Positions 1-64,000 of a stretch of DNA of 64,000 nucleotides are shown one piece after another (within the stretch, counting starts at the first letter, position 1; every line of letters begins with the position of its first letter). The stretch covers positions 1 through 64,000 of the forward strand of contig JAJCZZ010000108.1 in the NCBI GenBank assembly GCA_029262115.1, in the 5' to 3' direction. The stretch is from Gemmatimonadota bacterium. Its GTDB lineage: Bacteria > Gemmatimonadota > Gemmatimonadetes > Longimicrobiales > Gaopeijiaceae. Under the pieces are notes generated by a model. The model saw only the letters and a list, made by a program, of their open reading frames with translations. It searched no databases and had not been told where the DNA came from. Both the position numbers and the translations under genes were made by a program.

Positions 1-1
1 G

Positions 2-412
2 TGCGAGTCGCTGATCGACGCGATGACGTTCTGGAGTGCGGGCTACCGGAACGTGACGGCGGCGTACGGGACGAACGGGTTCACGGCCGAGCTCGAGGCG
101 GCGCTGGTGGCTGGGGCGAGCCGCGTGCTGATCGCCTTTGATCGGGACGAGGCGGACGAGCGGCCAGCAAAGAAGGTGGCGGGCCGTCTGATGTCGGAGG
201 GCGTGGAGTGCTACCGGATCCTGTTCCCCCGCGGGCTGGATGCGAACGCGTATGCGCTGGAGGTGCGGCCGGCGGCGAAGAGCCTGGGGATCGCGATCCG
301 CGCCGCGACGTGGATGGGCTCGGGTCCACCGCCGGAGGGCTCGGCTGGGTCCGTTTCGCAATCAAGGGGGGATGCTCCGGAGCCTGCGCAAGCTCGCGAG
401 CCGCTTCCTTAA
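2..412 (+). CDS. Toprim-domain protein, C-terminal fragment (5' end outside the window)
   Basis: The frame is open from the window edge and ends in TAA at 410. The visible part is most of a Toprim fold: an E-S-L-I-D-A motif at the very edge (catalytic Glu), a G-T-N-G-F turn, then F-D-R-D-E-A-D (the metal-binding DxD) and a D-A-N-A-Y segment. This is the pattern of DnaG-like primases and of Toprim/CHC2 zinc-finger proteins often carried on mobile elements. The first in-frame ATG (23) lies inside the domain and is not the real start. The last 35 residues are Pro/Gly/Ser-rich and look unstructured. The N-terminal domains are not visible, so replication primase versus mobile-element protein cannot be decided. 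Confidence 0.7.
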   Translation, partial: CESLIDAMTFWSAGYRNVTAAYGTNGFTAELEAALVAGASRVLIAFDRDEADERPAKKVAGRLMSEGVECYRILFPRGLDANAYALEVRPAAKSLGIAIRAATWMGSGPPPEGSAGSVSQSRGDAPEPAQAREPLP

Positions 413-530
413 GAACGTTATAACAAGAGTGACAACTTCGCGGCGAGCGGACAAGCGGTCGGAGGAACCGGTCCCCGGATGAGCGTGCTCGTCGTATCGA
501 GAGCGAAGCCCCTCGCCCTGAACGACAAAC

Positions 531-560
531 AGCCCCCCGACCCTTTCGGGCCGGGGGGCT
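531..560 (-). terminator. Rho-independent terminator of the TSP3 lipoprotein gene
   Basis: A 13-bp GC-rich stem (531-543 with 548-560, one G-T mismatch) closes a 4-nt loop. Read on the minus strand it is followed by CTGTTTGT. It lies about 30 bp beyond the stop codon of the lipoprotein gene. Confidence 0.75.
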
Positions 561-591
561 CGTTCGCTTCGCTTCAGGAAGGAGTCCCGGG

Positions 592-3534
592 CTACTTTTT
601 GCCCTTGCCCTTCCCGTTGTTCTTCGAGGACGCCATGCAGGAGGTGATGGCGCCGCCCTCCCTACCTGAGATCAGGCCGGCCTTCTTCCAGCCGTCGACC
701 AGGTGGGCAACGGCGCTGATGAAGTCGCCGTGGTTGCCGCCGCTGGCCGCGCGTGCGGCTTCGATCTGGTCCATGAAGCTCGAACCGTCGGCCAGCGTCC
801 GGTTCGTGACGCCCGAGTCGCAGCCTTCGATCGCAACCGTACCGCCCACGATGGAGAACGGAACCGCGTCGTCAGCGTCCGGCACGCCGTCGTTGTCGTC
901 GTCCGTGTCGCACGCATCGCCCTGCCCGTCGCCGTCGAAGTCGGCCTGGGCCGGGTTGGGAATCAGCGAGCAGTTGTCGATGCCGTCATCGACGCCGTCG
1001 TTGTCGTCATCGGGATCGTTCAGGTCGCTGACGCCGTCACCGTCGTTGTCCGGCGGCGTGGAGCCCGCATCGAGCGGATCCGTGCCGTTGTCGGCTTCGT
1101 CCTGGTCGGAGTAGCCGTCGCCGTCGTCGTCGGTGTCGGCGTTGTTGCCGATGCCGTCGCCGTCGGTGTCGACTGACTCGTTCGGATCGAACGGGAAGGC
1201 GTCTTCGCCGTCGAGCACCCCGTCGTTGTCGTCATCCGGATCGTTCAGATCGCTGACGCCGTCACCGTCGTTGTCCGGCGGCGTGGAGCCCGCGTCGAGC
1301 GGATCCGTGCCGTTGTCGGCTTCGTCCTGGTCGGAGTAGCCGTCGCCGTCGTCGTCGCTGTCGGCGTTGTTGCCGACGCCGTCGCCGTCGGTGTCGACGG
1401 ATTCGGCCGGATCGAGCGGGAACGCATCGTCGCCGTCGAGAACCCCGTCGTTGTCGTCATCCGGATCGTTCAAATCGGAGATGCCGTCACCGTCGTTGTC
1501 CGGCGGCGTGGAGCCCGCGTCGAGCGGATCGGTGCCGTTGTCGGCTTCGTCCTGGTCGGAGTAGCCGTCGCCGTCGTCGTCGGTGTCGGCGTTGTTGCCG
1601 ATGCCGTCGCCGTCGGTGTCGACGGACTCGTTCGGGTCGTTCGGGAAGGCGTCCTCGCTGTTCGGTACACCGTCACCGTCGGCGTCGTCGTCGCAGGCGT
1701 CACCCAGGCCGTCGCCATCCGCGTCAGCCTGGTCAGCGTTGGCAAACGCCGGGCAGTTGTCGATGTCGTCGTTGATCCCGTCGCCGTCCGCATCGGGCGT
1801 CGTGCAGGTGGGATCGAGCGGGCAGCCGTCGGCCCCGTCGTTGACCCCGTCGCCGTCCGTGTCGGGGTTGGTCGGGCTGGTCCCGATCGCGTGCTCTTCC
1901 GAGTTTGTCAGCCCGTCGCCGTCCGAGTCGCTGTCTCCGTCATCGACCTGGTCGCAGGCGTCGCCCACACCGTCGAAGTCCGAGTCAGCCTGGCCGGCAT
2001 TCGGCACCACAGGACAGTTGTCGGTGGAGTCCGGGACGCCGTCGCCGTCGTAGTCCGCGTTCGGATCGGCCGCCCCACGGATGCCGATGGTGAAGCCGTG
2101 CCAGATCTCTCCGTCGGGAACGGACCAGGAGAACGTCGAGAACTGGCCGACGAACCGGGCCGTACCATTGCCCTCGAATCCGCGGAGCTGCTCACCCGGT
2201 AGCACCGACAGGGACGTCGAACCGCCACAGAAACGTCCTGGGCCCTGCGACACCAACTCGAAGGAGCGATCGAAGTCGTAGACCGACGAGTTGCCGCCCG
2301 CGCCGAGGCTCATCACGTCCACGATCGGATCGCGCACCGGCCGCGAGAACGTGATGACGTAGGAATCCGTGTTCCCGCCCGACAAGGCGATGATATCGGG
2401 GAACGTCGGAGCGTTCAGGACATAGGGGCTGGTGTACGTGCTGGTCAGCGGTCCACCGCTGTTGTTACTGGTCCAGTAGTCATTCCAGTTGGGGATGGTG
2501 GAACTGCTACCGGCGTCGAGTTTGTACCCGTAGAACGACCCGGCCGACCCGTCCGACCGCAACACGCGAAGATCGACCGCCACCGTGCTGCCATCGCCGA
2601 GCGTGATCGTGCCACCGGCCGTGCCGGCGCCCGTGTTCGCAGACGTCCAGTCGACGTAGAAGTAGTTGTTCGAGAGGTTTGGCTCGGCGTCGTCCGGGTC
2701 GGGCACGCCGTCGCCGTCGGAGTCCACGACGTTGGAGACCAACGGGTCCGTGCCCGCAGCCACTTCGTCGCCGTCGCTGATGCCGTCACCATCGGTGTCC
2801 GGGTTGTCGGGGTCCGTGCCGTGGATGTTCTCCTCAGCGATGTCCGCGAGCCCGTCCCCGTCACCATCGCTGAAGACGGTGCCCGTGTTCGTCTCCAAGG
2901 TGTAGCCTCCGCCCGTCTGACCGCCCCCGTCGAACACGATGAAGTCGAGGGTGTGATTGCCGGTGAGCGTCACGGGGTAGGCGATGGGGTTGCTGCGAGG
3001 GTCCGTCAACTGGACGCCGACCAACTGGGGGTTGTTGCCGTTCTCGTCGGAGATGTAGATCCAGGAGCAGTTGTCGGCGGCCAGATTGAGCACGAACTCG
3101 CCGGTGCCGCTCACGGGTGTCGAGAATCGGGTCCAGTTATGGCCCCCGGGCCCGGCCGGGCCACCGTAGGTGCTGTTGAGCTGGTTCCCCTCGAAGCTCG
3201 GCCACGAGTTGATCCAGTCGGCGCTCGGAATCGCCGTCTGGAAGGCCGCCCCGTTCACCACGAAGGCCTTGTGCGGATTCGTCCAATTCGCGTCGAGTCC
3301 GACCGCGGGAATCGCGGTGCAGGTGGTCGTTTGCCAAGTCGCGTCTTCGAGCAACGGAACGATCGCGTTCCATGTGTCTACATGAGACCCGCTCGTGAAG
3401 ACCTGGTGGGTGGCGTCGTGGGTGAACGAGAGTTCGAGATCACCGATTGCCGTGGGATCCGTCGGCACCTCACCGCATGCCGTGAGCAACGAGAGCCCGG
3501 CAACGAGAGGGAGGAACGGGAGACGTCGGGTCAT
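592..3534 (-). CDS. Thrombospondin type 3 repeat lipoprotein
   Basis: This is a large surface or periplasmic lipoprotein. I start it at the ATG at 3534 because GAGGAG lies 8 nt upstream and the protein then opens with a lipoprotein signal ending L-L-T-A-C (lipidated Cys near residue 20). The longer in-frame ORF adds 34 residues with no signal. After a beta-rich N-terminal region come DxDxDG calcium-binding repeats near residues 225-290, a second beta domain, and then a long run of type 3 repeats including three near-identical 75-residue units. The last 80 residues are a separate, less repetitive tail with two Cys and a Lys/Gly-rich end. Such repeats form Ca-stabilised stalks. A structural or adhesive role is inferred; no enzyme motif is seen. 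Confidence 0.85.
1026..1700. repeat. Three tandem 225-bp repeats coding 75-residue TSP3 units
   Basis: Near-identical blocks begin at 1026, 1251 and 1476, exactly 225 bp apart, inside the lipoprotein gene. Each codes one block of type 3 repeats (D-P-D-D-D-N-D-G ... [10 protein letters not shown]). The in-frame period and high nucleotide identity point to recent duplication. Confidence 0.9.
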
Positions 3535-3763
3535 TATTGAAACTCCTCGAATTCGGTCCTGGGGGATACCGACTCGGACGACACCATCTCGTCGCGGTTC
3601 GGGGCACGGGTTGAAGAAGCCGTGCGAACGAATCATGCGGCCAACGGTACAGCCGGTCTGTGAACGGGCTGTTATCCCCCCGTTATTGCCGGGGCGATAG
3701 TCGCTGGACCGATCATGTTTTCGAGGCGTGGGGCAGACCTAAGGGGACCTAAGGGTTTTTCGG

Positions 3764-5959
3764 CTATCCGCCCATGACTTCGTAGGTCACCACGGCGTGA
3801 TACTGGAGACCTACCGCACCGCCCCCATCCCGCAGCGTCACCCGGAGGCGGTTCGTACCGCTCGGATCCGGCGCAAAGGTCAGCGTGAACGTCAGGGGCG
3901 GACCGCCGTGATTGCCGCTTTCGTCACGATCCGGATGCCCGCCGAACTCCACCCCGTTGACCGAGACCGTCGCCTGGTTGTCCGCGAGCACCGTCATCGT
4001 GATGCGTCCCGCGGCCGCATTCGAGGGAAGCTCGAACAGGTGCTCGAATGTGGCCGTCGTACAGCAGGCGTACCCGGGCGGGGTCAGGGTCGTCCCGTCG
4101 GGTACCGGCGCAATGAAACTCGTGCCGGCGACCGGCGCCCCGTACGCGGAGTGCCTGGCCACCACGTAGGCCGCCTGAGGAAGATCGCCGCGCGGGCAGG
4201 CGGGTCCGGAGCAACTGACGAGCTGGTTCTCAGCGTCACGGCCGCCCACGTTTGCCGATCCCGATCCGAGGACGACGACGGTCGGAGGCGACACCGGGGT
4301 CACGGGAGGACTCTCGACCGGCTCCACGATCATCGCCCGTCCGGCCATGATACCGAGGCCCGCAACGACCACCGTCGCCGCGATCCACTGCCACCGCTTC
4401 GCGGGCGTGGCGCTCTTGGAGGGTGGCGTCGACGGGGCGGAGGTCGTGCCGGTCCGTTGGTTGCCGGCGACCTCCTCGCCGGTGGGCGCGGGGACAGCGG
4501 TCGACCCCGGTGACTGCGTCGGGGTCGCCGTCGTCGCCCCGGCCGTCGCGTACTCCGGCGTCACGGGAGGCCCCGCCGTCGCTTGCTCGGGCGCCACAGG
4601 CGACCCTGCGGTCGGCCCGGCCGTCACCTGGGCCGAAATCGCGGTCGGCCCCGCAGTCGCGTCACCTGAGATCGTGGTCTGTCCCGCCGGGCTCTCACCG
4701 TCAACGATGAGTGGATCCTCTGCCCCCTCGCCCGAAGCCGCGTCGGACGGTTCGTTCCCTTCCTTCGGTGGGCGACCCTGCGACTCAGAAGCACCCGTCT
4801 CGCTGAAGAGCTCCTGCTCCTCGTGCGGTTCGCGCAGGGACCTCACGAACTCCACGACCGCGGGATCCGGCTCCGATTCAAGGTGGTCACGGACCAAAGT
4901 CGTGTAGACCTTCGCGTAGGACAGAGCACCCGGTCGGTCCCCCGCGGTATCGAGGGCTCGCAGCAGCCCGAGCGCCACCCTCGAACTGTACGGCTCCGCT
5001 GCGGCCTGCCGGCGTCGCCAGGTCACCGCCTCGCTTGGGCGTCCCTCCCGTTCTGCTCTGGTCGCGAGCGTGTCGAGCGCTTCCGAGTACTCTCGCGCGA
5101 TCTTGCCGCGCTCCGACTCCGCCCAGTGGCTGAAGTCGGAGAGCCCGGGGATGTGGAAGTCGTCCAGGAACGGACCGTGATAGAGCGCTACCGCATCGGC
5201 CGGTGCCTCGCTACCCATCGCGTTACGAAACTCCCAGAGATCCACCCACACCCTCGTGGTGTCGATCTGGATGCCGCTCACGGGCTCGGGCAGGAAGAGG
5301 TCCTCACCGAGGTCGCGACGGAGGATGTAGAGCGTCTGTCGCAGGCTGTTGTTCGCGCGTACGGAATCGCTGTCAGGCCAGAGAAGAGCCATGATCCGGT
5401 CGCGGCTGACGGCGTGGGGTGCGCCGGCTGCGACAATGGCCATGAGAGCGAGAGGGTGGCGCCGTCGCGCCGGCGAGCTGGATAGGAGATCGGTACCTTC
5501 GATCGTGGGTCCTCCGGGTAGTTGAAGCTCGATACCCGGCGATGTGGTCGGTTGGAAGGCCCTTGCCGCCAGGTCGGGCGGAATGCACCGCTCGCCCCGT
5601 GCCACAGCCCGGATGGCGTCGACCAGGGTCGACGCCGCCGAGTCTTTCATGACAATGCCCTCCACGCCCGCCTGGAGGCAGCGCAGCGCGGTATTCTCGG
5701 CGAGTGTCGCGGACAGGATGACCGTCGGCACGGTCGCGCCTCGTTCACCGAGGGCCTCGTACGCCTCGAGTCCGTCGCACCGTGGCATGGTCACGTCCAA
5801 CACGAGGACGTCCGGTTGGTGGATCTGCACCGCCTCGATGGCTTCCAAGCCATCCGTGCACAACGCGACGACGTCGATGCCCGGCTCCAGGCCGAGCACG
5901 GCTTTGAGCCCGTCCAGGACGACGGTGTGGTCGTCCGCGACCACCACCCTGACCGACAT
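3764..5959 (-). CDS. Membrane-anchored response regulator: REC + winged helix/BTAD + TM + extracytoplasmic domain
   Basis: Residues 1-120 form a NarL-like receiver: acidic pair D9/D10, phospho-acceptor D55 (V-L-D-V-T-M-P) and K105. In place of a LuxR helix-turn-helix comes a SARP-type winged helix (about 155-235) and a BTAD helical domain (about 240-390). A long Thr/Ala/Pro-rich linker with repeated A-T-A-G-P-T motifs leads to one transmembrane helix (about 525-545) and a beta-sandwich-like tail (545-731) containing Cys pairs and a V-S-V-N-G-V strand. BTAD regulators with a C-terminal membrane anchor are known; adding a receiver is unusual. The start codon overlaps the kinase stop by one base, so the two form an operon. 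The tail may be a periplasmic sensor, giving one protein two inputs. Confidence 0.8.
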   Translation of the reverse strand: MSVRVVVADDHTVVLDGLKAVLGLEPGIDVVALCTDGLEAIEAVQIHQPDVLVLDVTMPRCDGLEAYEALGERGATVPTVILSATLAENTALRCLQAGVEGIVMKDSAASTLVDAIRAVARGERCIPPDLAARAFQPTTSPGIELQLPGGPTIEGTDLLSSSPARRRHPLALMAIVAAGAPHAVSRDRIMALLWPDSDSVRANNSLRQTLYILRRDLGEDLFLPEPVSGIQIDTTRVWVDLWEFRNAMGSEAPADAVALYHGPFLDDFHIPGLSDFSHWAESERGKIAREYSEALDTLATRAEREGRPSEAVTWRRRQAAAEPYSSRVALGLLRALDTAGDRPGALSYAKVYTTLVRDHLESEPDPAVVEFVRSLREPHEEQELFSETGASESQGRPPKEGNEPSDAASGEGAEDPLIVDGESPAGQTTISGDATAGPTAISAQVTAGPTAGSPVAPEQATAGPPVTPEYATAGATTATPTQSPGSTAVPAPTGEEVAGNQRTGTTSAPSTPPSKSATPAKRWQWIAATVVVAGLGIMAGRAMIVEPVESPPVTPVSPPTVVVLGSGSANVGGRDAENQLVSCSGPACPRGDLPQAAYVVARHSAYGAPVAGTSFIAPVPDGTTLTPPGYACCTTATFEHLFELPSNAAAGRITMTVLADNQATVSVNGVEFGGHPDRDESGNHGGPPLTFTLTFAPDPSGTNRLRVTLRDGGGAVGLQYHAVVTYEVMGG

Positions 5960-6996
5960 CAGCCCGACTCGTCCACACTGATCCGCACCGTGAGAACCGA
6001 GCCCGACCCGGTAGAGGAGATGTGGAGTCGGCCGCCGGCTTCTTCAACGCGGTGTTTCAGGCTCAGCGGCCCCAACCGGTTCGTGAAGAGCGCCTCATGA
6101 TCGTAGTCGCCGAGAAACGAGAAACCGATACCGTCGTCGCGAACGGCAATCGTGACGTCGCTGTCCGCCTGCGTCACGGATACGGCGACGGTCTTCGCCC
6201 CACCGTGCCGTGCCGCGTTCACCGTCGCCTCCTGGATGATTCGCAGAAATCTGCCGCCCGGGCTCGGCAGCGATGTCGTCCGAGACGTCCGCATCGACCG
6301 ATGTCCCTACGCCCCAGATCATGCCGACACGATCAATGATCGTCTCGATTCTCCGGGACAGCGCAATGCTCCCGTCGGTCCAGGCCGGGCTTCGACCCTT
6401 CACCTCGTCCACGTAGAGCCGCATCTCCCGTTGCTCCGCGGAAATGCTCTCGGCGAGCCCCTGAAGCACCTCCTCCACGGCGTCCGAGTCGGGCGGTAGC
6501 AGACTGCGGGCGGCTCGGATCTGCAGGCTGGCCCCGGTCAGCATCTGGAGGACGCCGTCATGGAGTTCGAGCGTGGTGCGCAAGCGAAGCTCGGCCATCT
6601 CGTGGTGGAGTCGGACTTTCCTGTGCCGGAGCTCGGCGGTCCTGTCACGGCCGACCGCGTAGACGCGCCCCCCGGGTCCGGCGGCCAGCGACCAACGCAT
6701 GGGCACCAAGCCACCGTCCGCGTCGATGACGCGGACATCCGCGTCCGATACGGAGTCGCCGCCACCCAGGCTTTGCGCTTGTGCCCCTACCTCGAGACGG
6801 TCCTCGTGATGAACCCAGCGGAGGAACCGTCAGCCGAGGACGCGCTCGATCGGTGTCCGAGCCTGCGCTCGACCGACGACCTGATCATCAGCACCCGACC
6901 GCCGGCGTCCAGGATGGCGAGGATGTCGTGTGAGTATCCGAAAAACCGTGCGAGTTCGTCCTCTACGGGCTCGGCCAGTTGCCTCTCGGTTTCCAT
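5959..6996 (-). pseudogene. PAS-HisKA_3 sensor histidine kinase with two compensating frame breaks
   Basis: Translation from the ATG at 6996 gives the start of a PAS domain. Near 6811-6820 the frame must shift to continue the PAS (H-H-E-D-R then the core to A-V-G-R-D-R-T-A). That second frame carries the dimerisation helix with the phospho-His (L-E-L-H-D-G-V-L-Q). Near 6255-6275 it must shift back for the HATPase domain (I-I-Q-E-A-T-V-N-A-A-R-H-G; D-D-G-I-G-F). The first and third frames are the same, so two opposite single-base changes explain it. It would be a NarX/LiaS-type kinase partnering the BTAD regulator just downstream. Either the gene is decaying or the sequence has two indel errors; the strong conservation on both sides of each break favours error or very recent damage. 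Confidence 0.75.
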
Positions 6997-7077
6997 GGCA
7001 TGCGTAAAGCTCGGTTGGGTCCGGAGGAGCACCGTCGTGGGGCGACTATCGCCCGGAGAGGGCGTGAATCCAGCCGG

Positions 7078-7096
7078 GATCGGAAGAGTACACGAC
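7078..7096 (+). other. Illumina-adapter-like 19-mer in the intergenic region
   Basis: GATCGGAAGAGTACACGAC differs from the first 19 bases of a common Illumina adapter (GATCGGAAGAGCACACGTC) at two positions. It lies in the non-coding stretch between the broken kinase and padR. See findings. Confidence 0.35.
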
Positions 7097-7220
7097 GTCC
7101 CGTCGACCCGCCAGTTTCGAGGGAGCCGCCGAAGGCATGCAGGTTGTGGAGGACGGTAGCGGAGAGCCGCACCTCCGTCCACGGACGAAACCCTCCCGAA
7201 CATTTCCACGTACGACCCTA

Positions 7221-7234
7221 TGTAGAAAACTTCA
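7221..7234 (+). promoter_or_regulatory. Candidate PadR operator
   Basis: An imperfect inverted repeat, TGTAG-AAAA-CTTCA, lies 50 bp upstream of the padR start, beside a run of nine T. Regulators of ADOP permeases often control themselves through AT-rich palindromes at such positions. The site is inferred from symmetry and position only. Confidence 0.35.
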
Positions 7235-7283
7235 ATGGTGTTTTTTTTTCATAATCCTCTCGCCGCATCCCGGAGCGATAGCC

Positions 7284-7610
7284 ATGGGTGGAGCCGTTCG
7301 CATGACGCAGGTCACGGCGCTGGTGATGCGGGCCGTGGCGGGTGGGTACCGGTACGGCTTCGACATCATGGAGGCGTCGGGGCTCCCGAGCGGGACCGTG
7401 TACCCGGCCCTGCGCCGGCTCGAGCGCGCGAGTTACCTGCGCTCGTCGTGGGAAGACGAAGAGCGGGCCCACTCGGCCGGGCGCCCACCGCGCCGCATAT
7501 ACGCACTCACGGCGCGTGGACGGGCGGCCATGCCGGAGGCGGAGGCCCGCCTGGCCGAAGCGCTTCGAATGCTCGGAGGACTCCCGCCGTCCGCCCCGGA
7601 AGAGGCCTGA
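7284..7610 (+). CDS. PadR family transcriptional regulator
   Basis: This 108-residue protein has the PadR winged-helix fold: an N-terminal L-V-M-R-A-V-A-G-G-Y-R-Y-G-F-D-I helix, the recognition helix segment L-P-S-G-T-V-Y-P-A-L-R-R-L-E, and a wing ending in P-P-R-R-I-Y-A-L-T-A-R-G. The ATG at 7284 has a GGAG-type ribosome site, and the longer frame upstream adds no recognisable sequence. The stop is 3 bp before the GTG of the permease gene, so the two are co-transcribed. In this pairing PadR is presumed to repress its own permease operon; the inducer is unknown. Confidence 0.9.
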   Translation: MGGAVRMTQVTALVMRAVAGGYRYGFDIMEASGLPSGTVYPALRRLERASYLRSSWEDEERAHSAGRPPRRIYALTARGRAAMPEAEARLAEALRMLGGLPPSAPEEA

Positions 7611-7613
7611 CAG

Positions 7614-10223
7614 GTGAGCCGGCATCATGCCTGGGTCCGCCTGGTTGCCGTCCTGGTGCCGCTCGACGTGCGCGCCGATTGGCTCCGGGAGTGGCGGGGA
7701 GAGCTGAACGCACGGGGAGCACTGGACGGGGTCGCATGGGGCGCCCTGGCAGACGCCTGGTACTTGAGAACCGAGGGACTGACGATGGACGGTGTGGTGC
7801 GCGACGTGCGGTTGGCCATCCGTGGGCTTCTGAGGAAGCCCCTTTTCACGGCTCTCGCCGGGCTGACGCTCGCGGTGGGCATCGGGGCCAACACGGCCAT
7901 CTACAGTGTGGTCGACGGCGTGCTTCTGGATCCGCTGCCGTTTCCGGACGCGCACGAGCTCGTTTCGTACAACATGGAAGCGCCCGGGGTCGGCTTGGAT
8001 CTGATTCCCCAATCCGACGGCAGCTATCTGTTCTTCGCTTCGGAGGCGCGTACGGTGGAGGCGGTGGCGCTCCTCGGGACCGCCAACGTCAACTTCCTGG
8101 CCGACGGTGAGCCCCGCCGGCTGGAGGCCGGACAGATCAGTGAGGGGTTCTTCGACGTCCTCGGGGTGCATCCGTTTCTCGGGCGGGGCTTCGTGGCGGG
8201 AGAGGACCGATCGGGCGCCGAGCCGGTGGTAGTCCTGGGCGAGGGTTTGTGGCGCCAGTCGTTCGGCGCCGATCCGGACGTAGTCGGCTCCATGGTCGAG
8301 ATGAACGGGGTCACGCGACGCGTGGTGGGGGTGGTGGAAGACGGGCTTGGCATCATCAGCGACGACGTGGCGCTCTTCATTCCGGTGACCATCGACGACG
8401 TCGACCCGAGCGTAGGTTCGTTCGGCTATTTCGGCATCGCGCGGCTGGCCGACGGGTTCGACGCGGCGGCGGCCGACCAGGAGATGGACGATCTCCTGCC
8501 CAGGCTGTGGGAGGGGTACCCCGACCAGATGGATGAGCCCACGCTCGCCCAGGCCCGCTTCGCCGCCAACGTCGTCCCGGCCAAGGAGGTGTTCGTCGAG
8601 AGCATCCGCCAAGCGCTCTGGATCGTCCTCGGGACGGTCGGCTTCGTGCTCCTGATCGCCTGCGCGAACGTTGCGAATCTCTTCCTCGTTCGTGCCGAGT
8701 CACGCCAGCGTGAACAGGCTCTGCGGGCCGCGCTCGGCGCCGGGCGGGGCGCGCTGATCCGCCAGTACCTGGCGGAGAGCATGACGCTCGCCATCGGAGC
8801 GGGCTTGGTCGGCCTGGTCCTCGCGCAGCTCGGGGTGCAGGCGCTCCTCCGTCTGGCGCCCCTCGATCTGCCCGGCGTCCTGACCATCGAAGTGGACGGC
8901 AGTGTCCTGGCGTTCACGGCCGCCGTCACCCTCGGAGCCGGGCTCCTGTTCGGCTTCTTCCCCCTCCTCGGACACCGGCGGGGGAATCTGGTGGCCACGC
9001 TCAAGGAGAGCGGTCGCTCCTCGACCATCGGGTCGGGTCGCCACCGACTCCGTAGCGCGTTGGTGGTCGGTCAGGTGGCCATGGCCATGGTGCTTCTTGT
9101 GGGCTCCGGTCTGATGCTGCGGAGCTTCCAGGCCCTCGTGGGGGTGGATCTGGGCTTCCAGTCAGCCGACCGGCTCAACTTTGCGGTCGTCCTCCCGGAG
9201 AGCAGCTACCCGGGCAGCGACGAGGTGACCGCTTTCTACCGCGCGCTGACGGAGGAGCTCGGTGCGCTCCCCGGCGTACGCTCCGTGGCCGGGATCAGCG
9301 GTCTCCCCCTCACGGACGTGAGGTCCGCCGGCAACTTCGAGGGCGAGGGCTCGGCCGTTCCGGAGGGCGACCTCGGTCCGATCGTGGAGCGACGCGCCAT
9401 CACTCCGGGCTACTTCGAGACGATGGAGATCCGCGTGGTGGAGGGCCGACCGTTCACGTGGGACGATGGATCGGAGCGCGGCCAGGCCGTGGCCATTGTC
9501 AGTGAGGCTCTGGCCGAGACCTACTGGCCGGGAGAGTCCGCGCTCGGCCGCCGCGTGCGATCCACCGAAGAGTCGCCGTGGATGGACGTGGTCGGCGTGG
9601 CCAGCGACGTACGCTTCGAGCGGATTCAGGACGACCCTGCGGAGATGGTCTACCTTCCCGTGGCGTGGGACGCCGGCCGGTCGCGCTCGCTGTCGGTCGT
9701 GATCCACGGAAACGGAGAGCCGACCGACCGGATCGCCGCCGCGCGGGACGCGCTTCGTCGGGTCGACAAACGGGTGCCGATGGTCGATCCGCGGCCCGTC
9801 GAGCAGCTCGTCCGGGAAGCTCGGGCGGCCACCTCGTTCACCATGCTTTTGCTGGGCGTCGCCGCGGCGATTGCTCTTCTGCTCGGAGCGGTGGGCATCT
9901 ACGGCGTCATCTCCTACGTCGTGGCGGGCCGAACCCAGGAGATCGGCGTACGGATGGCCCTGGGTGCTCCTGCCGAGTCCGTCCGCCGGGAGGTGGTGGC
10001 GCGGGGTATGGTCCTCACGGCCATGGGTCTGGGGATTGGGGTCCTGGGCGCTCTCGGGCTCGGTCGGGTCATGACCTCCATCCTCTACGGGGTGAACCCG
10101 ATCGATCCCATCACCTACCTGGCGACCATGTCGCTGCTGGCCGGCGTGGCGGCCCTGGCGGCGTGGATCCCGGCCCGCCGGGCGTCGCGGGTCGACCCGG
10201 TGGAGGCGCTCCGGGCGGAGTAG
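7614..10223 (+). CDS. ADOP family FtsX/MacB-like ABC transporter permease
   Basis: The protein has 869 residues. A short cytoplasmic N-terminal segment precedes a transmembrane helix (L-A-G-L-T-L-A-V-G-I-G-A-N-T-A-I), a MacB-type periplasmic core domain, three helices of a first FtsX domain (about 325-450), then a second helix/periplasmic domain/FtsX set ending in A-R-R-A-S-R-V-D-P-V-E-A-L-R. This duplicated layout with an N-terminal extension and a padR neighbour is that of the 'acidobacterial duplicated orphan permease' family. No ATPase is adjacent; the LolD-like gene 760 bp downstream, beyond greA, has its own permease. The substrate is unknown. The GTG start is chosen for its 3-bp spacing from padR. 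Confidence 0.88.
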   Translation: MSRHHAWVRLVAVLVPLDVRADWLREWRGELNARGALDGVAWGALADAWYLRTEGLTMDGVVRDVRLAIRGLLRKPLFTALAGLTLAVGIGANTAIYSVVDGVLLDPLPFPDAHELVSYNMEAPGVGLDLIPQSDGSYLFFASEARTVEAVALLGTANVNFLADGEPRRLEAGQISEGFFDVLGVHPFLGRGFVAGEDRSGAEPVVVLGEGLWRQSFGADPDVVGSMVEMNGVTRRVVGVVEDGLGIISDDVALFIPVTIDDVDPSVGSFGYFGIARLADGFDAAAADQEMDDLLPRLWEGYPDQMDEPTLAQARFAANVVPAKEVFVESIRQALWIVLGTVGFVLLIACANVANLFLVRAESRQREQALRAALGAGRGALIRQYLAESMTLAIGAGLVGLVLAQLGVQALLRLAPLDLPGVLTIEVDGSVLAFTAAVTLGAGLLFGFFPLLGHRRGNLVATLKESGRSSTIGSGRHRLRSALVVGQVAMAMVLLVGSGLMLRSFQALVGVDLGFQSADRLNFAVVLPESSYPGSDEVTAFYRALTEELGALPGVRSVAGISGLPLTDVRSAGNFEGEGSAVPEGDLGPIVERRAITPGYFETMEIRVVEGRPFTWDDGSERGQAVAIVSEALAETYWPGESALGRRVRSTEESPWMDVVGVASDVRFERIQDDPAEMVYLPVAWDAGRSRSLSVVIHGNGEPTDRIAAARDALRRVDKRVPMVDPRPVEQLVREARAATSFTMLLLGVAAAIALLLGAVGIYGVISYVVAGRTQEIGVRMALGAPAESVRREVVARGMVLTAMGLGIGVLGALGLGRVMTSILYGVNPIDPITYLATMSLLAGVAALAAWIPARRASRVDPVEALRAE

Positions 10224-10346
10224 GCGGGGGCGCCCGACGGGGTGGCGTCGGAGCGTGGCGCGCCCCTATGTCTGGCGGCATGGAGCCGCCCAGAGCTTCC
10301 CTTCGCGCACCCAGGGCCGTTATCCTACGGGCCGGAAAAAAGCCTT

Positions 10347-10381
10347 GGCCTCGACCGTTTCGAGACGGCTCCGCCGAGGCC
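10347..10381 (+). other. Imperfect hairpin upstream of greA
   Basis: GGCCTCG (10347) pairs with CGAGGCC (10375), enclosing a second small stem (CCGTTT/AGACGG with one wobble). It lies in the 267-bp gap between the permease gene and greA, about 110 bp before the greA start, and has no T-tract. It could be a leader structure or chance GC pairing. Confidence 0.25.
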
Positions 10382-10490
10382 ACGGGCCCGGCGCCGTTCC
10401 CGATTCTCGGGGCGGCGCTGCCGTTTTACCGGATGGAGCGCGCCCGACCGCAGGGCGACGCCACTCCGCGATCCCCCCGGAAGGTGTCCT

Positions 10491-10976
10491 ATGTTGGACG
10501 AAATCAGACAGAAGATCGAAGACGAGATCGAGCGGCTGATGACGGAGTTGAACGTCGAGCTTCCCGACCGGATCCAGAAGGCCGTCGAACTCGGCGACCT
10601 CCGTGAGAACTCGGAGTACAAGTCCGCCAAGGAACGTCAGGAGTTCGTCCAGGCGCGCCTGAACCACCTCACCCGTCGCGTGGCGGAGCTCTCGAAGATC
10701 GACGTCAAGCAGATGCCGTACGACAAGGTTGGGTTCGGCTCAAAGGTCACGATCCGCGATCTCGATCTGAAGGACGACTTCGTCTTCACGATCACGGCCG
10801 GCGACTTCATCGATCTGGACGGGGGTCAGGTCAGCCTGGCGTCGCCGATCGGACGGGGTCTCCTCAACGCGGTGCTGGGCGAGGAGGTCACGGTCGAACT
10901 GCCAATGGGTGATCGGCGCTACAAGGTGCTCGAACTGACGACACTGCCCCAACAGCTCGAAAGCGCGAAGAAGTAG
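10491..10976 (+). CDS. greA: Transcription elongation factor GreA/GreB family
   Basis: GreA enters the secondary channel of RNA polymerase and stimulates cleavage of backtracked RNA. The 161-residue product has the N-terminal coiled coil with the conserved tip region G-D-L-R-E-N-S-E-Y and a C-terminal FKBP-like domain (G-S-K-V-T-I ... S-P-I-G-R-G-L-L). Length matches the family (about 158). The start is the ATG at 10491, preceded by GGAAGG; the longer frame beginning at 10242 is non-coding leader. The ABC transporter gene begins 10 bp after the stop, so read-through is possible although no functional link is expected. Confidence 0.95.
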
Positions 10977-10986
10977 AGGGTTCCGC

Positions 10987-11685
10987 GTGCCCGCCGCTCC
11001 CGCCCCGGCGGCCGTCGAGTTGGTGGGGCTCAGCAAGAGCTACCGGGAAGGTGATCGGGCTCACCGGATTCTGGACGGTGTCGATCTCAGGGTCCTCGCC
11101 GGCGAGACCGTCGCGGTCCTCGGGCCCTCAGGGTCGGGCAAGTCGACCCTGCTCAATCTGGTCAGTGGGATCGACCGGCCGGACGGCGGGAGCGTCGTGG
11201 TCGATGGGGTCGATCTCACGTCGTTGTCGGAGCGCGACCGGACGCTGTTTCGCCGACGGAGCATCGGTTTCGTCTTTCAGTTCTTCAATCTCCTGCCGAC
11301 GCTGACGGTTCTGGAGAACCTGTTGCTCCCGCTCGAGCTGAACGGGGCTGTTGGGTCGAGTGAGCAAGCGCGTGCGCGGGGGCTACTCGAGGCGGTCGCG
11401 CTCGCGGACCGAGCCGACGCCTTCCCCGACCGGCTGTCAGGGGGCGAACAGCAACGGATTGCCGTGGCCCGAGCACTCGTCCATGAGCCGGCCCTGGTCC
11501 TGGCCGACGAGCCGACCGGGAACCTCGATCAGGAGACTGGCGACCTCGTTACGGACCTCCTCGAACGGCTGGTTCGTGATGCGGGGGGGACCCTGATAGT
11601 CGTCACCCATTCGAAGGATCTGGCGTCGCGCATGGACCGGGTCCTACGGGTCGACCACGGGCACCTTCGGGAAGACCCGCAGTGA
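10987..11685 (+). CDS. LolD/AttE-like ABC transporter ATP-binding protein
   Basis: This 232-residue ATPase has Walker [10 protein letters not shown] near residue 47, a Q-loop, the signature [10 protein letters not shown] and Walker [10 protein letters not shown]. It belongs to the MacB/LolD group that powers FtsX-type permeases by mechanotransmission rather than direct transport. The GTG start lies 10 bp after greA. The permease gene follows 10 bp after the stop, and a lipocalin-like AttH protein is two genes on, so the set resembles the AttEFGH ABC system. The substrate is unknown; lipid or lipoprotein release is an inference. Confidence 0.92.
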
Positions 11686-11695
11686 CCGGCCCGCT

Positions 11696-14257
11696 GTGAC
11701 TCTGCTGAGGCGCGCGAGTCTCCGCCACCTGCTACGGCACCCTGGGCAGTTGGCGTTGTCGATCCTCGGCGTGGCGCTCGGCGTCGCGGTGGTCGTGGCC
11801 ATCGACCTGGCCATCCAGAGCTCGCGGGAGGGATTCACGGTCTCGGCCGAAACCGTGGCCGGCCGGGCGACCCACCAGATCGTGGGTGGGGCCGACGGGG
11901 TCGCCGAGCGTTCCGTTGCTGCGGTGCGCCGCGCCGCGAACGTCGAGGCCGCCGCGCCGGTCGTGGAGGGACTGGCGTCGAGCCCCGACCTGCCCGGAAT
12001 GGCGCTCCGCGTCCTCGGCGTGGATCCGTTCTCCGAAGGCCCCTTCCGCCCGTATCTGGGTGGGGACGATGGCCAAGGCGAGGACAGCAGCGGGGAGGGC
12101 GGCTTTTCGGTCGCGGACTTCATCACGACCCCACGTGCTGCTGTGCTGTCAGCCGCCACGGCCGAGCGCGCGGGGCTGCGGCCGGGGGACTCCCTCGTCG
12201 TCATGGTCGGCGGCAGATTGGTCCCTCTCCCGGTCATCGCGACCGTCGATCCCACGGACGAACTCACCCGCGCGGGGCTCCGCGACGTCGTGCTCATGGA
12301 CATCGCCTCCGCCCAGGGGCTCGTGGGTCGGCCGGGGCAGATCTCCCGGATCGACCTCCGACTCGCTGGTTCCGGGCCGTCCGCCGAACTGAGTGCCGTG
12401 CTTCCTCCCGGGACACGTCTGGAGCCAGCCGGCACCCGCACGGACACGCTCGCCGGGATGATCGGGGCGTTCGACCTCAACCTGACGGCGCTCAGCTTCC
12501 TGGCCATGATCTTCGGGATGTTCCTGATCTACAACGCTCAGACGTTCTCGGTCGTGCAGCGCAGGGAGCTTCTCGGCGGCCTGCGGGCGCTCGGCGTCAC
12601 CCGCGGCGAAGTCCTCCGCACGGTTTTGGGTGAATCCGTGGTGATCGGCACGCTCGGCGCGGCGCTCGGCGTCGCTGCCGGCGTGGTTCTGGGGCGCGGG
12701 CTGGTCGGCCTCGTGACGCGCACGATCAACGACCTGTACTTCGTACTGACCATCGACGGCCTCTCCGTCCCGCCGGCCGTCCTGGCGAAGGGGGCCGTCC
12801 TCGGTCTCGCGACGACCGTTCTCGCGGCGCTACCGCCCGCCCTCGAGGCCGCGTCGGTCCAGCCCCGGATGGCTCGGATCCGGTCGATCAAGGAGGGACA
12901 GACCCGACGCATGGTGCCGCGGGCCGCGGCCGCGGGTGCGGCCCTCGCGCTCGTGGGCACGGCGCTCCTTCTGATTCCCACGCGCAACCTGATCGTCAGC
13001 TTCGCCGGCCTCTTTCTGGTACTGCTCGGGATGGCGCTGACCACGCCACTGGCCACGGTCGTGCTCGCACGGGCCGCGACGCCGCTGCTCACGCGCACCT
13101 CCGGGATCCTGGGAACGATGGCCGCCCGTGATGTGGTCGCCGCGCTGTCACGGACGGCCCCCGCCATCGCGGCGCTCGTGGTTGCCGTGAGCGTGACGGT
13201 GGGGCTCGGCATCATGATCCAGAGCTTCCGCGGCACACTCATCGACTGGCTGGACGGTACGCTGCAAGCGGATGTCTACGTGTCGCTTCCATCGGTTCAA
13301 GCCGCCCGGGCGGCCGGAACGCTTCCCACGGCGCTGCTGGACACGCTGGTCGGCCATCCCCGGGTCGTCGGTCGGAGCACCTACCGGGGGAACGAGGTCG
13401 TGCTGATCGACGGAGTCGTGCGCCTGGTGGCGCTCGATCTGGACCCACGGGGTGAAGCGGCGTTCGACTTTCTCGAGGGCGATGCCGCGTCCGCCTTCCC
13501 GGCGTTTCGGACGTCCGACGCGGTCCTGGTATCCGAACCACTGGCCTATCGCCGGGGACTCGAACTGGGAGATTCGTTCTCCCTCCCCACCTCGTCCGGC
13601 ACCGTCGGCTTCCGGATCGCGGGCGTGTTCTACGATTACGCTGCGGACCAGGGCGTGGTCATGATGAGCCGCCGGACGTACGACCGGTATCACGATGACG
13701 GAGGCGTCACGTCGCTCGGCCTCTTCCTGGAAGAGGGCGTCGACGTCGAGTCGGTGGTGCGTGACCTCGAGGCCAGGGTGCCGGACGGTCTGGTCGTGAC
13801 GGTACGCACGAACCAGGCGTTGCGAAGGGGCTCCCTCGAGGTGTTCGATCGCACGTTTCAGGTCACCGCGGTGCTCCGACTGCTCGCCTTCGTGGTGGCC
13901 TTCGTGGGCGTACTCAGCGCGCTCATGGCGCTGGAGCTCGAACGGTCCAGGGAGTTGGGCGTGCTGCGCGCGAACGGACTGACCCCGGGCCAGGTCTGGC
14001 AACTGGTGACCACGCAGACAGGGCTCATGGGCGCCATCTCCGGGATCCTCGCGGTTCCCATGGGATGGGTCCTGGCGCTCGTCATGATCCACGTGGTGAA
14101 TAAGCGGTCGTTCGGCTGGACGCTGCACATGGAGGTCGGGCCGGACGTGGTGCTTCAGGCGCTCGGCCTCGCGCTGGTCGGCGCGATTGTTGCGGGCGTG
14201 TATCCGGCATGGCGGATGAGCCGGGTGTCTCCGGCCGAGGCGCTACGTGGGGAGTAG
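11696..14257 (+). CDS. Double FtsX-domain ABC permease (AttF/AttG-like)
   Basis: The 853-residue membrane protein starts at a GTG and has an N-terminal helix (L-A-L-S-I-L-G-V-A-L-G-V-A-V-V-V-A), a large periplasmic domain, a first FtsX domain around residues 265-400, two helices near 405-460, a second periplasmic domain and a second FtsX domain (710-853) ending in M-S-R-V-S-P-A-E-A-L-R-G-E. In the Att system AttF and AttG are separate permeases; here a single duplicated protein may serve as both. It is the natural partner of the ATPase just upstream. Confidence 0.88.
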   Translation: MTLLRRASLRHLLRHPGQLALSILGVALGVAVVVAIDLAIQSSREGFTVSAETVAGRATHQIVGGADGVAERSVAAVRRAANVEAAAPVVEGLASSPDLPGMALRVLGVDPFSEGPFRPYLGGDDGQGEDSSGEGGFSVADFITTPRAAVLSAATAERAGLRPGDSLVVMVGGRLVPLPVIATVDPTDELTRAGLRDVVLMDIASAQGLVGRPGQISRIDLRLAGSGPSAELSAVLPPGTRLEPAGTRTDTLAGMIGAFDLNLTALSFLAMIFGMFLIYNAQTFSVVQRRELLGGLRALGVTRGEVLRTVLGESVVIGTLGAALGVAAGVVLGRGLVGLVTRTINDLYFVLTIDGLSVPPAVLAKGAVLGLATTVLAALPPALEAASVQPRMARIRSIKEGQTRRMVPRAAAAGAALALVGTALLLIPTRNLIVSFAGLFLVLLGMALTTPLATVVLARAATPLLTRTSGILGTMAARDVVAALSRTAPAIAALVVAVSVTVGLGIMIQSFRGTLIDWLDGTLQADVYVSLPSVQAARAAGTLPTALLDTLVGHPRVVGRSTYRGNEVVLIDGVVRLVALDLDPRGEAAFDFLEGDAASAFPAFRTSDAVLVSEPLAYRRGLELGDSFSLPTSSGTVGFRIAGVFYDYAADQGVVMMSRRTYDRYHDDGGVTSLGLFLEEGVDVESVVRDLEARVPDGLVVTVRTNQALRRGSLEVFDRTFQVTAVLRLLAFVVAFVGVLSALMALELERSRELGVLRANGLTPGQVWQLVTTQTGLMGAISGILAVPMGWVLALVMIHVVNKRSFGWTLHMEVGPDVVLQALGLALVGAIVAGVYPAWRMSRVSPAEALRGE

Positions 14258-14381
14258 GGGAACGGTCCTGGCGTTTCAGAGTTCAAAGGACCAGACGCCC
14301 TCCCGAACGGGCTGACCCGAGATCCAGGGCAGTGCAGAACGGCGGCGTTCAGGGAATTTCACATCGAGGAGACGGGCAGGC

Positions 14382-15200
14382 GTGAACGTGCGAACAGGGA
14401 GTCGGTTGGCGGTCATATGGATGGCAGCCTCGGCTATGGCAGTCTCGACCATGGCGGCCGCGCAGCCGGTGGCGGGTCAGGGTACGGTGAATGCGGACGA
14501 CGTCCGGGCGCTTCTCGCCGTGTCCCAGATCGAGAACATCATTTCGAGCCTCGACGAGCTGTATCTGGAGCATCTGATGAGCATGGGGCTCGCGCCGGCG
14601 GCCGACACGGTCCCCGGGCTGGGTACCGCCATCAAGTCGGCCTTCTCGGACTCCCTGATCTATCGGGACGTGATGGCGTTCCTCATGGATCAGGACGCCG
14701 GAGCTCAAGCCGCCGCCGCCCGTTCCGTCTTCGAGAACGGCCCGATGGAGACGCTCCACGGTCTGCCCGATCCCGAAGTCAGCCTCGAGGAGTTCGTAGC
14801 AGGCCTGGCGGATGCACGTCCGCCCATCGAACGCATCCGGCTGATGGCACAGTGGGCGGAGCTGCAAAGCGCCGGAGCGTTCTACGTGCTCCTCGACCAG
14901 GCCGCCCGTGAGTCGGTGCACGCGTTGGCCCGCGACCTCGGCGCCGTCGACGTGCCCTTCGAGCCGCTCTCGAAGGAGGAGTTTCAGGATGCGTTTCGCC
15001 GCAACATGAACGGTGCGGTCATTTCCTTCCTGTGGCGGTACCAGGCCGCGGACGACGGCCTCCTTCAGGAAGGTCTGAACGCCATGGCCACCGAGTCCGG
15101 CCAATGGTGGGTCGAGCAGTACACGCTGGCGGTGGCTGAGGCGGTCCGCAGGGCGGGCGGGCGAGTACTGAACCGGCTCGACGACGCAGACTGGTCGTGA
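14382..15200 (+). CDS. Secreted protein of unknown function in the Att-like cluster
   Basis: Residues 1-34 form a signal peptide (Arg then A-V-I-W-M-A-A-S-A-M-A-V ending near A-A-A-Q). The remaining 240 residues are predicted mostly helical and have no catalytic motif I recognise. Leu/Ala-rich helices with paired acidic residues are loosely reminiscent of DUF2059-like periplasmic proteins, but I would not assign it. The GTG start follows GGAG. It sits 124 bp after the permease gene and directly before the AttH-like gene, so it may be a periplasmic accessory of that transporter. Confidence 0.7.
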   Translation: MNVRTGSRLAVIWMAASAMAVSTMAAAQPVAGQGTVNADDVRALLAVSQIENIISSLDELYLEHLMSMGLAPAADTVPGLGTAIKSAFSDSLIYRDVMAFLMDQDAGAQAAAARSVFENGPMETLHGLPDPEVSLEEFVAGLADARPPIERIRLMAQWAELQSAGAFYVLLDQAARESVHALARDLGAVDVPFEPLSKEEFQDAFRRNMNGAVISFLWRYQAADDGLLQEGLNAMATESGQWWVEQYTLAVAEAVRRAGGRVLNRLDDADWS

Positions 15201-15210
15201 CATCGACCGT

Positions 15211-16383
15211 CTGAGGCGTCGGCGCGCTTCGCTCTGGGTCGCCGTACCTCTGGTCCTGGGGATGGCGGGGTGTGACTCCCCGGACGTCCGCTCGGATGTC
15301 GGCCGGCTGTCGCTCGCCGAAACGCTGGGCGACGTTGAGACGGCAGGCTACGCTCGTGCGCTTGCGCCCCGCCCGTTCTCCTTCCCGGAAGACCATGGCC
15401 CCCACCCGGCGTTCAAGACCGAGTGGTGGTATGTGACGGGGAATGTGACGACCGCCGACGGGCGGCCCTTCGGATTCCAGTTCACCGTGTTCCGGAGCGC
15501 GCTTTCGCCTCCCGACCGGGCGGCGGGGGGCGGGGCCTCCGCATGGTCCACGAACCAGGCGTTCATGGGCCACTTCGGGTTGTCCGACCCGGACGGGGGG
15601 ACCTTCCACGCGTTCGAGCGATTCGCTCGGGGGGCCGTCGGCATCGCGGGCGCCCACGCGGCACCGTTTCGTGTCTGGATCGACGACTGGGCGCTGGAAT
15701 CGGAGTCCGAGGACGCATTCCTGCCGCTGCGTTTGAGCGCGCGCGCCGACGGCGCCGCCCTGGACCTTCGCCTTGTCGACGGAAAGCCACGCGTGCTCCA
15801 GGGGCGGGATGGGTTGAGCCAGAAGGGTCCCGAACCTGGAAACGCTTCGTACTACTACGCTTACACGCGGCTCCCCGTAGAGGGGACGATCCGGGTAGGC
15901 GGCGAATCGCTTGCCGTGGCCGGGTCGGGTTGGCTCGACCGGGAGTGGAGCACGTCGTCGCTCGGCCCGGGCCAGGTGGGGTGGGACTGGTTCGCCCTCC
16001 AGTTGGACGACGGCTGGGACCTGATGGTGTACCAACTTCGCAACGCCGACGGCTCGGCGGATCCCACCAGCGACGGCGTCCTCGTGTCGCCGGAGGGCGA
16101 GCGGGTCCCGCTTCGGTGGGGACGCGACTTCGAGATCGCGGCGCTCGACCAGTGGCGTTCCGCCGTCGACGGCGCATCGTATCCGTCCCGTTGGAAGGTG
16201 ACCGTACCGTCCCGTGATCTGGACCTCACCGTCGTGCCGGTCCTGGAGGATCAGGAGTTGAATCTGGCGTTTCGATACTGGGAGGGGGCGGTACGGGTCG
16301 AGGGATCGTCTCGGGGTGAACCCGTGCGAGGTCGAGGGTACGTAGAGTTGACCGGGTACGCGGGGCCCCGGCCGAGTCGGTGA
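15211..16383 (+). CDS. AttH/CrtC-type lipocalin-like lipoprotein with apparent non-canonical start
   Basis: The protein belongs to the AttH/carotenoid 1,2-hydratase fold: F-K-T-E-W-W-Y-V-T-G near the N terminus, S-G-W-L-D-R-E-W-S-T-S and W-D-W-F-A-L-Q-L-D-D-G-W-D-L-M in the middle, and a paired beta-barrel C-terminal half. The neighbouring ATPase and FtsX permease indicate the AttH role rather than carotenoid synthesis. The first ATG (15262) would give M-A-G-C and cut through a lipobox. Upstream in frame, codons from CTG 15211 give L-R-R-R-R-A-S-L-W-V-A-V-P-L-V-L-G-M-A-G-C, a complete lipoprotein signal. No ATG, GTG or TTG exists between the upstream stop and 15262. I therefore propose CTG initiation, helped by the neighbouring stop codon at 15198; it could also be a sequence error. 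Confidence 0.75.
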   Translation: MRRRRASLWVAVPLVLGMAGCDSPDVRSDVGRLSLAETLGDVETAGYARALAPRPFSFPEDHGPHPAFKTEWWYVTGNVTTADGRPFGFQFTVFRSALSPPDRAAGGGASAWSTNQAFMGHFGLSDPDGGTFHAFERFARGAVGIAGAHAAPFRVWIDDWALESESEDAFLPLRLSARADGAALDLRLVDGKPRVLQGRDGLSQKGPEPGNASYYYAYTRLPVEGTIRVGGESLAVAGSGWLDREWSTSSLGPGQVGWDWFALQLDDGWDLMVYQLRNADGSADPTSDGVLVSPEGERVPLRWGRDFEIAALDQWRSAVDGASYPSRWKVTVPSRDLDLTVVPVLEDQELNLAFRYWEGAVRVEGSSRGEPVRGRGYVELTGYAGPRPSR

Positions 16384-16498
16384 CCCGCGCCGAGCCCGGA
16401 CCCACCGATTCGGGCGTTTCTTATGAGGAGCCGATGACCCGTTTGGACGTCGCCGCGCACCGACGCGCGTTCGCTCGCCCGTTGCCGGTAGGGAACGA

Positions 16499-17944
16499 GT
16501 GACGGGCTTCGTGCTGCAACTCGGCCTCGGCGGGGTGGTGTTCGCCATCCTGTGGAACGTGTTCTTCATCGGCTGGGTCCTGCTCCGGCCGCGGAGGCTC
16601 CAGAGTTCCTCGCTCGCCTGGATCATGATCATCGTCGTGGTCCCCTTCGTGGGCGGTATGGCCTTCATGTTGTTCGGCCAGGTGTGGGCGGACCGTGCCC
16701 GTGCCCGCCGCCATCGCGACATCGTGGCGCGTGTCCGTTCGTTCACGGGGCGGGATCTGCCCGAGATCCCCCACGACTATCTCCCGGAAGACGGCCAGGG
16801 GCTCGCGACGCTCGCGTATCGGGGTGGGGAGATGCCGGTGCGCCCGGGCAACCGCGTGGAAGTCTACGATCGGACCGAGGACGTGATCGACGGGATCGTT
16901 CGCGACATCTATTCGGCGAAGGACCACTGTCACATCCTGGTCTACATCTACCTGGACGACACCAGCGGACGTAGGGTCGCCGACGCTCTGATCACGGCGG
17001 CAGCGCGCGGCGTCGAATGCCGGGTCCTGGCCGACTCGCTGGGGTCCCGGACGTTCCTGAAGTCGAAGACCGCCGCACGATTGAAGGCAGCCGGTGTGCG
17101 CGTCCTGGAGGCGCTACCCACCCGTTTCAAGGTGTTCAGCCGGGGCCGCGTCGACATCCGCAACCACCGGAAGATCGTGGTGGTGGACGGTCGGGTCGGG
17201 TGGACGGGTTCGCAGAACATCGCGGACGCGGAGTTCGCCCTGAAGCCGGCGTTCGCCCCGTGGGTCGACTGCATGCTCCGGATCGAAGGCCCGATGGTCA
17301 GCGACCTGCAGGTGCTGTTCATCCAGGACTGGTACATGGACTCCCAGGAGCCGCTGGAAGACAAGCTGTCCATGGAGACCGACTACTTCAAAGGGGGCGT
17401 GGCCGCGCAGCTCATGCCGACCGGTGTGAATTCGCCCACGGATACGCTGGTCCAGGCGCTTCAGGCGGGAATCCACGTCGCGCGCGAGGAGATCATCCTC
17501 ACGACCCCCTACTTCGTGCCGGACGAGGGCACCCTGGCCGCGCTGGTGACGGCTGCGGCGCGGGGAATCGACGTGACGCTGGTAGTGCCCCGCCGAAACG
17601 ACTCTCCGCTGGTCGCCGCCGCGAGCCGGAGTTTCTACGAGGTGCTGCTCGCGTCGGGGTGCAAGATCTACGAGTTCACCGGGGGTCTTCTCCATTCGAA
17701 GACCGTCACCGTGGATCGCCGGGGAGCGCTGGTCGGTTCGGCGAACCTCGACCGGCGGAGCTTCGAGATCAACTTCGAGCTGTCGGTGGTCCTCTACGAT
17801 CCCGATCTGGCCGGCCGGATGTGGGCGCTCCAGCAGAAGTACATCATGGAATCGGTGCCGGTCGACCTCGAGGAGTTCAGAAAGAGACCGATCGCGCTTC
17901 GGGCCATCGAAAACGCGTGCGGGATCCTCGGCCCGCTGCTCTGA
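16499..17944 (+). CDS. cls: Cardiolipin synthase (phospholipase D superfamily)
   Basis: The enzyme condenses two phosphatidylglycerols to cardiolipin at the inner membrane. The 481-residue protein has two N-terminal transmembrane helices (about 5-25 and 38-60) and two HKD motifs: H223-x-K225-x4-D230 followed by G-S-Q-N, and H399-x-K401-x4-D406 followed by G-S-A-N. Length and layout match bacterial ClsA. The GTG at 16499 is preceded by TAGGGAACGA. It stands alone between the Att-like cluster and a convergent esterase gene. Confidence 0.95.
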   Translation: MTGFVLQLGLGGVVFAILWNVFFIGWVLLRPRRLQSSSLAWIMIIVVVPFVGGMAFMLFGQVWADRARARRHRDIVARVRSFTGRDLPEIPHDYLPEDGQGLATLAYRGGEMPVRPGNRVEVYDRTEDVIDGIVRDIYSAKDHCHILVYIYLDDTSGRRVADALITAAARGVECRVLADSLGSRTFLKSKTAARLKAAGVRVLEALPTRFKVFSRGRVDIRNHRKIVVVDGRVGWTGSQNIADAEFALKPAFAPWVDCMLRIEGPMVSDLQVLFIQDWYMDSQEPLEDKLSMETDYFKGGVAAQLMPTGVNSPTDTLVQALQAGIHVAREEIILTTPYFVPDEGTLAALVTAAARGIDVTLVVPRRNDSPLVAAASRSFYEVLLASGCKIYEFTGGLLHSKTVTVDRRGALVGSANLDRRSFEINFELSVVLYDPDLAGRMWALQQKYIMESVPVDLEEFRKRPIALRAIENACGILGPLL

Positions 17945-17952
17945 GTCTCGCA

Positions 17953-17973
17953 CGGTTGCGCTGACGGCAACCG
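17953..17973. terminator. Weak hairpin between convergent genes
   Basis: CGGTTGC (17953) and GCAACCG (17967) form a perfect 7-bp stem with a 7-nt loop, 9 bp after the cls stop and before the convergent esterase end. No T-tract follows on either strand, so terminator function is uncertain. Confidence 0.35.
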
Positions 17974-18016
17974 AGCGCGCTGGCTACCTGCCGGTCGTGG
18001 GCTCATCCGCTCACTT

Positions 18017-18670
18017 CTACCGGGCGGCGATGGCCTCCACGAAGTCCACGGCCGCGGACACGCCGGCGGGATCGATCCAATGTCCGATGGCGTGGTCCGT
18101 CGTCGTGAGTGAAGAACCAGCCCTGTTCAACGTGGCCCGGCCCCGCGTCGCCAAAGCGAACGGGATATTCGGGTCGCGCGTACCATGTGCCCAGAAGATC
18201 GGCGTGGCGTCCGGGCCCATCATCTCGGCTTCGATGATCGGCGTGTCGGCAAGGAAGCCCGAGAAGTTCAGGGCGGCGTGAACCGTCCCGGGACGGGTGA
18301 GCGCATACGCCATGCTCATGGTGCCCCCCTGCGAGAATCCTCCCAGGACGAGGCGCCCGGGCGCGATACCGAGGATTCCCGGGAGAGCCCGGAGGAAGTC
18401 GTCCAACTGCCTCAAGCTCGCGGACAAGCTTGCGTCCATGACCCGGTCCTCTTCGATGTACCGGTACCAGGCCCACCCGGGGCCGTAGCCCCAGGGGTGC
18501 CCCGGGTGCGGCGCCTGAGGGGTGATCAACGCCCATCTATCGGGAAGATTGGGCCGGAGGGCCTGGAGGTCGCCACGGTGGCTCCCCCTTCCGTGCAGAA
18601 GCACCGCGACGGTCGCACCGTCGGACAGTTCAGGAGGACGGCTCAGGTCGTATCCCAGCATTTCGGTCAC
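18017..18670 (-). CDS. MhqD/YpfH-like carboxylesterase (alpha/beta hydrolase)
   Basis: This 217-residue small serine hydrolase has the oxyanion segment L-L-H-G-R-G-S, nucleophile S113 in G-F-S-Q-G-G, an Asp in H-G-T-R-D166 and a catalytic His in G-H197-W-I. The size fits the phospholipase/carboxylesterase family. It lies 84 bp downstream of a glyoxalase-fold dioxygenase gene on the same strand. In Bacillus the equivalent pair (MhqO-MhqD) answers quinone and catechol stress, so hydrolysis of a ring-cleavage product is a reasonable guess. The GTG start is used; an ATG three codons later (18661) is possible. Confidence 0.85.
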   Translation of the reverse strand: MTEMLGYDLSRPPELSDGATVAVLLHGRGSHRGDLQALRPNLPDRWALITPQAPHPGHPWGYGPGWAWYRYIEEDRVMDASLSASLRQLDDFLRALPGILGIAPGRLVLGGFSQGGTMSMAYALTRPGTVHAALNFSGFLADTPIIEAEMMGPDATPIFWAHGTRDPNIPFALATRGRATLNRAGSSLTTTDHAIGHWIDPAGVSAAVDFVEAIAAR

Positions 18671-18754
18671 TCGGATGAAGCGGGTGCGAAGGCGGTCGGG
18701 CCTCGGTACGGCACGCGTCCGGAACGGCTGACGTCGATTCGTCAGGTCACGCTG

Positions 18755-19870
18755 TCAGAGCGGCGTGAGGCTCCGCTCGATGTCGTCGCGGCGCGGCTCC
18801 AGCCAATCGGGAAGCTGTAGCCCCCGACCCAACTGCGCGAGGGGCTCGTCGACCGAGAAGCCGGGACCGTCGGTTGCGATCTCCAGGAGCATGCCGTCGG
18901 GTGCCCGGAAATAGATGCTCTCGAAGTAGTTCCGGTCGAGCACCTCCGTGACCTCGACGCCCATGGCCCGGAGGTGCTCCTGCCACGCTTCCTGTTGTCC
19001 CCGGTCCTTCGCCCGGAAGGCGATATGGTGCGTCTGGCCCGCACCGGGGCGGGCGAGGTAGTCGGACTTCGGCCAGTCGAAGAGCGTCCACGCGGAGTGC
19101 GGGGCGACCGCGTGCCCGTCGTAGTTGGCCCAGAAGAAGTGCCGGGTTTTTCCGTCGTCCTGATTGAGCGTTTTTTTGACCAGCCGGAGGCCGAGTGCCT
19201 CCTCGATGAAGTCGCCCATGCGCTCCATGACATTGGTGATGCCGGTGATGTGGTGGATCCCTTCCAGCCGCATGTCGTCCGTGATGTCCGGCACCGGCGC
19301 AGCGTGCACGGAATCGGCGATGGCGGTCTGATCCCGTCCGCCCGGCAGCCTCTGCGCGGGCGGGACGATCATCCGGGCGCCCAGGGCCTCGGGCGCCTCG
19401 TCCACGGCGTAGCCCGGCCCGGTCGTCGTGATCTCGAGGACCTGGCCGTCCGGATCCTGAAAGTAGAGGCTCGTGAAGTAGCCTCGATCGATCGGGCCCG
19501 ACACGCCGACACCCGCATCAATCAGCCGCCGCTTCCACTTCAGGAGCCCGGGAAGGTCGCCGACGCCGAGGGCCAGGTGGTGCACACCGCCGACGCCCCA
19601 GTGCCCTTTGTGCGAATCGGGCCACTCGAAGAAGGTCAGGATCGTTCCGGGCGCCCCACCCTCGTTCCCGAAGTAGAGGTGGTAGCTGCCGGGATCGTCG
19701 AAGTTGACCGTCTTCTTGACCATCGGCAGACCGAGGAGGCCGCCGTAGAACGCGAGGGTCCGGACCGCATCCTTGGAGACCATGGTGATGTGGTGAAAGC
19801 CGGGCGTGATCAGTGGCGAGGTCACAGGCAGGGCCGTTAATCCGTGGGAGAAGCGGGCTCGGGCGCTCAT
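18755..19870 (-). CDS. VOC-family ring-cleaving dioxygenase (MhqO-like)
   Basis: The 371-residue protein consists of two glyoxalase/VOC modules: residues 22-150 (F-H-H-I-T-M-V ... H-H-L-A-L-G-V ... G-Q-V-L-E-I) and 205-345 (I-H-H-I-T-G-I ... H-H-I-A-F-R-A ... G-M-L-L-E-I). The His and Glu residues are the usual metal ligands of type I extradiol dioxygenases. This two-domain form with a downstream esterase matches the hydroquinone-inducible MhqO/LinE-like group. Ring opening of hydroquinones with Fe(II) and O2 is inferred. The ATG at 19870 sits directly beside an inverted repeat, suggesting control by a repressor; no MarR gene is in the window. Confidence 0.88.
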   Translation of the reverse strand: MSARARFSHGLTALPVTSPLITPGFHHITMVSKDAVRTLAFYGGLLGLPMVKKTVNFDDPGSYHLYFGNEGGAPGTILTFFEWPDSHKGHWGVGGVHHLALGVGDLPGLLKWKRRLIDAGVGVSGPIDRGYFTSLYFQDPDGQVLEITTTGPGYAVDEAPEALGARMIVPPAQRLPGGRDQTAIADSVHAAPVPDITDDMRLEGIHHITGITNVMERMGDFIEEALGLRLVKKTLNQDDGKTRHFFWANYDGHAVAPHSAWTLFDWPKSDYLARPGAGQTHHIAFRAKDRGQQEAWQEHLRAMGVEVTEVLDRNYFESIYFRAPDGMLLEIATDGPGFSVDEPLAQLGRGLQLPDWLEPRRDDIERSLTPL

Positions 19871-19871
19871 A

Positions 19872-19886
19872 GTTTAATCTTGAAAC
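19872..19886 (-). promoter_or_regulatory. Candidate operator at the dioxygenase start
   Basis: GTTTAATCTTGAAAC is a 15-bp AT-rich imperfect palindrome (GTTTnA...TnAAAC) in GC-rich DNA, immediately upstream of the ATG at 19870. Size and composition suit a MarR-type site, which would match the MhqR precedent. The call rests on symmetry and position only. Confidence 0.35.
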
Positions 19887-19962
19887 ATTGCGTTGGGAAG
19901 GGCCTCAGGGGAGCCTCACTCCTTGTTATATTGGTGCTCTCCATTCGAGGGACGATACCGCC

Positions 19963-21150
19963 GTGCCATCTTCACGCTCTCGCGATCCTCTGCGCCCGCG
20001 TCGGGACACCGACGTCGCGGCGGATACCGGCGCCACGCGGTCGCTGCATGAGGACGTCCTGGACAACATCGACCTGGACATCGCCGTTCTCGATCCCGAG
20101 TGCCGATTCGAGTATCTGAATCCTGCTTCCGTCCCGGACCCCGAAGTCCGAGCGTGGCTGATTGGCCGGTCGAACCGGGACTACTGTGAGCGGCGAGGGA
20201 AGCCGGTGGACCTCGCCGTACGCCGTGAGGAGGCGATCCGGATAGCAGTCGCGGAGGGTAGGAAGCACGAGGAGATGGAGCAGATCATCTCCGCGGACGG
20301 GAGGGTGCACTATATCCTGCGCACACACCTGCCTCTGCTCGACGAGGAGGGCCGGGTCCGAAGGATTCTGGGCTACGGCGTCGACCGTACGGCCGAGGTC
20401 GAGCGCGCTCGGAAGCTCGAGCTGGCCGAGGAGGAGCGGCAGTTGGCACGCCGATTGGACGCGACGGGCCGCCTCGCGGGTGGCCTCGCGCACGAGTTCA
20501 ACAATCTGCTCACTGCAATACGGGTTCAGACGGAGCTTCTACTGGAGGATGCCGAGACGGAGCAACGCCCGGGTCGGGAAGGCTTTCAGGAAGTGCTGGA
20601 TGCCACGGATCGTGCTGCTCGACTCGTCGACCATCTCCTGACATTCAGTCGGTCCAACCGGAACGAGCGCCGAGCGACCGACATCGGCAGTCTTGTCGAA
20701 GGACTCCTTCCCGCGCTTCGGGCGCGGCTGGGCGAGGGTATGGAACTGGACGCCGGCGGTCCGCCGCACGTCATCGTGCACGTCGACCCGGATCAGATCG
20801 CCGAGGCCGTCCACCGCCTTGTGCAGAACGCGGTCGATGCCATGCCGGAGGGCGGCACGGTGAGCGTGGTCTGGTCACGCGACGGTGACTCCGCGGTCGT
20901 GACGGTGAGAGACACGGGCCACGGGATGAACGAAGCTACATCGTCGCGAGCGTTCGAGCCGTTCTTCACGTCGCGTCGTGATACCGACCATTCGGGGCTC
21001 GGCCTCAGTGTGGTGCATGGGGTGGTGACGGGTGCGGGAGGAGAGGTCTTGTCGACCACCCGGGAGGGAGAAGGGACCGTGTTCGAGATGCGGCTCCCTG
21101 CGCTTCAGGTATCTCCGCTGCGGGATTCGCGGAGTTCCACCGAGGTGTGA
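19963..21150 (+). CDS. Soluble PAS-containing sensor histidine kinase
   Basis: No transmembrane segment is seen. A PAS domain (about residues 25-150: V-L-D-P-E-C-R-F-E-Y-L-N to the PAC R-R-I-L-G-Y-G-V-D-R-T) is followed by a HisKA helix with G-L-A-H-E-F-N-N-L-L-T-A, the NtrB/hybrid-kinase type, and a HATPase domain (V-Q-N-A-V-D-A-M-P; D-T-G-H-G-M; G-L-G-L-S-V-V). I start at GTG 19963, which has GAGGG upstream; the longer frame to 19888 runs through promoter sequence. No response regulator is adjacent, so it is an orphan. It is divergent from the dioxygenase gene across about 90 bp, so the two could share regulation. Confidence 0.85.
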   Translation: MPSSRSRDPLRPRRDTDVAADTGATRSLHEDVLDNIDLDIAVLDPECRFEYLNPASVPDPEVRAWLIGRSNRDYCERRGKPVDLAVRREEAIRIAVAEGRKHEEMEQIISADGRVHYILRTHLPLLDEEGRVRRILGYGVDRTAEVERARKLELAEEERQLARRLDATGRLAGGLAHEFNNLLTAIRVQTELLLEDAETEQRPGREGFQEVLDATDRAARLVDHLLTFSRSNRNERRATDIGSLVEGLLPALRARLGEGMELDAGGPPHVIVHVDPDQIAEAVHRLVQNAVDAMPEGGTVSVVWSRDGDSAVVTVRDTGHGMNEATSSRAFEPFFTSRRDTDHSGLGLSVVHGVVTGAGGEVLSTTREGEGTVFEMRLPALQVSPLRDSRSSTEV

Positions 21151-21169
21151 CCACACCAGGCTTCTCCGC

Positions 21170-22300
21170 CTACAACTGCGCGCGGAAACGACGGGTCGCC
21201 AGGGTGAGACCCGATGCGGCCATCCCCAGGAGAACCAGGAACTGCGGCCAGAGATCGGCCACGCCGACGCCCTTCAGGAAGATCGCCCGCACGACTTCCA
21301 GGAAGTGCCGTAGAGGATTCGCCAGCGTCAGGGTCTCGAAGAACGGCGGCATCGTGTCGACCGGGTACAGGAAGCCCGACAGGATGATGGCGGGCAGGAT
21401 GAAGAGGAACATCGAGAGGAACGCCTCCTGCTGGGTGGCGCTTACCGTGCTGATGAACAGCCCGAGTGACAGTCCTCCAACGATGAAGAGGATGGCAGCC
21501 AGCAGCAGGGCGAGGATCGAACCGCGGAACGGGACGTCGAACCAGAGGAGCGCGACGGTCGTGACCAGCGCCATCTGAACCATGGCGATGGCGGCGACCG
21601 GGATCGTCTTGCCTGCGATGAGTTCCCCCGGGGAGAGTGGGGAGACCAGAAGCTGTTCGAGCGTGCCAACCTCCCGTTCTCGCACCACGGCCATGGCCGT
21701 GAGGAGCAGGCACATCAGCAAGATGATGACGCCGATGACGGCGGGGACGTTGTAGACGCTGCTTTCGAGCGATGGATTGTACCATGCCCGGCTACGCACC
21801 GTCACCGTTTCCGGTACCCGTCGGCCGCTACTCGCCAGCACTCGGACATCGTGATCTCGCGCGATGCGGGCCGCGTATCCCTGCGCCACGGTGGCCGTGT
21901 TGGAGTTGGTACCGTCCACCAGGAGTTGGACGGTCGGCCCGCGACCGGCCGCCAGATCGGCGGCGAAGCCTGGGGGGATCTGGAGCACCACGACGGCCTG
22001 GCCATGGTCGAGGGCCCGCGCCAGATCGGCGGGCCGGTCCGACTCCGCCACGAGCCGGAAGTACCCGGATGCCGTGAAGGAGCGAACGAAGTCGCGGGAC
22101 GATGCCGTGCGGTCGTGGTCGACAAGGAAGGTCGAGACATCGCGCACGTCGGTGTTCACCGCGTAGCCGAACAGAATCAGTTGGATGATCGGGCTGACGA
22201 AGATGACGCGCTTCGTCTTGGGATCGCGGAAGAGCTGTCGCAACTCCTTGCGCACCATGTGCCGGACTCTGAGGAGCCGCTCGCGTAGGGGGTCGGTCAC
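21170..22300 (-). CDS. ABC-2 type permease (YbhR/YbhS-like), last gene of the efflux operon
   Basis: The 376-residue protein has one N-terminal helix (V-I-F-V-S-P-I-I-Q-L-I-L-F-G-Y-A-V), a periplasmic domain and five or six C-terminal helices with the ABC-2 motif V-R-E-R-E-V-G-T-L-E-Q-L-L-V-S-P. The GTG at 22300 has AAAGGAG 8 nt upstream and overlaps the previous stop by 4 bp (GTGA); the much longer frame upstream is the antisense of that gene. With its homologue it would form the membrane heterodimer of a drug or toxic-compound exporter. Confidence 0.92.
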   Translation of the reverse strand: MTDPLRERLLRVRHMVRKELRQLFRDPKTKRVIFVSPIIQLILFGYAVNTDVRDVSTFLVDHDRTASSRDFVRSFTASGYFRLVAESDRPADLARALDHGQAVVVLQIPPGFAADLAAGRGPTVQLLVDGTNSNTATVAQGYAARIARDHDVRVLASSGRRVPETVTVRSRAWYNPSLESSVYNVPAVIGVIILLMCLLLTAMAVVREREVGTLEQLLVSPLSPGELIAGKTIPVAAIAMVQMALVTTVALLWFDVPFRGSILALLLAAILFIVGGLSLGLFISTVSATQQEAFLSMFLFILPAIILSGFLYPVDTMPPFFETLTLANPLRHFLEVVRAIFLKGVGVADLWPQFLVLLGMAASGLTLATRRFRAQL

Positions 22301-23415
22301 GACGGTAGCTCCTTTCGGAAGACACGGGTCGCCGCGGTGAGCGCCAGGACCGCGTAGGCGGCCATGAACAGCGCCTGCGGCCACAGCACGTCGACGCCGA
22401 CTCCCTTCAAGAAGATCCCGCGCGTGACGGTCACAAAGTAGCGGGCGGGAATCAGGTAGGTCACCGCGCGGAGCGCGGTCGGCATGCTCGCGATGTCGAA
22501 GAGAAAGCCGGAAAGCAGGACGGCCGGTAGGTAGGTCGCCACCATTGCGATCTGGGTGGCGAGCACTTGCGACTTCACCGCGGCCGAGATGAAGATCCCG
22601 AGTCCGAGTGCGCCCGCCAGGAAAAGAAGCGACATGACCGCGAGCAGGAGCACGCTGCCGTTCAGAGGCGTACCGAAGATGGTGGTTCCCGCGACCACGG
22701 TGAGCGCCACGTCGAAGAGGCCGATCAGCAGGTAGGGTAGGAGCTTTCCGGCGATCACCTCGAAGCGGCCGACGGGGGTGGCGGCCAACTGCTCCATGGT
22801 CCCCCGCTCCCACTCCCGCGCGATCGTGAGGGCCGTGAGCATGGCCGCGATGATCGACATGATGACCGCGATGAGGGCCGGCACGATCATGTGGCGGCTC
22901 TGCAGCTGCGGGTTGTACCAGACCCTCGACTCGAGCCGGCTGAGCGGCGTCGCGTCACGGCCCGCAAGAACCACGTCCAGGGCCGCGCCCGCGACGATGG
23001 CGTCTGCGTAGTTGCTCGCGATGGTGGCCGTGTTGGCGTCCGCGCCGTCGAGCAGCAGTTGCACGTCCGCGCCGCCCCCGGCCGCCAGGTCGGACCCATA
23101 TTCGAACGGTATGTGCAGCACCGCGTCCGCGCGGCCGTCCATGAGCCACTCGTCGGCGTCCCTCGGCCGGTCCGGCGCAGCCACGACCTGGAAGTAGCCG
23201 CTGGAGACGAACGCCTCGACGAGCGCCCTGCTATGGGCGGAGCGGTCGTCGTCGATGACCACCAACTCCAGGTCCTCGACATCGAAGCGGATGGCGTACC
23301 CGAAGAAGATCAGCAGGAAGGGTGGGAGGAGAAACGCCAGGATCATGCTCCGGGGATCGCGTTTGAGCTGGATCCACTCCTTTCGGGCCACCGCCCGCGT
23401 TCGGCCCCAATTCAT
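22297..23415 (-). CDS. ABC-2 type permease (YbhS/YbhR-like)
   Basis: This 372-residue protein has the same layout as its downstream neighbour: N-terminal helix (M-I-L-A-F-L-L-P-P-F-L-L-I-F-F-G-Y-A-I), about 150 periplasmic residues, then a helix bundle containing R-E-W-E-R-G-T-M-E-Q-L-A-A-T-P. The two share a similar ending (G-I-F-L-K-G-V-G-V near the C terminus), showing duplication from one ancestor. It overlaps both neighbours by 4 bp, so translation is coupled. Confidence 0.92.
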   Translation of the reverse strand: MNWGRTRAVARKEWIQLKRDPRSMILAFLLPPFLLIFFGYAIRFDVEDLELVVIDDDRSAHSRALVEAFVSSGYFQVVAAPDRPRDADEWLMDGRADAVLHIPFEYGSDLAAGGGADVQLLLDGADANTATIASNYADAIVAGAALDVVLAGRDATPLSRLESRVWYNPQLQSRHMIVPALIAVIMSIIAAMLTALTIAREWERGTMEQLAATPVGRFEVIAGKLLPYLLIGLFDVALTVVAGTTIFGTPLNGSVLLLAVMSLLFLAGALGLGIFISAAVKSQVLATQIAMVATYLPAVLLSGFLFDIASMPTALRAVTYLIPARYFVTVTRGIFLKGVGVDVLWPQALFMAAYAVLALTAATRVFRKELPS

Positions 23416-24371
23416 CCGTCGACCGGCGCTCCGCCCTCGGCCCGCACGAGCGAGACGAAGACATCCTCGAGCGAGGGCGCCACCGGCCGGATGCTCTCGG
23501 TCGCCAGGCCTCCCACGGCCAGCGCGGCGCTTATGGTGTCCGCACCCGTCCGCTCATCCTCGACCGTCACGTGAAGCGCGCGCCCGAACATGGCGGCCTC
23601 CACGACCCCCGGTGTGCTCTCCAGGAGCTGGACGGCCCGGGGTGCGTGGTCGGTCTTCACCTCCAGAATCGGCTCGACGACGCGGTCCCGCAGCGCCCCC
23701 GGCGTGTCGAGTGCGATCAAGCGACCGCGGTTCATCAGAGCGAGCCGGTGGCAGTACTCGGCCTCCTCCATGTAGTGCGTCGACACGAACACGGTCGTGC
23801 CATGACCGGCCATGTCGTCGATGAGGTCCCAGAACGCCCGCCGCGCCACCGGGTCCACGCCGGACGTGGGTTCATCCAGGAACAGGATCGGGGGCTCGTG
23901 CACCGTCGCGCAACCGAGCGCGAGGCGCTGCTTCCAACCGAGGGGTAGTTGGTCGGCGGCTCGGTCCGCGGCCCCCTCCAGTGAGGCCATCTCCAGGATC
24001 CAGGCGCGTCTTTTTTCGAACCGGTCGCCGGTAACCCCGTAGAGGCCCGCGAACAGGCGGATGTTCTCGTCGACGGTCAGGTCGCCGTAGAGCGAGAACT
24101 TCTGCGACATGTAGCCGATATGCCGCTTGATGGCCGGCCTTTCCCGGGTGATGTCGAAGCCGTGCACCCGGCCTTCCCCGGACGTCGGAGGCAGCAGCCC
24201 GGTGAGCATCTTGATCGTCGTGGTCTTGCCCGCCCCGTTCGGGCCCAGGAAGCCGAAGATCTCCCCGGCTGCGACCGAGAAGGTCACCGCGTCGACGGCG
24301 GTGAAGTCGCCGAAGCGTCGGGTCAGGTCGCGAACCTCCACCGGGGCGTCGGACCGAGGGCGCGGCTTCAT
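23412..24371 (-). CDS. ABC transporter ATPase with atypical signature (second half of YbhF)
   Basis: The 319-residue ATPase has Walker A G-P-N-G-A-G-K-T-T and Walker B I-L-F-L-D-E-P-T-S-G-V-D-P. The signature reads L-P-L-G-W-K-Q in place of L-S-G-G-x-x-Q, a substitution also seen in the C-terminal half of E. coli YbhF. In YbhF the two ATPases are one polypeptide; here they are separate genes overlapping by 4 bp. The asymmetric pair presumably works as a heterodimer in which this signature is weak. Confidence 0.92.
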   Translation of the reverse strand: MKPRPRSDAPVEVRDLTRRFGDFTAVDAVTFSVAAGEIFGFLGPNGAGKTTTIKMLTGLLPPTSGEGRVHGFDITRERPAIKRHIGYMSQKFSLYGDLTVDENIRLFAGLYGVTGDRFEKRRAWILEMASLEGAADRAADQLPLGWKQRLALGCATVHEPPILFLDEPTSGVDPVARRAFWDLIDDMAGHGTTVFVSTHYMEEAEYCHRLALMNRGRLIALDTPGALRDRVVEPILEVKTDHAPRAVQLLESTPGVVEAAMFGRALHVTVEDERTGADTISAALAVGGLATESIRPVAPSLEDVFVSLVRAEGGAPVDG

Positions 24372-25318
24372 GCCACCCGTGCGCTTCCCGCGCCCCCCAC
24401 CCGATCGATGAACACGTCTTCGAGTGAGGGCCGGACGGGCTCGATCCCATGGACGGCCAGGCCGTTCTGCCGCATGAGGGCCGTGAGCTCGGCCTCGATC
24501 GTCACGTCCGCTACGAGCACGTGGACGGTATCGCCGAACAGGGTGGCGCTTCGCACGGAGGGCGCGCCCCGGAGGAGGTCGCGAGCGGTACGCGGCACGT
24601 CCGCCCGCACCGACAACATGGTGCCATCCAACGAGGACTGGAGGGCCCGCGGCGTGTCGAGCGCCAGGGCACGCCCCCCATCCAGAAGGACCACGCGATC
24701 ACACCGCTCCGCCTCATCGAGGTAGGACGTCGACACGACGACGGTGACCCCGCTCGCCACCATCTCGTGCAGGATCAACCACAGCTCTCGCCGCGAGATC
24801 GGGTCGACGCCGAACGTCGGTTCGTCCAGGAGAAGGACTTCGGGCTGGTGAACGAGGCAGCACGAGAGCGAGAGCTTCTGCTTCATGCCGCCGGACAGTT
24901 TGCCTGCGAGCCGGTCGGCGAAGGGCTCGAGCCGGCTGAATCGATAGAGGCGTTCGAGACGGGCCGGGCGTGCGGAGCGGGGTACGGAGTAGAGGTCGGC
25001 GTAGAAGTCGAGGTTCTCGGCGACCGTCAGGTCCTCGTAGAGCCCGAAGCGCTGCGCCATGTAGGCGAGTCGGGGTTTGGCACCCTCCGGATCCGACACC
25101 ACGTCCACACCGGCCACCCGAATCCCGCCCGCGGTGGGCCGGAGAATGCCGGCCAGCATCCGCATGGTGGTCGTCTTTCCGGCGCCGTCGGGCCCCACGA
25201 CCCCGAAGAGTTCGCCGGCCTCCACCGTGAACGAGAGTCCGTCTACGGCCGTCACGTCGCCGAAGCGCCGGACGAGGCCGTCGAGCCGGACCATCGGATC
25301 GGCGGCATCCGCCGCCAC
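24368..25318 (-). CDS. ABC transporter ATPase (first half of YbhF)
   Basis: This 316-residue ATPase has Walker A G-P-D-G-A-G-K-T-T, a canonical signature L-S-G-G-M-K-Q-K and Walker B V-L-L-L-D-E-P-T-F-G-V-D-P. The C-terminal 90 residues are the DrrA-like extension common in drug-export ATPases. The adaptor gene stop lies one base upstream of its ATG, and it overlaps the next ATPase gene by 4 bp. Confidence 0.93.
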   Translation of the reverse strand: MAADAADPMVRLDGLVRRFGDVTAVDGLSFTVEAGELFGVVGPDGAGKTTTMRMLAGILRPTAGGIRVAGVDVVSDPEGAKPRLAYMAQRFGLYEDLTVAENLDFYADLYSVPRSARPARLERLYRFSRLEPFADRLAGKLSGGMKQKLSLSCCLVHQPEVLLLDEPTFGVDPISRRELWLILHEMVASGVTVVVSTSYLDEAERCDRVVLLDGGRALALDTPRALQSSLDGTMLSVRADVPRTARDLLRGAPSVRSATLFGDTVHVLVADVTIEAELTALMRQNGLAVHGIEPVRPSLEDVFIDRVGGAGSARVA

Positions 25319-25319
25319 G

Positions 25320-26306
25320 TCAGTTCTCCACCAGGGTCACGTCCGCCGGTATACCGGGCTTCAGCTCGAACGCTGGATCCCCGGTGATGCGCACCTTGAC
25401 CGGGTAGACCAGCTTGGTGCGCTCGTCGGGCGTCTGCACATTGCGCGGCGTGAACTCGGCCTCGCTGCCGATGAAGATGACCTCGCCGTCGTAGACCCGA
25501 TCCGGCCAGGTGTCCGACACGATGCGGGCGGGCATCCCGATGCGGACCCGTCCGATGCGGTCTTCTCGAACGTAGATGCGGACCCAGCGGTCCGTCGGAT
25601 CGAGAACGGTCACGACCGGGGCGCCCGCGTTGACGATCTCCCCCGGTTCGCGGTGGCGTAGGGTCACGACGCCGGGGAAGGGGGCCCGGATGACCGCGTT
25701 CGTCAGCACGCTCTCCGCCCGCTCGACGTCGGCCCGTGCCTGTTCGACCATGGCCGCCTGGCCTGCCACCACCTCCTCTCGCGGGCCCCGCCGCACGAGT
25801 TCGGCCTGCTGCTCCGCTTGGCGTGCGGCGGCCTCGGCCATCTCCAACGCGGTCCGGGTGCGATCGAGGGTCTGGCGGCTGATGGCTCCCCCCGTGAACA
25901 GCCGCTCCGCCCGCTCCGCTTCTCGGGCGGCGTCCGCCTGGGCGGCCCGCGCGGACGCGACGGCTGCTTCGACCTGCGCCACCTCCTGAGGACGCGCGCC
26001 CCGCCTCAGCTCTTGAAGTCGCGCTTCGGCTGCGGCGAGCCGAGCGCGGGCGCTCGTCTCGGCGGCTCGACCCTCTCGAGCGTCCAGGTGGGCCAGAATC
26101 ACCCCGCCGGAGACCGCATCGCCCTCGCGGAACGCGATCTCTTCAATTCGGCCCGGGAGCGCGAAGCCCAGGTCCGCCTCGGTTGCCTCCACCGTGCCGG
26201 AAGCCAGGAGCCCGTCGCTAGTCTCGGCGTCTCCCGTGCGAAAGAACACTACGAGGGCGGTGAGGGCGACCGCGAGGGCGACCGCGCCGATGATCCGTAC
26301 GTTCAT
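25320..26306 (-). CDS. HlyD/YbhG-like membrane fusion protein
   Basis: This periplasmic adaptor linking the inner-membrane transporter to TolC has 328 residues. It has an N-terminal signal anchor (I-I-G-A-V-A-L-A-V-A-L-T-A-L-V-V-F-F), a lipoyl half (G-T-V-E-A-T-E-A-D-L-G-F), a long Ala/Glu/Arg coiled-coil hairpin (about residues 75-185), the second lipoyl half (I-R-A-P-F-P-G-V-V) and beta-barrel domains. I start at the ATG at 26306, which overlaps the TolC-like gene by 4 bp; the longer frame upstream is antisense to it. Confidence 0.93.
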   Translation of the reverse strand: MNVRIIGAVALAVALTALVVFFRTGDAETSDGLLASGTVEATEADLGFALPGRIEEIAFREGDAVSGGVILAHLDAREGRAAETSARARLAAAEARLQELRRGARPQEVAQVEAAVASARAAQADAAREAERAERLFTGGAISRQTLDRTRTALEMAEAAARQAEQQAELVRRGPREEVVAGQAAMVEQARADVERAESVLTNAVIRAPFPGVVTLRHREPGEIVNAGAPVVTVLDPTDRWVRIYVREDRIGRVRIGMPARIVSDTWPDRVYDGEVIFIGSEAEFTPRNVQTPDERTKLVYPVKVRITGDPAFELKPGIPADVTLVEN

Positions 26307-27670
26307 GGTCCCATCTCCAAGGCGGTGTGCATCCAGTTCTGGTCGAGGGCGCCGGCCGCGCGCGCGCGTCGGACGAGGGCCACGATACGGTCGGCGCGTG
26401 CCGCACTGAGGCTCGCGCGAGCCTGAAAGAGCGCCGCTTGGGCGCGGAGCCATTCGCTCTGCACGCCGGCTCCAGCCTCGAGGGCCAACGCTTCGATGCG
26501 GGCGACCTCGTCCCACTGCGCGACGGAGTTGGTCAAGGCAACGGTCCGCGCCTCCGCCTCGGCGATTCGGGCGCCGGCTTCCGTGAGTGCCGCCGACTGA
26601 GCCAACTCCTCCGCGCGCACGTCCTGCTCCGCAGCTTCGAGATCCGCGCGAGCCCGTCGCACGGCGGCGCTGGTCGCTCCCCCCGTGAAGACCGGCCAGT
26701 TCACCTGGAGCCCGGCCTGCCACTCCGTCACGAAGTCGCCCGCGCCCGAGGCGAAGGTCAGGAGACCAGCGCCCGCGTCGACCTTGGGTGCCCGCCGGGC
26801 GTGTTGGACAGCCACGCGGGCGTGAGCGGCGTCCAGCGCAGTGCGGGCCGCGACCACGCCCGGTGATGGCCGGCGGGAATCGGATCCGTCCTCGAGGATC
26901 GACGCACCCGGAGCCCCTCGCGCTCGGACGGCCGGGAGGGCCGCGCCGGAGATGTCCGTAGACTCGATGCCGGTGAGTCGTGCCAGGGCGCTCTCGGCGA
27001 TCGTGAGCCGGGACCGAGCCTCCGTCTCTCGGACACGGGCGTCCGAAAGAGCCGCCTCCGCTCGCAGCGCGTCCACCCTGGGAGCCGCGCCTTCATCGAC
27101 GCGAAGCCCGGCTTGCTGAGCCTCCTCTGCGAGAGCCGCCACGAACGCGACCGACGCGTCGACGACTTCGCGACCGGTGCGAACGGTCAGATACGTTGCC
27201 GTGACGCTCTCCAACAGCGCCGCCTCCGCCTCTCCCACGAGCGCACGGGATCGCAGTACGCCGGCGTCCGCGGCTCGGCTGCGGGCGCTCCGTGCGCCTC
27301 CGTCCCAGACCGTGTAGGCCGCCCCGACCCGACTCTGAAGCAACAGCGGGTCGAAGTCGGGGATCCGGGTCGGGTCGAACTCGTGAAGGGGCGCGACCAG
27401 CATGGGCTCCTGGAAGCGTGTCGCGGATCCGTCCACCGCCACTCCCGGCAGGTACGCACTACGCGCGGCATCCGAATCGGCCGTGGCTCCGTCCACGAGC
27501 GCTTCGGCTCTCAATAGCCGGGGGCTCCACCGGAAGGCCGCGTCGACCGCTGCGGCGAGGGTGAGCTCAGCGGTAGCCGAGACCTGGCCGTGCAGGGCGG
27601 GGGTGAAGGTCATCGCGGCCGTGAGCCCGAGGGTGGGGCCCATTCGCCGTGTCCGGTGGTATCGTCTCAT
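26303..27670 (-). CDS. TolC-like outer membrane efflux protein
   Basis: The 455-residue protein has a signal peptide (M-G-P-T-L-G-L-T-A-A-M-T-F-T-P-A ending near H-G-Q) and two homologous halves rich in Ala/Arg/Glu helices, the OEP fold of the trimeric outer-membrane tunnel. Each half has the typical turn near Y-T-V-W-D-G-G and V-N-W-P-V-F-T-G-G. E. coli ybhGFSR lacks its own TolC, so this operon is self-contained. It overlaps the TetR gene upstream and the adaptor gene downstream by 4 bp each. Confidence 0.92.
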   Translation of the reverse strand: MRRYHRTRRMGPTLGLTAAMTFTPALHGQVSATAELTLAAAVDAAFRWSPRLLRAEALVDGATADSDAARSAYLPGVAVDGSATRFQEPMLVAPLHEFDPTRIPDFDPLLLQSRVGAAYTVWDGGARSARSRAADAGVLRSRALVGEAEAALLESVTATYLTVRTGREVVDASVAFVAALAEEAQQAGLRVDEGAAPRVDALRAEAALSDARVRETEARSRLTIAESALARLTGIESTDISGAALPAVRARGAPGASILEDGSDSRRPSPGVVAARTALDAAHARVAVQHARRAPKVDAGAGLLTFASGAGDFVTEWQAGLQVNWPVFTGGATSAAVRRARADLEAAEQDVRAEELAQSAALTEAGARIAEAEARTVALTNSVAQWDEVARIEALALEAGAGVQSEWLRAQAALFQARASLSAARADRIVALVRRARAAGALDQNWMHTALEMGP

Positions 27671-28287
27671 TTCGGCTCCTCGTCGGGCACGGGGGCCAGG
27701 CCCGCCCGCGCGAACTCGGTCGCGTGTCGGATCATCTGCTCCCGGAATTCGGGATCGGTGGTCGGAATCCCGAGGACCGCCTGGACCATCGGGGACACCA
27801 GCGTCATGTAAACCGGCTGAGCGACCAGTGAAAAGGCCGTCAACATGGGATTTCCGGGGCGCACGGAGCCGTCCAGCTCTCCTTCTATCTGGAGCGCGGC
27901 CAGCGCGCCGGCGATCGCCTGAAAAATCCGCACGACCGGCTCCGGCGGCCCCCGTCCGGCCGTCAACTCCTGAAGCATCAGTCGAGGGAGGTCTGGATGC
28001 TCACCGAGGACGTGGAAGTAGGCCTCCACGACGGCGCTCATGCGGTCGATCGCGGGTCCCTCCCTGTGCGCCACCGCCAGCACGGCGTCGCGAACCTGCC
28101 CCAACTCGGATTCGAGAACCGCTTCGTACAGCCCCCGTTTCGAGCCGAAGTGATAGGTGATGGCACCGAGGTTGGCCCCAGCGTGCCGGGTGATCGCCCG
28201 GACGGATGCACCGTCGAAGCCCTGCTGGGAGAAGAGGACCCGTCCTGAGGCGATCAACGTTTCGCTCGTGCTCTCGGATTGATTCAT
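27667..28287 (-). CDS. TetR-family regulator of the efflux operon (CecR-like)
   Basis: The 206-residue repressor has the TetR helix-turn-helix at residues 8-52 (A-S-V-R-A-I-T-R-H-A-G-A-N-L-G-A-I-T-Y-H-F). The C-terminal ligand domain resembles the CecR/DUF1956 group (P-R-L-M-L-Q-E-L near residue 100). I start at the ATG at 28287. A perfect palindrome lies over this start codon and a good promoter directly precedes it, so the gene is probably autoregulated and may be leaderless. As first gene of the operon it would shut off the whole pump until a toxic ligand binds. The longer frame (to 28617) crosses the promoter and is rejected. Confidence 0.93.
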   Translation of the reverse strand: MNQSESTSETLIASGRVLFSQQGFDGASVRAITRHAGANLGAITYHFGSKRGLYEAVLESELGQVRDAVLAVAHREGPAIDRMSAVVEAYFHVLGEHPDLPRLMLQELTAGRGPPEPVVRIFQAIAGALAALQIEGELDGSVRPGNPMLTAFSLVAQPVYMTLVSPMVQAVLGIPTTDPEFREQMIRHATEFARAGLAPVPDEEPK

Positions 28288-28298
28288 ACGTTCGTATG
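28285..28298 (-). promoter_or_regulatory. Probable TetR operator overlapping the start codon
   Basis: CATACG-TT-CGTATG is a perfect 6-2-6 palindrome. One arm contains the ATG of the TetR gene and the other overlaps the -10 box, so a bound repressor would block initiation. Confidence 0.7.
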
Positions 28299-28324
28299 AT
28301 ACCAGAACACAGAAAACTGGACAA
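28296..28324 (-). promoter_or_regulatory. Sigma-70-like promoter of the efflux operon
   Basis: On the minus strand TTGTCC (-35, 28324-28319), a 17-bp spacer and TATCAT (-10, 28301-28296) are followed 8 nt later by the ATG. The expected transcription start falls at or next to the start codon, implying a leaderless or nearly leaderless mRNA. No Shine-Dalgarno is seen. Confidence 0.65.
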
Positions 28325-28378
28325 GGGGCGAGTGTGGATGCATCGGCGCTCGGATGGCCGAGGCACCTTCGGAGCACA

Positions 28379-29185
28379 CTATCTCCGTCTCGGCGGGCGC
28401 GCCGAGCACGTGGACTTCGCGGCGGCGACCGCTGCGACGACCTCCCGCACGGCCCGCACGCCCTCGACCAATCGGGGCCCGGGCCGGCCCATGAAAGGCT
28501 CGCCGACACAGAACACCCGGTTCTCCCGCACGAAGGCCAGCTCCTGCCAGGCCGGGTTTCGGAGTACCACATCCGGGCGGTATTTCGCGGGATGCACGCC
28601 GCACCAGGACAGGACAACGGCGTCCGGGGCGGCCTCGGCTACCTCCTCGTCGGTCATCGGGCGGCTTTTCACCTCTTCGTGCCCGAGCGTGGCCCGGGCG
28701 CCCGCCGCGGCGAGCAGGTCGGTCGTCCACGACCGCCGCCCCGGGGTGATGACCGGTTTCGGCCACCACTGGACCAGCAGCTGAGGCGCGTCGTCCGGTA
28801 GCGGCGGGGCCTCGAGCTCGGCGCGCATCTCCGCGATCACGGCGTCCGCCCGGTCGCTCACCCCGAGACAACCGGCGATGTCGCGGATGTCTCGGTAGAC
28901 GTCGTCCAGACTGACCGGCTCGGGCGCGATGAAGGGCAGATCGGCGGCTTCGAGCCGCTCGACGACCTTCTCGTGACCGGGCACCGTGAGCGTGGCGAGG
29001 ACCAGATCCGGCTCCAGAGCGACCACCGCCTCGACGTCGATGTCCAGGTCGGGGCCGACCTTTGGCAGCGGATCCACGACAGCGGGTGGCCAATCGGAAT
29101 GGTCATCCACGCCCACGAGCCAGTCGGCGCAGCCGAGCGCGTGGACGATTTCCGTATTCGAGCAGGCCAACGAAACGATGCGCAT
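28379..29185 (-). CDS. BtuF-like helical-backbone metal receptor, no signal peptide
   Basis: The 268-residue protein has the class III substrate-binding fold: R-I-V-S-L-A-C-S-N-T-E-I at the N terminus, V-G-V-D-D-H-S-D-W-P, V-V-A-L-E-P-D-L-V-L-A, and a C-terminal lobe with V-L-S-W-C-G-V-H and V-F-C-V-G-E-P. This resembles cobalamin-binding BtuF. It starts directly at the mature fold, without signal peptide or lipobox, and no BtuC/BtuD genes are near. Homologues of this cytosolic kind exist in many genomes, often annotated 'cobalamin-binding protein'. The role is unclear: cobalamin or another tetrapyrrole or metal ligand. The ATG at 29185 is the first codon of the conserved fold. Confidence 0.82.
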   Translation of the reverse strand: MRIVSLACSNTEIVHALGCADWLVGVDDHSDWPPAVVDPLPKVGPDLDIDVEAVVALEPDLVLATLTVPGHEKVVERLEAADLPFIAPEPVSLDDVYRDIRDIAGCLGVSDRADAVIAEMRAELEAPPLPDDAPQLLVQWWPKPVITPGRRSWTTDLLAAAGARATLGHEEVKSRPMTDEEVAEAAPDAVVLSWCGVHPAKYRPDVVLRNPAWQELAFVRENRVFCVGEPFMGRPGPRLVEGVRAVREVVAAVAAAKSTCSARPPRRR

Positions 29186-29352
29186 GAAGACGGCTACCCG
29201 GCGTCTCCGGGACGAGTGCCCGTGAACCGCAACAATCGGGTCTGCGGGGGGTCATCATCGGTGCAGCCATGACCTGTCCCGGGCCCACGGGCCCGCGCCC
29301 GCCGGCATGGCGAAACCTCTCTCTCGACAGCAACACCAGATTGGAGTGAATC

Positions 29353-29934
29353 GTGGCCCGCACACCTTCGACCATGCTGGCGCTCGGCACGCCCGCGCCC
29401 GACTTCGAGCTTCCGGAACCCGCCACGGGGCAGATCGTCGCCCTCGCGGACTTCGACGCGGCCAAAGCACTCGTGGTCGTATTCCTCTCGAACCACTGCC
29501 CGTTCGTCAAGCACATCGCGGACGAGCTGGCGACGTTCGCGCGCCAGTACGCGGATCGGGGTGTCGCCGCGGTGGGTATCAACTCGAACGACATCGCCGC
29601 CTACCCGGACGACCGTCCCGAACTGATGAAGGTGGAGGTCGAGACCCGCGGGTACGGCTTCCCCTACCTGTTCGACGAGAGCCAGGAGGTGGCACACGCA
29701 TACCGAGCTGCCTGTACACCCGACTTCTTCTTGTTCGATGAAGACCGGGCCCTGGTCTATCGAGGCCAGTTCGATGCCGCGCGTCCGGGCAATGACACGA
29801 TCGTGTCCGGAGCGGATCTTCGAGCCGCGTGCGATGCGGTCCTTGCCGGTAACGCCCCCCTGACCGACCAGGCGCCGAGCATCGGCTGCAACATCAAGTG
29901 GCGTCCGGGTAACGAGCCGGAATACTGGGGATAG
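29353..29934 (+). CDS. Thioredoxin-fold AhpC/TSA-like protein
   Basis: The 193-residue cytoplasmic protein has a peroxiredoxin/TlpA-type fold. P-D-F-E-L-P starts the domain, the active-site region is S-N-H-C-P-F-V-K-H (a single Cys in place of CxxC), and later come R-A-A-C-T-P-D-F-F-L-F and Y-R-G-Q-F-D. This is the widespread 'thioredoxin family protein' with the C-P-F-V signature, whose reductase or peroxidase role is not well established. The start is GTG 29353 with GGAG 7 nt upstream; ATG 29374 is an alternative. It is divergent from the BtuF-like gene. Confidence 0.88.
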   Translation: MARTPSTMLALGTPAPDFELPEPATGQIVALADFDAAKALVVVFLSNHCPFVKHIADELATFARQYADRGVAAVGINSNDIAAYPDDRPELMKVEVETRGYGFPYLFDESQEVAHAYRAACTPDFFLFDEDRALVYRGQFDAARPGNDTIVSGADLRAACDAVLAGNAPLTDQAPSIGCNIKWRPGNEPEYWG

Positions 29935-29947
29935 GGGATAAACGAAA

Positions 29948-29979
29948 GAGGCGCCACCGATTCTTCTCGGTGGCGCCTC
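29948..29979. terminator. Strong bidirectional terminator
   Basis: A perfect 13-bp stem (GAGGCGCCACCGA with TCGGTGGCGCCTC) has a 6-nt loop and begins 14 bp after the thioredoxin-like gene. On the minus strand it is followed by TTTCGTTT, so it best fits termination of transcripts from the small ORF and M50B gene to its right, while also ending the plus-strand gene. Confidence 0.85.
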
Positions 29980-30048
29980 ACTGTCGCTGGCCCGGCGCGA
30001 ACGCCAGGTGGGCGCGAACAGCTCGTGATCCGCTCGGCTTAAATAGCC

Positions 30049-30102
30049 TTACTGGCGATCGCTTGCCCGTGCCGGGCTGGACAGGGTACTGTGACTAGAC
30101 AA
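30049..30102 (-). CDS. Candidate 17-codon small ORF behind a perfect Shine-Dalgarno
   Basis: On the minus strand AAGGAGGTGATC (AAGGAGG at 30116-30110), fully complementary to the 16S rRNA 3' end, is followed after 7 nt by TTG and a 17-codon ORF rich in Ser/Ala/Arg (M-S-S-H-S-T-L-S-S-P-A-R-A-S-D-R-Q), ending in TAA. A strong terminator lies about 70 bp beyond. The rest of 29980-30349 shows no convincing gene; two longer overlapping frames there lack protein-like composition. The peptide could be a leader, a small protein or the last cistron of the M50B transcript. Such a complete ribosome site is unlikely by chance in this sequence, but translation is unproven. Confidence 0.45.
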   Translation of the reverse strand: MSSHSTLSSPARASDRQ

Positions 30103-30349
30103 GAGATCACCTCCTTGTATCGGGTCGACATCGGGCTGAACACCAGCGGGCTCTCTGACCCGCAGTCCACGGCTGAAGTTCCCTTGAACCCCAACCGTGA
30201 CCCAGTCGGAAAATTGATCCGACGCCGGATGATACAGCGCCGCCGCGCAGAAACGCAAGGGGGGTACGTACGACCGCTGGTATATGGCGCCCAACCGTAT
30301 ACGACATGCGGTAGTTCCGGCGCATTGAGCCGGGCACAGGAGCGCCGTT

Positions 30350-31021
30350 TCAGGCGTCTCGCCAGGCGCGCCGGAAGAGCACGACGCTCGCGGCAAGGGC
30401 CACGGCGATCCAGATCACACCCCACAATTCGGTCGGCGTCCCCGTGATCTCCCCGAGCATGAAGGCGTCCGATTCGAGATGCGGCCGGTCCAACACGTCG
30501 CTCTTGATGTCGAGAATGGCGTAGAGCGCACTCGTCAGTCCGAGCGACATCAGCAGGATCCGGTTCTTGTCGGGAGAGAACCGACGGGACACGACCATCA
30601 GCCCGGCGCCGAAGAGCACGCCAAAGACCAGGCCGAACGACGACCGGACGAAGGCCAACGTAAGGAGCACCACCAGCGATCCGATCAACCCGTTGACCCA
30701 CCGGGTCGGTACGCGCTTGGCGCGGGCGGCCTCGACCATGAGCGCACCCCAACCGAGGCTCCCGAGGTATCCGGCCGACAGCGTGAGAAGGGCGTTCCCG
30801 CCCGGGCAGTAGCACGCTCCGCCCTGCATCGGGTCCAGGACGATCCGCTCGACCGTACCCCCGGTTGCGACACTCACGAGAGCGTGGCTGATCTCGTGAA
30901 GCAGGACCACGAAGATCTTGAGCGGATAGACCAGCGGCGTATCCCAGAGGATCCACAGTACCCCGAAGTACAGCGCGAAGCCGGCGAGGAAGGACGCCTT
31001 TCGTTTGGTGGCAGCTTTCAT
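30350..31021 (-). CDS. M50B-like membrane metalloprotease
   Basis: The 223-residue integral membrane protein has about six helices. Near residue 42 it carries the zinc motif H-E-I-S-H in L-L-H-E-I-S-H-A-L-V-S, with a following G-G-T-V-E-R-I loop and an N-A-L-L-T-L-S-A-G-Y-L-G-S helix, the pattern of the peptidase M50B-like family. It lacks a PDZ domain. The substrate is unknown; intramembrane cleavage of a signalling protein is the family precedent. It lies 132 bp after the parvulin lipoprotein gene on the same strand. Confidence 0.85.
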   Translation of the reverse strand: MKAATKRKASFLAGFALYFGVLWILWDTPLVYPLKIFVVLLHEISHALVSVATGGTVERIVLDPMQGGACYCPGGNALLTLSAGYLGSLGWGALMVEAARAKRVPTRWVNGLIGSLVVLLTLAFVRSSFGLVFGVLFGAGLMVVSRRFSPDKNRILLMSLGLTSALYAILDIKSDVLDRPHLESDAFMLGEITGTPTELWGVIWIAVALAASVVLFRRAWRDA

Positions 31022-31153
31022 GGATGGTTTCTCGGGGACCTCGGAGCGACTGCGTTGGAGTTCGCGGTCACGAATAGAGACTGCGCGACCCTACGTGGGG
31101 TTGCCTCGGGCGGTTTCCCGGGGATCGTAGCCCGGGTGTCGCCTCGGTGGGCT

Positions 31154-32170
31154 TCATCTCGCTTCGGCGACCTCGATCTCGTACCGCGCTCGGAGCACGT
31201 CATCGATGTCCGCCAGCTCCTTCCGGGCGATCACCGCGCCCTGGGCCGAGAGAGCCAGTGCCCGCCGTGCCGCGACGGCGACCTGATCCGGGGACAGTCC
31301 ATAGCGGAAGCCCAGCGCGGCGGCCCACCGGTGGGTCATGTCCGACCACCGGCGCCTCAAAGCTTCCAGCTCTCCGGGGGGCAGAATCAATCCCAATTCC
31401 TCGGCGTCGTCGAGCGCCTCTTCTCGCGCCTCCTCGTCGGAGCGCCATGCCTCGACCAGCGTCAGCGGATCCCCGACACGCGGCGCGAGCTCGCGGATGA
31501 CGACGGCTCGCGCTTCCGGGAAGGGGACGATTTTTCGGTCCCCGAGGCGCAGGATATGGTAGCCGTACTCGGTCTCGGTGACGGCACTGATCTCTCCGAC
31601 TTCGAGGGCCGATGCCGCCGTCCAGAATTCATCGACCCAGGCACCTTCGCGACCGGGCGAGAGAAGCCCCTGGCGCCCCTCGGCACCCGGCTCCTCGGAA
31701 AGGCGGGCGGCCGTCTCGGCGAAGTCGGCTCCACCGCGCAGAGCCGTGAGCGCGCGCGTCGCTTTTCGCTCGGCCTCGGCCCGGTGTGTGGGCGTTCGCC
31801 AGCGCTCCGAGAAGAAGAGGATATGGCGGACGGTCAACTCGTACTCGGGATCGGTGAGATATCGGGCTTCAAGGACCGGATCATCCACGCCCGCGTCGGC
31901 CAGCACTCGGTGGGCCGCCAGCAGGTCCAGGAGCAGGTCCTCTTCCCAACGCTGAACGGCGGGCCTGCCCAGCCGTGCCTCGGACGAGTCTGCCACAGAG
32001 AGCCCGAACGCAGCCAGCCTTCCGAGCTCCCGGCGGTGCGCGGTGCTGAGTCCGAGTAGCTCGTTCTGATCGTAGGACACCGGACCGACGGTCACCGCCG
32101 GAGGCGATGCCTCGCCGCATGCGAGTTGAGTAGCCAGAAGCGCCGTCAGCAGCGCGGGTCGAGTGTTCAT
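31154..32170 (-). CDS. Parvulin-type peptidyl-prolyl isomerase lipoprotein
   Basis: A signal peptide with lipobox T-Q-L-A-C leads into an N-terminal helical region, a rotamase domain (about residues 110-215: R-H-I-L-F, A-R-L-S-E-E-P-G, Q-G-L-L-S-P-G, G-Y-H-I-L-R-L) and a helical C-terminal extension. This is a PrsA/SurA-type periplasmic folding factor of 338 residues. I start at the ATG at 32170 because the longer frame begins with promoter sequence. It is divergent from the M15 peptidase gene across 177 bp containing a perfect inverted repeat. Confidence 0.88.
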   Translation of the reverse strand: MNTRPALLTALLATQLACGEASPPAVTVGPVSYDQNELLGLSTAHRRELGRLAAFGLSVADSSEARLGRPAVQRWEEDLLLDLLAAHRVLADAGVDDPVLEARYLTDPEYELTVRHILFFSERWRTPTHRAEAERKATRALTALRGGADFAETAARLSEEPGAEGRQGLLSPGREGAWVDEFWTAASALEVGEISAVTETEYGYHILRLGDRKIVPFPEARAVVIRELAPRVGDPLTLVEAWRSDEEAREEALDDAEELGLILPPGELEALRRRWSDMTHRWAAALGFRYGLSPDQVAVAARRALALSAQGAVIARKELADIDDVLRARYEIEVAEAR

Positions 32171-32228
32171 CAAAAACCGCTCGAACTTGCGGGACACGTC
32201 CTCGGCGGGGATCCTACAAGGGTGCCGG

Positions 32229-32254
32229 ACCGTATGAGGACCATCACATACGGT
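32229..32254. promoter_or_regulatory. Inverted repeat in a divergent promoter region
   Basis: ACCGTATG (32229) and CATACGGT (32247) are perfect 8-bp arms with a 10-bp spacer, about 60 bp from the parvulin start and 95 bp from the M15 start. It could be an operator for a dimeric regulator acting in both directions. No T-tract follows on either strand, so it is not a terminator. Confidence 0.45.
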
Positions 32255-32347
32255 AAAAGGACGAGGCAACGGCTCGCCATAGGTAGGCGTGGGCCGCCGT
32301 CGTTCAGACGAACCCTCGACTCATTGTTTGAGCAAGAAAGGGCCTAC

Positions 32348-33382
32348 ATGCGCAAACGCTACAGCTTCTTGGCAGCAGCCGTCGCGGCACCACTATTCCT
32401 GGGCAATGGGGCATCCGGCCCCGTGTCCGCCGCAGTGGCCGGCACGATGCTCGGTGACGCCACCGCCCCGACGGACCTCGTTCGTCGGGTTGTTCTGGAT
32501 CCCGCGCTCCGTCCGTCCCGGTCCGGCGACGTCGTGTCCACTCATGCCGCCTTTCCGCTGACGGTGGACGGTCGTGCCGTCTCACTCGGTCTCCAGACCG
32601 TGACGCTCCTGCCTGGCGGGACGCTGCGCGTCGACACGCCTGTCTCCGGGGCCGATCTGCTCTACCAGGATGGATCAACGCAAGTTGCGGGCCCGACGGG
32701 ATGGGAGTGGACCGCTCCGACGGTTCCGGGCGCGTACGCGTTGAAGGTTCGGAGCGGCGACGAGGCCGTTCACATCACCGCGCTCGTGATGCACCCCGCC
32801 ACATCGGTCGAAAACGAGCGGCTGAACGGCTACCGGATCGGAACGTACCTGGCCGAGCCTCTGCGCGGCGACCCGGCGTATTTGCCGCCGACGGGCTTTG
32901 TGGAGGTGTCCGGTGATCTGGCCGATCTCCTGATATCTCCCCGGCTACGCCTGGGACAGTTCCTCTGCAAGCAGCCCGGGGACCCTCGCTACGTGGTCGT
33001 GAGCGCGCCCCTCGTGGAGAAGTTGGAGGCCGTGGCCGACCGGCTGGAGGCGCAGCAGGTGTCACCCTCGGCGCTCACGGTCATGTCGGGTTTTCGGACC
33101 CCGGCGTACAACCGCGCCATTGGGAACACCACGTCGTACAGCCGGCACCTCTGGGGTGACGCGGCCGATATCTACATCGATGCCGATGGCGATGGCGACA
33201 TGGATGACCTCGACGGAAATGGTCGCTCGGACACCGGGGATGCGCACGTCCTCGCCGGCTGGATCGAGGAGGTGGTCGAACACGAGGACGTGAAGCCAGG
33301 CGGGCTGTCCGTGTACCGGCGGAACGCGGCCCACGGACCCTTCGTCCATGTCGACGCTCGGGGCACCAAGGCGCGCTGGTAG
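32348..33382 (+). CDS. Secreted M15-family (DUF882-like) peptidase
   Basis: The 344-residue protein has a signal peptide (R-K-R-Y-S-F-L-A-A-A-V-A-A-P), a beta-rich middle domain and a C-terminal M15 zinc peptidase domain: S-G-F-R-T-P-A-Y-N, S-R-H-L-W-G-D-A-A-D (H and D ligands) and G-P-F-V-H-V-D (second His). It would cut peptidoglycan cross-links or stem peptides in the periplasm. A D-A-D-G-D-G-D-M-D-D-L-D-G-N-G loop inside the catalytic domain is a calcium-binding insertion. I start at the ATG at 32348, which directly precedes the signal peptide and follows GAAAGGG. Confidence 0.88.
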   Translation: MRKRYSFLAAAVAAPLFLGNGASGPVSAAVAGTMLGDATAPTDLVRRVVLDPALRPSRSGDVVSTHAAFPLTVDGRAVSLGLQTVTLLPGGTLRVDTPVSGADLLYQDGSTQVAGPTGWEWTAPTVPGAYALKVRSGDEAVHITALVMHPATSVENERLNGYRIGTYLAEPLRGDPAYLPPTGFVEVSGDLADLLISPRLRLGQFLCKQPGDPRYVVVSAPLVEKLEAVADRLEAQQVSPSALTVMSGFRTPAYNRAIGNTTSYSRHLWGDAADIYIDADGDGDMDDLDGNGRSDTGDAHVLAGWIEEVVEHEDVKPGGLSVYRRNAAHGPFVHVDARGTKARW

Positions 33383-33408
33383 GGAATTGGTTGGCTCAAA
33401 CCGGTTCC
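33383..33408. terminator. Candidate hairpin between convergent genes
   Basis: GGAATTGGTT (33383) pairs with AACCGGTTCC (33399) over 10 bp with two G-U pairs and a 6-nt loop. It starts directly after the M15 gene and overlaps the last codons of the convergent small membrane protein. No T-tract is present. Confidence 0.35.
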
Positions 33409-33725
33409 TGCCGGGCCGACGGATCGACTCGGACGGGCCCTGAGTCCGGTGCGTCGGACGGTCCAGCGCCCAGTTGACGATCGAAGTCGTGCGCGGCAGC
33501 CAGCCGACGTAGCTCCGTCTCCATGTCCAAAAGGCGTGACTCCAGATATTCGATGCGGACATCGGCCCGCGTCTGTTCGCCGGAGCGGTTCTTGCCCAAC
33601 CGGTCCAGCGCATCACGGACGACGGGTCCGATGAAGACACGCACGGAGAAGCCGAAGACCAGGCCGAACACGGACAAGCCCAGGAATGACATCCATATCA
33701 GTTCGGCGACAGCGCGGTAGTCCAT
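33396..33725 (-). CDS. Small membrane protein with C-terminal coiled coil
   Basis: The 109-residue protein has one transmembrane helix near residues 9-28 (L-I-W-M-S-F-L-G-L-S-V-F-G-L-V-F-G-F) followed by a basic stretch, a predicted coiled coil (Y-L-E-S-R-L-L-D-M-E-T-E-L-R-R-L) and a disordered acidic/Pro tail. The composition is protein-like and no family is recognised. It stands alone, convergent with the M15 gene and divergent from the ThDP enzyme gene. Confidence 0.75.
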   Translation of the reverse strand: MDYRAVAELIWMSFLGLSVFGLVFGFSVRVFIGPVVRDALDRLGKNRSGEQTRADVRIEYLESRLLDMETELRRLAAAHDFDRQLGAGPSDAPDSGPVRVDPSARQEPV

Positions 33726-33934
33726 GCGACACTCGTGTGGGGGTGGGAGTGGAACCCGTACGGTAGGGACGCAGAAGGGGTTTCGCTTGCGGAGCCGGAC
33801 GAGGACACTTTCGTAGGCGGGGCGGCGACTCGGAGACGGATCCGCGGCGGCGACTCCGCGGCGTGCGCTGGCCTCGAGTCGCCGATGGGGGTCTCTTTCC
33901 GGATTCCATCGAAATCAATCCGTACCTCACTGTG

Positions 33935-33988
33935 ATGTCACTGGCCGATCGCGTGGCCGAGGGCATCCTGGACGAGTTGGCCTCATGA
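33935..33988 (+). CDS. Short upstream ORF overlapping the ThDP enzyme start
   Basis: ATG at 33935 opens 17 codons (M-S-L-A-D-R-V-A-E-G-I-L-D-E-L-A-S) ending in TGA within the ATGA that starts the ThDP enzyme gene. The frame stays open upstream and reads S-I-E-I-N-P-Y-L-T-V before the ATG, which looks protein-like, so this may be the tail of a decayed longer gene rather than a true leader. Either way, it could couple translation to the next gene. Confidence 0.35.
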   Translation: MSLADRVAEGILDELAS

Positions 33989-35712
33989 AACGAACGGGCG
34001 GCTCCATCGTCGTGCGGGCCCTGGAGGATGAGGGCATCGGCTTTGCCTTCGGGATTCCCGGTACGCACAACATCGAGTTGTACGACGCGCTCGCGGGCTC
34101 CGACACGGTGCGCACGGTCCTCGTCACCGACGAGCAGAGCGCTTCCTTCATGGCCGACGGTGTCTGGCGTGCGTCGGGGAACATGGCGTGTGTCAACGTG
34201 GTGCCCGGAGCGGGGCTCACGCATGCCCTGTCCGGAATTGCGGAAGCGTTCATGGACAACATCCCGATGCTGGTGTTGGGATGCGGCATTCGGCGGGACT
34301 CGGGAAAGTCGTTCCAACTCCACGACATCGACCAGGCCGCCTTGGTGTCGCCTGTGGTGAAGCGGACGTATCTCCCGCGGACTGGAGAGGCGTTGTACTC
34401 CGATATTCGAGCCGCATGCGTTCTCGCCCGATCGGGCGCTCCAGGCCCTGTTTTCGTCGAGGTTCCCGCCGAACTGTACCTCTTCACCCATGATGTCGAC
34501 TTCGGGACGGTCGGACCGTCCGCCGCTCCGATCCCTCAGCCGGACCCACCGCTCCTGGAGCGAGCCGTGGCGCTCCTGGCGGGCGCCCGGCGACCCCTGA
34601 TCTACGTCGGTGCCGGAGCGATGGATGGGGGCGCCGAGGTCCGGGTGCTCGCCGAGCGGCTCGAGGCGCCGATCACCACGACGATCCAAGGGAAGGGGGT
34701 CGTGCCCGAGGACCACCCGCTGTTCCTGTGGCCGGGCTTCGGACGGATGGCGCCACCGTTCGTCAACCGAGTCGTCGAGGAGTGCGACGTCACGCTCGCC
34801 ATCGGCTGCCGTTTCAGTGAGGTCGGGACGGGGAGCTATGGGCTGGAGCCACCGGGCGCGCTCATCCACGTGGACATCGATCCCGACGTGCTGGGTCGGA
34901 ACCATCCGGCCGACCTCGCGATCGTAGCCGGAGCCGGTGCCTTTCTTCGTGCGGTGCTCTCCGAGTTGGACGAACATCAGGCGCCGAAGGACCGGGCCAT
35001 GCGCGCCTCGATCGCCACCGGACACGCCAACGTTTGGGAGGAATGGCTCTCCCACGCCGGGGGAGCCGGGGTGACTCCGGCCCATCTCCTGCGCACCTCA
35101 CAGCGGGTCTTCGGTCCCGAGGCCGTCTACACCTCCGACAGCGGTAACGGCACCTTCCTGGCCATGGAGTGCCTCCGACTGGAGGGTCCCCGCCGTTTCC
35201 TGGCCCCCGTCGACTACTCGTGCATGGGGTACTCGGTCCCCGCCGCGGTGGGGGCGAAGCTGGCTCGACCCGACACCCCCGTGGTGGCCCTGGCCGGGGA
35301 CGGCGCGTTCCTGATGACGGGACTCGAGACGGCGACCGCCGTGCGGGAGGGTGTGGGTGTCGTGATCGTCGTGCTCCGCGACCGGGAATTGGCCCAGATC
35401 GCCCAGTTCCAGTCCACGGCCATGAATCGCAAGATCGCGAGCCGAGTCCACGACTATGAAGTCGAGCACTTCGCTCGCGCCGTGGGCGCACGGTTCCTTC
35501 GACTCGATGCCGATCCAGAGGTGGAGCCGGTGCTCGGAAAAGCCTCCGCTCTGGCCTCCCAGGGCCACACCGTCCTGATAGACACCGCCATCGACTACTC
35601 GAAAAAGACGTACTTCACGCGGGGCGTCATCAAGTCGTATCTGCACCGGCTTCCGCTCAAAGATCAGATGCGCTTCATCGGCCGAGCGGCCGTGCGTCGC
35701 GTGACGGGGTGA
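33985..35712 (+). CDS. Thiamine-diphosphate-dependent enzyme, acetolactate synthase-like
   Basis: The 575-residue protein has the three-domain acetohydroxyacid synthase/pyruvate oxidase layout. The N-terminal PYR domain has the activating Glu E50 (V-T-D-E-Q-S-A), a central domain follows, and the C-terminal PP domain has the Mg/ThDP motif starting G-D-G-A-F-L-M. The motif normally ends in N-N or N-D, but here the equivalent positions read R-D (V-V-L-R-D-R-E-L), so Mg binding may differ. No ilvN-like subunit or branched-chain genes are adjacent. A specialised decarboxylase or carboligase is more likely than the biosynthetic enzyme. Confidence 0.85.
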   Translation: MKRTGGSIVVRALEDEGIGFAFGIPGTHNIELYDALAGSDTVRTVLVTDEQSASFMADGVWRASGNMACVNVVPGAGLTHALSGIAEAFMDNIPMLVLGCGIRRDSGKSFQLHDIDQAALVSPVVKRTYLPRTGEALYSDIRAACVLARSGAPGPVFVEVPAELYLFTHDVDFGTVGPSAAPIPQPDPPLLERAVALLAGARRPLIYVGAGAMDGGAEVRVLAERLEAPITTTIQGKGVVPEDHPLFLWPGFGRMAPPFVNRVVEECDVTLAIGCRFSEVGTGSYGLEPPGALIHVDIDPDVLGRNHPADLAIVAGAGAFLRAVLSELDEHQAPKDRAMRASIATGHANVWEEWLSHAGGAGVTPAHLLRTSQRVFGPEAVYTSDSGNGTFLAMECLRLEGPRRFLAPVDYSCMGYSVPAAVGAKLARPDTPVVALAGDGAFLMTGLETATAVREGVGVVIVVLRDRELAQIAQFQSTAMNRKIASRVHDYEVEHFARAVGARFLRLDADPEVEPVLGKASALASQGHTVLIDTAIDYSKKTYFTRGVIKSYLHRLPLKDQMRFIGRAAVRRVTG

Positions 35713-35715
35713 GGG

Positions 35716-37308
35716 TCAGGGAACCACGTTGGCGGGCATGGTGAGAAGCGCGGCGTAGAGGTCGATGGCGTACCAGAGGTTCGCGATCCGAAGATTCTCG
35801 TCAGGGGCGTGCTGGTTGTTGTCGTGATTGGCGACCGGGACGTTCACGAACGGCTGCCCCAGAACCTCGGTGAACAGGTAGAGCGGAAGTGATCCCCCAA
35901 GGCCGGGCGTGAGGACGAGCGAGCCCGCTCCAAAGGCGCGGTCGGCGGCCTCCCCTGCCGCGGTGATGATTTCCCGGACGTACGGGTCGGCCATCGACGC
36001 CCGTGCCGCTGGATATCCGCCGCCTCCCGTCACCCGCGCGATCCGTTCGTTCGCGAGGCGGGTCTCCATGTCGGGCGTGTCGCTGACCACGTGGAATCCC
36101 TGCTTGCGGATGTGCTCCACCACCAGCGCGCGCATGTGCACCGGCTGGTTCCCCTTCACGAGCCGGATGCCGAGCGCTGCGGTCGCCTCGTTGGGGATGA
36201 CGTTGCGAGCCAACGAGCCCGTGTTGCCGGCCGACAGACCGCGAATCGTCAGCGCCGGCACGAGAAGGCGCTCGGGCAACGTCTCCGGCGCCCCCTCGCT
36301 CCACCGTAAGCCGAGTTCCCGTTTGAGCCGCTCGTCCACGGGTGGCAGCGCCGCAAGGGCGGCCCGTTCTTCCTCACCGAGAGGGTCCACGGTGTCGTAC
36401 CAGCCGTCGATGAGCACATCGCCGGAAACCGGGTCCTTCATCGATCGCAGGAGGTCGGCCAGGACCAGGGGGGTATCCGGTGCCCAGTTTCCGTAGTGAC
36501 CCGAGTGGAGGTTGCGGGTCGCCCCGTAGACCGTGACCTCCATTCCCATGGTTCCGCGCACGCCGAACGTCAACTGCGGTCTTCCGGTCTGGTGTGCTGG
36601 TCCGTCGAAGAAGAGCCACACGTCGATGTCGTCGAGGCGGTCCCGATACGTCTCCAGGTATTCGCGGAGATGCGGTGATCCCGCTTCCTCCTCACCATCG
36701 AAGAAGAAGACCAGGTTGGAGGTCGTTCGGACTCCTTCGTCCAGGAAGGACCGGAGAACGGGTACGATCGCGGCGATCGGAGCCTTGTCGTCACCGGCCG
36801 AGCGCGCGTAGAGCCGCCATTCCGGATCGACCGGATCGCCTTCTGACGGAAAGGGGATCGGCTGCCCGGCGTGCTCCATCGCGCGGGTGTACAGGGTCGG
36901 CTCGAACGGCGGATGGGTCCACCGGGTCGGATCCACCGGCTGCCCGTCGTAGTGGACATAGATCCCCAGGGTCCGAGTCGCCCCGGGCACGTCGAGCCGC
37001 CCGTATACGATGGGGGGCGCATCGTTGACGCGCAGGAGGTCCGAAGACACCCCAACGGACTCCAGTTTCGCCGCGATGTAGGACGCCACGGTCTCGATGT
37101 CTTCGGTGTCGCTCGCCCGGTTCGGGTAGGAGAGTAGCTCGGCGAAGTCGCGAACGATGGCCGGCTCGTGAGCCTCCCGGTAGGCACGAGCCACGTCCGG
37201 ACCGGTCTGGGCGCTCGCCGCTGAAACTACGGAGACGGTGGACAGGAACGCGGCGCCCATGAGGGCCGCGCGCCAGCTGTCGCTGGTGGGACGGGAGCGG
37301 TAGACCAT
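35716..37308 (-). CDS. Secreted M20 family metallodipeptidase
   Basis: A signal peptide (A-A-L-M-G-A-A-F-L-S-T-V-S-V-V-S-A-A-S-A) is followed by a co-catalytic zinc peptidase: V-H-Y-D-G-Q (first His/Asp), R-S-A-G-D-D-K-A-P (bridging Asp), F-D-G-E-E-E-A-G-S-P (general base Glu and ligand), a dimerisation domain (residues 240-400) and a final ligand His in N-H-D-N-N-Q-H. This is the carnosinase/CNDP-like branch of M20 and probably degrades dipeptides in the periplasm. The ATG at 37308 has AAGGA 9 nt upstream. It is convergent with the ThDP gene, 3 bp apart. Confidence 0.9.
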   Translation of the reverse strand: MVYRSRPTSDSWRAALMGAAFLSTVSVVSAASAQTGPDVARAYREAHEPAIVRDFAELLSYPNRASDTEDIETVASYIAAKLESVGVSSDLLRVNDAPPIVYGRLDVPGATRTLGIYVHYDGQPVDPTRWTHPPFEPTLYTRAMEHAGQPIPFPSEGDPVDPEWRLYARSAGDDKAPIAAIVPVLRSFLDEGVRTTSNLVFFFDGEEEAGSPHLREYLETYRDRLDDIDVWLFFDGPAHQTGRPQLTFGVRGTMGMEVTVYGATRNLHSGHYGNWAPDTPLVLADLLRSMKDPVSGDVLIDGWYDTVDPLGEEERAALAALPPVDERLKRELGLRWSEGAPETLPERLLVPALTIRGLSAGNTGSLARNVIPNEATAALGIRLVKGNQPVHMRALVVEHIRKQGFHVVSDTPDMETRLANERIARVTGGGGYPAARASMADPYVREIITAAGEAADRAFGAGSLVLTPGLGGSLPLYLFTEVLGQPFVNVPVANHDNNQHAPDENLRIANLWYAIDLYAALLTMPANVVP

Positions 37309-37468
37309 CGATTGGTATCCTTGGTAGGGAGTCGACTCGGAATCGGCGTGTTGGCGCGTCCGTGGTCAAGTGACGCCACGGCCCCCCTGGCAGAAAGCGC
37401 CAGATGTTTACTACGTTGGCTCCCCCCCCAACGCAGCCCCATCACCTCGCCGTACACGGTACCCCCAT

Positions 37469-37594
37469 GTGGTGCTCGTCGTGGAGGATCATGCAGACTG
37501 TGCGTAGTTGGCGCTCCTCGAGTCCCGAGACCCCCCTCCAGTGCGTGCCGGGGGGTCGGCTCGCGCGGATGCCAGTGCTGAACGGGTCCGTATC
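37469..37594 (+). pseudogene. Decayed receiver-domain start upstream of the receiver gene
   Basis: In the same frame as the next gene, codons from GTG 37469 read V-V-L-V-V-E-D-H-A-D-C-A, an internal TAG, then L-A-L-L-E-S-R-D-P-P-P-V-R-A-G-G-S-A-R. This follows the first 35 residues of a typical receiver domain (beta 1, acidic pair, helix 1, beta 2) and then runs into the start of the next, intact receiver. It looks like the remnant of a tandem receiver disabled by a nonsense change and truncation. The match is short, so chance resemblance is possible. Confidence 0.4.
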
Positions 37595-38041
37595 GTGAAC
37601 TGGGTCCTCCTGGTCGAGGACGACCTGGACCATCGCCTGCTGATCCGAGAGGTGGTGTCGCGCATGTTCTCGGGCGTCGAGCTTCATGAGGCGGGGGATG
37701 CCGCCTCCGCCATCGCCTGGGTACGAGATCGGGCGAAGGTGAAGGGAGGCCTGGCGCACGGTGTCGTAGTTCTGGATCTCGGGCTTCCCGGTCCGTCCGG
37801 CTTCCACTTCCTGGAATGGGTACGTGAGCACGATGTGCTCGATCCCCTTCCGGTGGTCGTCTTGACCGCGTCCGAGAATCCCATGGACGCCGAGCACGCG
37901 TTTCACCTCGGAGCCAAGGGGTACTTCCAGAAGCCCGCCGACTTCAGGGCGTACATCGCCATCTTCGAGCGGGCCCTGAGCCTGGCCGCGCCGGGTGATG
38001 GACCGCCTTCGAGTGATGGTCCCGCACCGGGGACCGGGTGA
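37595..38041 (+). CDS. Single-domain response regulator
   Basis: The 148-residue receiver has an acidic pair in L-L-V-E-D-D-L-D-H, phospho-acceptor Asp in V-V-V-L-D-L-G-L-P-G, Thr in V-V-L-T-A-S-E-N-P and Lys in G-Y-F-Q-K-P. No output domain follows, only a Pro/Gly/Ser tail. GTG 37595 begins the conserved fold; earlier in-frame codons belong to the remnant described above. The membrane kinase gene starts one base after its stop, so the two form an operon. Confidence 0.88.
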   Translation: MNWVLLVEDDLDHRLLIREVVSRMFSGVELHEAGDAASAIAWVRDRAKVKGGLAHGVVVLDLGLPGPSGFHFLEWVREHDVLDPLPVVVLTASENPMDAEHAFHLGAKGYFQKPADFRAYIAIFERALSLAAPGDGPPSSDGPAPGTG

Positions 38042-38042
38042 C

Positions 38043-39566
38043 ATGATCGAGCGTCGAAACCCGTTTCGCTCTTCGCTGGTGATCCTGCCGATGTGGCGCC
38101 GTTGGCTGTTCGCCGCGCTCGCCTTTCTCTCGCACGTGCTTGCGTTCATCCCGCTCATGGGACAGGCGGGTGTCGGTGTCTCCGCCCTGGCGATCTTTCC
38201 GGTGTCCGTGTTCGGCTGGCTTTTTGGGGCGGGGGGTGGGCTCGTAGCAGGCATTCTCAGTGTGCCCGTGAATGCATTCCTACTCAATCTCGCGGGCGAG
38301 CCCGGGTGGCAGATCGTCCTGGGAGGCGCCGGTGTCGAAGGCTCGGCTCTGGTTCTGGTGGTGGGATCGGTCATCGGGCTCTTCCGCGACTTCGCGGTTC
38401 GCCTCGACAGCCATCTCACGGAATGGCGACGGGCGGAACGGGGGCTTCGGGACGCGGAGGACCGCTACCGGATTCTCTTCCAGCGCTCACGGGATCCGAT
38501 GTACGTGTCGAGCCCGGAGGGGCGGCTCATCGACGCGAATGACGCGCTTCTTCGGCTGGTCGGCGTCGGCCGAGATCAACTGGAGAGCGTACAGGTCGCG
38601 GACCTCTACGAAGATCCAGCGGATCGCGATCGCTTCCAGGAGCAGATCGCGCGCGCAGGATTCGTGCAGGATTTCCCCGTGCGCCTCAAGCTCTCCGACG
38701 GGATCGTTCGCGAGTGCCTGATCACCGCGAGCGAGCGATATGGCCAGGGTCCGGCCCGCAGGGTCGTCGAGTACCAGGGCAGCATCCGGAATGTCTCGGA
38801 GAGCCGAACGCTACACTCGTTGGCGGAGCGGCGCACGCACCAGCTTCAGGAGGTCGTGCGGGAGTTGGAGACCTTCACCTACTCGGTCTCCCACGACCTC
38901 CGTACCCATCTGGTCACGATCGGCGGATTCGCCTCCATCCTGTGGTCCGAGTACCGTGACGACTTGGATCCTAAGGCGCGCGGCTTCCTCGAGCGGATCG
39001 TCACCGCGAGTGGCCGGATGGACGTCTTCGTCCAGGATCTTCTCAACTACAGCCGCGTCAGTCGCGCTGAAGTGCGCAAGGAGCGGGTCGAGCTGAAAAC
39101 GGTGGTCCAGACGGCGCTCGGCGTGCTCGCTCCGGCGATCTCGGCGCGCAACGCGATCGTGGAGGTGGCGCCGGACCTGCCGGCGGTGGAAGCCGACGCA
39201 ACGCTGATCGACCGAGCTATCGAAAACCTCCTGTCCAACGCCGTGAAGTTCGTGCCCGCCGACCGCACGCCCGAGATCCGCATTGACGCCGACGTCGAGG
39301 AGCGGAGGGTTCGCCTGAAAATCCGGGACAATGGAATCGGCATCTCCGCCGAGACTGTCCAGAGGGCCTTCCGACCGTTCGAGCGGCTCGACCCCGCGAA
39401 CTTCTCCGGAACCGGTGTTGGGCTCACGATCGTGGAGCGGGCGGTCGAACGCATGGGCGGAGAGGTCGGCGTCCGTTCGGAGCCGGGTCGCGGGAGCACG
39501 TTCTGGATCCTGCTCCCGTCCGCGGAGCCGGAGGAATTCAATCGGCTGGAGGAGGGCGAGGCGTAG
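38043..39566 (+). CDS. Membrane PAS sensor histidine kinase
   Basis: The 507-residue protein has four hydrophobic segments in residues 18-125 forming a small membrane sensor module, a PAS domain (about 145-265: Y-R-I-L-F-Q-R-S-R-D-P-M-Y-V), a HisKA helix with S-V-S-H-D-L-R-T-H-L (phospho-His) and a HATPase domain (N-L-L-S-N-A-V-K-F; D-N-G-I-G-I; G-T-G-V-G-L-T-I-V). The usual A-P-L after the H-box is T-H-L here. The ATG at 38043 is one base beyond the receiver stop. Its likely partner is the single-domain receiver just upstream. Confidence 0.9.
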   Translation: MIERRNPFRSSLVILPMWRRWLFAALAFLSHVLAFIPLMGQAGVGVSALAIFPVSVFGWLFGAGGGLVAGILSVPVNAFLLNLAGEPGWQIVLGGAGVEGSALVLVVGSVIGLFRDFAVRLDSHLTEWRRAERGLRDAEDRYRILFQRSRDPMYVSSPEGRLIDANDALLRLVGVGRDQLESVQVADLYEDPADRDRFQEQIARAGFVQDFPVRLKLSDGIVRECLITASERYGQGPARRVVEYQGSIRNVSESRTLHSLAERRTHQLQEVVRELETFTYSVSHDLRTHLVTIGGFASILWSEYRDDLDPKARGFLERIVTASGRMDVFVQDLLNYSRVSRAEVRKERVELKTVVQTALGVLAPAISARNAIVEVAPDLPAVEADATLIDRAIENLLSNAVKFVPADRTPEIRIDADVEERRVRLKIRDNGIGISAETVQRAFRPFERLDPANFSGTGVGLTIVERAVERMGGEVGVRSEPGRGSTFWILLPSAEPEEFNRLEEGEA

Positions 39567-39678
39567 CGGCGGGCGTGGTGCGATGGGGCCGGCGCAAAGG
39601 CGCTACGCCCCCCCCTGCGGGGAATTTGTTGCGGAGGCAGGGGCAATTCCATGGCCGCCCGGGACTCTCGCCGAGCTC

Positions 39679-39837
39679 CTACCGGGTCGCCGTCGAGTCC
39701 ACCGGACCCTGAAGTTCGGGCGGCACGAAGTCCCGGATGTTGATGTACACGACCGCCGCCCAGATCAGCAGAGCGATTGCGATGACCACCACGCCGGTCT
39801 TCAGGTTGATGCGGGTCTCCTGGATCCGCCTCAGCAC
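39679..39837 (-). CDS. Small membrane protein, 52 residues
   Basis: A GTG at 39837, preceded by GAGGGGAG about 7 nt upstream, opens a 52-codon frame ending in TAG. The product starts M-L-R-R-I-Q-E-T-R-I-N-L-K, has one hydrophobic helix (T-G-V-V-V-I-A-I-A-L-L-I-W-A-A-V-V-Y-I-N-I) and a short acidic/Pro tail. Positive-inside topology puts the N terminus in the cytoplasm. No family is recognised. It lies between the kinase gene and the M14 peptidase gene; the remaining intergenic DNA shows nothing else. Confidence 0.65.
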   Translation of the reverse strand: MLRRIQETRINLKTGVVVIAIALLIWAAVVYINIRDFVPPELQGPVDSTATR

Positions 39838-39889
39838 AGCGCGCTCCCCTCTACCCACCCCGTCCTCATCCCCCCGTCCCCAGCCGTAG

Positions 39890-42700
39890 TCAGGTGGCCG
39901 TGCGCGGATCCGACCGCACCAGTGCGTTGAACAGCAGTCTGAACGTACCGTGGGTCTGCGCCCGGTGCTGCACGCGGAAGCCGTACATCAGGATGCGCCC
40001 CTGTCCGTAGGTCACGTCCAGAATGGCCGCCTTCCCGGCGATATGCTCGGCGCCCACCACGAGGCCGCTCATCAGCAAGTCGTCGGGGTCCTTCGCCCAG
40101 TGTCCGACTGCCTTCACCGTGGTTGTGTTGCTGAACCCCGTGGGCTCGTACGCCCGCCCGCCCGCCCATTTGGCGGCCACGTGATCGGGGCTCCCACGCG
40201 TGAGCGAGGAGGACTCGTCGAGGTCGATCCTGAAGATCGAAGATGGTGTGAAGATCTCTCGCCCGCCGAGTCCCTGGAGCGCGTTGCGCACCGGCACGTC
40301 GAAGTGCTCCATCACGATCTCGTCCCCCCTTTCGAGTGTCAGGAGGGTCCCACCGGCCTCGACGAAGTCCTTGAGCGCTTCGACACCTTCGTCGCCGATC
40401 CCTCCTCTGAACCCTTCCGGAGCATCGTCGTCATCCGCGCCGTCGATGAGCCGTGTCAGCGGGATTTCCGAGGGGATGATCACCACGTCGAAGCGCCGGT
40501 TCAGCTCGCCGGCCCGAACGTCCTCATTCATCATCACGGTCAGGTCGAAGCCGTACCGTTCGAGCAGGAGACGAGTCCAACCCTCGTCCATGGAGCCCGC
40601 CCACCCCTGGAAGAGCCCCACGCGTGCCCGGGAAGCCGGACGCGCGACGTCGGCCACGTCCGGGTCCGCCACGACCGGAAGGCCGGTTTCGGCCGCGAGT
40701 GACCGCAGCGCCTGAACCGACCGCACGTCGCGTGCGGAGACCAGGAAGTGCGAATCCGTCTGGGACACGGGAAACCCGTCGGCCATCAGCCGATTCGCCA
40801 CATGGTAGGACTGATTCATGGCTGTGCTGAGGCCGTACCAGCGGTCCGCGGTCGGGAAGGCGGTCACGATCTTCGCCATGCCCGGCGCCACCGCTTCGAG
40901 GTCGGTTTCCACGGCCGTTCCGACCATGACGGCTTCCACGCCCATCTGCATAGGCATCGTGTACGCGGCGCCGTCGTAGCTCCGCATGAAGGGGCCGTCC
41001 GGGTACTCGTACAGAAGCTCACGGCTCTGGGGCATCAGGAGGTCCTCGACCGCCGCCCACCCGGGCTGCGCGGCCAGCACGACCCAGGAGCCCGCCGTGA
41101 AAGTGCGGGGCTCCGGGTGGTGCATGGCCCGCATCTCGGCGTGGTCGGGATCGTCGTGCATCGGGCCGCGCCCCTCATCGGCGTCGTCTTTGTCGTGCTC
41201 CGCGTCGTCATCATCGTCGTCGTCGTGCTCCGCGTCGTCGTCGCCGTCGTCACCAGCTACGGAGTCGTCGGACATCATCGTCGCGTGCGGGCCGGCCTTC
41301 CACGCCTCGATCCGGGCCGGATTCCCATCCTGTGGGCGACGGTCCGCGACCATCGGCGTCACCGTGAAATCGGTCGCGGCTCGGTGGACCTCCACGCCCT
41401 GGAGCACGAGCGCGTCGACCATCTCGGCCGCGGTCGCAGGGTCGGTCTGGTCGATCGGGATCACCCAGCCGTACGGGCCCTCGGCCACCGCCCGCTCCAT
41501 GGTCTCGTGGGCCATCTGCCACCGGCCGATCAGGTACTCCTCGTGATAGCGGGCGGTGTTCGTCAGAAAGGAGACGGCGGCAATGTTCTGGTAGTCGACG
41601 ATGTCCTGAAGCGTCCACTCCCCGCCCCACCACGGATCGACGAAGTTCATCGAGAAGCCGTAGGTGGCGCCGGGGCCGAGGCGCCGGCCTCCGGCTTCCA
41701 GCTGCTCGACCGTCACGTCGACCGGGCTTGCGATGTTGGCGCTGGCCGTCTCGGTCAGGAGTGCGACGATGTTGTGGTGTCGTCCCGTGAGCGCGCCCTC
41801 CTGGCCCCAGATCCGATACATCTGCTCGGTGATGACGCCCTTCTTCCCCGCCCGCTGCAGGTCGGCGACGATCGCCCCGCCGAGGAGCTGCTGGGACTGC
41901 CACTGGAGGGGGTGGATATCCGGATCCATCGGGTCGGGGAACGGCGGCACGAAGACCCGGGGACCCGTGCTGCCCATCTGGTGCTGGTCGAGGTACACCT
42001 GCGGATACGCCTGTTGGAACATCACCTCCATCCAGTACCGGGTTTCCACCAACTGCGCCTGGAAGAAGTCCCGGTTGTTGTCGTGCCCCGCGTAGTGGTG
42101 GTACAGGTACGGCATCCGTGCTTCCTCGAAGTCCGTCCCGACGTTTCGGCGGTACCAGTCGGTGACCATGACCTGGCCGTCCGGATTTCCGGAAGGAATG
42201 AGCACGGTCACCACGTCGTCCAGGATCTCGAGCGTCTCGTCGTCGGTGGCGGTCGCGAGCCGGTGGACCAGGTCGACGCTGGTTTGCGAGGCGCCGATCT
42301 CCGTCGAGTGGATGTTGTGGTGGATCACCGCCGTGGCCGGCACCGACTCCGCGAGGCGCTCCGCCTCCGCCCGGTCGATCCGCCCACCCGCGAGCTCCCG
42401 GGACGCCTGCCGGATCTCCGCGAGGCGGGCCAGATTTCGGGGAGAGGACAGGGTGACCGTCACGAACGGGTTCCCGAGCGTCGTCTCACCGATCGTGTCG
42501 ACCACCATCCGGTCCGAAGCATCGGCCACCAACGTGAAGTAGTCCAGGATCTCGTCCCACCGGGCCAGTCGCTCCGCGGTGCCCATGGAGAACCCGAAGT
42601 GCGCCTGCGGCGTCGGTGCCGTTTGCGCTTCGGCGGAGAACAGCGGGGCACCCAGGGCGAGGGCGAGGATCAGAATCGAACGGGGTCTGCGCACGGTCAT
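39890..42700 (-). CDS. Secreted M14 zinc carboxypeptidase with acidic insert and amidotransferase-like tail
   Basis: A signal peptide (S-I-L-I-L-A-L-A-L-G-A-P-L-F-S-A-E-A) precedes an M14 catalytic domain containing N-I-H-S-T-E-I-G-A (HxxE zinc ligands) and a later Y-L-D-Q-H-Q-M-G (His ligand). Around residues 475-535 lies an Asp/Glu/His-rich low-complexity stretch with runs of D. The C-terminal 300 residues resemble a class I glutamine-amidotransferase-like fold (V-G-L-F-Q-G-W; F-D-V-V-I-I-P-S-E-I-P). This large architecture recurs in Bacteroidota and Gemmatimonadota exopeptidases. I use the ATG at 42700, which directly precedes the signal peptide. Confidence 0.9.
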   Translation of the reverse strand: MTVRRPRSILILALALGAPLFSAEAQTAPTPQAHFGFSMGTAERLARWDEILDYFTLVADASDRMVVDTIGETTLGNPFVTVTLSSPRNLARLAEIRQASRELAGGRIDRAEAERLAESVPATAVIHHNIHSTEIGASQTSVDLVHRLATATDDETLEILDDVVTVLIPSGNPDGQVMVTDWYRRNVGTDFEEARMPYLYHHYAGHDNNRDFFQAQLVETRYWMEVMFQQAYPQVYLDQHQMGSTGPRVFVPPFPDPMDPDIHPLQWQSQQLLGGAIVADLQRAGKKGVITEQMYRIWGQEGALTGRHHNIVALLTETASANIASPVDVTVEQLEAGGRRLGPGATYGFSMNFVDPWWGGEWTLQDIVDYQNIAAVSFLTNTARYHEEYLIGRWQMAHETMERAVAEGPYGWVIPIDQTDPATAAEMVDALVLQGVEVHRAATDFTVTPMVADRRPQDGNPARIEAWKAGPHATMMSDDSVAGDDGDDDAEHDDDDDDDAEHDKDDADEGRGPMHDDPDHAEMRAMHHPEPRTFTAGSWVVLAAQPGWAAVEDLLMPQSRELLYEYPDGPFMRSYDGAAYTMPMQMGVEAVMVGTAVETDLEAVAPGMAKIVTAFPTADRWYGLSTAMNQSYHVANRLMADGFPVSQTDSHFLVSARDVRSVQALRSLAAETGLPVVADPDVADVARPASRARVGLFQGWAGSMDEGWTRLLLERYGFDLTVMMNEDVRAGELNRRFDVVIIPSEIPLTRLIDGADDDDAPEGFRGGIGDEGVEALKDFVEAGGTLLTLERGDEIVMEHFDVPVRNALQGLGGREIFTPSSIFRIDLDESSSLTRGSPDHVAAKWAGGRAYEPTGFSNTTTVKAVGHWAKDPDDLLMSGLVVGAEHIAGKAAILDVTYGQGRILMYGFRVQHRAQTHGTFRLLFNALVRSDPRTAT

Positions 42701-42882
42701 TTGTCCGGCTCGGGTGTCTCGGTCAGAGTCGGCGAATGTAGTGGCGCGCGCGGAGGATTGGCGAGCCGACGTGTCCTCCGTCGTGGGCGCACCCGTTACC
42801 GCGCGGGAACGGAGAGCCGGAGGGGTTGGTACGAACGAGCACGAGGCCTCGCGCCTCCGGCCCATTCATCCAGGGAGTTCCT

Positions 42883-43752
42883 GTGGTTCCCCGCACCGTT
42901 CGGTCGACCTTCTCGACAGCGCTCCTGGCCGCAGCGGTTCTCGCCCCCCTGGGGGTGGCCGCTCAAGCGGATGAAGCTCCGCGGCCTGAATCGCCGCCGG
43001 ACAGCACAGGCTTCGTGCAGACCCCGACCGGCGGATTGTATTTCGAGTCGTTCGCGGTCGGGACACCGGTCGTCCTGCTGCACGGGTACGCGGCGCAGTG
43101 GCGGTCGAGCCAGTGGCGCCACCTCCTCGGCGACCTGATTGCCGATCACCGGATCATCGGCGTGGACGTTCGGGGGCACGGTCGGAGCGCCAAGCCCCAT
43201 AACGAAGAGGCGTACGGGATCGAGCTCGCGAGAGACGTACTTTCCGTGATGGACGGGCTCGGCGTCGAGGCGGCTCATCTCGTCGGCTACTCGATGGGCG
43301 GCATCATCGCGTTGAAGGCGGCCGCGGAGTACCCCGATCGCGTCCTGTCGACGACGCTGATCGGGCAGGGATGGTTGGCGGAGTCCGAACTCGAGAGGAT
43401 GTCGGCAAGGGCGCCACAACTCCGGGACATCGATCCGGACACGTTGTCGGGCACCGCTCTGGAAGGATATCGACGGAATGACGTCGATGCGCTGGCGGCT
43501 CTCGTAGCGGCCTATCCCGGGCTGTTGGTGCCGGAAGGGGACGTCGGATCGATTTCTGGCCCGCTCCTGGCCGTGGTGGGGTCCGAGGATCCCCGTCTGG
43601 CCCGGGCGGAGGCCCTCAAGTCGCTCCGCTCGGACGTTCGCCTTCGGGTGCTGGACGGGCGCACGCACGGCTCGGTCGTGGACGACCCCGCCTATGCGCA
43701 CGAGATCGGCCGCTTCGTACGCAGAGTACGCGGGCGCGCGCGACCACATTAG
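42883..43752 (+). CDS. Secreted alpha/beta hydrolase
   Basis: The 289-residue protein has a signal peptide (S-T-A-L-L-A-A-A-V-L-A-P-L-G-V-A-A-Q-A), oxyanion motif L-L-H-G-Y-A, nucleophile elbow G-Y-S-M-G-G, an Asp in V-V-G-S-E-D-P and a catalytic His in G-R-T-H-G-S. The cap between strand 6 and the acid is short. Substrate is unknown; esterase or lipase activity is the family default. GTG 42883 has GGGAG 6 nt upstream and sits at the signal peptide. It is divergent from the M14 gene. Confidence 0.88.
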   Translation: MVPRTVRSTFSTALLAAAVLAPLGVAAQADEAPRPESPPDSTGFVQTPTGGLYFESFAVGTPVVLLHGYAAQWRSSQWRHLLGDLIADHRIIGVDVRGHGRSAKPHNEEAYGIELARDVLSVMDGLGVEAAHLVGYSMGGIIALKAAAEYPDRVLSTTLIGQGWLAESELERMSARAPQLRDIDPDTLSGTALEGYRRNDVDALAALVAAYPGLLVPEGDVGSISGPLLAVVGSEDPRLARAEALKSLRSDVRLRVLDGRTHGSVVDDPAYAHEIGRFVRRVRGRARPH

Positions 43753-43856
43753 CGTCACGAGCCGCAGCCAACCCTATGCCGTCCAATTCGATCCACTAGA
43801 CAGGTTGCCACGTCGGTGGCGGCCTCGCCCTTCGCACCTCTCCCGCACGAGATGAC

Positions 43857-44854
<998 letters not shown>

Positions 44855-44858
<4 letters not shown>

Positions 44859-44911
44859 GGGAAGGGCGCGTGAGGGTACGGCGCATGAGGCTCACGGGGG
44901 GCGGCGCGTGA
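44855..44911 (+). CDS. Bridging mini-ORF between moxR and the DUF58 gene
   Basis: GTG at 44855 overlaps the moxR stop (GTGA). The 18-codon frame is Arg/Gly-rich (M-R-E-G-R-V-R-V-R-R-M-R-L-T-G-G-G-A) and its TGA overlaps the GTG of the next gene (GTGA). It may only serve to carry terminating ribosomes across a 49-bp gap. See findings. Confidence 0.4.
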
Positions 44912-45789
44912 TTCCCCGGGAGATCCTGAAGCAGGTCCGGCGCATCGAGATCTCCACCCGCGGTCTCGTGAATGAGGTCTTTTCCGGTGAATACCACTCG
45001 GTGTTCAAGGGCCGGGGGATGAATTTCGCCGAGGTGCGCGAGTACCAGTATGGAGACGATATCCGCTCCATCGACTGGAACGTGACGGCCCGCAACGGCG
45101 AGCCGTTCGTGAAGGTCTTCGAAGAGGAGCGGGAACTCACGGTCATGCTCGTCGTGGACGTCAGCGCGTCGGGCGACTTCGGGACGCGTGACCGCTTCAA
45201 GGGCGAGGTGGCCGTCGAGATCTGTGCGCTGCTCGCGTTCAGTGCCATCAAGAACAACGACAAGGTCGGTCTGATCATCTTCTCCGACCGGATCGAGAAA
45301 TTCGTTCCGCCCCGGAAGGGCCGACGCCACGTCCTCCGGGTCTTGCGGGAGCTTCTCTACCACCGGCCGCAGGGGCGCGGAACGGACATCGCCGCGGCGC
45401 TCGACTACCTGAACCACGTCCAGCGCAAGCGGGCCGTGACCTTCCTCGTGTCGGACTTCCGAGACGACGGCTTCGACAAGCCGTTGGCCGTTGCCGGACG
45501 CCGTCACGACTTGATCGCGGTGCGTTTGGCCGATGAGCGAGAGGAAGAGCTGCCCGCCGTCGGTCTCGTGGAGATGGAGGATCCGGAAACCGGGCGCCGC
45601 GTCGTGGTCGACACGGGTGCGCGCGGCTTCCGGGAGGCGTTCAAGGCGCGTGCGGCCGCCGCCCGCGCGGAGCTGGGGCGACGGCTTCGGCGGAGTCGTG
45701 TGGACGTGATCGACATCCATACGGGCGAGGCGTACGACCGGCCGCTCATGCGGTTCTTCCAGGAGCGTGAGCGGAGGAAGAAGCGATGA
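44908..45789 (+). CDS. DUF58 protein (VWA-like, MoxR partner)
   Basis: The 293-residue cytoplasmic protein has the DUF58 signature G-R-G-M-N-F-A-E-V-R-E-Y, G-D-D-I-R-S-I-D-W-N-V-T-A-R and V-K-V-F-E-E-E-R-E-L near residues 37-75. A VWA-like half follows with V-V-D-V-S-A-S-G (MIDAS-like D-x-S-x-S) and F-L-V-S-D-F-R-D-D. DUF58 proteins always travel with MoxR and are presumed substrates or adaptors. GTG 44908 is coupled to the mini-ORF upstream, and the stop overlaps the next gene by 4 bp (ATGA). Confidence 0.93.
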   Translation: MIPREILKQVRRIEISTRGLVNEVFSGEYHSVFKGRGMNFAEVREYQYGDDIRSIDWNVTARNGEPFVKVFEEERELTVMLVVDVSASGDFGTRDRFKGEVAVEICALLAFSAIKNNDKVGLIIFSDRIEKFVPPRKGRRHVLRVLRELLYHRPQGRGTDIAAALDYLNHVQRKRAVTFLVSDFRDDGFDKPLAVAGRRHDLIAVRLADEREEELPAVGLVEMEDPETGRRVVVDTGARGFREAFKARAAAARAELGRRLRRSRVDVIDIHTGEAYDRPLMRFFQERERRKKR

Positions 45790-46907
45790 GGCGTCCGCTG
45801 CGTGTCCACTCCGTGGTCGTCGCGATGGTCAGCGTAGTCGGGGGCGCGGCGGTCGCCCACGGCGCATCGGCGCAGCTCGCGTCGCCACAGGCCACCTCCC
45901 CACAGGCCGCTAGCGGCCGAAGCGCCACCGTGCGCACCCAGGTCGACACCACGCTCATCACCCTCGGAGATCCGGTCCGGATGTCGGTCCGCATCGAGCA
46001 CGCCATAGGGGCGCGGGTCGTGTGGCCCGACTCGATCGACGTGTCTCCGTTCGAGGTGCTGTCGGCCGAGGCGGGGGAACCCGCGGCACAGGGCGGTCGA
46101 GCGGTTACGACCGCGGAATTGACCCTTACGGCGTTCGAGTTGGGAACGCTCGACATCCCGCCGATTCCGATCGAGGTGGTGGGTCCCGATGGCACCGAGC
46201 GGGTCACCACGGACCGCTTCGTGATCGATATTCAGTCGGTGGGCGCGGACGAGGGGGGTGACATCCGGGGCATCCGCGGACCGTTGGCGCTCCCGGGCGG
46301 CGTCCGGGAGATCGGTCTGGGTCTCCTGCTCGTGCTGGCGGCCCTGCTCGTCGCCTTCGGCGTGTACAGGTACTGGAAGACGCGCCGGGACGTCGCCGCG
46401 GGAATCGCGACCGTGCGTCTGCCGCACGAGATCGCCCTCGAAGCGCTCGGAGAGCTCGCGTCGTCCGACCATCTGGTGAGGGGGGAGGTGAAGGAGTATC
46501 ACATCGAGCTGTCGGACATCCTGCGCCACTACATCGAACGGCGCTTCGCCGTGCCCGCGCTGGAGATGACGACCCGCCAGGTCACTCGGGGACTGGAGCG
46601 TCAGGGTGCACCGGCGGAGTTCCGCGCCCGCCTGGCGTCGTTTCTCCAGAGGGCGGATATGGTGAAATTCGCGAAGGTGCGGCCCGGGCACGAGGCGTCG
46701 CGGGAGCTTCTGGAAGAGGGTCGGGCCCTCGTGGTGATGACCGTCCCGCGGCCGGTGCTCGCTCGGGACACATCCGGGACCGCGCCGGAAGAGAACGAGG
46801 TCGGGGACGAGGACCGGGGCGCGGTCGAGAACCAGAACCACCGTGCGGACGAGGACGAGGTCGAGGTGCCCGTGGCCGTCGATCACGAGGAGGGTGGGGC
46901 GCCATGA
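45786..46907 (+). CDS. BatD-like/DUF4381-like membrane protein
   Basis: A signal peptide (V-V-V-A-M-V-S-V-V-G-G-A-A-V-A-H-G-A-S-A) leads to an immunoglobulin-like extracytoplasmic domain of the BatD N-terminal type (D-T-T-L-I-T-L-G-D-P-V-R-M-S-V-R-I), one transmembrane helix (residues 176-197), a cytoplasmic helical domain (Y-H-I-E-L-S-D-I-L-R-H-Y-I-E-R-R-F) and an acidic tail. This short protein between DUF58 and batA is a regular member of such operons. It overlaps both sides by ATGA (the downstream one with a mini-ORF). Confidence 0.82.
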   Translation: MRRPLRVHSVVVAMVSVVGGAAVAHGASAQLASPQATSPQAASGRSATVRTQVDTTLITLGDPVRMSVRIEHAIGARVVWPDSIDVSPFEVLSAEAGEPAAQGGRAVTTAELTLTAFELGTLDIPPIPIEVVGPDGTERVTTDRFVIDIQSVGADEGGDIRGIRGPLALPGGVREIGLGLLLVLAALLVAFGVYRYWKTRRDVAAGIATVRLPHEIALEALGELASSDHLVRGEVKEYHIELSDILRHYIERRFAVPALEMTTRQVTRGLERQGAPAEFRARLASFLQRADMVKFAKVRPGHEASRELLEEGRALVVMTVPRPVLARDTSGTAPEENEVGDEDRGAVENQNHRADEDEVEVPVAVDHEEGGAP

Positions 46908-46960
46908 TGGAACGTCTCGAGAGCCCTATGGCCGGCCGCCTCGACGGCGGGTCCCCATGA
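46904..46960 (+). CDS. Bridging mini-ORF before batA
   Basis: ATG at 46904 lies in the ATGA that ends the previous gene. The 18-codon frame (M-M-E-R-L-E-S-P-M-A-G-R-L-D-G-G-S-P) stops at TGA 46958-46960, inside the ATGA that starts batA. It has exactly the same length (57 bp) as the mini-ORF after moxR. Confidence 0.4.
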   Translation: MMERLESPMAGRLDGGSP

Positions 46961-47943
46961 TCCGCTTCCAGGATCCGTGGGTGCTGGGTCTCCTGCTGCT
47001 CATCCCCCTGGCACTCTGGTACCGAAATCGCCGCGATCGGTCGACGGGCGCCTTGCGCTTCTCGGCGGTGGACACGGTCGAGGACGTGGGAGGCGGGGTG
47101 GCTCGCTGGAAGCAGTGGCTGCCGGGGGCACTGCGCGTGCTCGCGGCCGTTGCCATGGTCTTCGCGCTCGCGCGGCCGCAGACGTCCGTCAGTTCCCAGA
47201 ACGTTCTGACCGAGGGCATCGACATCGTCATGGTCATGGACCTGTCGAGCTCGATGCTGGCGGAGGATCTGGAGCCGAACCGCCTGGAGGCCGCCAAGCT
47301 CGTCGCGACGGACTTCGTTTCGGGCAGGCTCAATGACCGGATCGGAGTCGTCGCATTTGCGGGTAAGGCATTCACCCAGTCGCCGCTGACCTTCGACCGG
47401 AACGTAGTCCAGAATCTCCTGTTCGAGCTCGAGTCCGGGATGATCGAGGACGGTACGGCCGTCGGAATGGGCCTGGCCACGGCGGTGAAGAGGCTGGAGG
47501 CGTCCGAGGCCGCATCGCGCGTGGCGATTCTCATCACGGACGGCAGCAACAACCGCGGCGAGATCGGGCCGCTGACCGCCGCCCAGATGGCGGAGGCGCT
47601 CGGGGTGCGCGTGTACACGATCGGCGTGGGCACCCGGGGACAGGCTCGTGTGCCGGTGACGGACGATCGGGGTCGCAGGCGCTACATCACGACCGAAGTG
47701 GATATCGACGAGGAGTCGCTCCAGGCCGTGGCGGAGCGCACGGGAGGACGGTACTTCCGCGCCACGGACAACCAGAGCCTCGCCGCCATCTACGAGGAGA
47801 TCGACCAACTGGAAACCACGGAGATCGAGGTCGAGAACTTCACACGGTTCGAGGAACGCTTCCCGCCGTTCCTGCTCACGGGCCTGCTCCTCTTGACGCT
47901 CGAGTTGACGCTGACCCGAACGATTCTGCGGAGGCTGCCATGA
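46957..47943 (+). CDS. batA: BatA: VWA-domain membrane protein
   Basis: The 328-residue protein has an N-terminal membrane anchor (V-L-G-L-L-L-L-I-P-L-A-L-W-Y), a second helix near residues 55-70, a VWA domain starting V-M-V-M-D-L-S-S-S-M (MIDAS D-x-S-x-S) with later T-D-G-S-N-N, and a C-terminal helix. The product should sit in the inner membrane with the VWA domain in the periplasm. The usual partner is BatB, encoded next. The start ATG is coupled to the mini-ORF. Confidence 0.92.
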   Translation: MIRFQDPWVLGLLLLIPLALWYRNRRDRSTGALRFSAVDTVEDVGGGVARWKQWLPGALRVLAAVAMVFALARPQTSVSSQNVLTEGIDIVMVMDLSSSMLAEDLEPNRLEAAKLVATDFVSGRLNDRIGVVAFAGKAFTQSPLTFDRNVVQNLLFELESGMIEDGTAVGMGLATAVKRLEASEAASRVAILITDGSNNRGEIGPLTAAQMAEALGVRVYTIGVGTRGQARVPVTDDRGRRRYITTEVDIDEESLQAVAERTGGRYFRATDNQSLAAIYEEIDQLETTEIEVENFTRFEERFPPFLLTGLLLLTLELTLTRTILRRLP

Positions 47944-47990
47944 GGCGCGGGCGTAGCGGCGAGTGGGCACGCGGCCGGGGGGTACGCTGA
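47940..47990 (+). CDS. Bridging mini-ORF between batA and batB
   Basis: ATG at 47940 overlaps the batA stop (ATGA). The 16-codon frame (M-R-R-G-R-S-G-E-W-A-R-G-R-G-V-R) stops at TGA 47988-47990, whose last base is the A of the batB ATG (TGATG). Like the other two it is short, Arg/Gly-rich or polar, and fills the whole intergenic gap. Confidence 0.4.
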   Translation: MRRGRSGEWARGRGVR

Positions 47991-49036
47991 TGTTCAGATT
48001 CGGAGCGTCGGAGTGGCTGTGGGCGCTCTTCGTCGTACCCCTCGTCGCTGCTCTCTTCTGGATTTCGTATCGGGCTCGCCACCGCGCCCTGGAGCGCTTC
48101 GGTGACTCTCCACTGGTCGCGCGGCTCACCCGCTCGGTGAGTGAGCGCGGGCGCTTCGCGAAGGCTGTGCTCCTGGTCACGGCGCTGGCCCTGACCGTGG
48201 TGGCCCTGGCCAGGCCGCAGTTCGGAACCCGTGTGGAGACCGTCCAGAGTCGCGGCCAGGACGTCATGGTGGCGCTCGATCTCTCGGCCTCCATGCTGGC
48301 GGAGGATGTGTCCCCGAATCGGCTGGAGCGGGCGCGGCTCTCCGTTCTGCGGCTCATGCGGCAGCTCGACGGCGACCGAGTCGGCCTGGTGGCGTTCGCG
48401 GCCGACGCGTTCGTGCAGAGCCCGCTGACCGTCGACTACGGGGCCGCCGCGATGTTCTTGAATGCCATGACGCCCGACATCATGCCGGTTCAGGGAACGA
48501 ACCTGGGGGCCGCTCTTCGCGTATCACTGGATGCGTTGCGCGACGCGCGGGAGGCTCGGGTTCTCGTGGTGGTCACCGACGGTGAAGACCACGAGGGCGA
48601 GATCGACGAGCAGATCCAGAGGGCGGTCGCATCCGGTGTGCGCATCCACACAGTCGGACTCGGGTCCGCCGAGGGCGTGCCAATTCCCGTGTTCGATGCG
48701 CAGGGACGCCGCCAGGGCTTCAAGCGGGACGAGGACGGCAACGTCGTCACCACGCATCTGGACGAGGAGACGCTGATGCGGGTCGCCGAAGCCACCGGTG
48801 GGCGGTACGTGCGAGCCGGGGGCTCAGCGGCCGCGCTGGACGAATTGGTCGACGAGATCGCGGGGGTCGACGGCGAGGCGGTCGACGCCCGTCAGATCAC
48901 GCAGTTCGAGGAGCGGTACCAGATCTTTCTGGGGCTCGCCCTCGCGCTCTTGATGGCCGAGGTACTGGTGTCCGATCGCAGGAAGACCGACCACGAGTGG
49001 GTCGGCCGTTTCGACCGGGGAATGGAGGGATCATGA
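47990..49036 (+). CDS. batB: BatB: VWA-domain membrane protein
   Basis: The 348-residue protein has the same layout as BatA: N-terminal helix (W-L-W-A-L-F-V-V-P-L-V-A-A-L-F-W), a second helix near 60, a VWA domain starting V-A-L-D-L-S-A-S-M with T-D-G-E-D-H, and a C-terminal helix (I-F-L-G-L-A-L-A-L-L-M-A-E-V-L). Duplication of the VWA gene is characteristic of bat operons. The ATG at 47990 overlaps the mini-ORF stop; the stop overlaps batC by ATGA. Confidence 0.92.
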   Translation: MFRFGASEWLWALFVVPLVAALFWISYRARHRALERFGDSPLVARLTRSVSERGRFAKAVLLVTALALTVVALARPQFGTRVETVQSRGQDVMVALDLSASMLAEDVSPNRLERARLSVLRLMRQLDGDRVGLVAFAADAFVQSPLTVDYGAAAMFLNAMTPDIMPVQGTNLGAALRVSLDALRDAREARVLVVVTDGEDHEGEIDEQIQRAVASGVRIHTVGLGSAEGVPIPVFDAQGRRQGFKRDEDGNVVTTHLDEETLMRVAEATGGRYVRAGGSAAALDELVDEIAGVDGEAVDARQITQFEERYQIFLGLALALLMAEVLVSDRRKTDHEWVGRFDRGMEGS

Positions 49037-49872
49037 GACGATATTTCATGGCGATGGCGGTAGGTCTGTTCATGACCGTGCCGCTGGGGCTCAGCGCCCA
49101 GTCAGGTCGGTCGGCGGTCGATGCCGGAAACCGCCTGTACGAGGAGGGGCGCTTCGACGAGGCCCTGCAACAGTATCTGGAGGCGATGCGAGAGAACCCG
49201 GAATCGCCGTTGATCCGGTTCAACGCGGGCAACGCGCTCTATCAGAACCAGGACTTCCGTAGGGCCCTCGAATCGTATCAGGAAGCCCTCGAGAGTGGGG
49301 ACCCGGCCCTCACGTCCGCTGCCTGGTACAACGTGGGGAACGCGCTGTACCGCGCTCAGGAGCTGCAGGCCAGCGCCGAAGCGTACAAGCAGGCGTTGCG
49401 GGCGAATCCGCATGACATGGACGCGAAGCACAACCTCGAGCGCGTCCTCGAGAAGATGCAGGAGCAGCCGCAGGACGGGCAGGACGGTGAGGAGAGCGAG
49501 AATCAGGACGACTCGGATCAGCAACAGCAGCAGCCGGGAGAGGGACAGCAGGGCGAGCAGGACCCGCAGGACGGGGAGCAGGACCCGGGCGATCAGGAGA
49601 ACGAGGGCCAGCCCGAGGACCCGTCCGACCAGGACGGTGAGCCCCAGGACGGCGAGCAGGACCCGCAGGACGGCGATCAGGATGGGCAGAATCCGGGACA
49701 GCAGCCGCCCGAGGGGCCGGAACAGGAGGGCCAGGGTCAGCCGATGCCGCAGGAAGGGGAGATGAGCCCGGAAGAGGCACGTCGACTGCTCGACGCCATC
49801 GACGAGGACCCCGAAGAGGTGAACCGTCAGCCGGGCACGCCGTTGGGCCGCCGTCCCAAGAAGGACTGGTAG
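49033..49872 (+). CDS. batC: BatC: TPR protein with acidic/Gln-rich tail
   Basis: The 279-residue secreted protein has a signal peptide (M-A-V-G-L-F-M-T-V-P-L-G-L-S-A-Q), three or four tetratricopeptide repeats (A-G-N-R-L-Y-E-E-G-R-F-D-E-A-L-Q-Q-Y; F-N-A-G-N-A-L-Y; Y-N-V-G-N-A-L-Y) up to residue 145, and a long low-complexity region of Gln/Asp/Glu/Pro/Gly (Q-D-P-Q-D-G-E-Q-D type, 148-250). The tail is acidic and surely disordered. BatC is thought to scaffold the Bat complex. Its TAG stop shares a base with the batD GTG (TAGTG). Confidence 0.9.
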   Translation: MRRYFMAMAVGLFMTVPLGLSAQSGRSAVDAGNRLYEEGRFDEALQQYLEAMRENPESPLIRFNAGNALYQNQDFRRALESYQEALESGDPALTSAAWYNVGNALYRAQELQASAEAYKQALRANPHDMDAKHNLERVLEKMQEQPQDGQDGEESENQDDSDQQQQQPGEGQQGEQDPQDGEQDPGDQENEGQPEDPSDQDGEPQDGEQDPQDGDQDGQNPGQQPPEGPEQEGQGQPMPQEGEMSPEEARRLLDAIDEDPEEVNRQPGTPLGRRPKKDW

Positions 49873-51812
49873 TGCGTCGCTGGCTCGCTCGAAGCGGGCG
49901 CGCCGGCTCCGCTCGTGCCCGAAGCGGTGGCGTTCGGTGCGGTCGCGACCGAAGCGGCGACGTCCGGTGCGCTCATGTCCGAAGCGGTGACGGAGGCGCC
50001 CGCCGGGTGCCCTTTGCCGGCCGCACGGTGGCGACGTTTGCACTGGCAGTGGCCCTGGTGCTTCCCGCGGACGCCTCCGGTCAGGCTACCGCCCGGGCGT
50101 TCCTGACACCCGGCTCCGAAGTGAACGTCGGTGAGACGTTCATCGTGAGCGTCGAGGTCAGTCAGGGTGGCTCGATGGAGCAGGACCCCTCTCCACCGGA
50201 TCTGTCCGGGTGGGCCCAGTACCTCGGCAGCGGATCGTCCCGGTCGGTCACGATCGTGAACGGGCGCTCGACGGTCACCGAAGCCATCCAGTTCCGGTAC
50301 CGGGCGAACCGGGAGGGCGCGTTCGGTGTGCCCTCCGTCTCCGTTCAGGCGGACGGGCGGACGCTGCGGACCGACCCACTCACGGTTACGGTGCGGCCGA
50401 GGGGGCAGGCGCCGTCTCGCGGTACGCCCACGGCCCAGGATGCAGGCTTTTCCGGCGACGACATCTTCGTCACTGCCGAGGTCGCGCGGACCCGTGTGCG
50501 CGAGGGCGAGCCGCTCGTCGTGGCGTACCGGATCTGGACGCGCGTGAACGTGACCTCCTATACGCTCACCGGCGTCCCGGAAATGGAGGGCTTCTGGGTG
50601 GAGGAGATCCCCTCTAGTGGGTCTCCGCAGGTCGAACAACGGACCCGAGGTGGACAGCAGTACACCTCCGCCGTCCTACGCCGGGTCGTGGTGGTCCCCA
50701 CCGGGTCGGGCCAGCGGACGCTCGAGCCACTGAAGATCGATGCGCAGGTGCGCGTTCGGCGGAGGGGCGGGGATCCGTTCGACCGGATCTTCGGCGGAGG
50801 GCTGTTCGGCACGAGCCTCGAGTCGGTGACCGTCGAATCGCGGCCGGTGACGATCAACGTCGAGCCGCTCCCACCGGGACGTCCCGAGCCGTTCAGCGGT
50901 GTGGTCGGAGACCTCGTCGTCCGGTCGGAACTCGACCAGACGACCGTGAACACCAACGACGCCGTCACCCTGACGGTGCACGTGTCGGGGTCGGGGAGCA
51001 TCCGGACGGTGCCCCAGCCGGAGATCGACCTGCCCGAGGCGTTCGAGATCTTCCCTCCCGAGACGTCGGACATGATCCGGGCCTCGTCCCGAGGCATTGC
51101 CGGCACGAAGACCTTCGAGTTCGTCCTGATCCCGAGGGCGCCGGGGCAGTACACGATTCCCGCCATCCGGTACGGCTACTTCGACGAGCGTTCGGACGGC
51201 TACCGAACCGCCGAGGCGCCGGCCATCGCGGTCTCGGTCACGGGCACGGCGGCCGATGGGCCGGGGTCGGGGCGGGGCGGGGTAACGGAGCTTCGCCAGG
51301 ACATCCGGTTCATCCATCTCGGTATTCCGACGCTCAGACCGACCTCGAGCGGACTCGCCCGGGATGTCGTGTTCTGGCTGGTTCTGCTCCTTCCCATGGT
51401 AGGTGCCGCCGGGGCCCTCGCCCTCCGCCGCCATCAGGAGCGCATGGAGGGTGACGTTGCGTACGCGCGGGGTCGGCAGGCCGGTCGGGTGGCGCGCAAG
51501 CGGTTCTCAGAGGCCGCCCAACTCTCCGAAGGTACGGACGGCCGTGCGTTCTACGCCGAAGTGGCTCGCGCCCTCCGCGGCTTCATTGCTGACAAGTTGA
51601 ATCTCGCGGAAGCGGGGATGCAGCGGGCTGACTTCCGCGCGGGGCTGGAGAAGGCCGGGGTGGAAGAGGCGCTCGTCGCTCGGGTGGAGGGATGTCTGGA
51701 CGAATGCGACCGCCACCGGTTCGGACCGAGGTCGGCCGAGGCGCAGGAGATGCGGCGCTTCCTCGACGAAGCCTCCTCCATCATGGCCGATTTGGACAAG
51801 GCCGTTCGATGA
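49872..51812 (+). CDS. batD: BatD: BatD-like membrane protein; true start may be GTG 50007
   Basis: From GTG 49872 the product has 646 residues, but the first 45 are four 10-residue Arg/Ser/Gly repeats. The signal peptide begins only after them (V-P-F-A-G-R-T-V-A-T-F-A-L-A-V-A-L-V-L-P-A). GTG 50007 lies exactly there, 10 nt after GGAGG, and is my preferred start. The mature protein has several beta-sandwich domains (residues 80-470 of the long form), a transmembrane helix (V-F-W-L-V-L-L-L-P-M-V-G-A-A-G-A-L), and a cytoplasmic helical domain (F-Y-A-E-V-A-R-A-L-R-G-F-I). The stop overlaps the next gene by 4 bp. Confidence 0.88.
   Translation: MRRWLARSGRAGSARARSGGVRCGRDRSGDVRCAHVRSGDGGARRVPFAGRTVATFALAVALVLPADASGQATARAFLTPGSEVNVGETFIVSVEVSQGGSMEQDPSPPDLSGWAQYLGSGSSRSVTIVNGRSTVTEAIQFRYRANREGAFGVPSVSVQADGRTLRTDPLTVTVRPRGQAPSRGTPTAQDAGFSGDDIFVTAEVARTRVREGEPLVVAYRIWTRVNVTSYTLTGVPEMEGFWVEEIPSSGSPQVEQRTRGGQQYTSAVLRRVVVVPTGSGQRTLEPLKIDAQVRVRRRGGDPFDRIFGGGLFGTSLESVTVESRPVTINVEPLPPGRPEPFSGVVGDLVVRSELDQTTVNTNDAVTLTVHVSGSGSIRTVPQPEIDLPEAFEIFPPETSDMIRASSRGIAGTKTFEFVLIPRAPGQYTIPAIRYGYFDERSDGYRTAEAPAIAVSVTGTAADGPGSGRGGVTELRQDIRFIHLGIPTLRPTSSGLARDVVFWLVLLLPMVGAAGALALRRHQERMEGDVAYARGRQAGRVARKRFSEAAQLSEGTDGRAFYAEVARALRGFIADKLNLAEAGMQRADFRAGLEKAGVEEALVARVEGCLDECDRHRFGPRSAEAQEMRRFLDEASSIMADLDKAVR
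49890..50009 (+). repeat. Four 30-bp tandem repeats at the batC-batD junction
   Basis: CGAAGCGG recurs at 49890, 49920, 49950 and 49980, exactly every 30 bp, with diverged bodies between. In the batD frame this gives repeats beginning S-G-R-A-G / S-G-G-V-R / S-G-D-V-R / S-G-D-G-G. The repeats occupy the gap before the signal peptide. Confidence 0.8.
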
Positions 51813-52597
51813 GGTGCCTCGGATGCGTCGTCCGAAGTCGGGCGTGGAGGGCCGGGGTCGTGGCGCTGGCCTTCATCGGAGTGCCATCTCCGGGGGAATC
51901 GCAGGTCGATGCCTTCCGGGAAGGGAACGACTACTATCAGGAAGGGCGCTTCATCGAGGCCGTGCACGCCTACCGATCGGTGCTCGGCGCCGGCGTCGAG
52001 AGCGCGGAGGTCCACTACAACCTCGGCAATGCGTTCTTCAAGGCGGACAGCCTCGGACGGGCGATCCTGAGTTGGGAGAGGGCGCTGGCGCTGGACCCGG
52101 GGCACCCCGACGCCCGGTCCAACATCGAGTTGGCCCGAAGCCTGACGCAGGATGTCGTGGAGCCGATCCGGACGTTCTGGCTCGTGGATGCGTACCGTTG
52201 GTGGATCCAGTGGCTGCCTCGCCCCCTCCTGCTGACCTTGGCCGCCCTCGGCTGGCTGGCGCTTTGGGTCGGTGTGGTCCTTGGCATCTTGGCGCGAAAG
52301 CGCGGCGTTCGAAGAGTCGCGTCACTCCTGGCGGTGTCCGGGGGCGTGGTGGCCGTACTCCTCTCCGTGAATATCGCGGTTCGGGAATTCGGGCTGGGCG
52401 CGGTGGAGCGCGGAGTCGTGCTATCGAAGGTCGTGCCCGTGCGCTCCGCCCCGACCGCCGACGACAACCTGATCCTCTTCGAAATCCACGAAGGGACGCG
52501 GGTGCGCATCGACGAGCGCACCGACCAGTGGGCCGAGGTCGTACTGGACGACGGCAAGGTCGGCTGGGTGGAGGTCGGGACGTTCGAGGTAATCTGA
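51809..52597 (+). CDS. batE: BatE: TPR plus SH3-like membrane protein
   Basis: The 262-residue last gene of the operon encodes a signal peptide, two TPR motifs (G-N-D-Y-Y-Q-E-G-R-F-I-E-A-V-H-A-Y; Y-N-L-G-N-A-F-F-K-A), two transmembrane helices (about 130-155 and 162-185) and a C-terminal bacterial SH3-like domain (V-V-P-V-R-S-A-P-T-A-D-D-N ... G-W-V-E-V-G). This is the BatE architecture and may bind peptidoglycan or a partner in the periplasm. The ATG lies in the ATGA that ends batD. Confidence 0.9.
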   Translation: MRCLGCVVRSRAWRAGVVALAFIGVPSPGESQVDAFREGNDYYQEGRFIEAVHAYRSVLGAGVESAEVHYNLGNAFFKADSLGRAILSWERALALDPGHPDARSNIELARSLTQDVVEPIRTFWLVDAYRWWIQWLPRPLLLTLAALGWLALWVGVVLGILARKRGVRRVASLLAVSGGVVAVLLSVNIAVREFGLGAVERGVVLSKVVPVRSAPTADDNLILFEIHEGTRVRIDERTDQWAEVVLDDGKVGWVEVGTFEVI

Positions 52598-52665
52598 GGG
52601 GGCCCCCCCGTCAGTCGGTATCTGTCGGGCGCCGCCGAATGGGCGCGCCGGCACCGGCCGAGGGA

Positions 52666-52753
52666 CCGAGCGACCCGTGCCGATGGGCCGAGCGACCCGT
52701 GCCGAGGGGCTGAGCGAGCTGTGCCGAGGGGCTGAGCGACCCGTGCCCAAGCG
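52666..52753. repeat. Four 22-bp tandem repeats downstream of batE
   Basis: Units of 22 bp (consensus CCGAGCGACCCGTGCCGAGGGG) begin at 52666, 52688, 52710 and 52732 with 1-5 differences each. They lie in the 585-bp gene-free stretch between batE and tRNA-Ala, which otherwise holds only the 61-bp repeats. No protein-like frame is evident. Confidence 0.75.
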
Positions 52754-52790
52754 GTCGCTGCTCGCCTGGGGGATCGACTGCCGCCGTACG

Positions 52791-52935
52791 GGCACTATTT
52801 GCGGTCTGCCGTGATGGAGTGGCGGAGGGTGCGCTCGGTTGCAATCGTAACGGCACTATTTGTGGTCTGGCGTGATGGAGTGGCGGACAGGTGGGGGCGA
52901 TCGCAATCACCTCGGCACTGTTTCGGTCTCGCGTG
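52791..52935. repeat. Direct repeats of about 61 bp, 2.4 copies
   Basis: GGCACTATTTGnGGTCTGnCGTGATGGAGTGGCGGA begins at 52791 and 52852. A partial third copy (GGCACTGTTTCGGTCTCGCGTGGAGG) begins at 52914. Each full unit also contains GCAATC near its end. The spacing is 61 then 62 bp. Function is unknown; the units lie 250-390 bp before tRNA-Ala. Confidence 0.7.
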
Positions 52936-53182
52936 GAGGTTGCGTCCAGGCGCCTGATGCGAATCGCTGGCAGAGTGTCCGCCGGCCCCGCTGCAAGCCT
53001 CGCGCGCGCGATTGCGCGATTGACGGGTGTTCCTCATGCTCGCCTCACCGTGCGCCGGCTCCGGGGCCATGCCGCGCCCGCCGGTGGCGCCACCCATGAG
53101 GTGGGGGCGCCCTCCCCGGTACCAGAAGCCGTCCGAACGGTCTATTTTGTTGCGGGCGAATGCCATGGCGCATCGCCCGTCA

Positions 53183-53255
53183 GGGGCCATAGCTCAGTTG
53201 GGAGAGCACCTGCTTTGCAAGCAGGGGGTCGCCGGTTCGAGCCCGGCTGGCTCCA
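53183..53255 (+). tRNA. tRNA-Ala (anticodon TGC)
   Basis: The 73-nt cloverleaf has acceptor stem GGGGCCA/TGGCTCC, D arm AGCTCAGTTGGGAGAGC, anticodon stem CCTGC/GCAGG around loop TTTGCAA (TGC at 53216-53218), T arm GCCGGTTCGAGCCCGGC and discriminator A. The 3' CCA is not encoded and must be added. Confidence 0.97.
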
Positions 53256-53321
53256 CTTGTGTACGCGCGTGCCGTTATCGCCACGCGGTGGCTGTGCGGG
53301 GGTAGGCCGTCGCTGATCCCC

Positions 53322-54776
53322 CTACCCCTCCCCCGGGATCTCCACCCGAAACCGAGCCCCACCCTCCGCTCGGTTCGCCGCCTCGACCCGCCCCCCCCAC
53401 CCCTCCACGATGGCGCGGACCACCGACAGCCCCAGTCCGGTGCCGGCGTCCTGCGCCCCCGGCGTACGTGCTCGATCCTTCCGCACGAAGCGGTCGAACA
53501 GTCGCTCGGGATCGTCGTCCAGGCCGGGGCCCGTGTCCTCGACCGTCAGGACCAGTGTCCCGGCATGGGATCCCAGCGTCACTGTCACCTCGCTGCCGAC
53601 GGGTGAGAACTTCAGCGCGTTGTCGACCAGGTTCCAAACGATCCTGGCGAAGCGATCGGTGTCGGGAACGGTGACGCGGACGCGGGACGTGACCGCGGTC
53701 AGCGCGATCTGCCGGTACGCCGCCTGCGGACGAAGCCGTTCGATGACGGTGGAGACGATTTCTCCTGGAGATGCGCGCGCAGCATCCGGGCCCCCCGGCA
53801 CGTGCTGAGCGGCAGCGTCCTCCCCACCACCGGGCCCCACCTCACCCACCGCCTCCGCCCGGGCGATCATCAGTAGGTCTTCGGTGATCCGACCCAGGCG
53901 GAGGATCTCCTCCAGGTTGCTCTCGAGCACGTCCCGGTATTCCTCGGGGGACCGGTCCTTCCTCAGCGCGACTTCGATCTCGCCTCTCAGGGCGGTCAGC
54001 GGTGAGCGTAGTTCGTGGCTGGCGTCGGCGGTGAAGCGCGTCTGAGCCACAAAGGCATCTTGGATTCGCCCGAGCATGGTGTTGAGGACCTCCACCAGAC
54101 GGCGGTACTCCCGACTGTCCGCGTAGGCTTCGATCCGGGTGTCGAGGGAGCCCGCTCCGATGACCTCGGCCTGGTCCATGATCTCGTGCACCGGGCGGAC
54201 GACCCGACCGGCCAGCCACCAACTCCCCAGCGCGGAGGCGACCGCGACCACGACCGACACCAGCGCGAAGAAGAGGCTCAGGCGGCGCACCATCGCGCTA
54301 CGGGCCGTCAGCGGCGCCGCGACCTGGATCACGTGTTGGTCGTGAGCGGGGCCGAAGCGCGCCAGCGAGTAGTAGAGCGAGAGGATGTCGGCCCCGGCGA
54401 AGCGCTGCTCCCTCCAAACGAGATCGCCTGCATGGGACTCTCGCAGCGCGTTGCGATCGAGCGGGAGATCTTCCGTCATGAACTGGCTTCTCAGCAGGCT
54501 CTGCCCTCCCTCGCTCCAAACCTGCGCGTACTGTACGAGGTCCTGGACCGATGCGGCCTCGTCGGGCGTGAGCTCCCACTCGTGGAAGTGCATGGCTCCG
54601 TCCGGGGAGTCCACCACGGAGGCCGCCTGGATCGACGCCACGTTCAGGATGCTTTCACGCAACTCCCGCCCGAGGATGGCTCGGAGGGTCAGGACGCTCG
54701 CGATCGACAGGACGACCGCAGTCACGGTCATCGCCAAGGTGAATCGCAGAGTGAGCTGCGCGCGAAACGACCTCAT
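53322..54776 (-). CDS. HAMP sensor histidine kinase (CusS/CopS-like), orphaned
   Basis: The 484-residue kinase has a first transmembrane helix (residues 12-32), a periplasmic sensor of about 130 residues, a second helix (170-190), HAMP, a HisKA helix with D-A-S-H-E-L-R-S-P-L (phospho-His) and a HATPase domain (N-L-V-D-N-A-L-K-F; D-T-G-P-G-L; G-T-G-L-G-L-S-V-V). This is the OmpR-partner type of heavy-metal sensor. It is divergent from copA, so copper sensing is likely. The ATG at 54776 overlaps, through ATGA, a 39-codon remnant of the response regulator that should precede it; ATG 54788 is an alternative. Confidence 0.9.
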   Translation of the reverse strand: MRSFRAQLTLRFTLAMTVTAVVLSIASVLTLRAILGRELRESILNVASIQAASVVDSPDGAMHFHEWELTPDEAASVQDLVQYAQVWSEGGQSLLRSQFMTEDLPLDRNALRESHAGDLVWREQRFAGADILSLYYSLARFGPAHDQHVIQVAAPLTARSAMVRRLSLFFALVSVVVAVASALGSWWLAGRVVRPVHEIMDQAEVIGAGSLDTRIEAYADSREYRRLVEVLNTMLGRIQDAFVAQTRFTADASHELRSPLTALRGEIEVALRKDRSPEEYRDVLESNLEEILRLGRITEDLLMIARAEAVGEVGPGGGEDAAAQHVPGGPDAARASPGEIVSTVIERLRPQAAYRQIALTAVTSRVRVTVPDTDRFARIVWNLVDNALKFSPVGSEVTVTLGSHAGTLVLTVEDTGPGLDDDPERLFDRFVRKDRARTPGAQDAGTGLGLSVVRAIVEGWGGRVEAANRAEGGARFRVEIPGEG

Positions 54777-54892
54777 GGCGCCCCCCATTCTCGGCAGACC
54801 CACCCGACACGGCGTGCTCGGTGGAGCTGCGGTACACGGCGCACGAGAAAGGCCGTGACCTTCGTGTCTTCGTCGACGACGAGAATACGCAT
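54773..54892 (-). pseudogene. Internally deleted OmpR-family response regulator
   Basis: ATG at 54892 opens M-R-I-L-V-V-D-E-D-T-K-V-T-A-F-L-V, the exact start of an OmpR/PhoB-type receiver (beta 1, acidic pair, helix 1). After about 19 residues it jumps to R-A-R-R-V-G-W-V-C-R-E-W-G-A-P, which matches the C-terminal end of such regulators (T-V-R-G-V-G-Y-x-x-R-E). About 190 residues, including the phospho-acceptor Asp and the DNA-binding helices, are missing. The junction is in frame and the stop still overlaps the kinase ATG (ATGA), as in an intact pair. The 39-residue product cannot act as a regulator. Confidence 0.75.
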
Positions 54893-54994
54893 GGGTTCGG
54901 GGCAAGGGAGATGGCGGACGGGCTACCTGTCGGGGTGAGGAGGAATATGCGAGCCGAGTCCCCACGGTGCGATGTGTCCCGAACATTAAGAAGC

Positions 54995-55027
54995 GTTCAT
55001 CCGAGGTTCACCATGTGTTCATCCGCG
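54995..55027. promoter_or_regulatory. Three 11-bp direct repeats, likely binding site of the lost regulator
   Basis: GTTCATCCG (54995), GTTCACCAT (55006) and GTTCATCCG (55017) are spaced exactly 11 bp apart, the pattern bound head-to-tail by OmpR/PhoB-type regulators. They lie in the 237-bp divergent region between the regulator remnant/kinase and copA. Confidence 0.65.
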
Positions 55028-55129
55028 GTGGGCGAGCTTTGGCGTCCCCGAATCCTGGTGGCCATTTCGCGTGATCACGGCCTCGGGTCGCGATCCTCAC
55101 GCGCGCTCCCCATCCCAGCCGAGTTATCC

Positions 55130-57061
55130 ATGGTCGATCCGCGGAACGGACGCCTCCCGCGTCGTGACTTCGTCCGCTACGGCGCCGCAGTCGCCGGTGT
55201 GGCCGGCGTTCAGCAACTGGCCAGTGGCGGGCGCTTCCAGCGGCCGGCCCTTCCACCGGTCCCGGCATCGCCGGGGTACCGGCCGGGGGCCCCGATCCAG
55301 GAAGGGAACGTTCTGAACGGAAGCGACGGGCCGGTCGAACTCCGTATCGGGCGGTCGGAGGCGGTGGTCGACGGCCGGCGCGGTCGGGCCGTCACGATCA
55401 ACGGGACCCTCCCGGGTCCGCTGCTTCGCTTCCGAGAGGGCGACGAAGCTGTGATACATGTGACGAACGAACTGGACGAGGACACCTCGGTTCACTGGCA
55501 CGGCTTGATCCTCGCGAACGGGATGGACGGTGTTCCCAAGGTCAACTTCCCAGGGATCCGACCGGGCGAGACGTTTACCTACCGGTACCCGGTCCGTCAG
55601 TACGGCACGTACTGGTACCACAGCCATTCGGGCCTGCAGGAGCAGATGGGGCACTACGCTCCCCTGGTCATCGACCCGGCCGGCGGAGAGCCGTACGAGT
55701 ACGACCGCGAGCACGTGATCGTGCTGTCCGACTGGATGTTCGAGGATCCGTACCGGGTCTTGGCGCGTCTGAAGAAGCACCCGGACTACTACAACTTCCA
55801 GAAGCGCACGGTCTTCGATTTCTTCCGTGACGTCTTCGACCGGGGCCTGGGTGAGACCGTCGACGATCGGCTGGCGTGGGGTCGGATGCGTATGAACCCG
55901 ACCGACATTTCCGATATCACCGGGGCCGTCTACACCTACCTGTTGAACGGTCGGGGGCCCGAGTCGAACTGGACCGGGCTGTTCGAGCCGGGTGAGCGGG
56001 TCCGGCTCCGCATCGTCAACGCTTCTGCGGCGACGCTGTTCGACCTGCGTATTCCCGGCCTCCCGATGACGGTCGTGCAGGTGAGTGGCCAGCACGTCCA
56101 ACCTGTCGAAACGGACGAGATCCGGATCTCCATTGCCGAGACGTACGACGTGATCGTCGAGCCGCGCGACGAGGCCTACACGCTCTTCGCGGAGACGATC
56201 GATCGGAGCGGCTTCGCTCGTGGTACTCTGGCGACACGGCCGGGGCTCGACGCGCCGGTGCCGGAGCGGCGGGAGCGACCGCTCCTGACGATGGCCGACA
56301 TGGGCATGATGCACATGGTGGGCGGGGAACACGACATGGCCGGCATGGACATGCCGGCCGGCGGCGAGACATCGTCAGGTGCTGAGGTGTCTGCCACCGG
56401 TGACATGACCGTGGGCGCGGACGCGCACGCCGGTCACGATATGGGCGAGACCACGATGCTCCGGGCACCGGGCACACTGCCGGACGAGACGATGCACTCG
56501 GACGACCATCACGGACCGGGGAACGCGGGCGTGGCCATGACGGCCGGCAGTCGCCTTCACGAGCCGGGGCTCGGACTCGGGGACGACGGGTGGCGCGTCC
56601 TGACCTACACACAGCTGCGAGCGCTGGACCATCGCCACGACTTCGCCGCACCGACCCGTGAGATCGAGCTGCACCTGACCGGCAACATGGAGCGTTTCAT
56701 GTGGTCGATCGACGGCGTGGAGTTCTCCGACGCGGAGCCGATCCGTGTGGCGCTGGGCGAACGCTTTCGCCTGATCATGGTGAACGACACCATGATGAAC
56801 CATCCGATGCATCTCCATGGGATGTGGATGGAGCTTGAAAATGGCCATGGCGACGGCATTCCGCGGGTCCACACGGTCAACGTGAAGCCGGCCGAAAAGG
56901 TGTCGCTCCTGTGCACGCCAGACGTGCCCGGTCCGTGGGCCTTTCACTGCCACGTGCTCTATCACATGGACGCAGGCATGTTCAGGGTCTTCGAGGTCGT
57001 GGACGAGGGCGGGGGCATGCACTCGGGCCACGTGGGAACGGACCAGGAGGTCGGCGGGTGA
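55130..57061 (+). CDS. copA: CopA-type multicopper oxidase (copper resistance)
   Basis: This 643-residue periplasmic Cu(I) oxidase starts at ATG 55130, just before a Tat signal (R-L-P-R-R-D-F-V-R-Y-G-A-A-V-A-G). All four copper motifs are present: H122-W-H124-G, H164-S-H166, H558-P-M-H561-L-H563-G and H606-C607-H608-x3-H612-x4-M617 (type 1 Cys with axial Met). A Met/His-rich insert (residues about 385-475: M-G-M-M-H-M, H-D-M-A-G-M-D-M, H-A-G-H-D-M) is the copper-loading region of CopA/PcoA. The copB start overlaps the stop (GTGA). Confidence 0.95.
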   Translation: MVDPRNGRLPRRDFVRYGAAVAGVAGVQQLASGGRFQRPALPPVPASPGYRPGAPIQEGNVLNGSDGPVELRIGRSEAVVDGRRGRAVTINGTLPGPLLRFREGDEAVIHVTNELDEDTSVHWHGLILANGMDGVPKVNFPGIRPGETFTYRYPVRQYGTYWYHSHSGLQEQMGHYAPLVIDPAGGEPYEYDREHVIVLSDWMFEDPYRVLARLKKHPDYYNFQKRTVFDFFRDVFDRGLGETVDDRLAWGRMRMNPTDISDITGAVYTYLLNGRGPESNWTGLFEPGERVRLRIVNASAATLFDLRIPGLPMTVVQVSGQHVQPVETDEIRISIAETYDVIVEPRDEAYTLFAETIDRSGFARGTLATRPGLDAPVPERRERPLLTMADMGMMHMVGGEHDMAGMDMPAGGETSSGAEVSATGDMTVGADAHAGHDMGETTMLRAPGTLPDETMHSDDHHGPGNAGVAMTAGSRLHEPGLGLGDDGWRVLTYTQLRALDHRHDFAAPTREIELHLTGNMERFMWSIDGVEFSDAEPIRVALGERFRLIMVNDTMMNHPMHLHGMWMELENGHGDGIPRVHTVNVKPAEKVSLLCTPDVPGPWAFHCHVLYHMDAGMFRVFEVVDEGGGMHSGHVGTDQEVGG

Positions 57062-57852
57062 CGGGGCGCGGCAGTGGCTCGCGTCGCGGCAAGGGTAGCG
57101 CGCGCCTCCGGCGGTCCGGGGCGGCGCTCGGGGTCCGCGCGTTCAGTCTCGCGCTCCTGACGGCCGGATCCGTGCTTCTGGGACTGAGTGTCACGGATGC
57201 GTCCGCCCAGACGATGGACGATCACACGTGGACGTATGTGGCGTTCGACGAGTTGGAGATCGCTCCGGACGTCGACGAGCGACCCCTCGACTTCGATGTA
57301 TCCGCGTGGGTCGGAGGCGACTATACGCGGATATGGGTCAAGCTGGACGGCGAATACGCAACGGAAGGCGGAGCGTGGGAGGGAGAAGGCCAACTCCTCT
57401 ACAGCCGGCTGGTGTCGCCGTTCTGGGAAGCGCAGGCCGGCGTCGGCCTCCAGATGGCGAACGGGGGAGTCTCGCGGCAGACCCGTGGGCTGTTCGTGCT
57501 CGGGTTGGAGGGACTCGCTCCCTACTGGTTCGAGGTGGAGCCGCAGATCCTCGTGAGTCACGAAGGCGACGTCGCGCTCTCGCTGGAAGCGAGCTACGAA
57601 CTGCTCTTCACCCAGAGGCTCGTTCTGGAGCCGGAGGTCGAGCTCTTCGGTGCGGTCCAGGAGGTCCCGGAATTCGGTATCGGGTCGGGTCTGAACTCGA
57701 CCTCCGTGGCGGGTAGGCTCCGGTACGAATTCGTGAGGGAGTTCGCTCCGTACGTCGGCGTCGTGTGGAGCCGGACGTTCGGGGCGGCCCGCGACTTCGC
57801 CGAGGACACGGGTGGGACCCGCTTCGTGGCGGGACTCCGGCTCTGGTACTGA
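57058..57852 (+). CDS. copB: CopB-type outer membrane copper resistance protein
   Basis: The 264-residue protein begins at GTG 57058, overlapping copA by 4 bp. It has a basic N terminus, a signal peptide (S-L-A-L-L-T-A-G-S-V-L-L-G-L-S-V-T-D-A-S-A-Q) and a beta-barrel of alternating strands typical of CopB/PcoB (D-V-S-A-W-V-G-G-D-Y-T-R-I-W-V-K; Y-S-R-L-V-S-P-F-W-E-A-Q-A-G-V), ending in an aromatic Y. The Met-rich N-terminal linker common in CopB is nearly absent. It probably sequesters or exports copper at the outer membrane. Confidence 0.93.
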   Translation: MTGRGSGSRRGKGSARLRRSGAALGVRAFSLALLTAGSVLLGLSVTDASAQTMDDHTWTYVAFDELEIAPDVDERPLDFDVSAWVGGDYTRIWVKLDGEYATEGGAWEGEGQLLYSRLVSPFWEAQAGVGLQMANGGVSRQTRGLFVLGLEGLAPYWFEVEPQILVSHEGDVALSLEASYELLFTQRLVLEPEVELFGAVQEVPEFGIGSGLNSTSVAGRLRYEFVREFAPYVGVVWSRTFGAARDFAEDTGGTRFVAGLRLWY

Positions 57853-57883
57853 CGACTACTTCAAGATAGGCAGGGAGATTTGC

Positions 57884-58351
57884 ATGCAGGAGCACGACCA
57901 GGGCGGTTCGTACGGCCGCTTCGCTGCGATGATCGGGACGTCCACCGCGATCATGCTCGTGCTCACATATTTGAACAACTACGCGCTGGACCACGTGTTC
58001 TGGAGCGAGACCCGCTTCTACATGGCTCTGATCATGGGGGCCAATATGGCGGTCGTCATGCTTGCGTTCATGCTGAACATGTACGAGGATCGGACGAAGA
58101 ACCTCGCAATTTTCGCTGGGGCCGCGGTCGTGTTCGCCGTGGCACTGTTCCTGGTGCGCAGTCAGACGACCGTCGACGACGTGTCCTGGATGAAGGCCAT
58201 GATTCCCCACCATTCGATCGCGATCCTGACCAGCGAGCGCGCCGAGATCACGGATCCGCGCGTCCGAGAACTCGCCGACGGGATCATCGAGGCCCAGCGC
58301 CGCGAGATCGCCGAGATGAAGGCCCTGATCGAGGATCTCGAAGGGAGCTGA
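57884..58351 (+). CDS. DUF305 membrane protein of the copper operon
   Basis: The 155-residue protein has three predicted transmembrane helices (about residues 15-32, 43-65, 72-90) followed by a DUF305 helical domain with M-I-P-H-H-S-I-A-I-L and a Glu/Arg-rich final helix (E-I-A-E-M-K-A-L-I). DUF305 proteins often accompany copper resistance genes, and the Met/His pattern suggests metal binding. The ATG at 57884 follows GGGAG and lies 31 bp after copB, so it is part of the same transcript. Confidence 0.88.
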   Translation: MQEHDQGGSYGRFAAMIGTSTAIMLVLTYLNNYALDHVFWSETRFYMALIMGANMAVVMLAFMLNMYEDRTKNLAIFAGAAVVFAVALFLVRSQTTVDDVSWMKAMIPHHSIAILTSERAEITDPRVRELADGIIEAQRREIAEMKALIEDLEGS

Positions 58352-58460
58352 CCGAGCACCTTTCTTGCACGGCCCGCCCGGATGTGGGAGGCTTGGACGC
58401 GTTCCATCCGTGCCGACGTCGTCGTCGGGTAGGCAGCTCCCCAGTCAGGAGACAGGACCG

Positions 58461-59675
58461 ATGGGCCAGGCGGACGGTACATCCCCGGACGCGGAGCCGG
58501 CGGGGCGAGCAACGCGGGTGGAGCGTCAGCGGAGCCCGGACCTCCTCCGCGAGCGGGTGGCTCGCACCGAGGCGGAGGCCGCACAGGCTGCTGCGCTGGA
58601 GGAAACCGAGCGCCGGTATCGCTTCCTCATCGACTCAATACCCCAGCAGGTGTGGACGGGGCTGCCGGACGGCTCGCTTGACTTCGTCAACGAAAAGGTG
58701 GTCGAGTACTTCGAACGTCCGGCCGGGGCCATCATCGGGGACGGGTGGCAGGACGTGATCCACCCAGACGACCTTCCCGGCGTGGTCGAGCGCTGGACGC
58801 ACTCGCTCACCACCGGCGACGACTACGAAGTGGAGTTCCGCTTGCTTCGGCCCACCGGTGCGTACCGATGGCACCTGGGCCGAGCGCAGGCGCAGCGAGA
58901 TCCGGACGGGCAGATCGTTCGGTGGTTTGGGACCAATACCGATCTCCACGACTTGAAGGAGGCGGAGGCCGGGCGGGATCGGATGCACCGCGAGCTCACC
59001 CGCAGCAATGAGGACCTGGATCGGTTCGCCTACGTGGCCTCACACGACCTCAAAGCGCCTCTTCGTGGCATCGCCAACCTGGCGGCGTGGATCCGAACCG
59101 ACCTGGGCGATACCGCTTCGGAGGAGACGGCCCACCATCTGGACCTCCTCGAGGGACGGTGCCAGCGACTGGAAGGGCTTATCGACGGGCTGCTGCATTA
59201 CTCCAGAGCGGGTCGAGCGGGACGCTCGGTGGAACCGGTCGACGGGGCGGCACTGCTCCGGGATGTCATCGACCTGCTGGACACGGGGTCGGGTGCGCAG
59301 GTCGAGATCGACGGGGAGTTGCCCAACTTCCGCGTAGAAAAAGCGTTGCTGGAGCAGGTGTTCCTGAACCTGATCTCGAATGCGATCCAGTACAGCGACA
59401 AGGAAACGCCGGTGATTCGCGTGGCAGCGCGCCCCGCGGAGCGGACCGGATTCCACGAGTTCTCGGTGGCTGACGATGGCCCGGGAATCGCCGAGCGCTA
59501 TCACGACCGTATCTGGGAGATCTTCCAGACGCTGCAGTCGCGCGACAAGGTAGAAAGCACTGGAATCGGACTTGCAGTAGTCAAGAAGATCGTCGAGGCC
59601 CAGGGTGGCGAGGTCGGCATCGAGTCCGAGGAGGGCGCGGGTGCGACGTTTCGCTTCACCTGGCCAACGACCTGA
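58461..59675 (+). CDS. PAS sensor histidine kinase (phytochrome-type kinase core)
   Basis: This soluble 404-residue kinase has a disordered N terminus with a short coiled coil, a PAS/PAC domain (about residues 50-165: Q-Q-V-W-T-G-L-P-D-G-S-L ... W-F-G-T-N-T-D-I/L-H) and a HisKA helix with V-A-S-H-D-L-K-A-P-L-R-G. The HATPase domain carries N-L-I-S-N-A-I-Q-Y, D-D-G-P-G-I and G-I-G-L-A-V-V. The S-H-D-L-K-A-P-L form is typical of kinases paired with Rcp1-like receivers, and exactly such a receiver is encoded 39 bp downstream. No bilin-binding domain is present. Confidence 0.9.
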   Translation: MGQADGTSPDAEPAGRATRVERQRSPDLLRERVARTEAEAAQAAALEETERRYRFLIDSIPQQVWTGLPDGSLDFVNEKVVEYFERPAGAIIGDGWQDVIHPDDLPGVVERWTHSLTTGDDYEVEFRLLRPTGAYRWHLGRAQAQRDPDGQIVRWFGTNTDLHDLKEAEAGRDRMHRELTRSNEDLDRFAYVASHDLKAPLRGIANLAAWIRTDLGDTASEETAHHLDLLEGRCQRLEGLIDGLLHYSRAGRAGRSVEPVDGAALLRDVIDLLDTGSGAQVEIDGELPNFRVEKALLEQVFLNLISNAIQYSDKETPVIRVAARPAERTGFHEFSVADDGPGIAERYHDRIWEIFQTLQSRDKVESTGIGLAVVKKIVEAQGGEVGIESEEGAGATFRFTWPTT

Positions 59676-59714
59676 CCACGTGATCACCCGGCCCAGGCTC
59701 AGGGGGATGGCACG

Positions 59715-60134
59715 ATGGACGACAAGAACCGGTTGAAAATCCTACTCGTCGAGGATGACGAGGTCGATGTCATGACCGTCCGTCGAGCGTTTGCCGAGGT
59801 CCAGTTCGGGAACCCGATCCACCATGCGGAGGACGGGGTCGCGGCGCTGGAAAAGCTGCGTTCGGGAGAGGTCCCCCGCGACAAACTGCTGGTACTGCTC
59901 GACCTCAACATGCCGAGAATGAACGGCATCGAGTTCCTCCGCGAGATCCGCGCCGATGACTCCCTCCACTGGCTACCCGTAGTGGTTCTCACGACATCCG
60001 ACCACGAACGCGACCGTGTCGAGGCGTTCGGCCTTAACGTGGCGGGGTATCTCGTCAAGCCGGTCACCTTCGAGGGCTTCATTCGTCTGATTTCCGCGTT
60101 CAAAAAGTATTGGACGTATGTGGAGATGCCGTGA
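59715..60134 (+). CDS. Rcp1-like single-domain response regulator
   Basis: The 139-residue receiver has an acidic triad region I-L-L-V-E-D-D-E-V-D, phospho-acceptor Asp in V-L-L-D-L-N-M-P-R-M-N-G, Thr/Ser in V-V-L-T-T-S-D and Lys in G-Y-L-V-K-P-V. The L-D-L-N-M-P-R-M-N-G motif and size match Rcp1. It is encoded between two kinases and may shuttle phosphate between them. The stop overlaps the next start by 4 bp (GTGA). Confidence 0.92.
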   Translation: MDDKNRLKILLVEDDEVDVMTVRRAFAEVQFGNPIHHAEDGVAALEKLRSGEVPRDKLLVLLDLNMPRMNGIEFLREIRADDSLHWLPVVVLTTSDHERDRVEAFGLNVAGYLVKPVTFEGFIRLISAFKKYWTYVEMP

Positions 60135-62119
60135 GTCCCGACCTTCTTACGAAGCCCTGGAAGATCCTCGTGGTCGACGACGACGAGGTCGATCGGCTGG
60201 TCGTGCGTCGGGCGCTGAAGCAGGCGGACGTGTCCGTCGACGTGCACGAGTCCGAAGATGTGGCCTCAGCGACCCAGGCCATCCGGGAGGGCGACTTCGA
60301 CTGCGCCTTGGTGGACTACCACCTCCCGGACGGAGACGGGCGGGACATCCTCGCGGTCATCCGCCGGAACGGGCACCGCCTCCCGGTGGTCATGGTCACC
60401 GGACATGGTGACAACTCGCGTGCGATCGAGTTGATGAAGGAGGGCGCCTACGACTATCTGACCAAGGGAAGCTTCGAGTCGAAGGAGTTGATCCGCACCA
60501 TCCACTATGCCATGAGCGCGCACCGAGCCCAAATGCGAGAGCGCGAGAACGCTGCTTTGCACCGGGCTCTGGCGGAGGCCGGGGAGCGGTTCGGTGGCAC
60601 GCTGGACTACCGTGCGACCGTCAACGCCGTGGTCGACTTGTTCGTGCCGCACTATGCGGATTCTTGCCATATCCAGGCTGCATCGGACGTGCCGGGTGGC
60701 GGATCCCAGCCGGGAGCGTGCCGGACGCACGACGCCGAGTCGGGCGACGCCCTTGGAGGCGAGCATGTTTTCGAGCGTGATCTTTCCGCGAGTGGGCGGG
60801 AACTCGGCCGGCTCCGTCTCGAGCGGAGGGAACCGCGAGGAGCGTTCTCGACCGAGGAGGTGGATCTCATCTGCCACCTGTCGGACCGCGCTGCCGCCGC
60901 GCTGGACAGCGCCAGACTCTTCGGCGACCTGCACGACGAGTCGGCGGTTGTGGCCGCCCTCAATCGCGTGGGACGGGCGCTCGCGGGAACGCTCGACCCC
61001 TCAAAGATTGCCGAGACCGTGGTTCGGGAGGGCATGCAGCTGACGGGCGCTTCCGTGGGCGCTCTTTATCAGCCAGCGGATCCAGGGGGGCGACCGGGGG
61101 TGTTCTTTCGCGCCGGGTCCGAGCACGACACGTCGTCCGATGCCATGCCGCCCGATGGGGCGGGCGCACGTTGGCTCAGCGCGGTCGAAGGGGCCCGTTC
61201 CGCGGTGAGGTACGGCGCGGACGATCTCGACCACCCGTTCGCGAGCGGAGATGCGCTCGGCAGCTATCTCGCTGTCCCCGTGGCGACTCACGAAGGGGAG
61301 TGCGCGGCCGGTCTGTTCTTCGGACACCCCGACCCGGGCACCTTTCGCGACCGGGCGCGCACGCTTGCGGAAGGGATCGCCGCTTGGGCGGGCGTGGCCC
61401 TGGGGAACGCAGAGTTGTTCCGCGAAGCCCGGGCTGCGGTGCAAGCCCGCGACGAGGTCATCGGTATCGTTTCTCATGACCTCCGGAACCCACTCAACGC
61501 CATCCTGTTCACTACGGCCATGCTGCTCGACATGGACCTCGATCCAGAGGTCCGACGCGAGCAGTTGGGGCGCATTCGGCGCTCCGGTACTCGCATGAAC
61601 CGCCTGATTCAGGACCTGCTGGACGTGACCCGCATCGAGGCGGGCGGGCTTTCCGTCGACTTGGATCGCGTTGCGCTGGCGGATGTGCTGGTGGAGACGC
61701 AGGAGATGATGGTCCCTCTGGCTGACGAGCGGGGCTCGACCCTGGTCGTGGACCTACCCGACGATGACGTCGACGCCTTCCTGGATCGTGAACGGGTGGT
61801 CCAGCTTTTCGGCAACCTCATCGGGAACTCCCTCAAGTTCACCCCGGGCGGGGGTGAGGTTCGGTTCGGTGGTCGCAGGATCGACGACCGGGTTGAACTC
61901 TTCGTGTCCGACAACGGCCCAGGCATCCCCTCGGACCAGATCCACAATCTGTTCGATCGCTTCTGGCAGGGAACGGAACGTCGAAAGGAAGGCGCGGGAC
62001 TCGGCCTGCCGATCTGCAAAGGCATTGCGGAGGCGCACGGCGGTTCGATCGACGTCGACACGTCCCCCGCCGGCACGACGTTCACGGTCCGGATGCCCGT
62101 GCGTCCGCGGGGCGTGTAG
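60131..62119 (+). CDS. Hybrid sensor kinase: REC-GAF-GAF-HisKA-HATPase
   Basis: GTG 60131 starts a 662-residue soluble protein. An N-terminal receiver (I-L-V-V-D-D-D-E-V-D; phospho-Asp in A-L-V-D-Y-H-L-P-D-G; Lys in Y-L-T-K-G-S) is followed by two GAF-like domains (about 150-285 and 290-435), a HisKA helix (V-S-H-D-L-R-N-P-L-N-A) and a HATPase domain (N-L-I-G-N-S-L-K-F; D-N-G-P-G-I; G-A-G-L-G-L-P-I-C). A receiver at the N terminus means it is controlled by another kinase, most simply the one two genes upstream. The output target is not encoded here. Confidence 0.9.
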   Translation: MSPDLLTKPWKILVVDDDEVDRLVVRRALKQADVSVDVHESEDVASATQAIREGDFDCALVDYHLPDGDGRDILAVIRRNGHRLPVVMVTGHGDNSRAIELMKEGAYDYLTKGSFESKELIRTIHYAMSAHRAQMRERENAALHRALAEAGERFGGTLDYRATVNAVVDLFVPHYADSCHIQAASDVPGGGSQPGACRTHDAESGDALGGEHVFERDLSASGRELGRLRLERREPRGAFSTEEVDLICHLSDRAAAALDSARLFGDLHDESAVVAALNRVGRALAGTLDPSKIAETVVREGMQLTGASVGALYQPADPGGRPGVFFRAGSEHDTSSDAMPPDGAGARWLSAVEGARSAVRYGADDLDHPFASGDALGSYLAVPVATHEGECAAGLFFGHPDPGTFRDRARTLAEGIAAWAGVALGNAELFREARAAVQARDEVIGIVSHDLRNPLNAILFTTAMLLDMDLDPEVRREQLGRIRRSGTRMNRLIQDLLDVTRIEAGGLSVDLDRVALADVLVETQEMMVPLADERGSTLVVDLPDDDVDAFLDRERVVQLFGNLIGNSLKFTPGGGEVRFGGRRIDDRVELFVSDNGPGIPSDQIHNLFDRFWQGTERRKEGAGLGLPICKGIAEAHGGSIDVDTSPAGTTFTVRMPVRPRGV

Positions 62120-62246
62120 GACTTCGTTGTTCACGTGGCCTTCGGCGACCCTGAGCGTTCTCGTAGTGGCCTCCCGATAGGGGCCGTGTTGCGTCTGGGT
62201 CGCCCCCTGCCGCGGAGCAAGCTCCACACCCGAGGATCTCGGTGCC

Positions 62247-63350
62247 ATGGCTGAGTGGAACGTGCTGGAGCACGGGGCGGCGGGAGACGGAGTCACCGTC
62301 GACGACGGGGCGGTGTCGGCCGTCCTCGCTCGTGCCGCGCCCGGCGATACGATCCGGTTCCCGGCGGGTCACGCGTTCCTGATCGACCAGATCCGTTTGG
62401 GCCGGGCCGTCGTCATCGAGGCGACCGGAGCGACGTTTCGAAAGTCGCCGCGGACGCCCGACCACATGTTCATCGACAAGGCGGGCCTGGCGGGAGGAAC
62501 GCGTGTACTTGGGGGGCGATTCGATATGAATCGAGGCGCCTTTTCGGTCGGGCAGACCGTCTCGCCGTTCCACTTCGTGCGGACGGCGGACCTGGTCTTT
62601 CGTGGGATCCACGTGCGCGACGGAATCGAGGAGGGCCTCAAATTCTATGGGTGCTCCAGAGTTCGCGTCCTGAACTCCCGCTTCGAACGGGTGCGCAACA
62701 ACGGAGTCCAATTCCACACACCAGCAGTGGACGGACACACGGGCGGACGGCCTCGGACCGACAGCCACGATCTGACCGTGCATGGCTGCACCTTCGAAGA
62801 CGTGGACGACGACGCGGCCGGCCTGCTCGATGGACACGGTGTCACGTTCAACGCGACGGATACGCGCTTCACGACGCGGGACGGCGTCGTCCACGGATGC
62901 GAGTTCCGACGGTGCATCCGCGGGATCTGGGCGGAATTCGGGGGAGGCCCGGGACGGCAGCCAGGCCGGCGACTTCGCTTCGTCGCGAACGACGTCTCGG
63001 ACTGTGACTTCTTCGGGATCGGCATGGTCGGCGTAGAAGACGGTGCCATCGTCGGGAACGACGTACGCAACACCGGAAGTCGTATTCCCGACCCACCACG
63101 CACGTCCGACGAGACCATAGGCATTGTCATCTCCGGCGACAGCTATGTCGAAACACACCGGATCCTCTGCGCCGAAAATCGTGTGGAGGACGATCGGGGC
63201 AGGGGCGCCAGGATGCAGTACGGCATCCGCATCAAACGTGGAAGCCAGCACACGGTCCGAGGAAACCAGGTGAGCGGAGCGCTGCGGGCCGACGTGGCGG
63301 TGGAGCGGGCGGTCCGGGCCTCGGACGTCGGCGGTCCGGCTGCGGGGTAG
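62247..63350 (+). CDS. Right-handed parallel beta-helix protein (pectate lyase-like fold)
   Basis: The 367-residue protein starts with N-V-L-E-H-G-A-A-G-D-G-V-T-V-D-D, the N-terminal cap motif of pectate lyase/glycosidase-28-like beta-helices, then shows many short strands with G-x-x-F/V and N-x-F/V turns (F-R-G-I-H-V-R-D; N-S-R-F-E-R-V-R-N-N-G-V; V-H-G-C-T-F-E-D-V-D-D-D-A). No signal peptide is visible, unusual for the fold. The catalytic D-D pattern of polygalacturonases is not clearly present, so substrate and activity are open. It may be a polysaccharide lyase or epimerase. Confidence 0.8.
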   Translation: MAEWNVLEHGAAGDGVTVDDGAVSAVLARAAPGDTIRFPAGHAFLIDQIRLGRAVVIEATGATFRKSPRTPDHMFIDKAGLAGGTRVLGGRFDMNRGAFSVGQTVSPFHFVRTADLVFRGIHVRDGIEEGLKFYGCSRVRVLNSRFERVRNNGVQFHTPAVDGHTGGRPRTDSHDLTVHGCTFEDVDDDAAGLLDGHGVTFNATDTRFTTRDGVVHGCEFRRCIRGIWAEFGGGPGRQPGRRLRFVANDVSDCDFFGIGMVGVEDGAIVGNDVRNTGSRIPDPPRTSDETIGIVISGDSYVETHRILCAENRVEDDRGRGARMQYGIRIKRGSQHTVRGNQVSGALRADVAVERAVRASDVGGPAAG

Positions 63351-63384
63351 CCGACCGTTGAAGCGCAGGCCGGCGGTCGCGGCG

Positions 63385-64000
63385 TCAGCGTGCGCCGTCG
63401 AGAAGGGCCTCGGCCACCGCTCGTTGAAGGGGACCGACGTCGGGGTACCGGCCGTCCGACCCGACCCCTGTGTTCTGACGGTTCGTGAGAAGCACGATCC
63501 CCAAGCCGGTCGACGGCACGCCGAGAACGTACGTCCCGGTGAAGCCGGTGTGAACGAACGAACCCGAGGGCGCATAGTCGGGCACCTGCCATCCAAGAGC
63601 CTGACCGGCGACGGACTCGGTCGTGAAGCGGTCGACCACGGAACGGCGGACGATCCGGCGACCGTCGAGTGCCCCGCCGTCGAGGAGGACGCGAAGGAGT
63701 ACGGACAGGTCACCCGCCGTGGAGAAGAGGCCGGCGTGACCGGCGGCCCCGGCGAACGCGTGCCACGCGTTTCCGTCGTTCACCTCGCCCACCAGCGTAT
63801 GGCGCCGCCACTCGTCCCAGCTGTCGGCGTCTCCCTCGATGCGGTAGCCGAACGTGGTGTCGTGCACCATGCGGTACTCGAAGGGATTCCCGTGGGAGGT
63901 CGCGGCGAAGGGACCGCCGGGAAGACGCGGGGCCCCTGTATCCTCGCCGTCGCGCCGCGCCGGCCGGAAGCCCGTGTGGTTCAGACCGAGGGGCTGGTAG
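63385..64000 (-). CDS. Serine beta-lactamase family protein, C-terminal part (5' end outside the window)
   Basis: The frame is open to the right edge and ends in TGA at 63385. It encodes the C-terminal 205 residues of a class C beta-lactamase/penicillin-binding-like fold: Y-Q-P-L-G-L-N-H-T-G-F, A-G-H-A-G-L-F-S-T-A-G-D-L, and the H-T-G motif in F-V-H-T-G-F-T-G (equivalent to K-T-G). The S-x-x-K and Y-x-N motifs would lie upstream, beyond 64000. Members are often secreted esterases or D-aminopeptidases rather than antibiotic-resistance enzymes. The ATG at 63870 is internal to the domain. Confidence 0.85.
   Translation of the reverse strand, partial: YQPLGLNHTGFRPARRDGEDTGAPRLPGGPFAATSHGNPFEYRMVHDTTFGYRIEGDADSWDEWRRHTLVGEVNDGNAWHAFAGAAGHAGLFSTAGDLSVLLRVLLDGGALDGRRIVRRSVVDRFTTESVAGQALGWQVPDYAPSGSFVHTGFTGTYVLGVPSTGLGIVLLTNRQNTGVGSDGRYPDVGPLQRAVAEALLDGAR

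Follow-up and report, generated by a model that had tools for sequence, protein, structure and literature searches.

A copper-type sensor kinase beside a decayed regulator, and a candidate partner regulator on another contig, in a Gemmatimonadota genome

The copA locus and its regulator remnant

The window analysed here is a stretch of 64,000 nucleotides from one contig (C108) of a Gemmatimonadota genome, a metagenome-assembled genome (MAG) of 110 contigs with an estimated contamination of 2.7%. Towards its 3′ end lie a sensor kinase gene and, divergent from it, a copper gene, together with the following features.

53322 to 54776, minus strand: sensor histidine kinase, CusS/CopS-like and intact, with HAMP, HisKA and HATPase_c domains and N and G boxes
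54773 to 54892, minus strand: 39-codon remnant of a CusR/CopR-type response regulator, recognised by a profile test and by alignment to orthologues
54780 to 54786 (approximate), minus strand: G-run just 5′ of the kinase ATG (TGGGGGGCGCC-ATG), Shine-Dalgarno-like, with a pairing energy of -9.3 kcal/mol with the anti-Shine-Dalgarno sequence
54996 to 55022, plus strand: triple direct repeat TTCAT-N6-TTCAC-N6-TTCAT with 11-bp spacing, a putative operator between the remnant and kinase on one side and copA on the other
55130 to 57061, plus strand: copA-type multicopper oxidase, scoring above cut-off for TIGR01480; the gene diverges from the kinase and has the operator upstream

The kinase is intact, as an earlier note on this DNA had proposed: the HAMP domain, a HisKA domain with its phospho-acceptor His and a HATPase_c domain with N and G boxes are all present, and the protein retains both the phospho-acceptor motif SHELRSP and a sensor motif, MHFHEWELTP, that is conserved among its orthologues. 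In CopS, the periplasmic copper-binding residues are His41, Phe42 and His140 (PMC7763554). The best NCBIfam match of the kinase is CusS/CopS (TIGR01386), but because its score of 238.2 bits falls below the curated cut-off of 292.6, we refer to it only as CusS/CopS-like. It departs from the consensus at five of 85 invariant columns, the second highest count of 27 kinases (range 0–8); these changes fit a functional protein, yet could be early relaxation.

A tRNA-Ala (TGC) gene lies at 53183–53256 of the window, about 65 bp past the 3′ end of the kinase; the idea of an island at this tRNA was not supported, as a search of the rest of the contig for its sequence (15 nt or longer) found no further copy. 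A scan of the kinase-to-copA interval for sigma-70 promoters and terminators found none. On the other side of the remnant, the copper genes that the earlier note called complete are copA, a DUF305/CopM-like gene and others; cusCBA and copCD lie on another contig. The DUF305/CopM-like gene (57812–58351, near copA) encodes a membrane protein with a terminal DUF305/CopM-like metal-binding segment, and the copper genes are followed on the plus strand, at 58365–62119, by three consecutive genes, which encode a PAS histidine kinase, a single-domain receiver and a protein combining receiver and kinase.

The 39-codon open reading frame (ORF) previously reported upstream of the kinase was confirmed at 54773–54892 on the minus strand (MRILVVDEDTKVTAFLVRRVPQLHRARRVGWVCREWGAP), where its stop (TGA) and the kinase start (ATG) overlap in the sequence ATGA. 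It joins, in frame, about 20 N-terminal and about 19 C-terminal codons of an OmpR-type (CusR/CopR-like) regulator, with about 188 codons absent. An in-frame internal deletion of such a regulator had been suggested on inspection, and this reading was borne out by scoring against a profile of 27–28 orthologous regulators, in which head and tail both exceeded all 20,000 shuffles (z 6.9 and 5.0), and by the regulator of the closest relative, G048, whose tail aligns codon for codon and in exact register with the last 20 codons of the remnant. By these comparisons, descent from a regulator is beyond chance. The two parts are nevertheless far from any working regulator, scoring 22 against 46 for the lowest real orthologue (head) and 4 against 33 (tail), and 8 of 16 near-invariant residues are altered. 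Searches of the 39-codon ORF against Pfam and NCBIfam returned no match, and it does not possess the receiver with phospho-acceptor Asp and the winged-helix DNA-binding domain that define the OmpR/PhoB-type family; it is a pseudogene remnant that stands outside that family.

The earlier note had taken the kept frame and overlap as signs of selection, and had offered as one option that the mini-ORF is kept only for translation of the kinase. As a selected leader, it would bring ribosomes to the ATGA, where they would reinitiate on the kinase; the retention of both the overlap and the open frame fits this idea, as does the presence of the overlap in the closest relatives. That same presence, however, points to inheritance: regulator and kinase overlap by 1–4 nt in most of 27 orthologous pairs from the same family, the closest relatives have an ATGA or GTGA overlap and G048 shares the ATGA itself, so that by this comparison the overlap is ancestral. 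Nor does the open frame say much, because neutral simulations retained a stop-free frame of this size in about half of cases or more (48–83%), and a deletion falls in frame by chance in a third. The peptide is degraded, and the start of the remnant has no Shine-Dalgarno sequence (0.1 kcal/mol), whereas the kinase has its own G-run, situated within the remnant's tail, whose pairing (-9.3 kcal/mol, against -4 to -6 in the nearest relatives) is among the stronger of the set. We therefore regard a selected leader as improbable, and the note's case for selection is not supported; the 39-codon ORF looks like an old decayed stump rather than a peptide under selection or the product of an assembly collapse.

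Orthologous loci and an unlinked regulator

A search of 121 genomes of the same GTDB family identified 27 kinase orthologues, including a second pair in G105 and a fragmented kinase in G044. In the comparison with relatives' loci that had been proposed earlier, a regulator lies directly upstream of the kinase in 27 of 27 cases, and is full-length in all except G084, where it is cut by a contig end. The order in many relatives is regulator-kinase-cusC-cusB-cusA, and in two (G087 and G036) it is regulator-kinase-copD-copC. Outside the genome under study, every regulator of the group found in the family search adjoins a kinase, a kinase fragment or a contig edge. Family genomes carry one such regulator, except G105, which has two, each with its kinase; the two complete regulator-kinase pairs there (L107, L117) show that duplication or a second acquisition of the pair does happen within the family. 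In G110:C4 (L176 1501–2776) the regulator is intact, while the kinase-like sequence ends after about 100 codons and joins the end of an apparent RND metal-efflux protein, which points to a large deletion over kinase-cusC-cusB-cusA and hence an independent kinase loss.

The earlier note had raised the possibility that the kinase signals to another regulator and had called for a search of the genome for an orphan of the OmpR type. That search found one: a full-length regulator on contig C72 (C72:56170–56871), which shares 81% identity with that of G048 (42% for the second-best hit), with both OmpR/PhoB-type domains (PF00072, 97 bits; PF00486, 97 bits) and none of 82 invariant columns broken. Against TIGR01387 it scores 230, below the NCBIfam cut-off of 279. 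The genome encodes five OmpR-type regulators (Response_reg plus Trans_reg_C), and this is the sole one without a linked kinase, since three of the other four have kinase sequence within about 250 bp and the fourth, on C103, has it about 2.4 kb downstream. On its 3′ side lie copD and copC on the opposite strand, followed by cusC, cusB and cusA, but no kinase. The locus is collinear with that of G087 from the regulator into copD; the kinase interval, which measures 1446 bp in G087, is reduced to 94 bp in C72, and no kinase-like sequence was recognised within those 94 bp. From the lengths of the two contigs and their positions on them, the C72 regulator and the C108 kinase are at least 82 kb apart.

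Phylogenetic analysis placed the two proteins in matching positions, sister to G043/G048: the regulator tree resolved as (C72,(G043,(G048,G044))), with support of 97/93, and the kinase tree as (C108,(G048,G043)), with support of 96/93, G044 being in the regulator tree only. In addition, the identities of the C72 regulator and the C108 kinase to 25 paired genomes followed the regression of true pairs (all |z| <= 2.04), so that mirror trees and identity line both give the pattern of co-inheritance expected of a cognate kinase and regulator. The C108 kinase probably signals to this unlinked orthologue, and the earlier note's idea of another regulator is in essence correct. One residue hints at a less simple history: at position 6 the remnant has V, where A is found in the C72 regulator and its closest relatives, so that the vanished copy of the regulator may derive from a lineage that was somewhat different.

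A candidate operator shared across contigs

Regulators of the OmpR/PhoB type bind triple repeats with 11-bp spacing of the kind found upstream of copA. The consensus array, TTMAY-N6-TTCAY-N6-TTCAY, precedes the regulator in many relatives and also lies 5′ of copA in G001, G048, G043, G088 and G071; the sole near-full-length copA without it is that of G046, a genome without such a regulator. Across the 121 genomes, the exact pattern occurs in 23 of 29 with the regulator and in 8 of 92 without it (Fisher p about 7e-13, a value that overstates independence because operator presence is correlated with phylogeny).

Within the genome under study, allowing at most one mismatch, we found nine sites, compared with none for a reversed control. 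Seven of the nine, on C72, C108 and C37, have copper or metal-region genes as neighbours: copA, copC, cusC, a Metal_resist-like gene, a gene for a small, His-rich membrane-like protein from which an FAD-oxidoreductase gene diverges and, on C37, a copC-copD fusion.

G001, which belongs to the same genus, retains copA with the operator (C169:3618–3644, L219). In its 89%-complete assembly, neither such a kinase nor such a regulator was found, nor a close cusA (best 36%), and for this reason G001 does not date the separation of the pair. Two operator matches in G098:C116 are exact 27-mers of G044:C631, though the two genomes are placed in different genera; a binning mix-up and transfer of a copper island are both possible.

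A proposed reciprocal loss and the alternatives

From the remnant, the intact partner genes, the mirror-image deletion, the matching tree positions and the shared operators, we infer a common history, which we consider likely: a duplicated regulator-kinase pair would have been resolved by reciprocal loss, its two halves now acting in trans. The ancestral order would have been a regulator-kinase pair with copper genes (copD/copC or cusCBA) after it, and two copies of the pair would have arisen in the lineage, presumably by duplication. At the home locus, on C72, the kinase would then have been deleted while the regulator stayed; at the copA locus, in whichever order the losses came, the regulator would have been cut down to its 39-codon stump and the kinase kept. 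The C108 kinase, predicted to sense metal in the periplasm, would phosphorylate the C72 regulator in trans, and the latter would bind the triple repeat before copA, copC, cusC and further metal genes, spread over three contigs. It is a more tentative and rather doubtful step to propose that the copper operon as such was duplicated, with complementary deletions leaving the sensor beside copA and the regulator with the cus genes, at least 82 kb off, and that the tail of the decayed regulator became a ribosome-binding site, freeing the kinase from translational coupling.

Another kinase could be driving the C72 regulator, as the genome has many. In its stronger form, this alternative holds that the C108 kinase is a dying orphan without a partner and that the C72 regulator answers to a different kinase or to none; its five broken invariant columns, and the persistence of the G110 regulator without an intact kinase of the same type, are what one might then expect. 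Against this, the sensor motif, phospho-acceptor and ATP-binding boxes of the kinase are intact, as is the copA operator, and the kinase and the C72 regulator co-vary as a pair, which together make a dying orphan unlikely. A contaminating C72 from a related organism, with the two halves in different cells, could be imagined given the 2.7% contamination of the bin, but we judge it very unlikely: the 4-mer profiles of C72 and C108 are similar (0.93–0.97), matching about as well as or better than those of other contigs in the bin, the same operator is present on C72, C108 and C37, and the contaminant would itself have to lack a kinase beside its regulator. Finally, although the contig comes from a MAG, a full-length regulator hidden at the remnant locus by misassembly is least probable of all, because a collapse would have left the invariant residues of the flanking head and tail unaltered, and because an intact regulator lies separately on C72 in a family whose genomes (G105 with its two complete pairs apart) have only one.

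The proposed reciprocal loss can be set against known systems. As in CusRS/CopRS (TIGR01387/TIGR01386), which are the best-matching subfamilies, the neighbours include copA, copC, copD and cusCBA, and the pair is adjacent in relatives. Here, by contrast, both proteins score under the NCBIfam cut-offs (230 vs 279 and 238 vs 293), the pair is unlinked, the putative operator is a triple 11-bp direct repeat and the sensor carries its MHFHEWELTP motif. Kinases and regulators are usually co-transcribed, and unlinked partners normally need experiment to find. In this genome, scars, syntenic relatives and an operator make both the separation of a pair and the matching of an orphan kinase to an orphan regulator readable from sequence and testable, and a kinase that seems to lack a regulator is not necessarily dead or engaged in cross-talk.

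A literature search for such a split returned no report of one, only examples of orphan regulators and general copper papers. Orphan regulators and unlinked partners are already known; the unusual feature here is that a single genome lets one read both complementary deletions, the stump, the synteny of relatives and the operator code. G110, of the same family, likewise lost its kinase and kept its regulator, independently, but no second kinase locus was found in it at E <= 1e-50. In Streptococcus mutans, CovR is an orphan regulator without CovS (PMC3105014), and the C72 regulator resembles it in being kept without an adjacent kinase; unlike that case, the kinase here survives at a second locus with a regulator stump of its own, and both deletions are visible.
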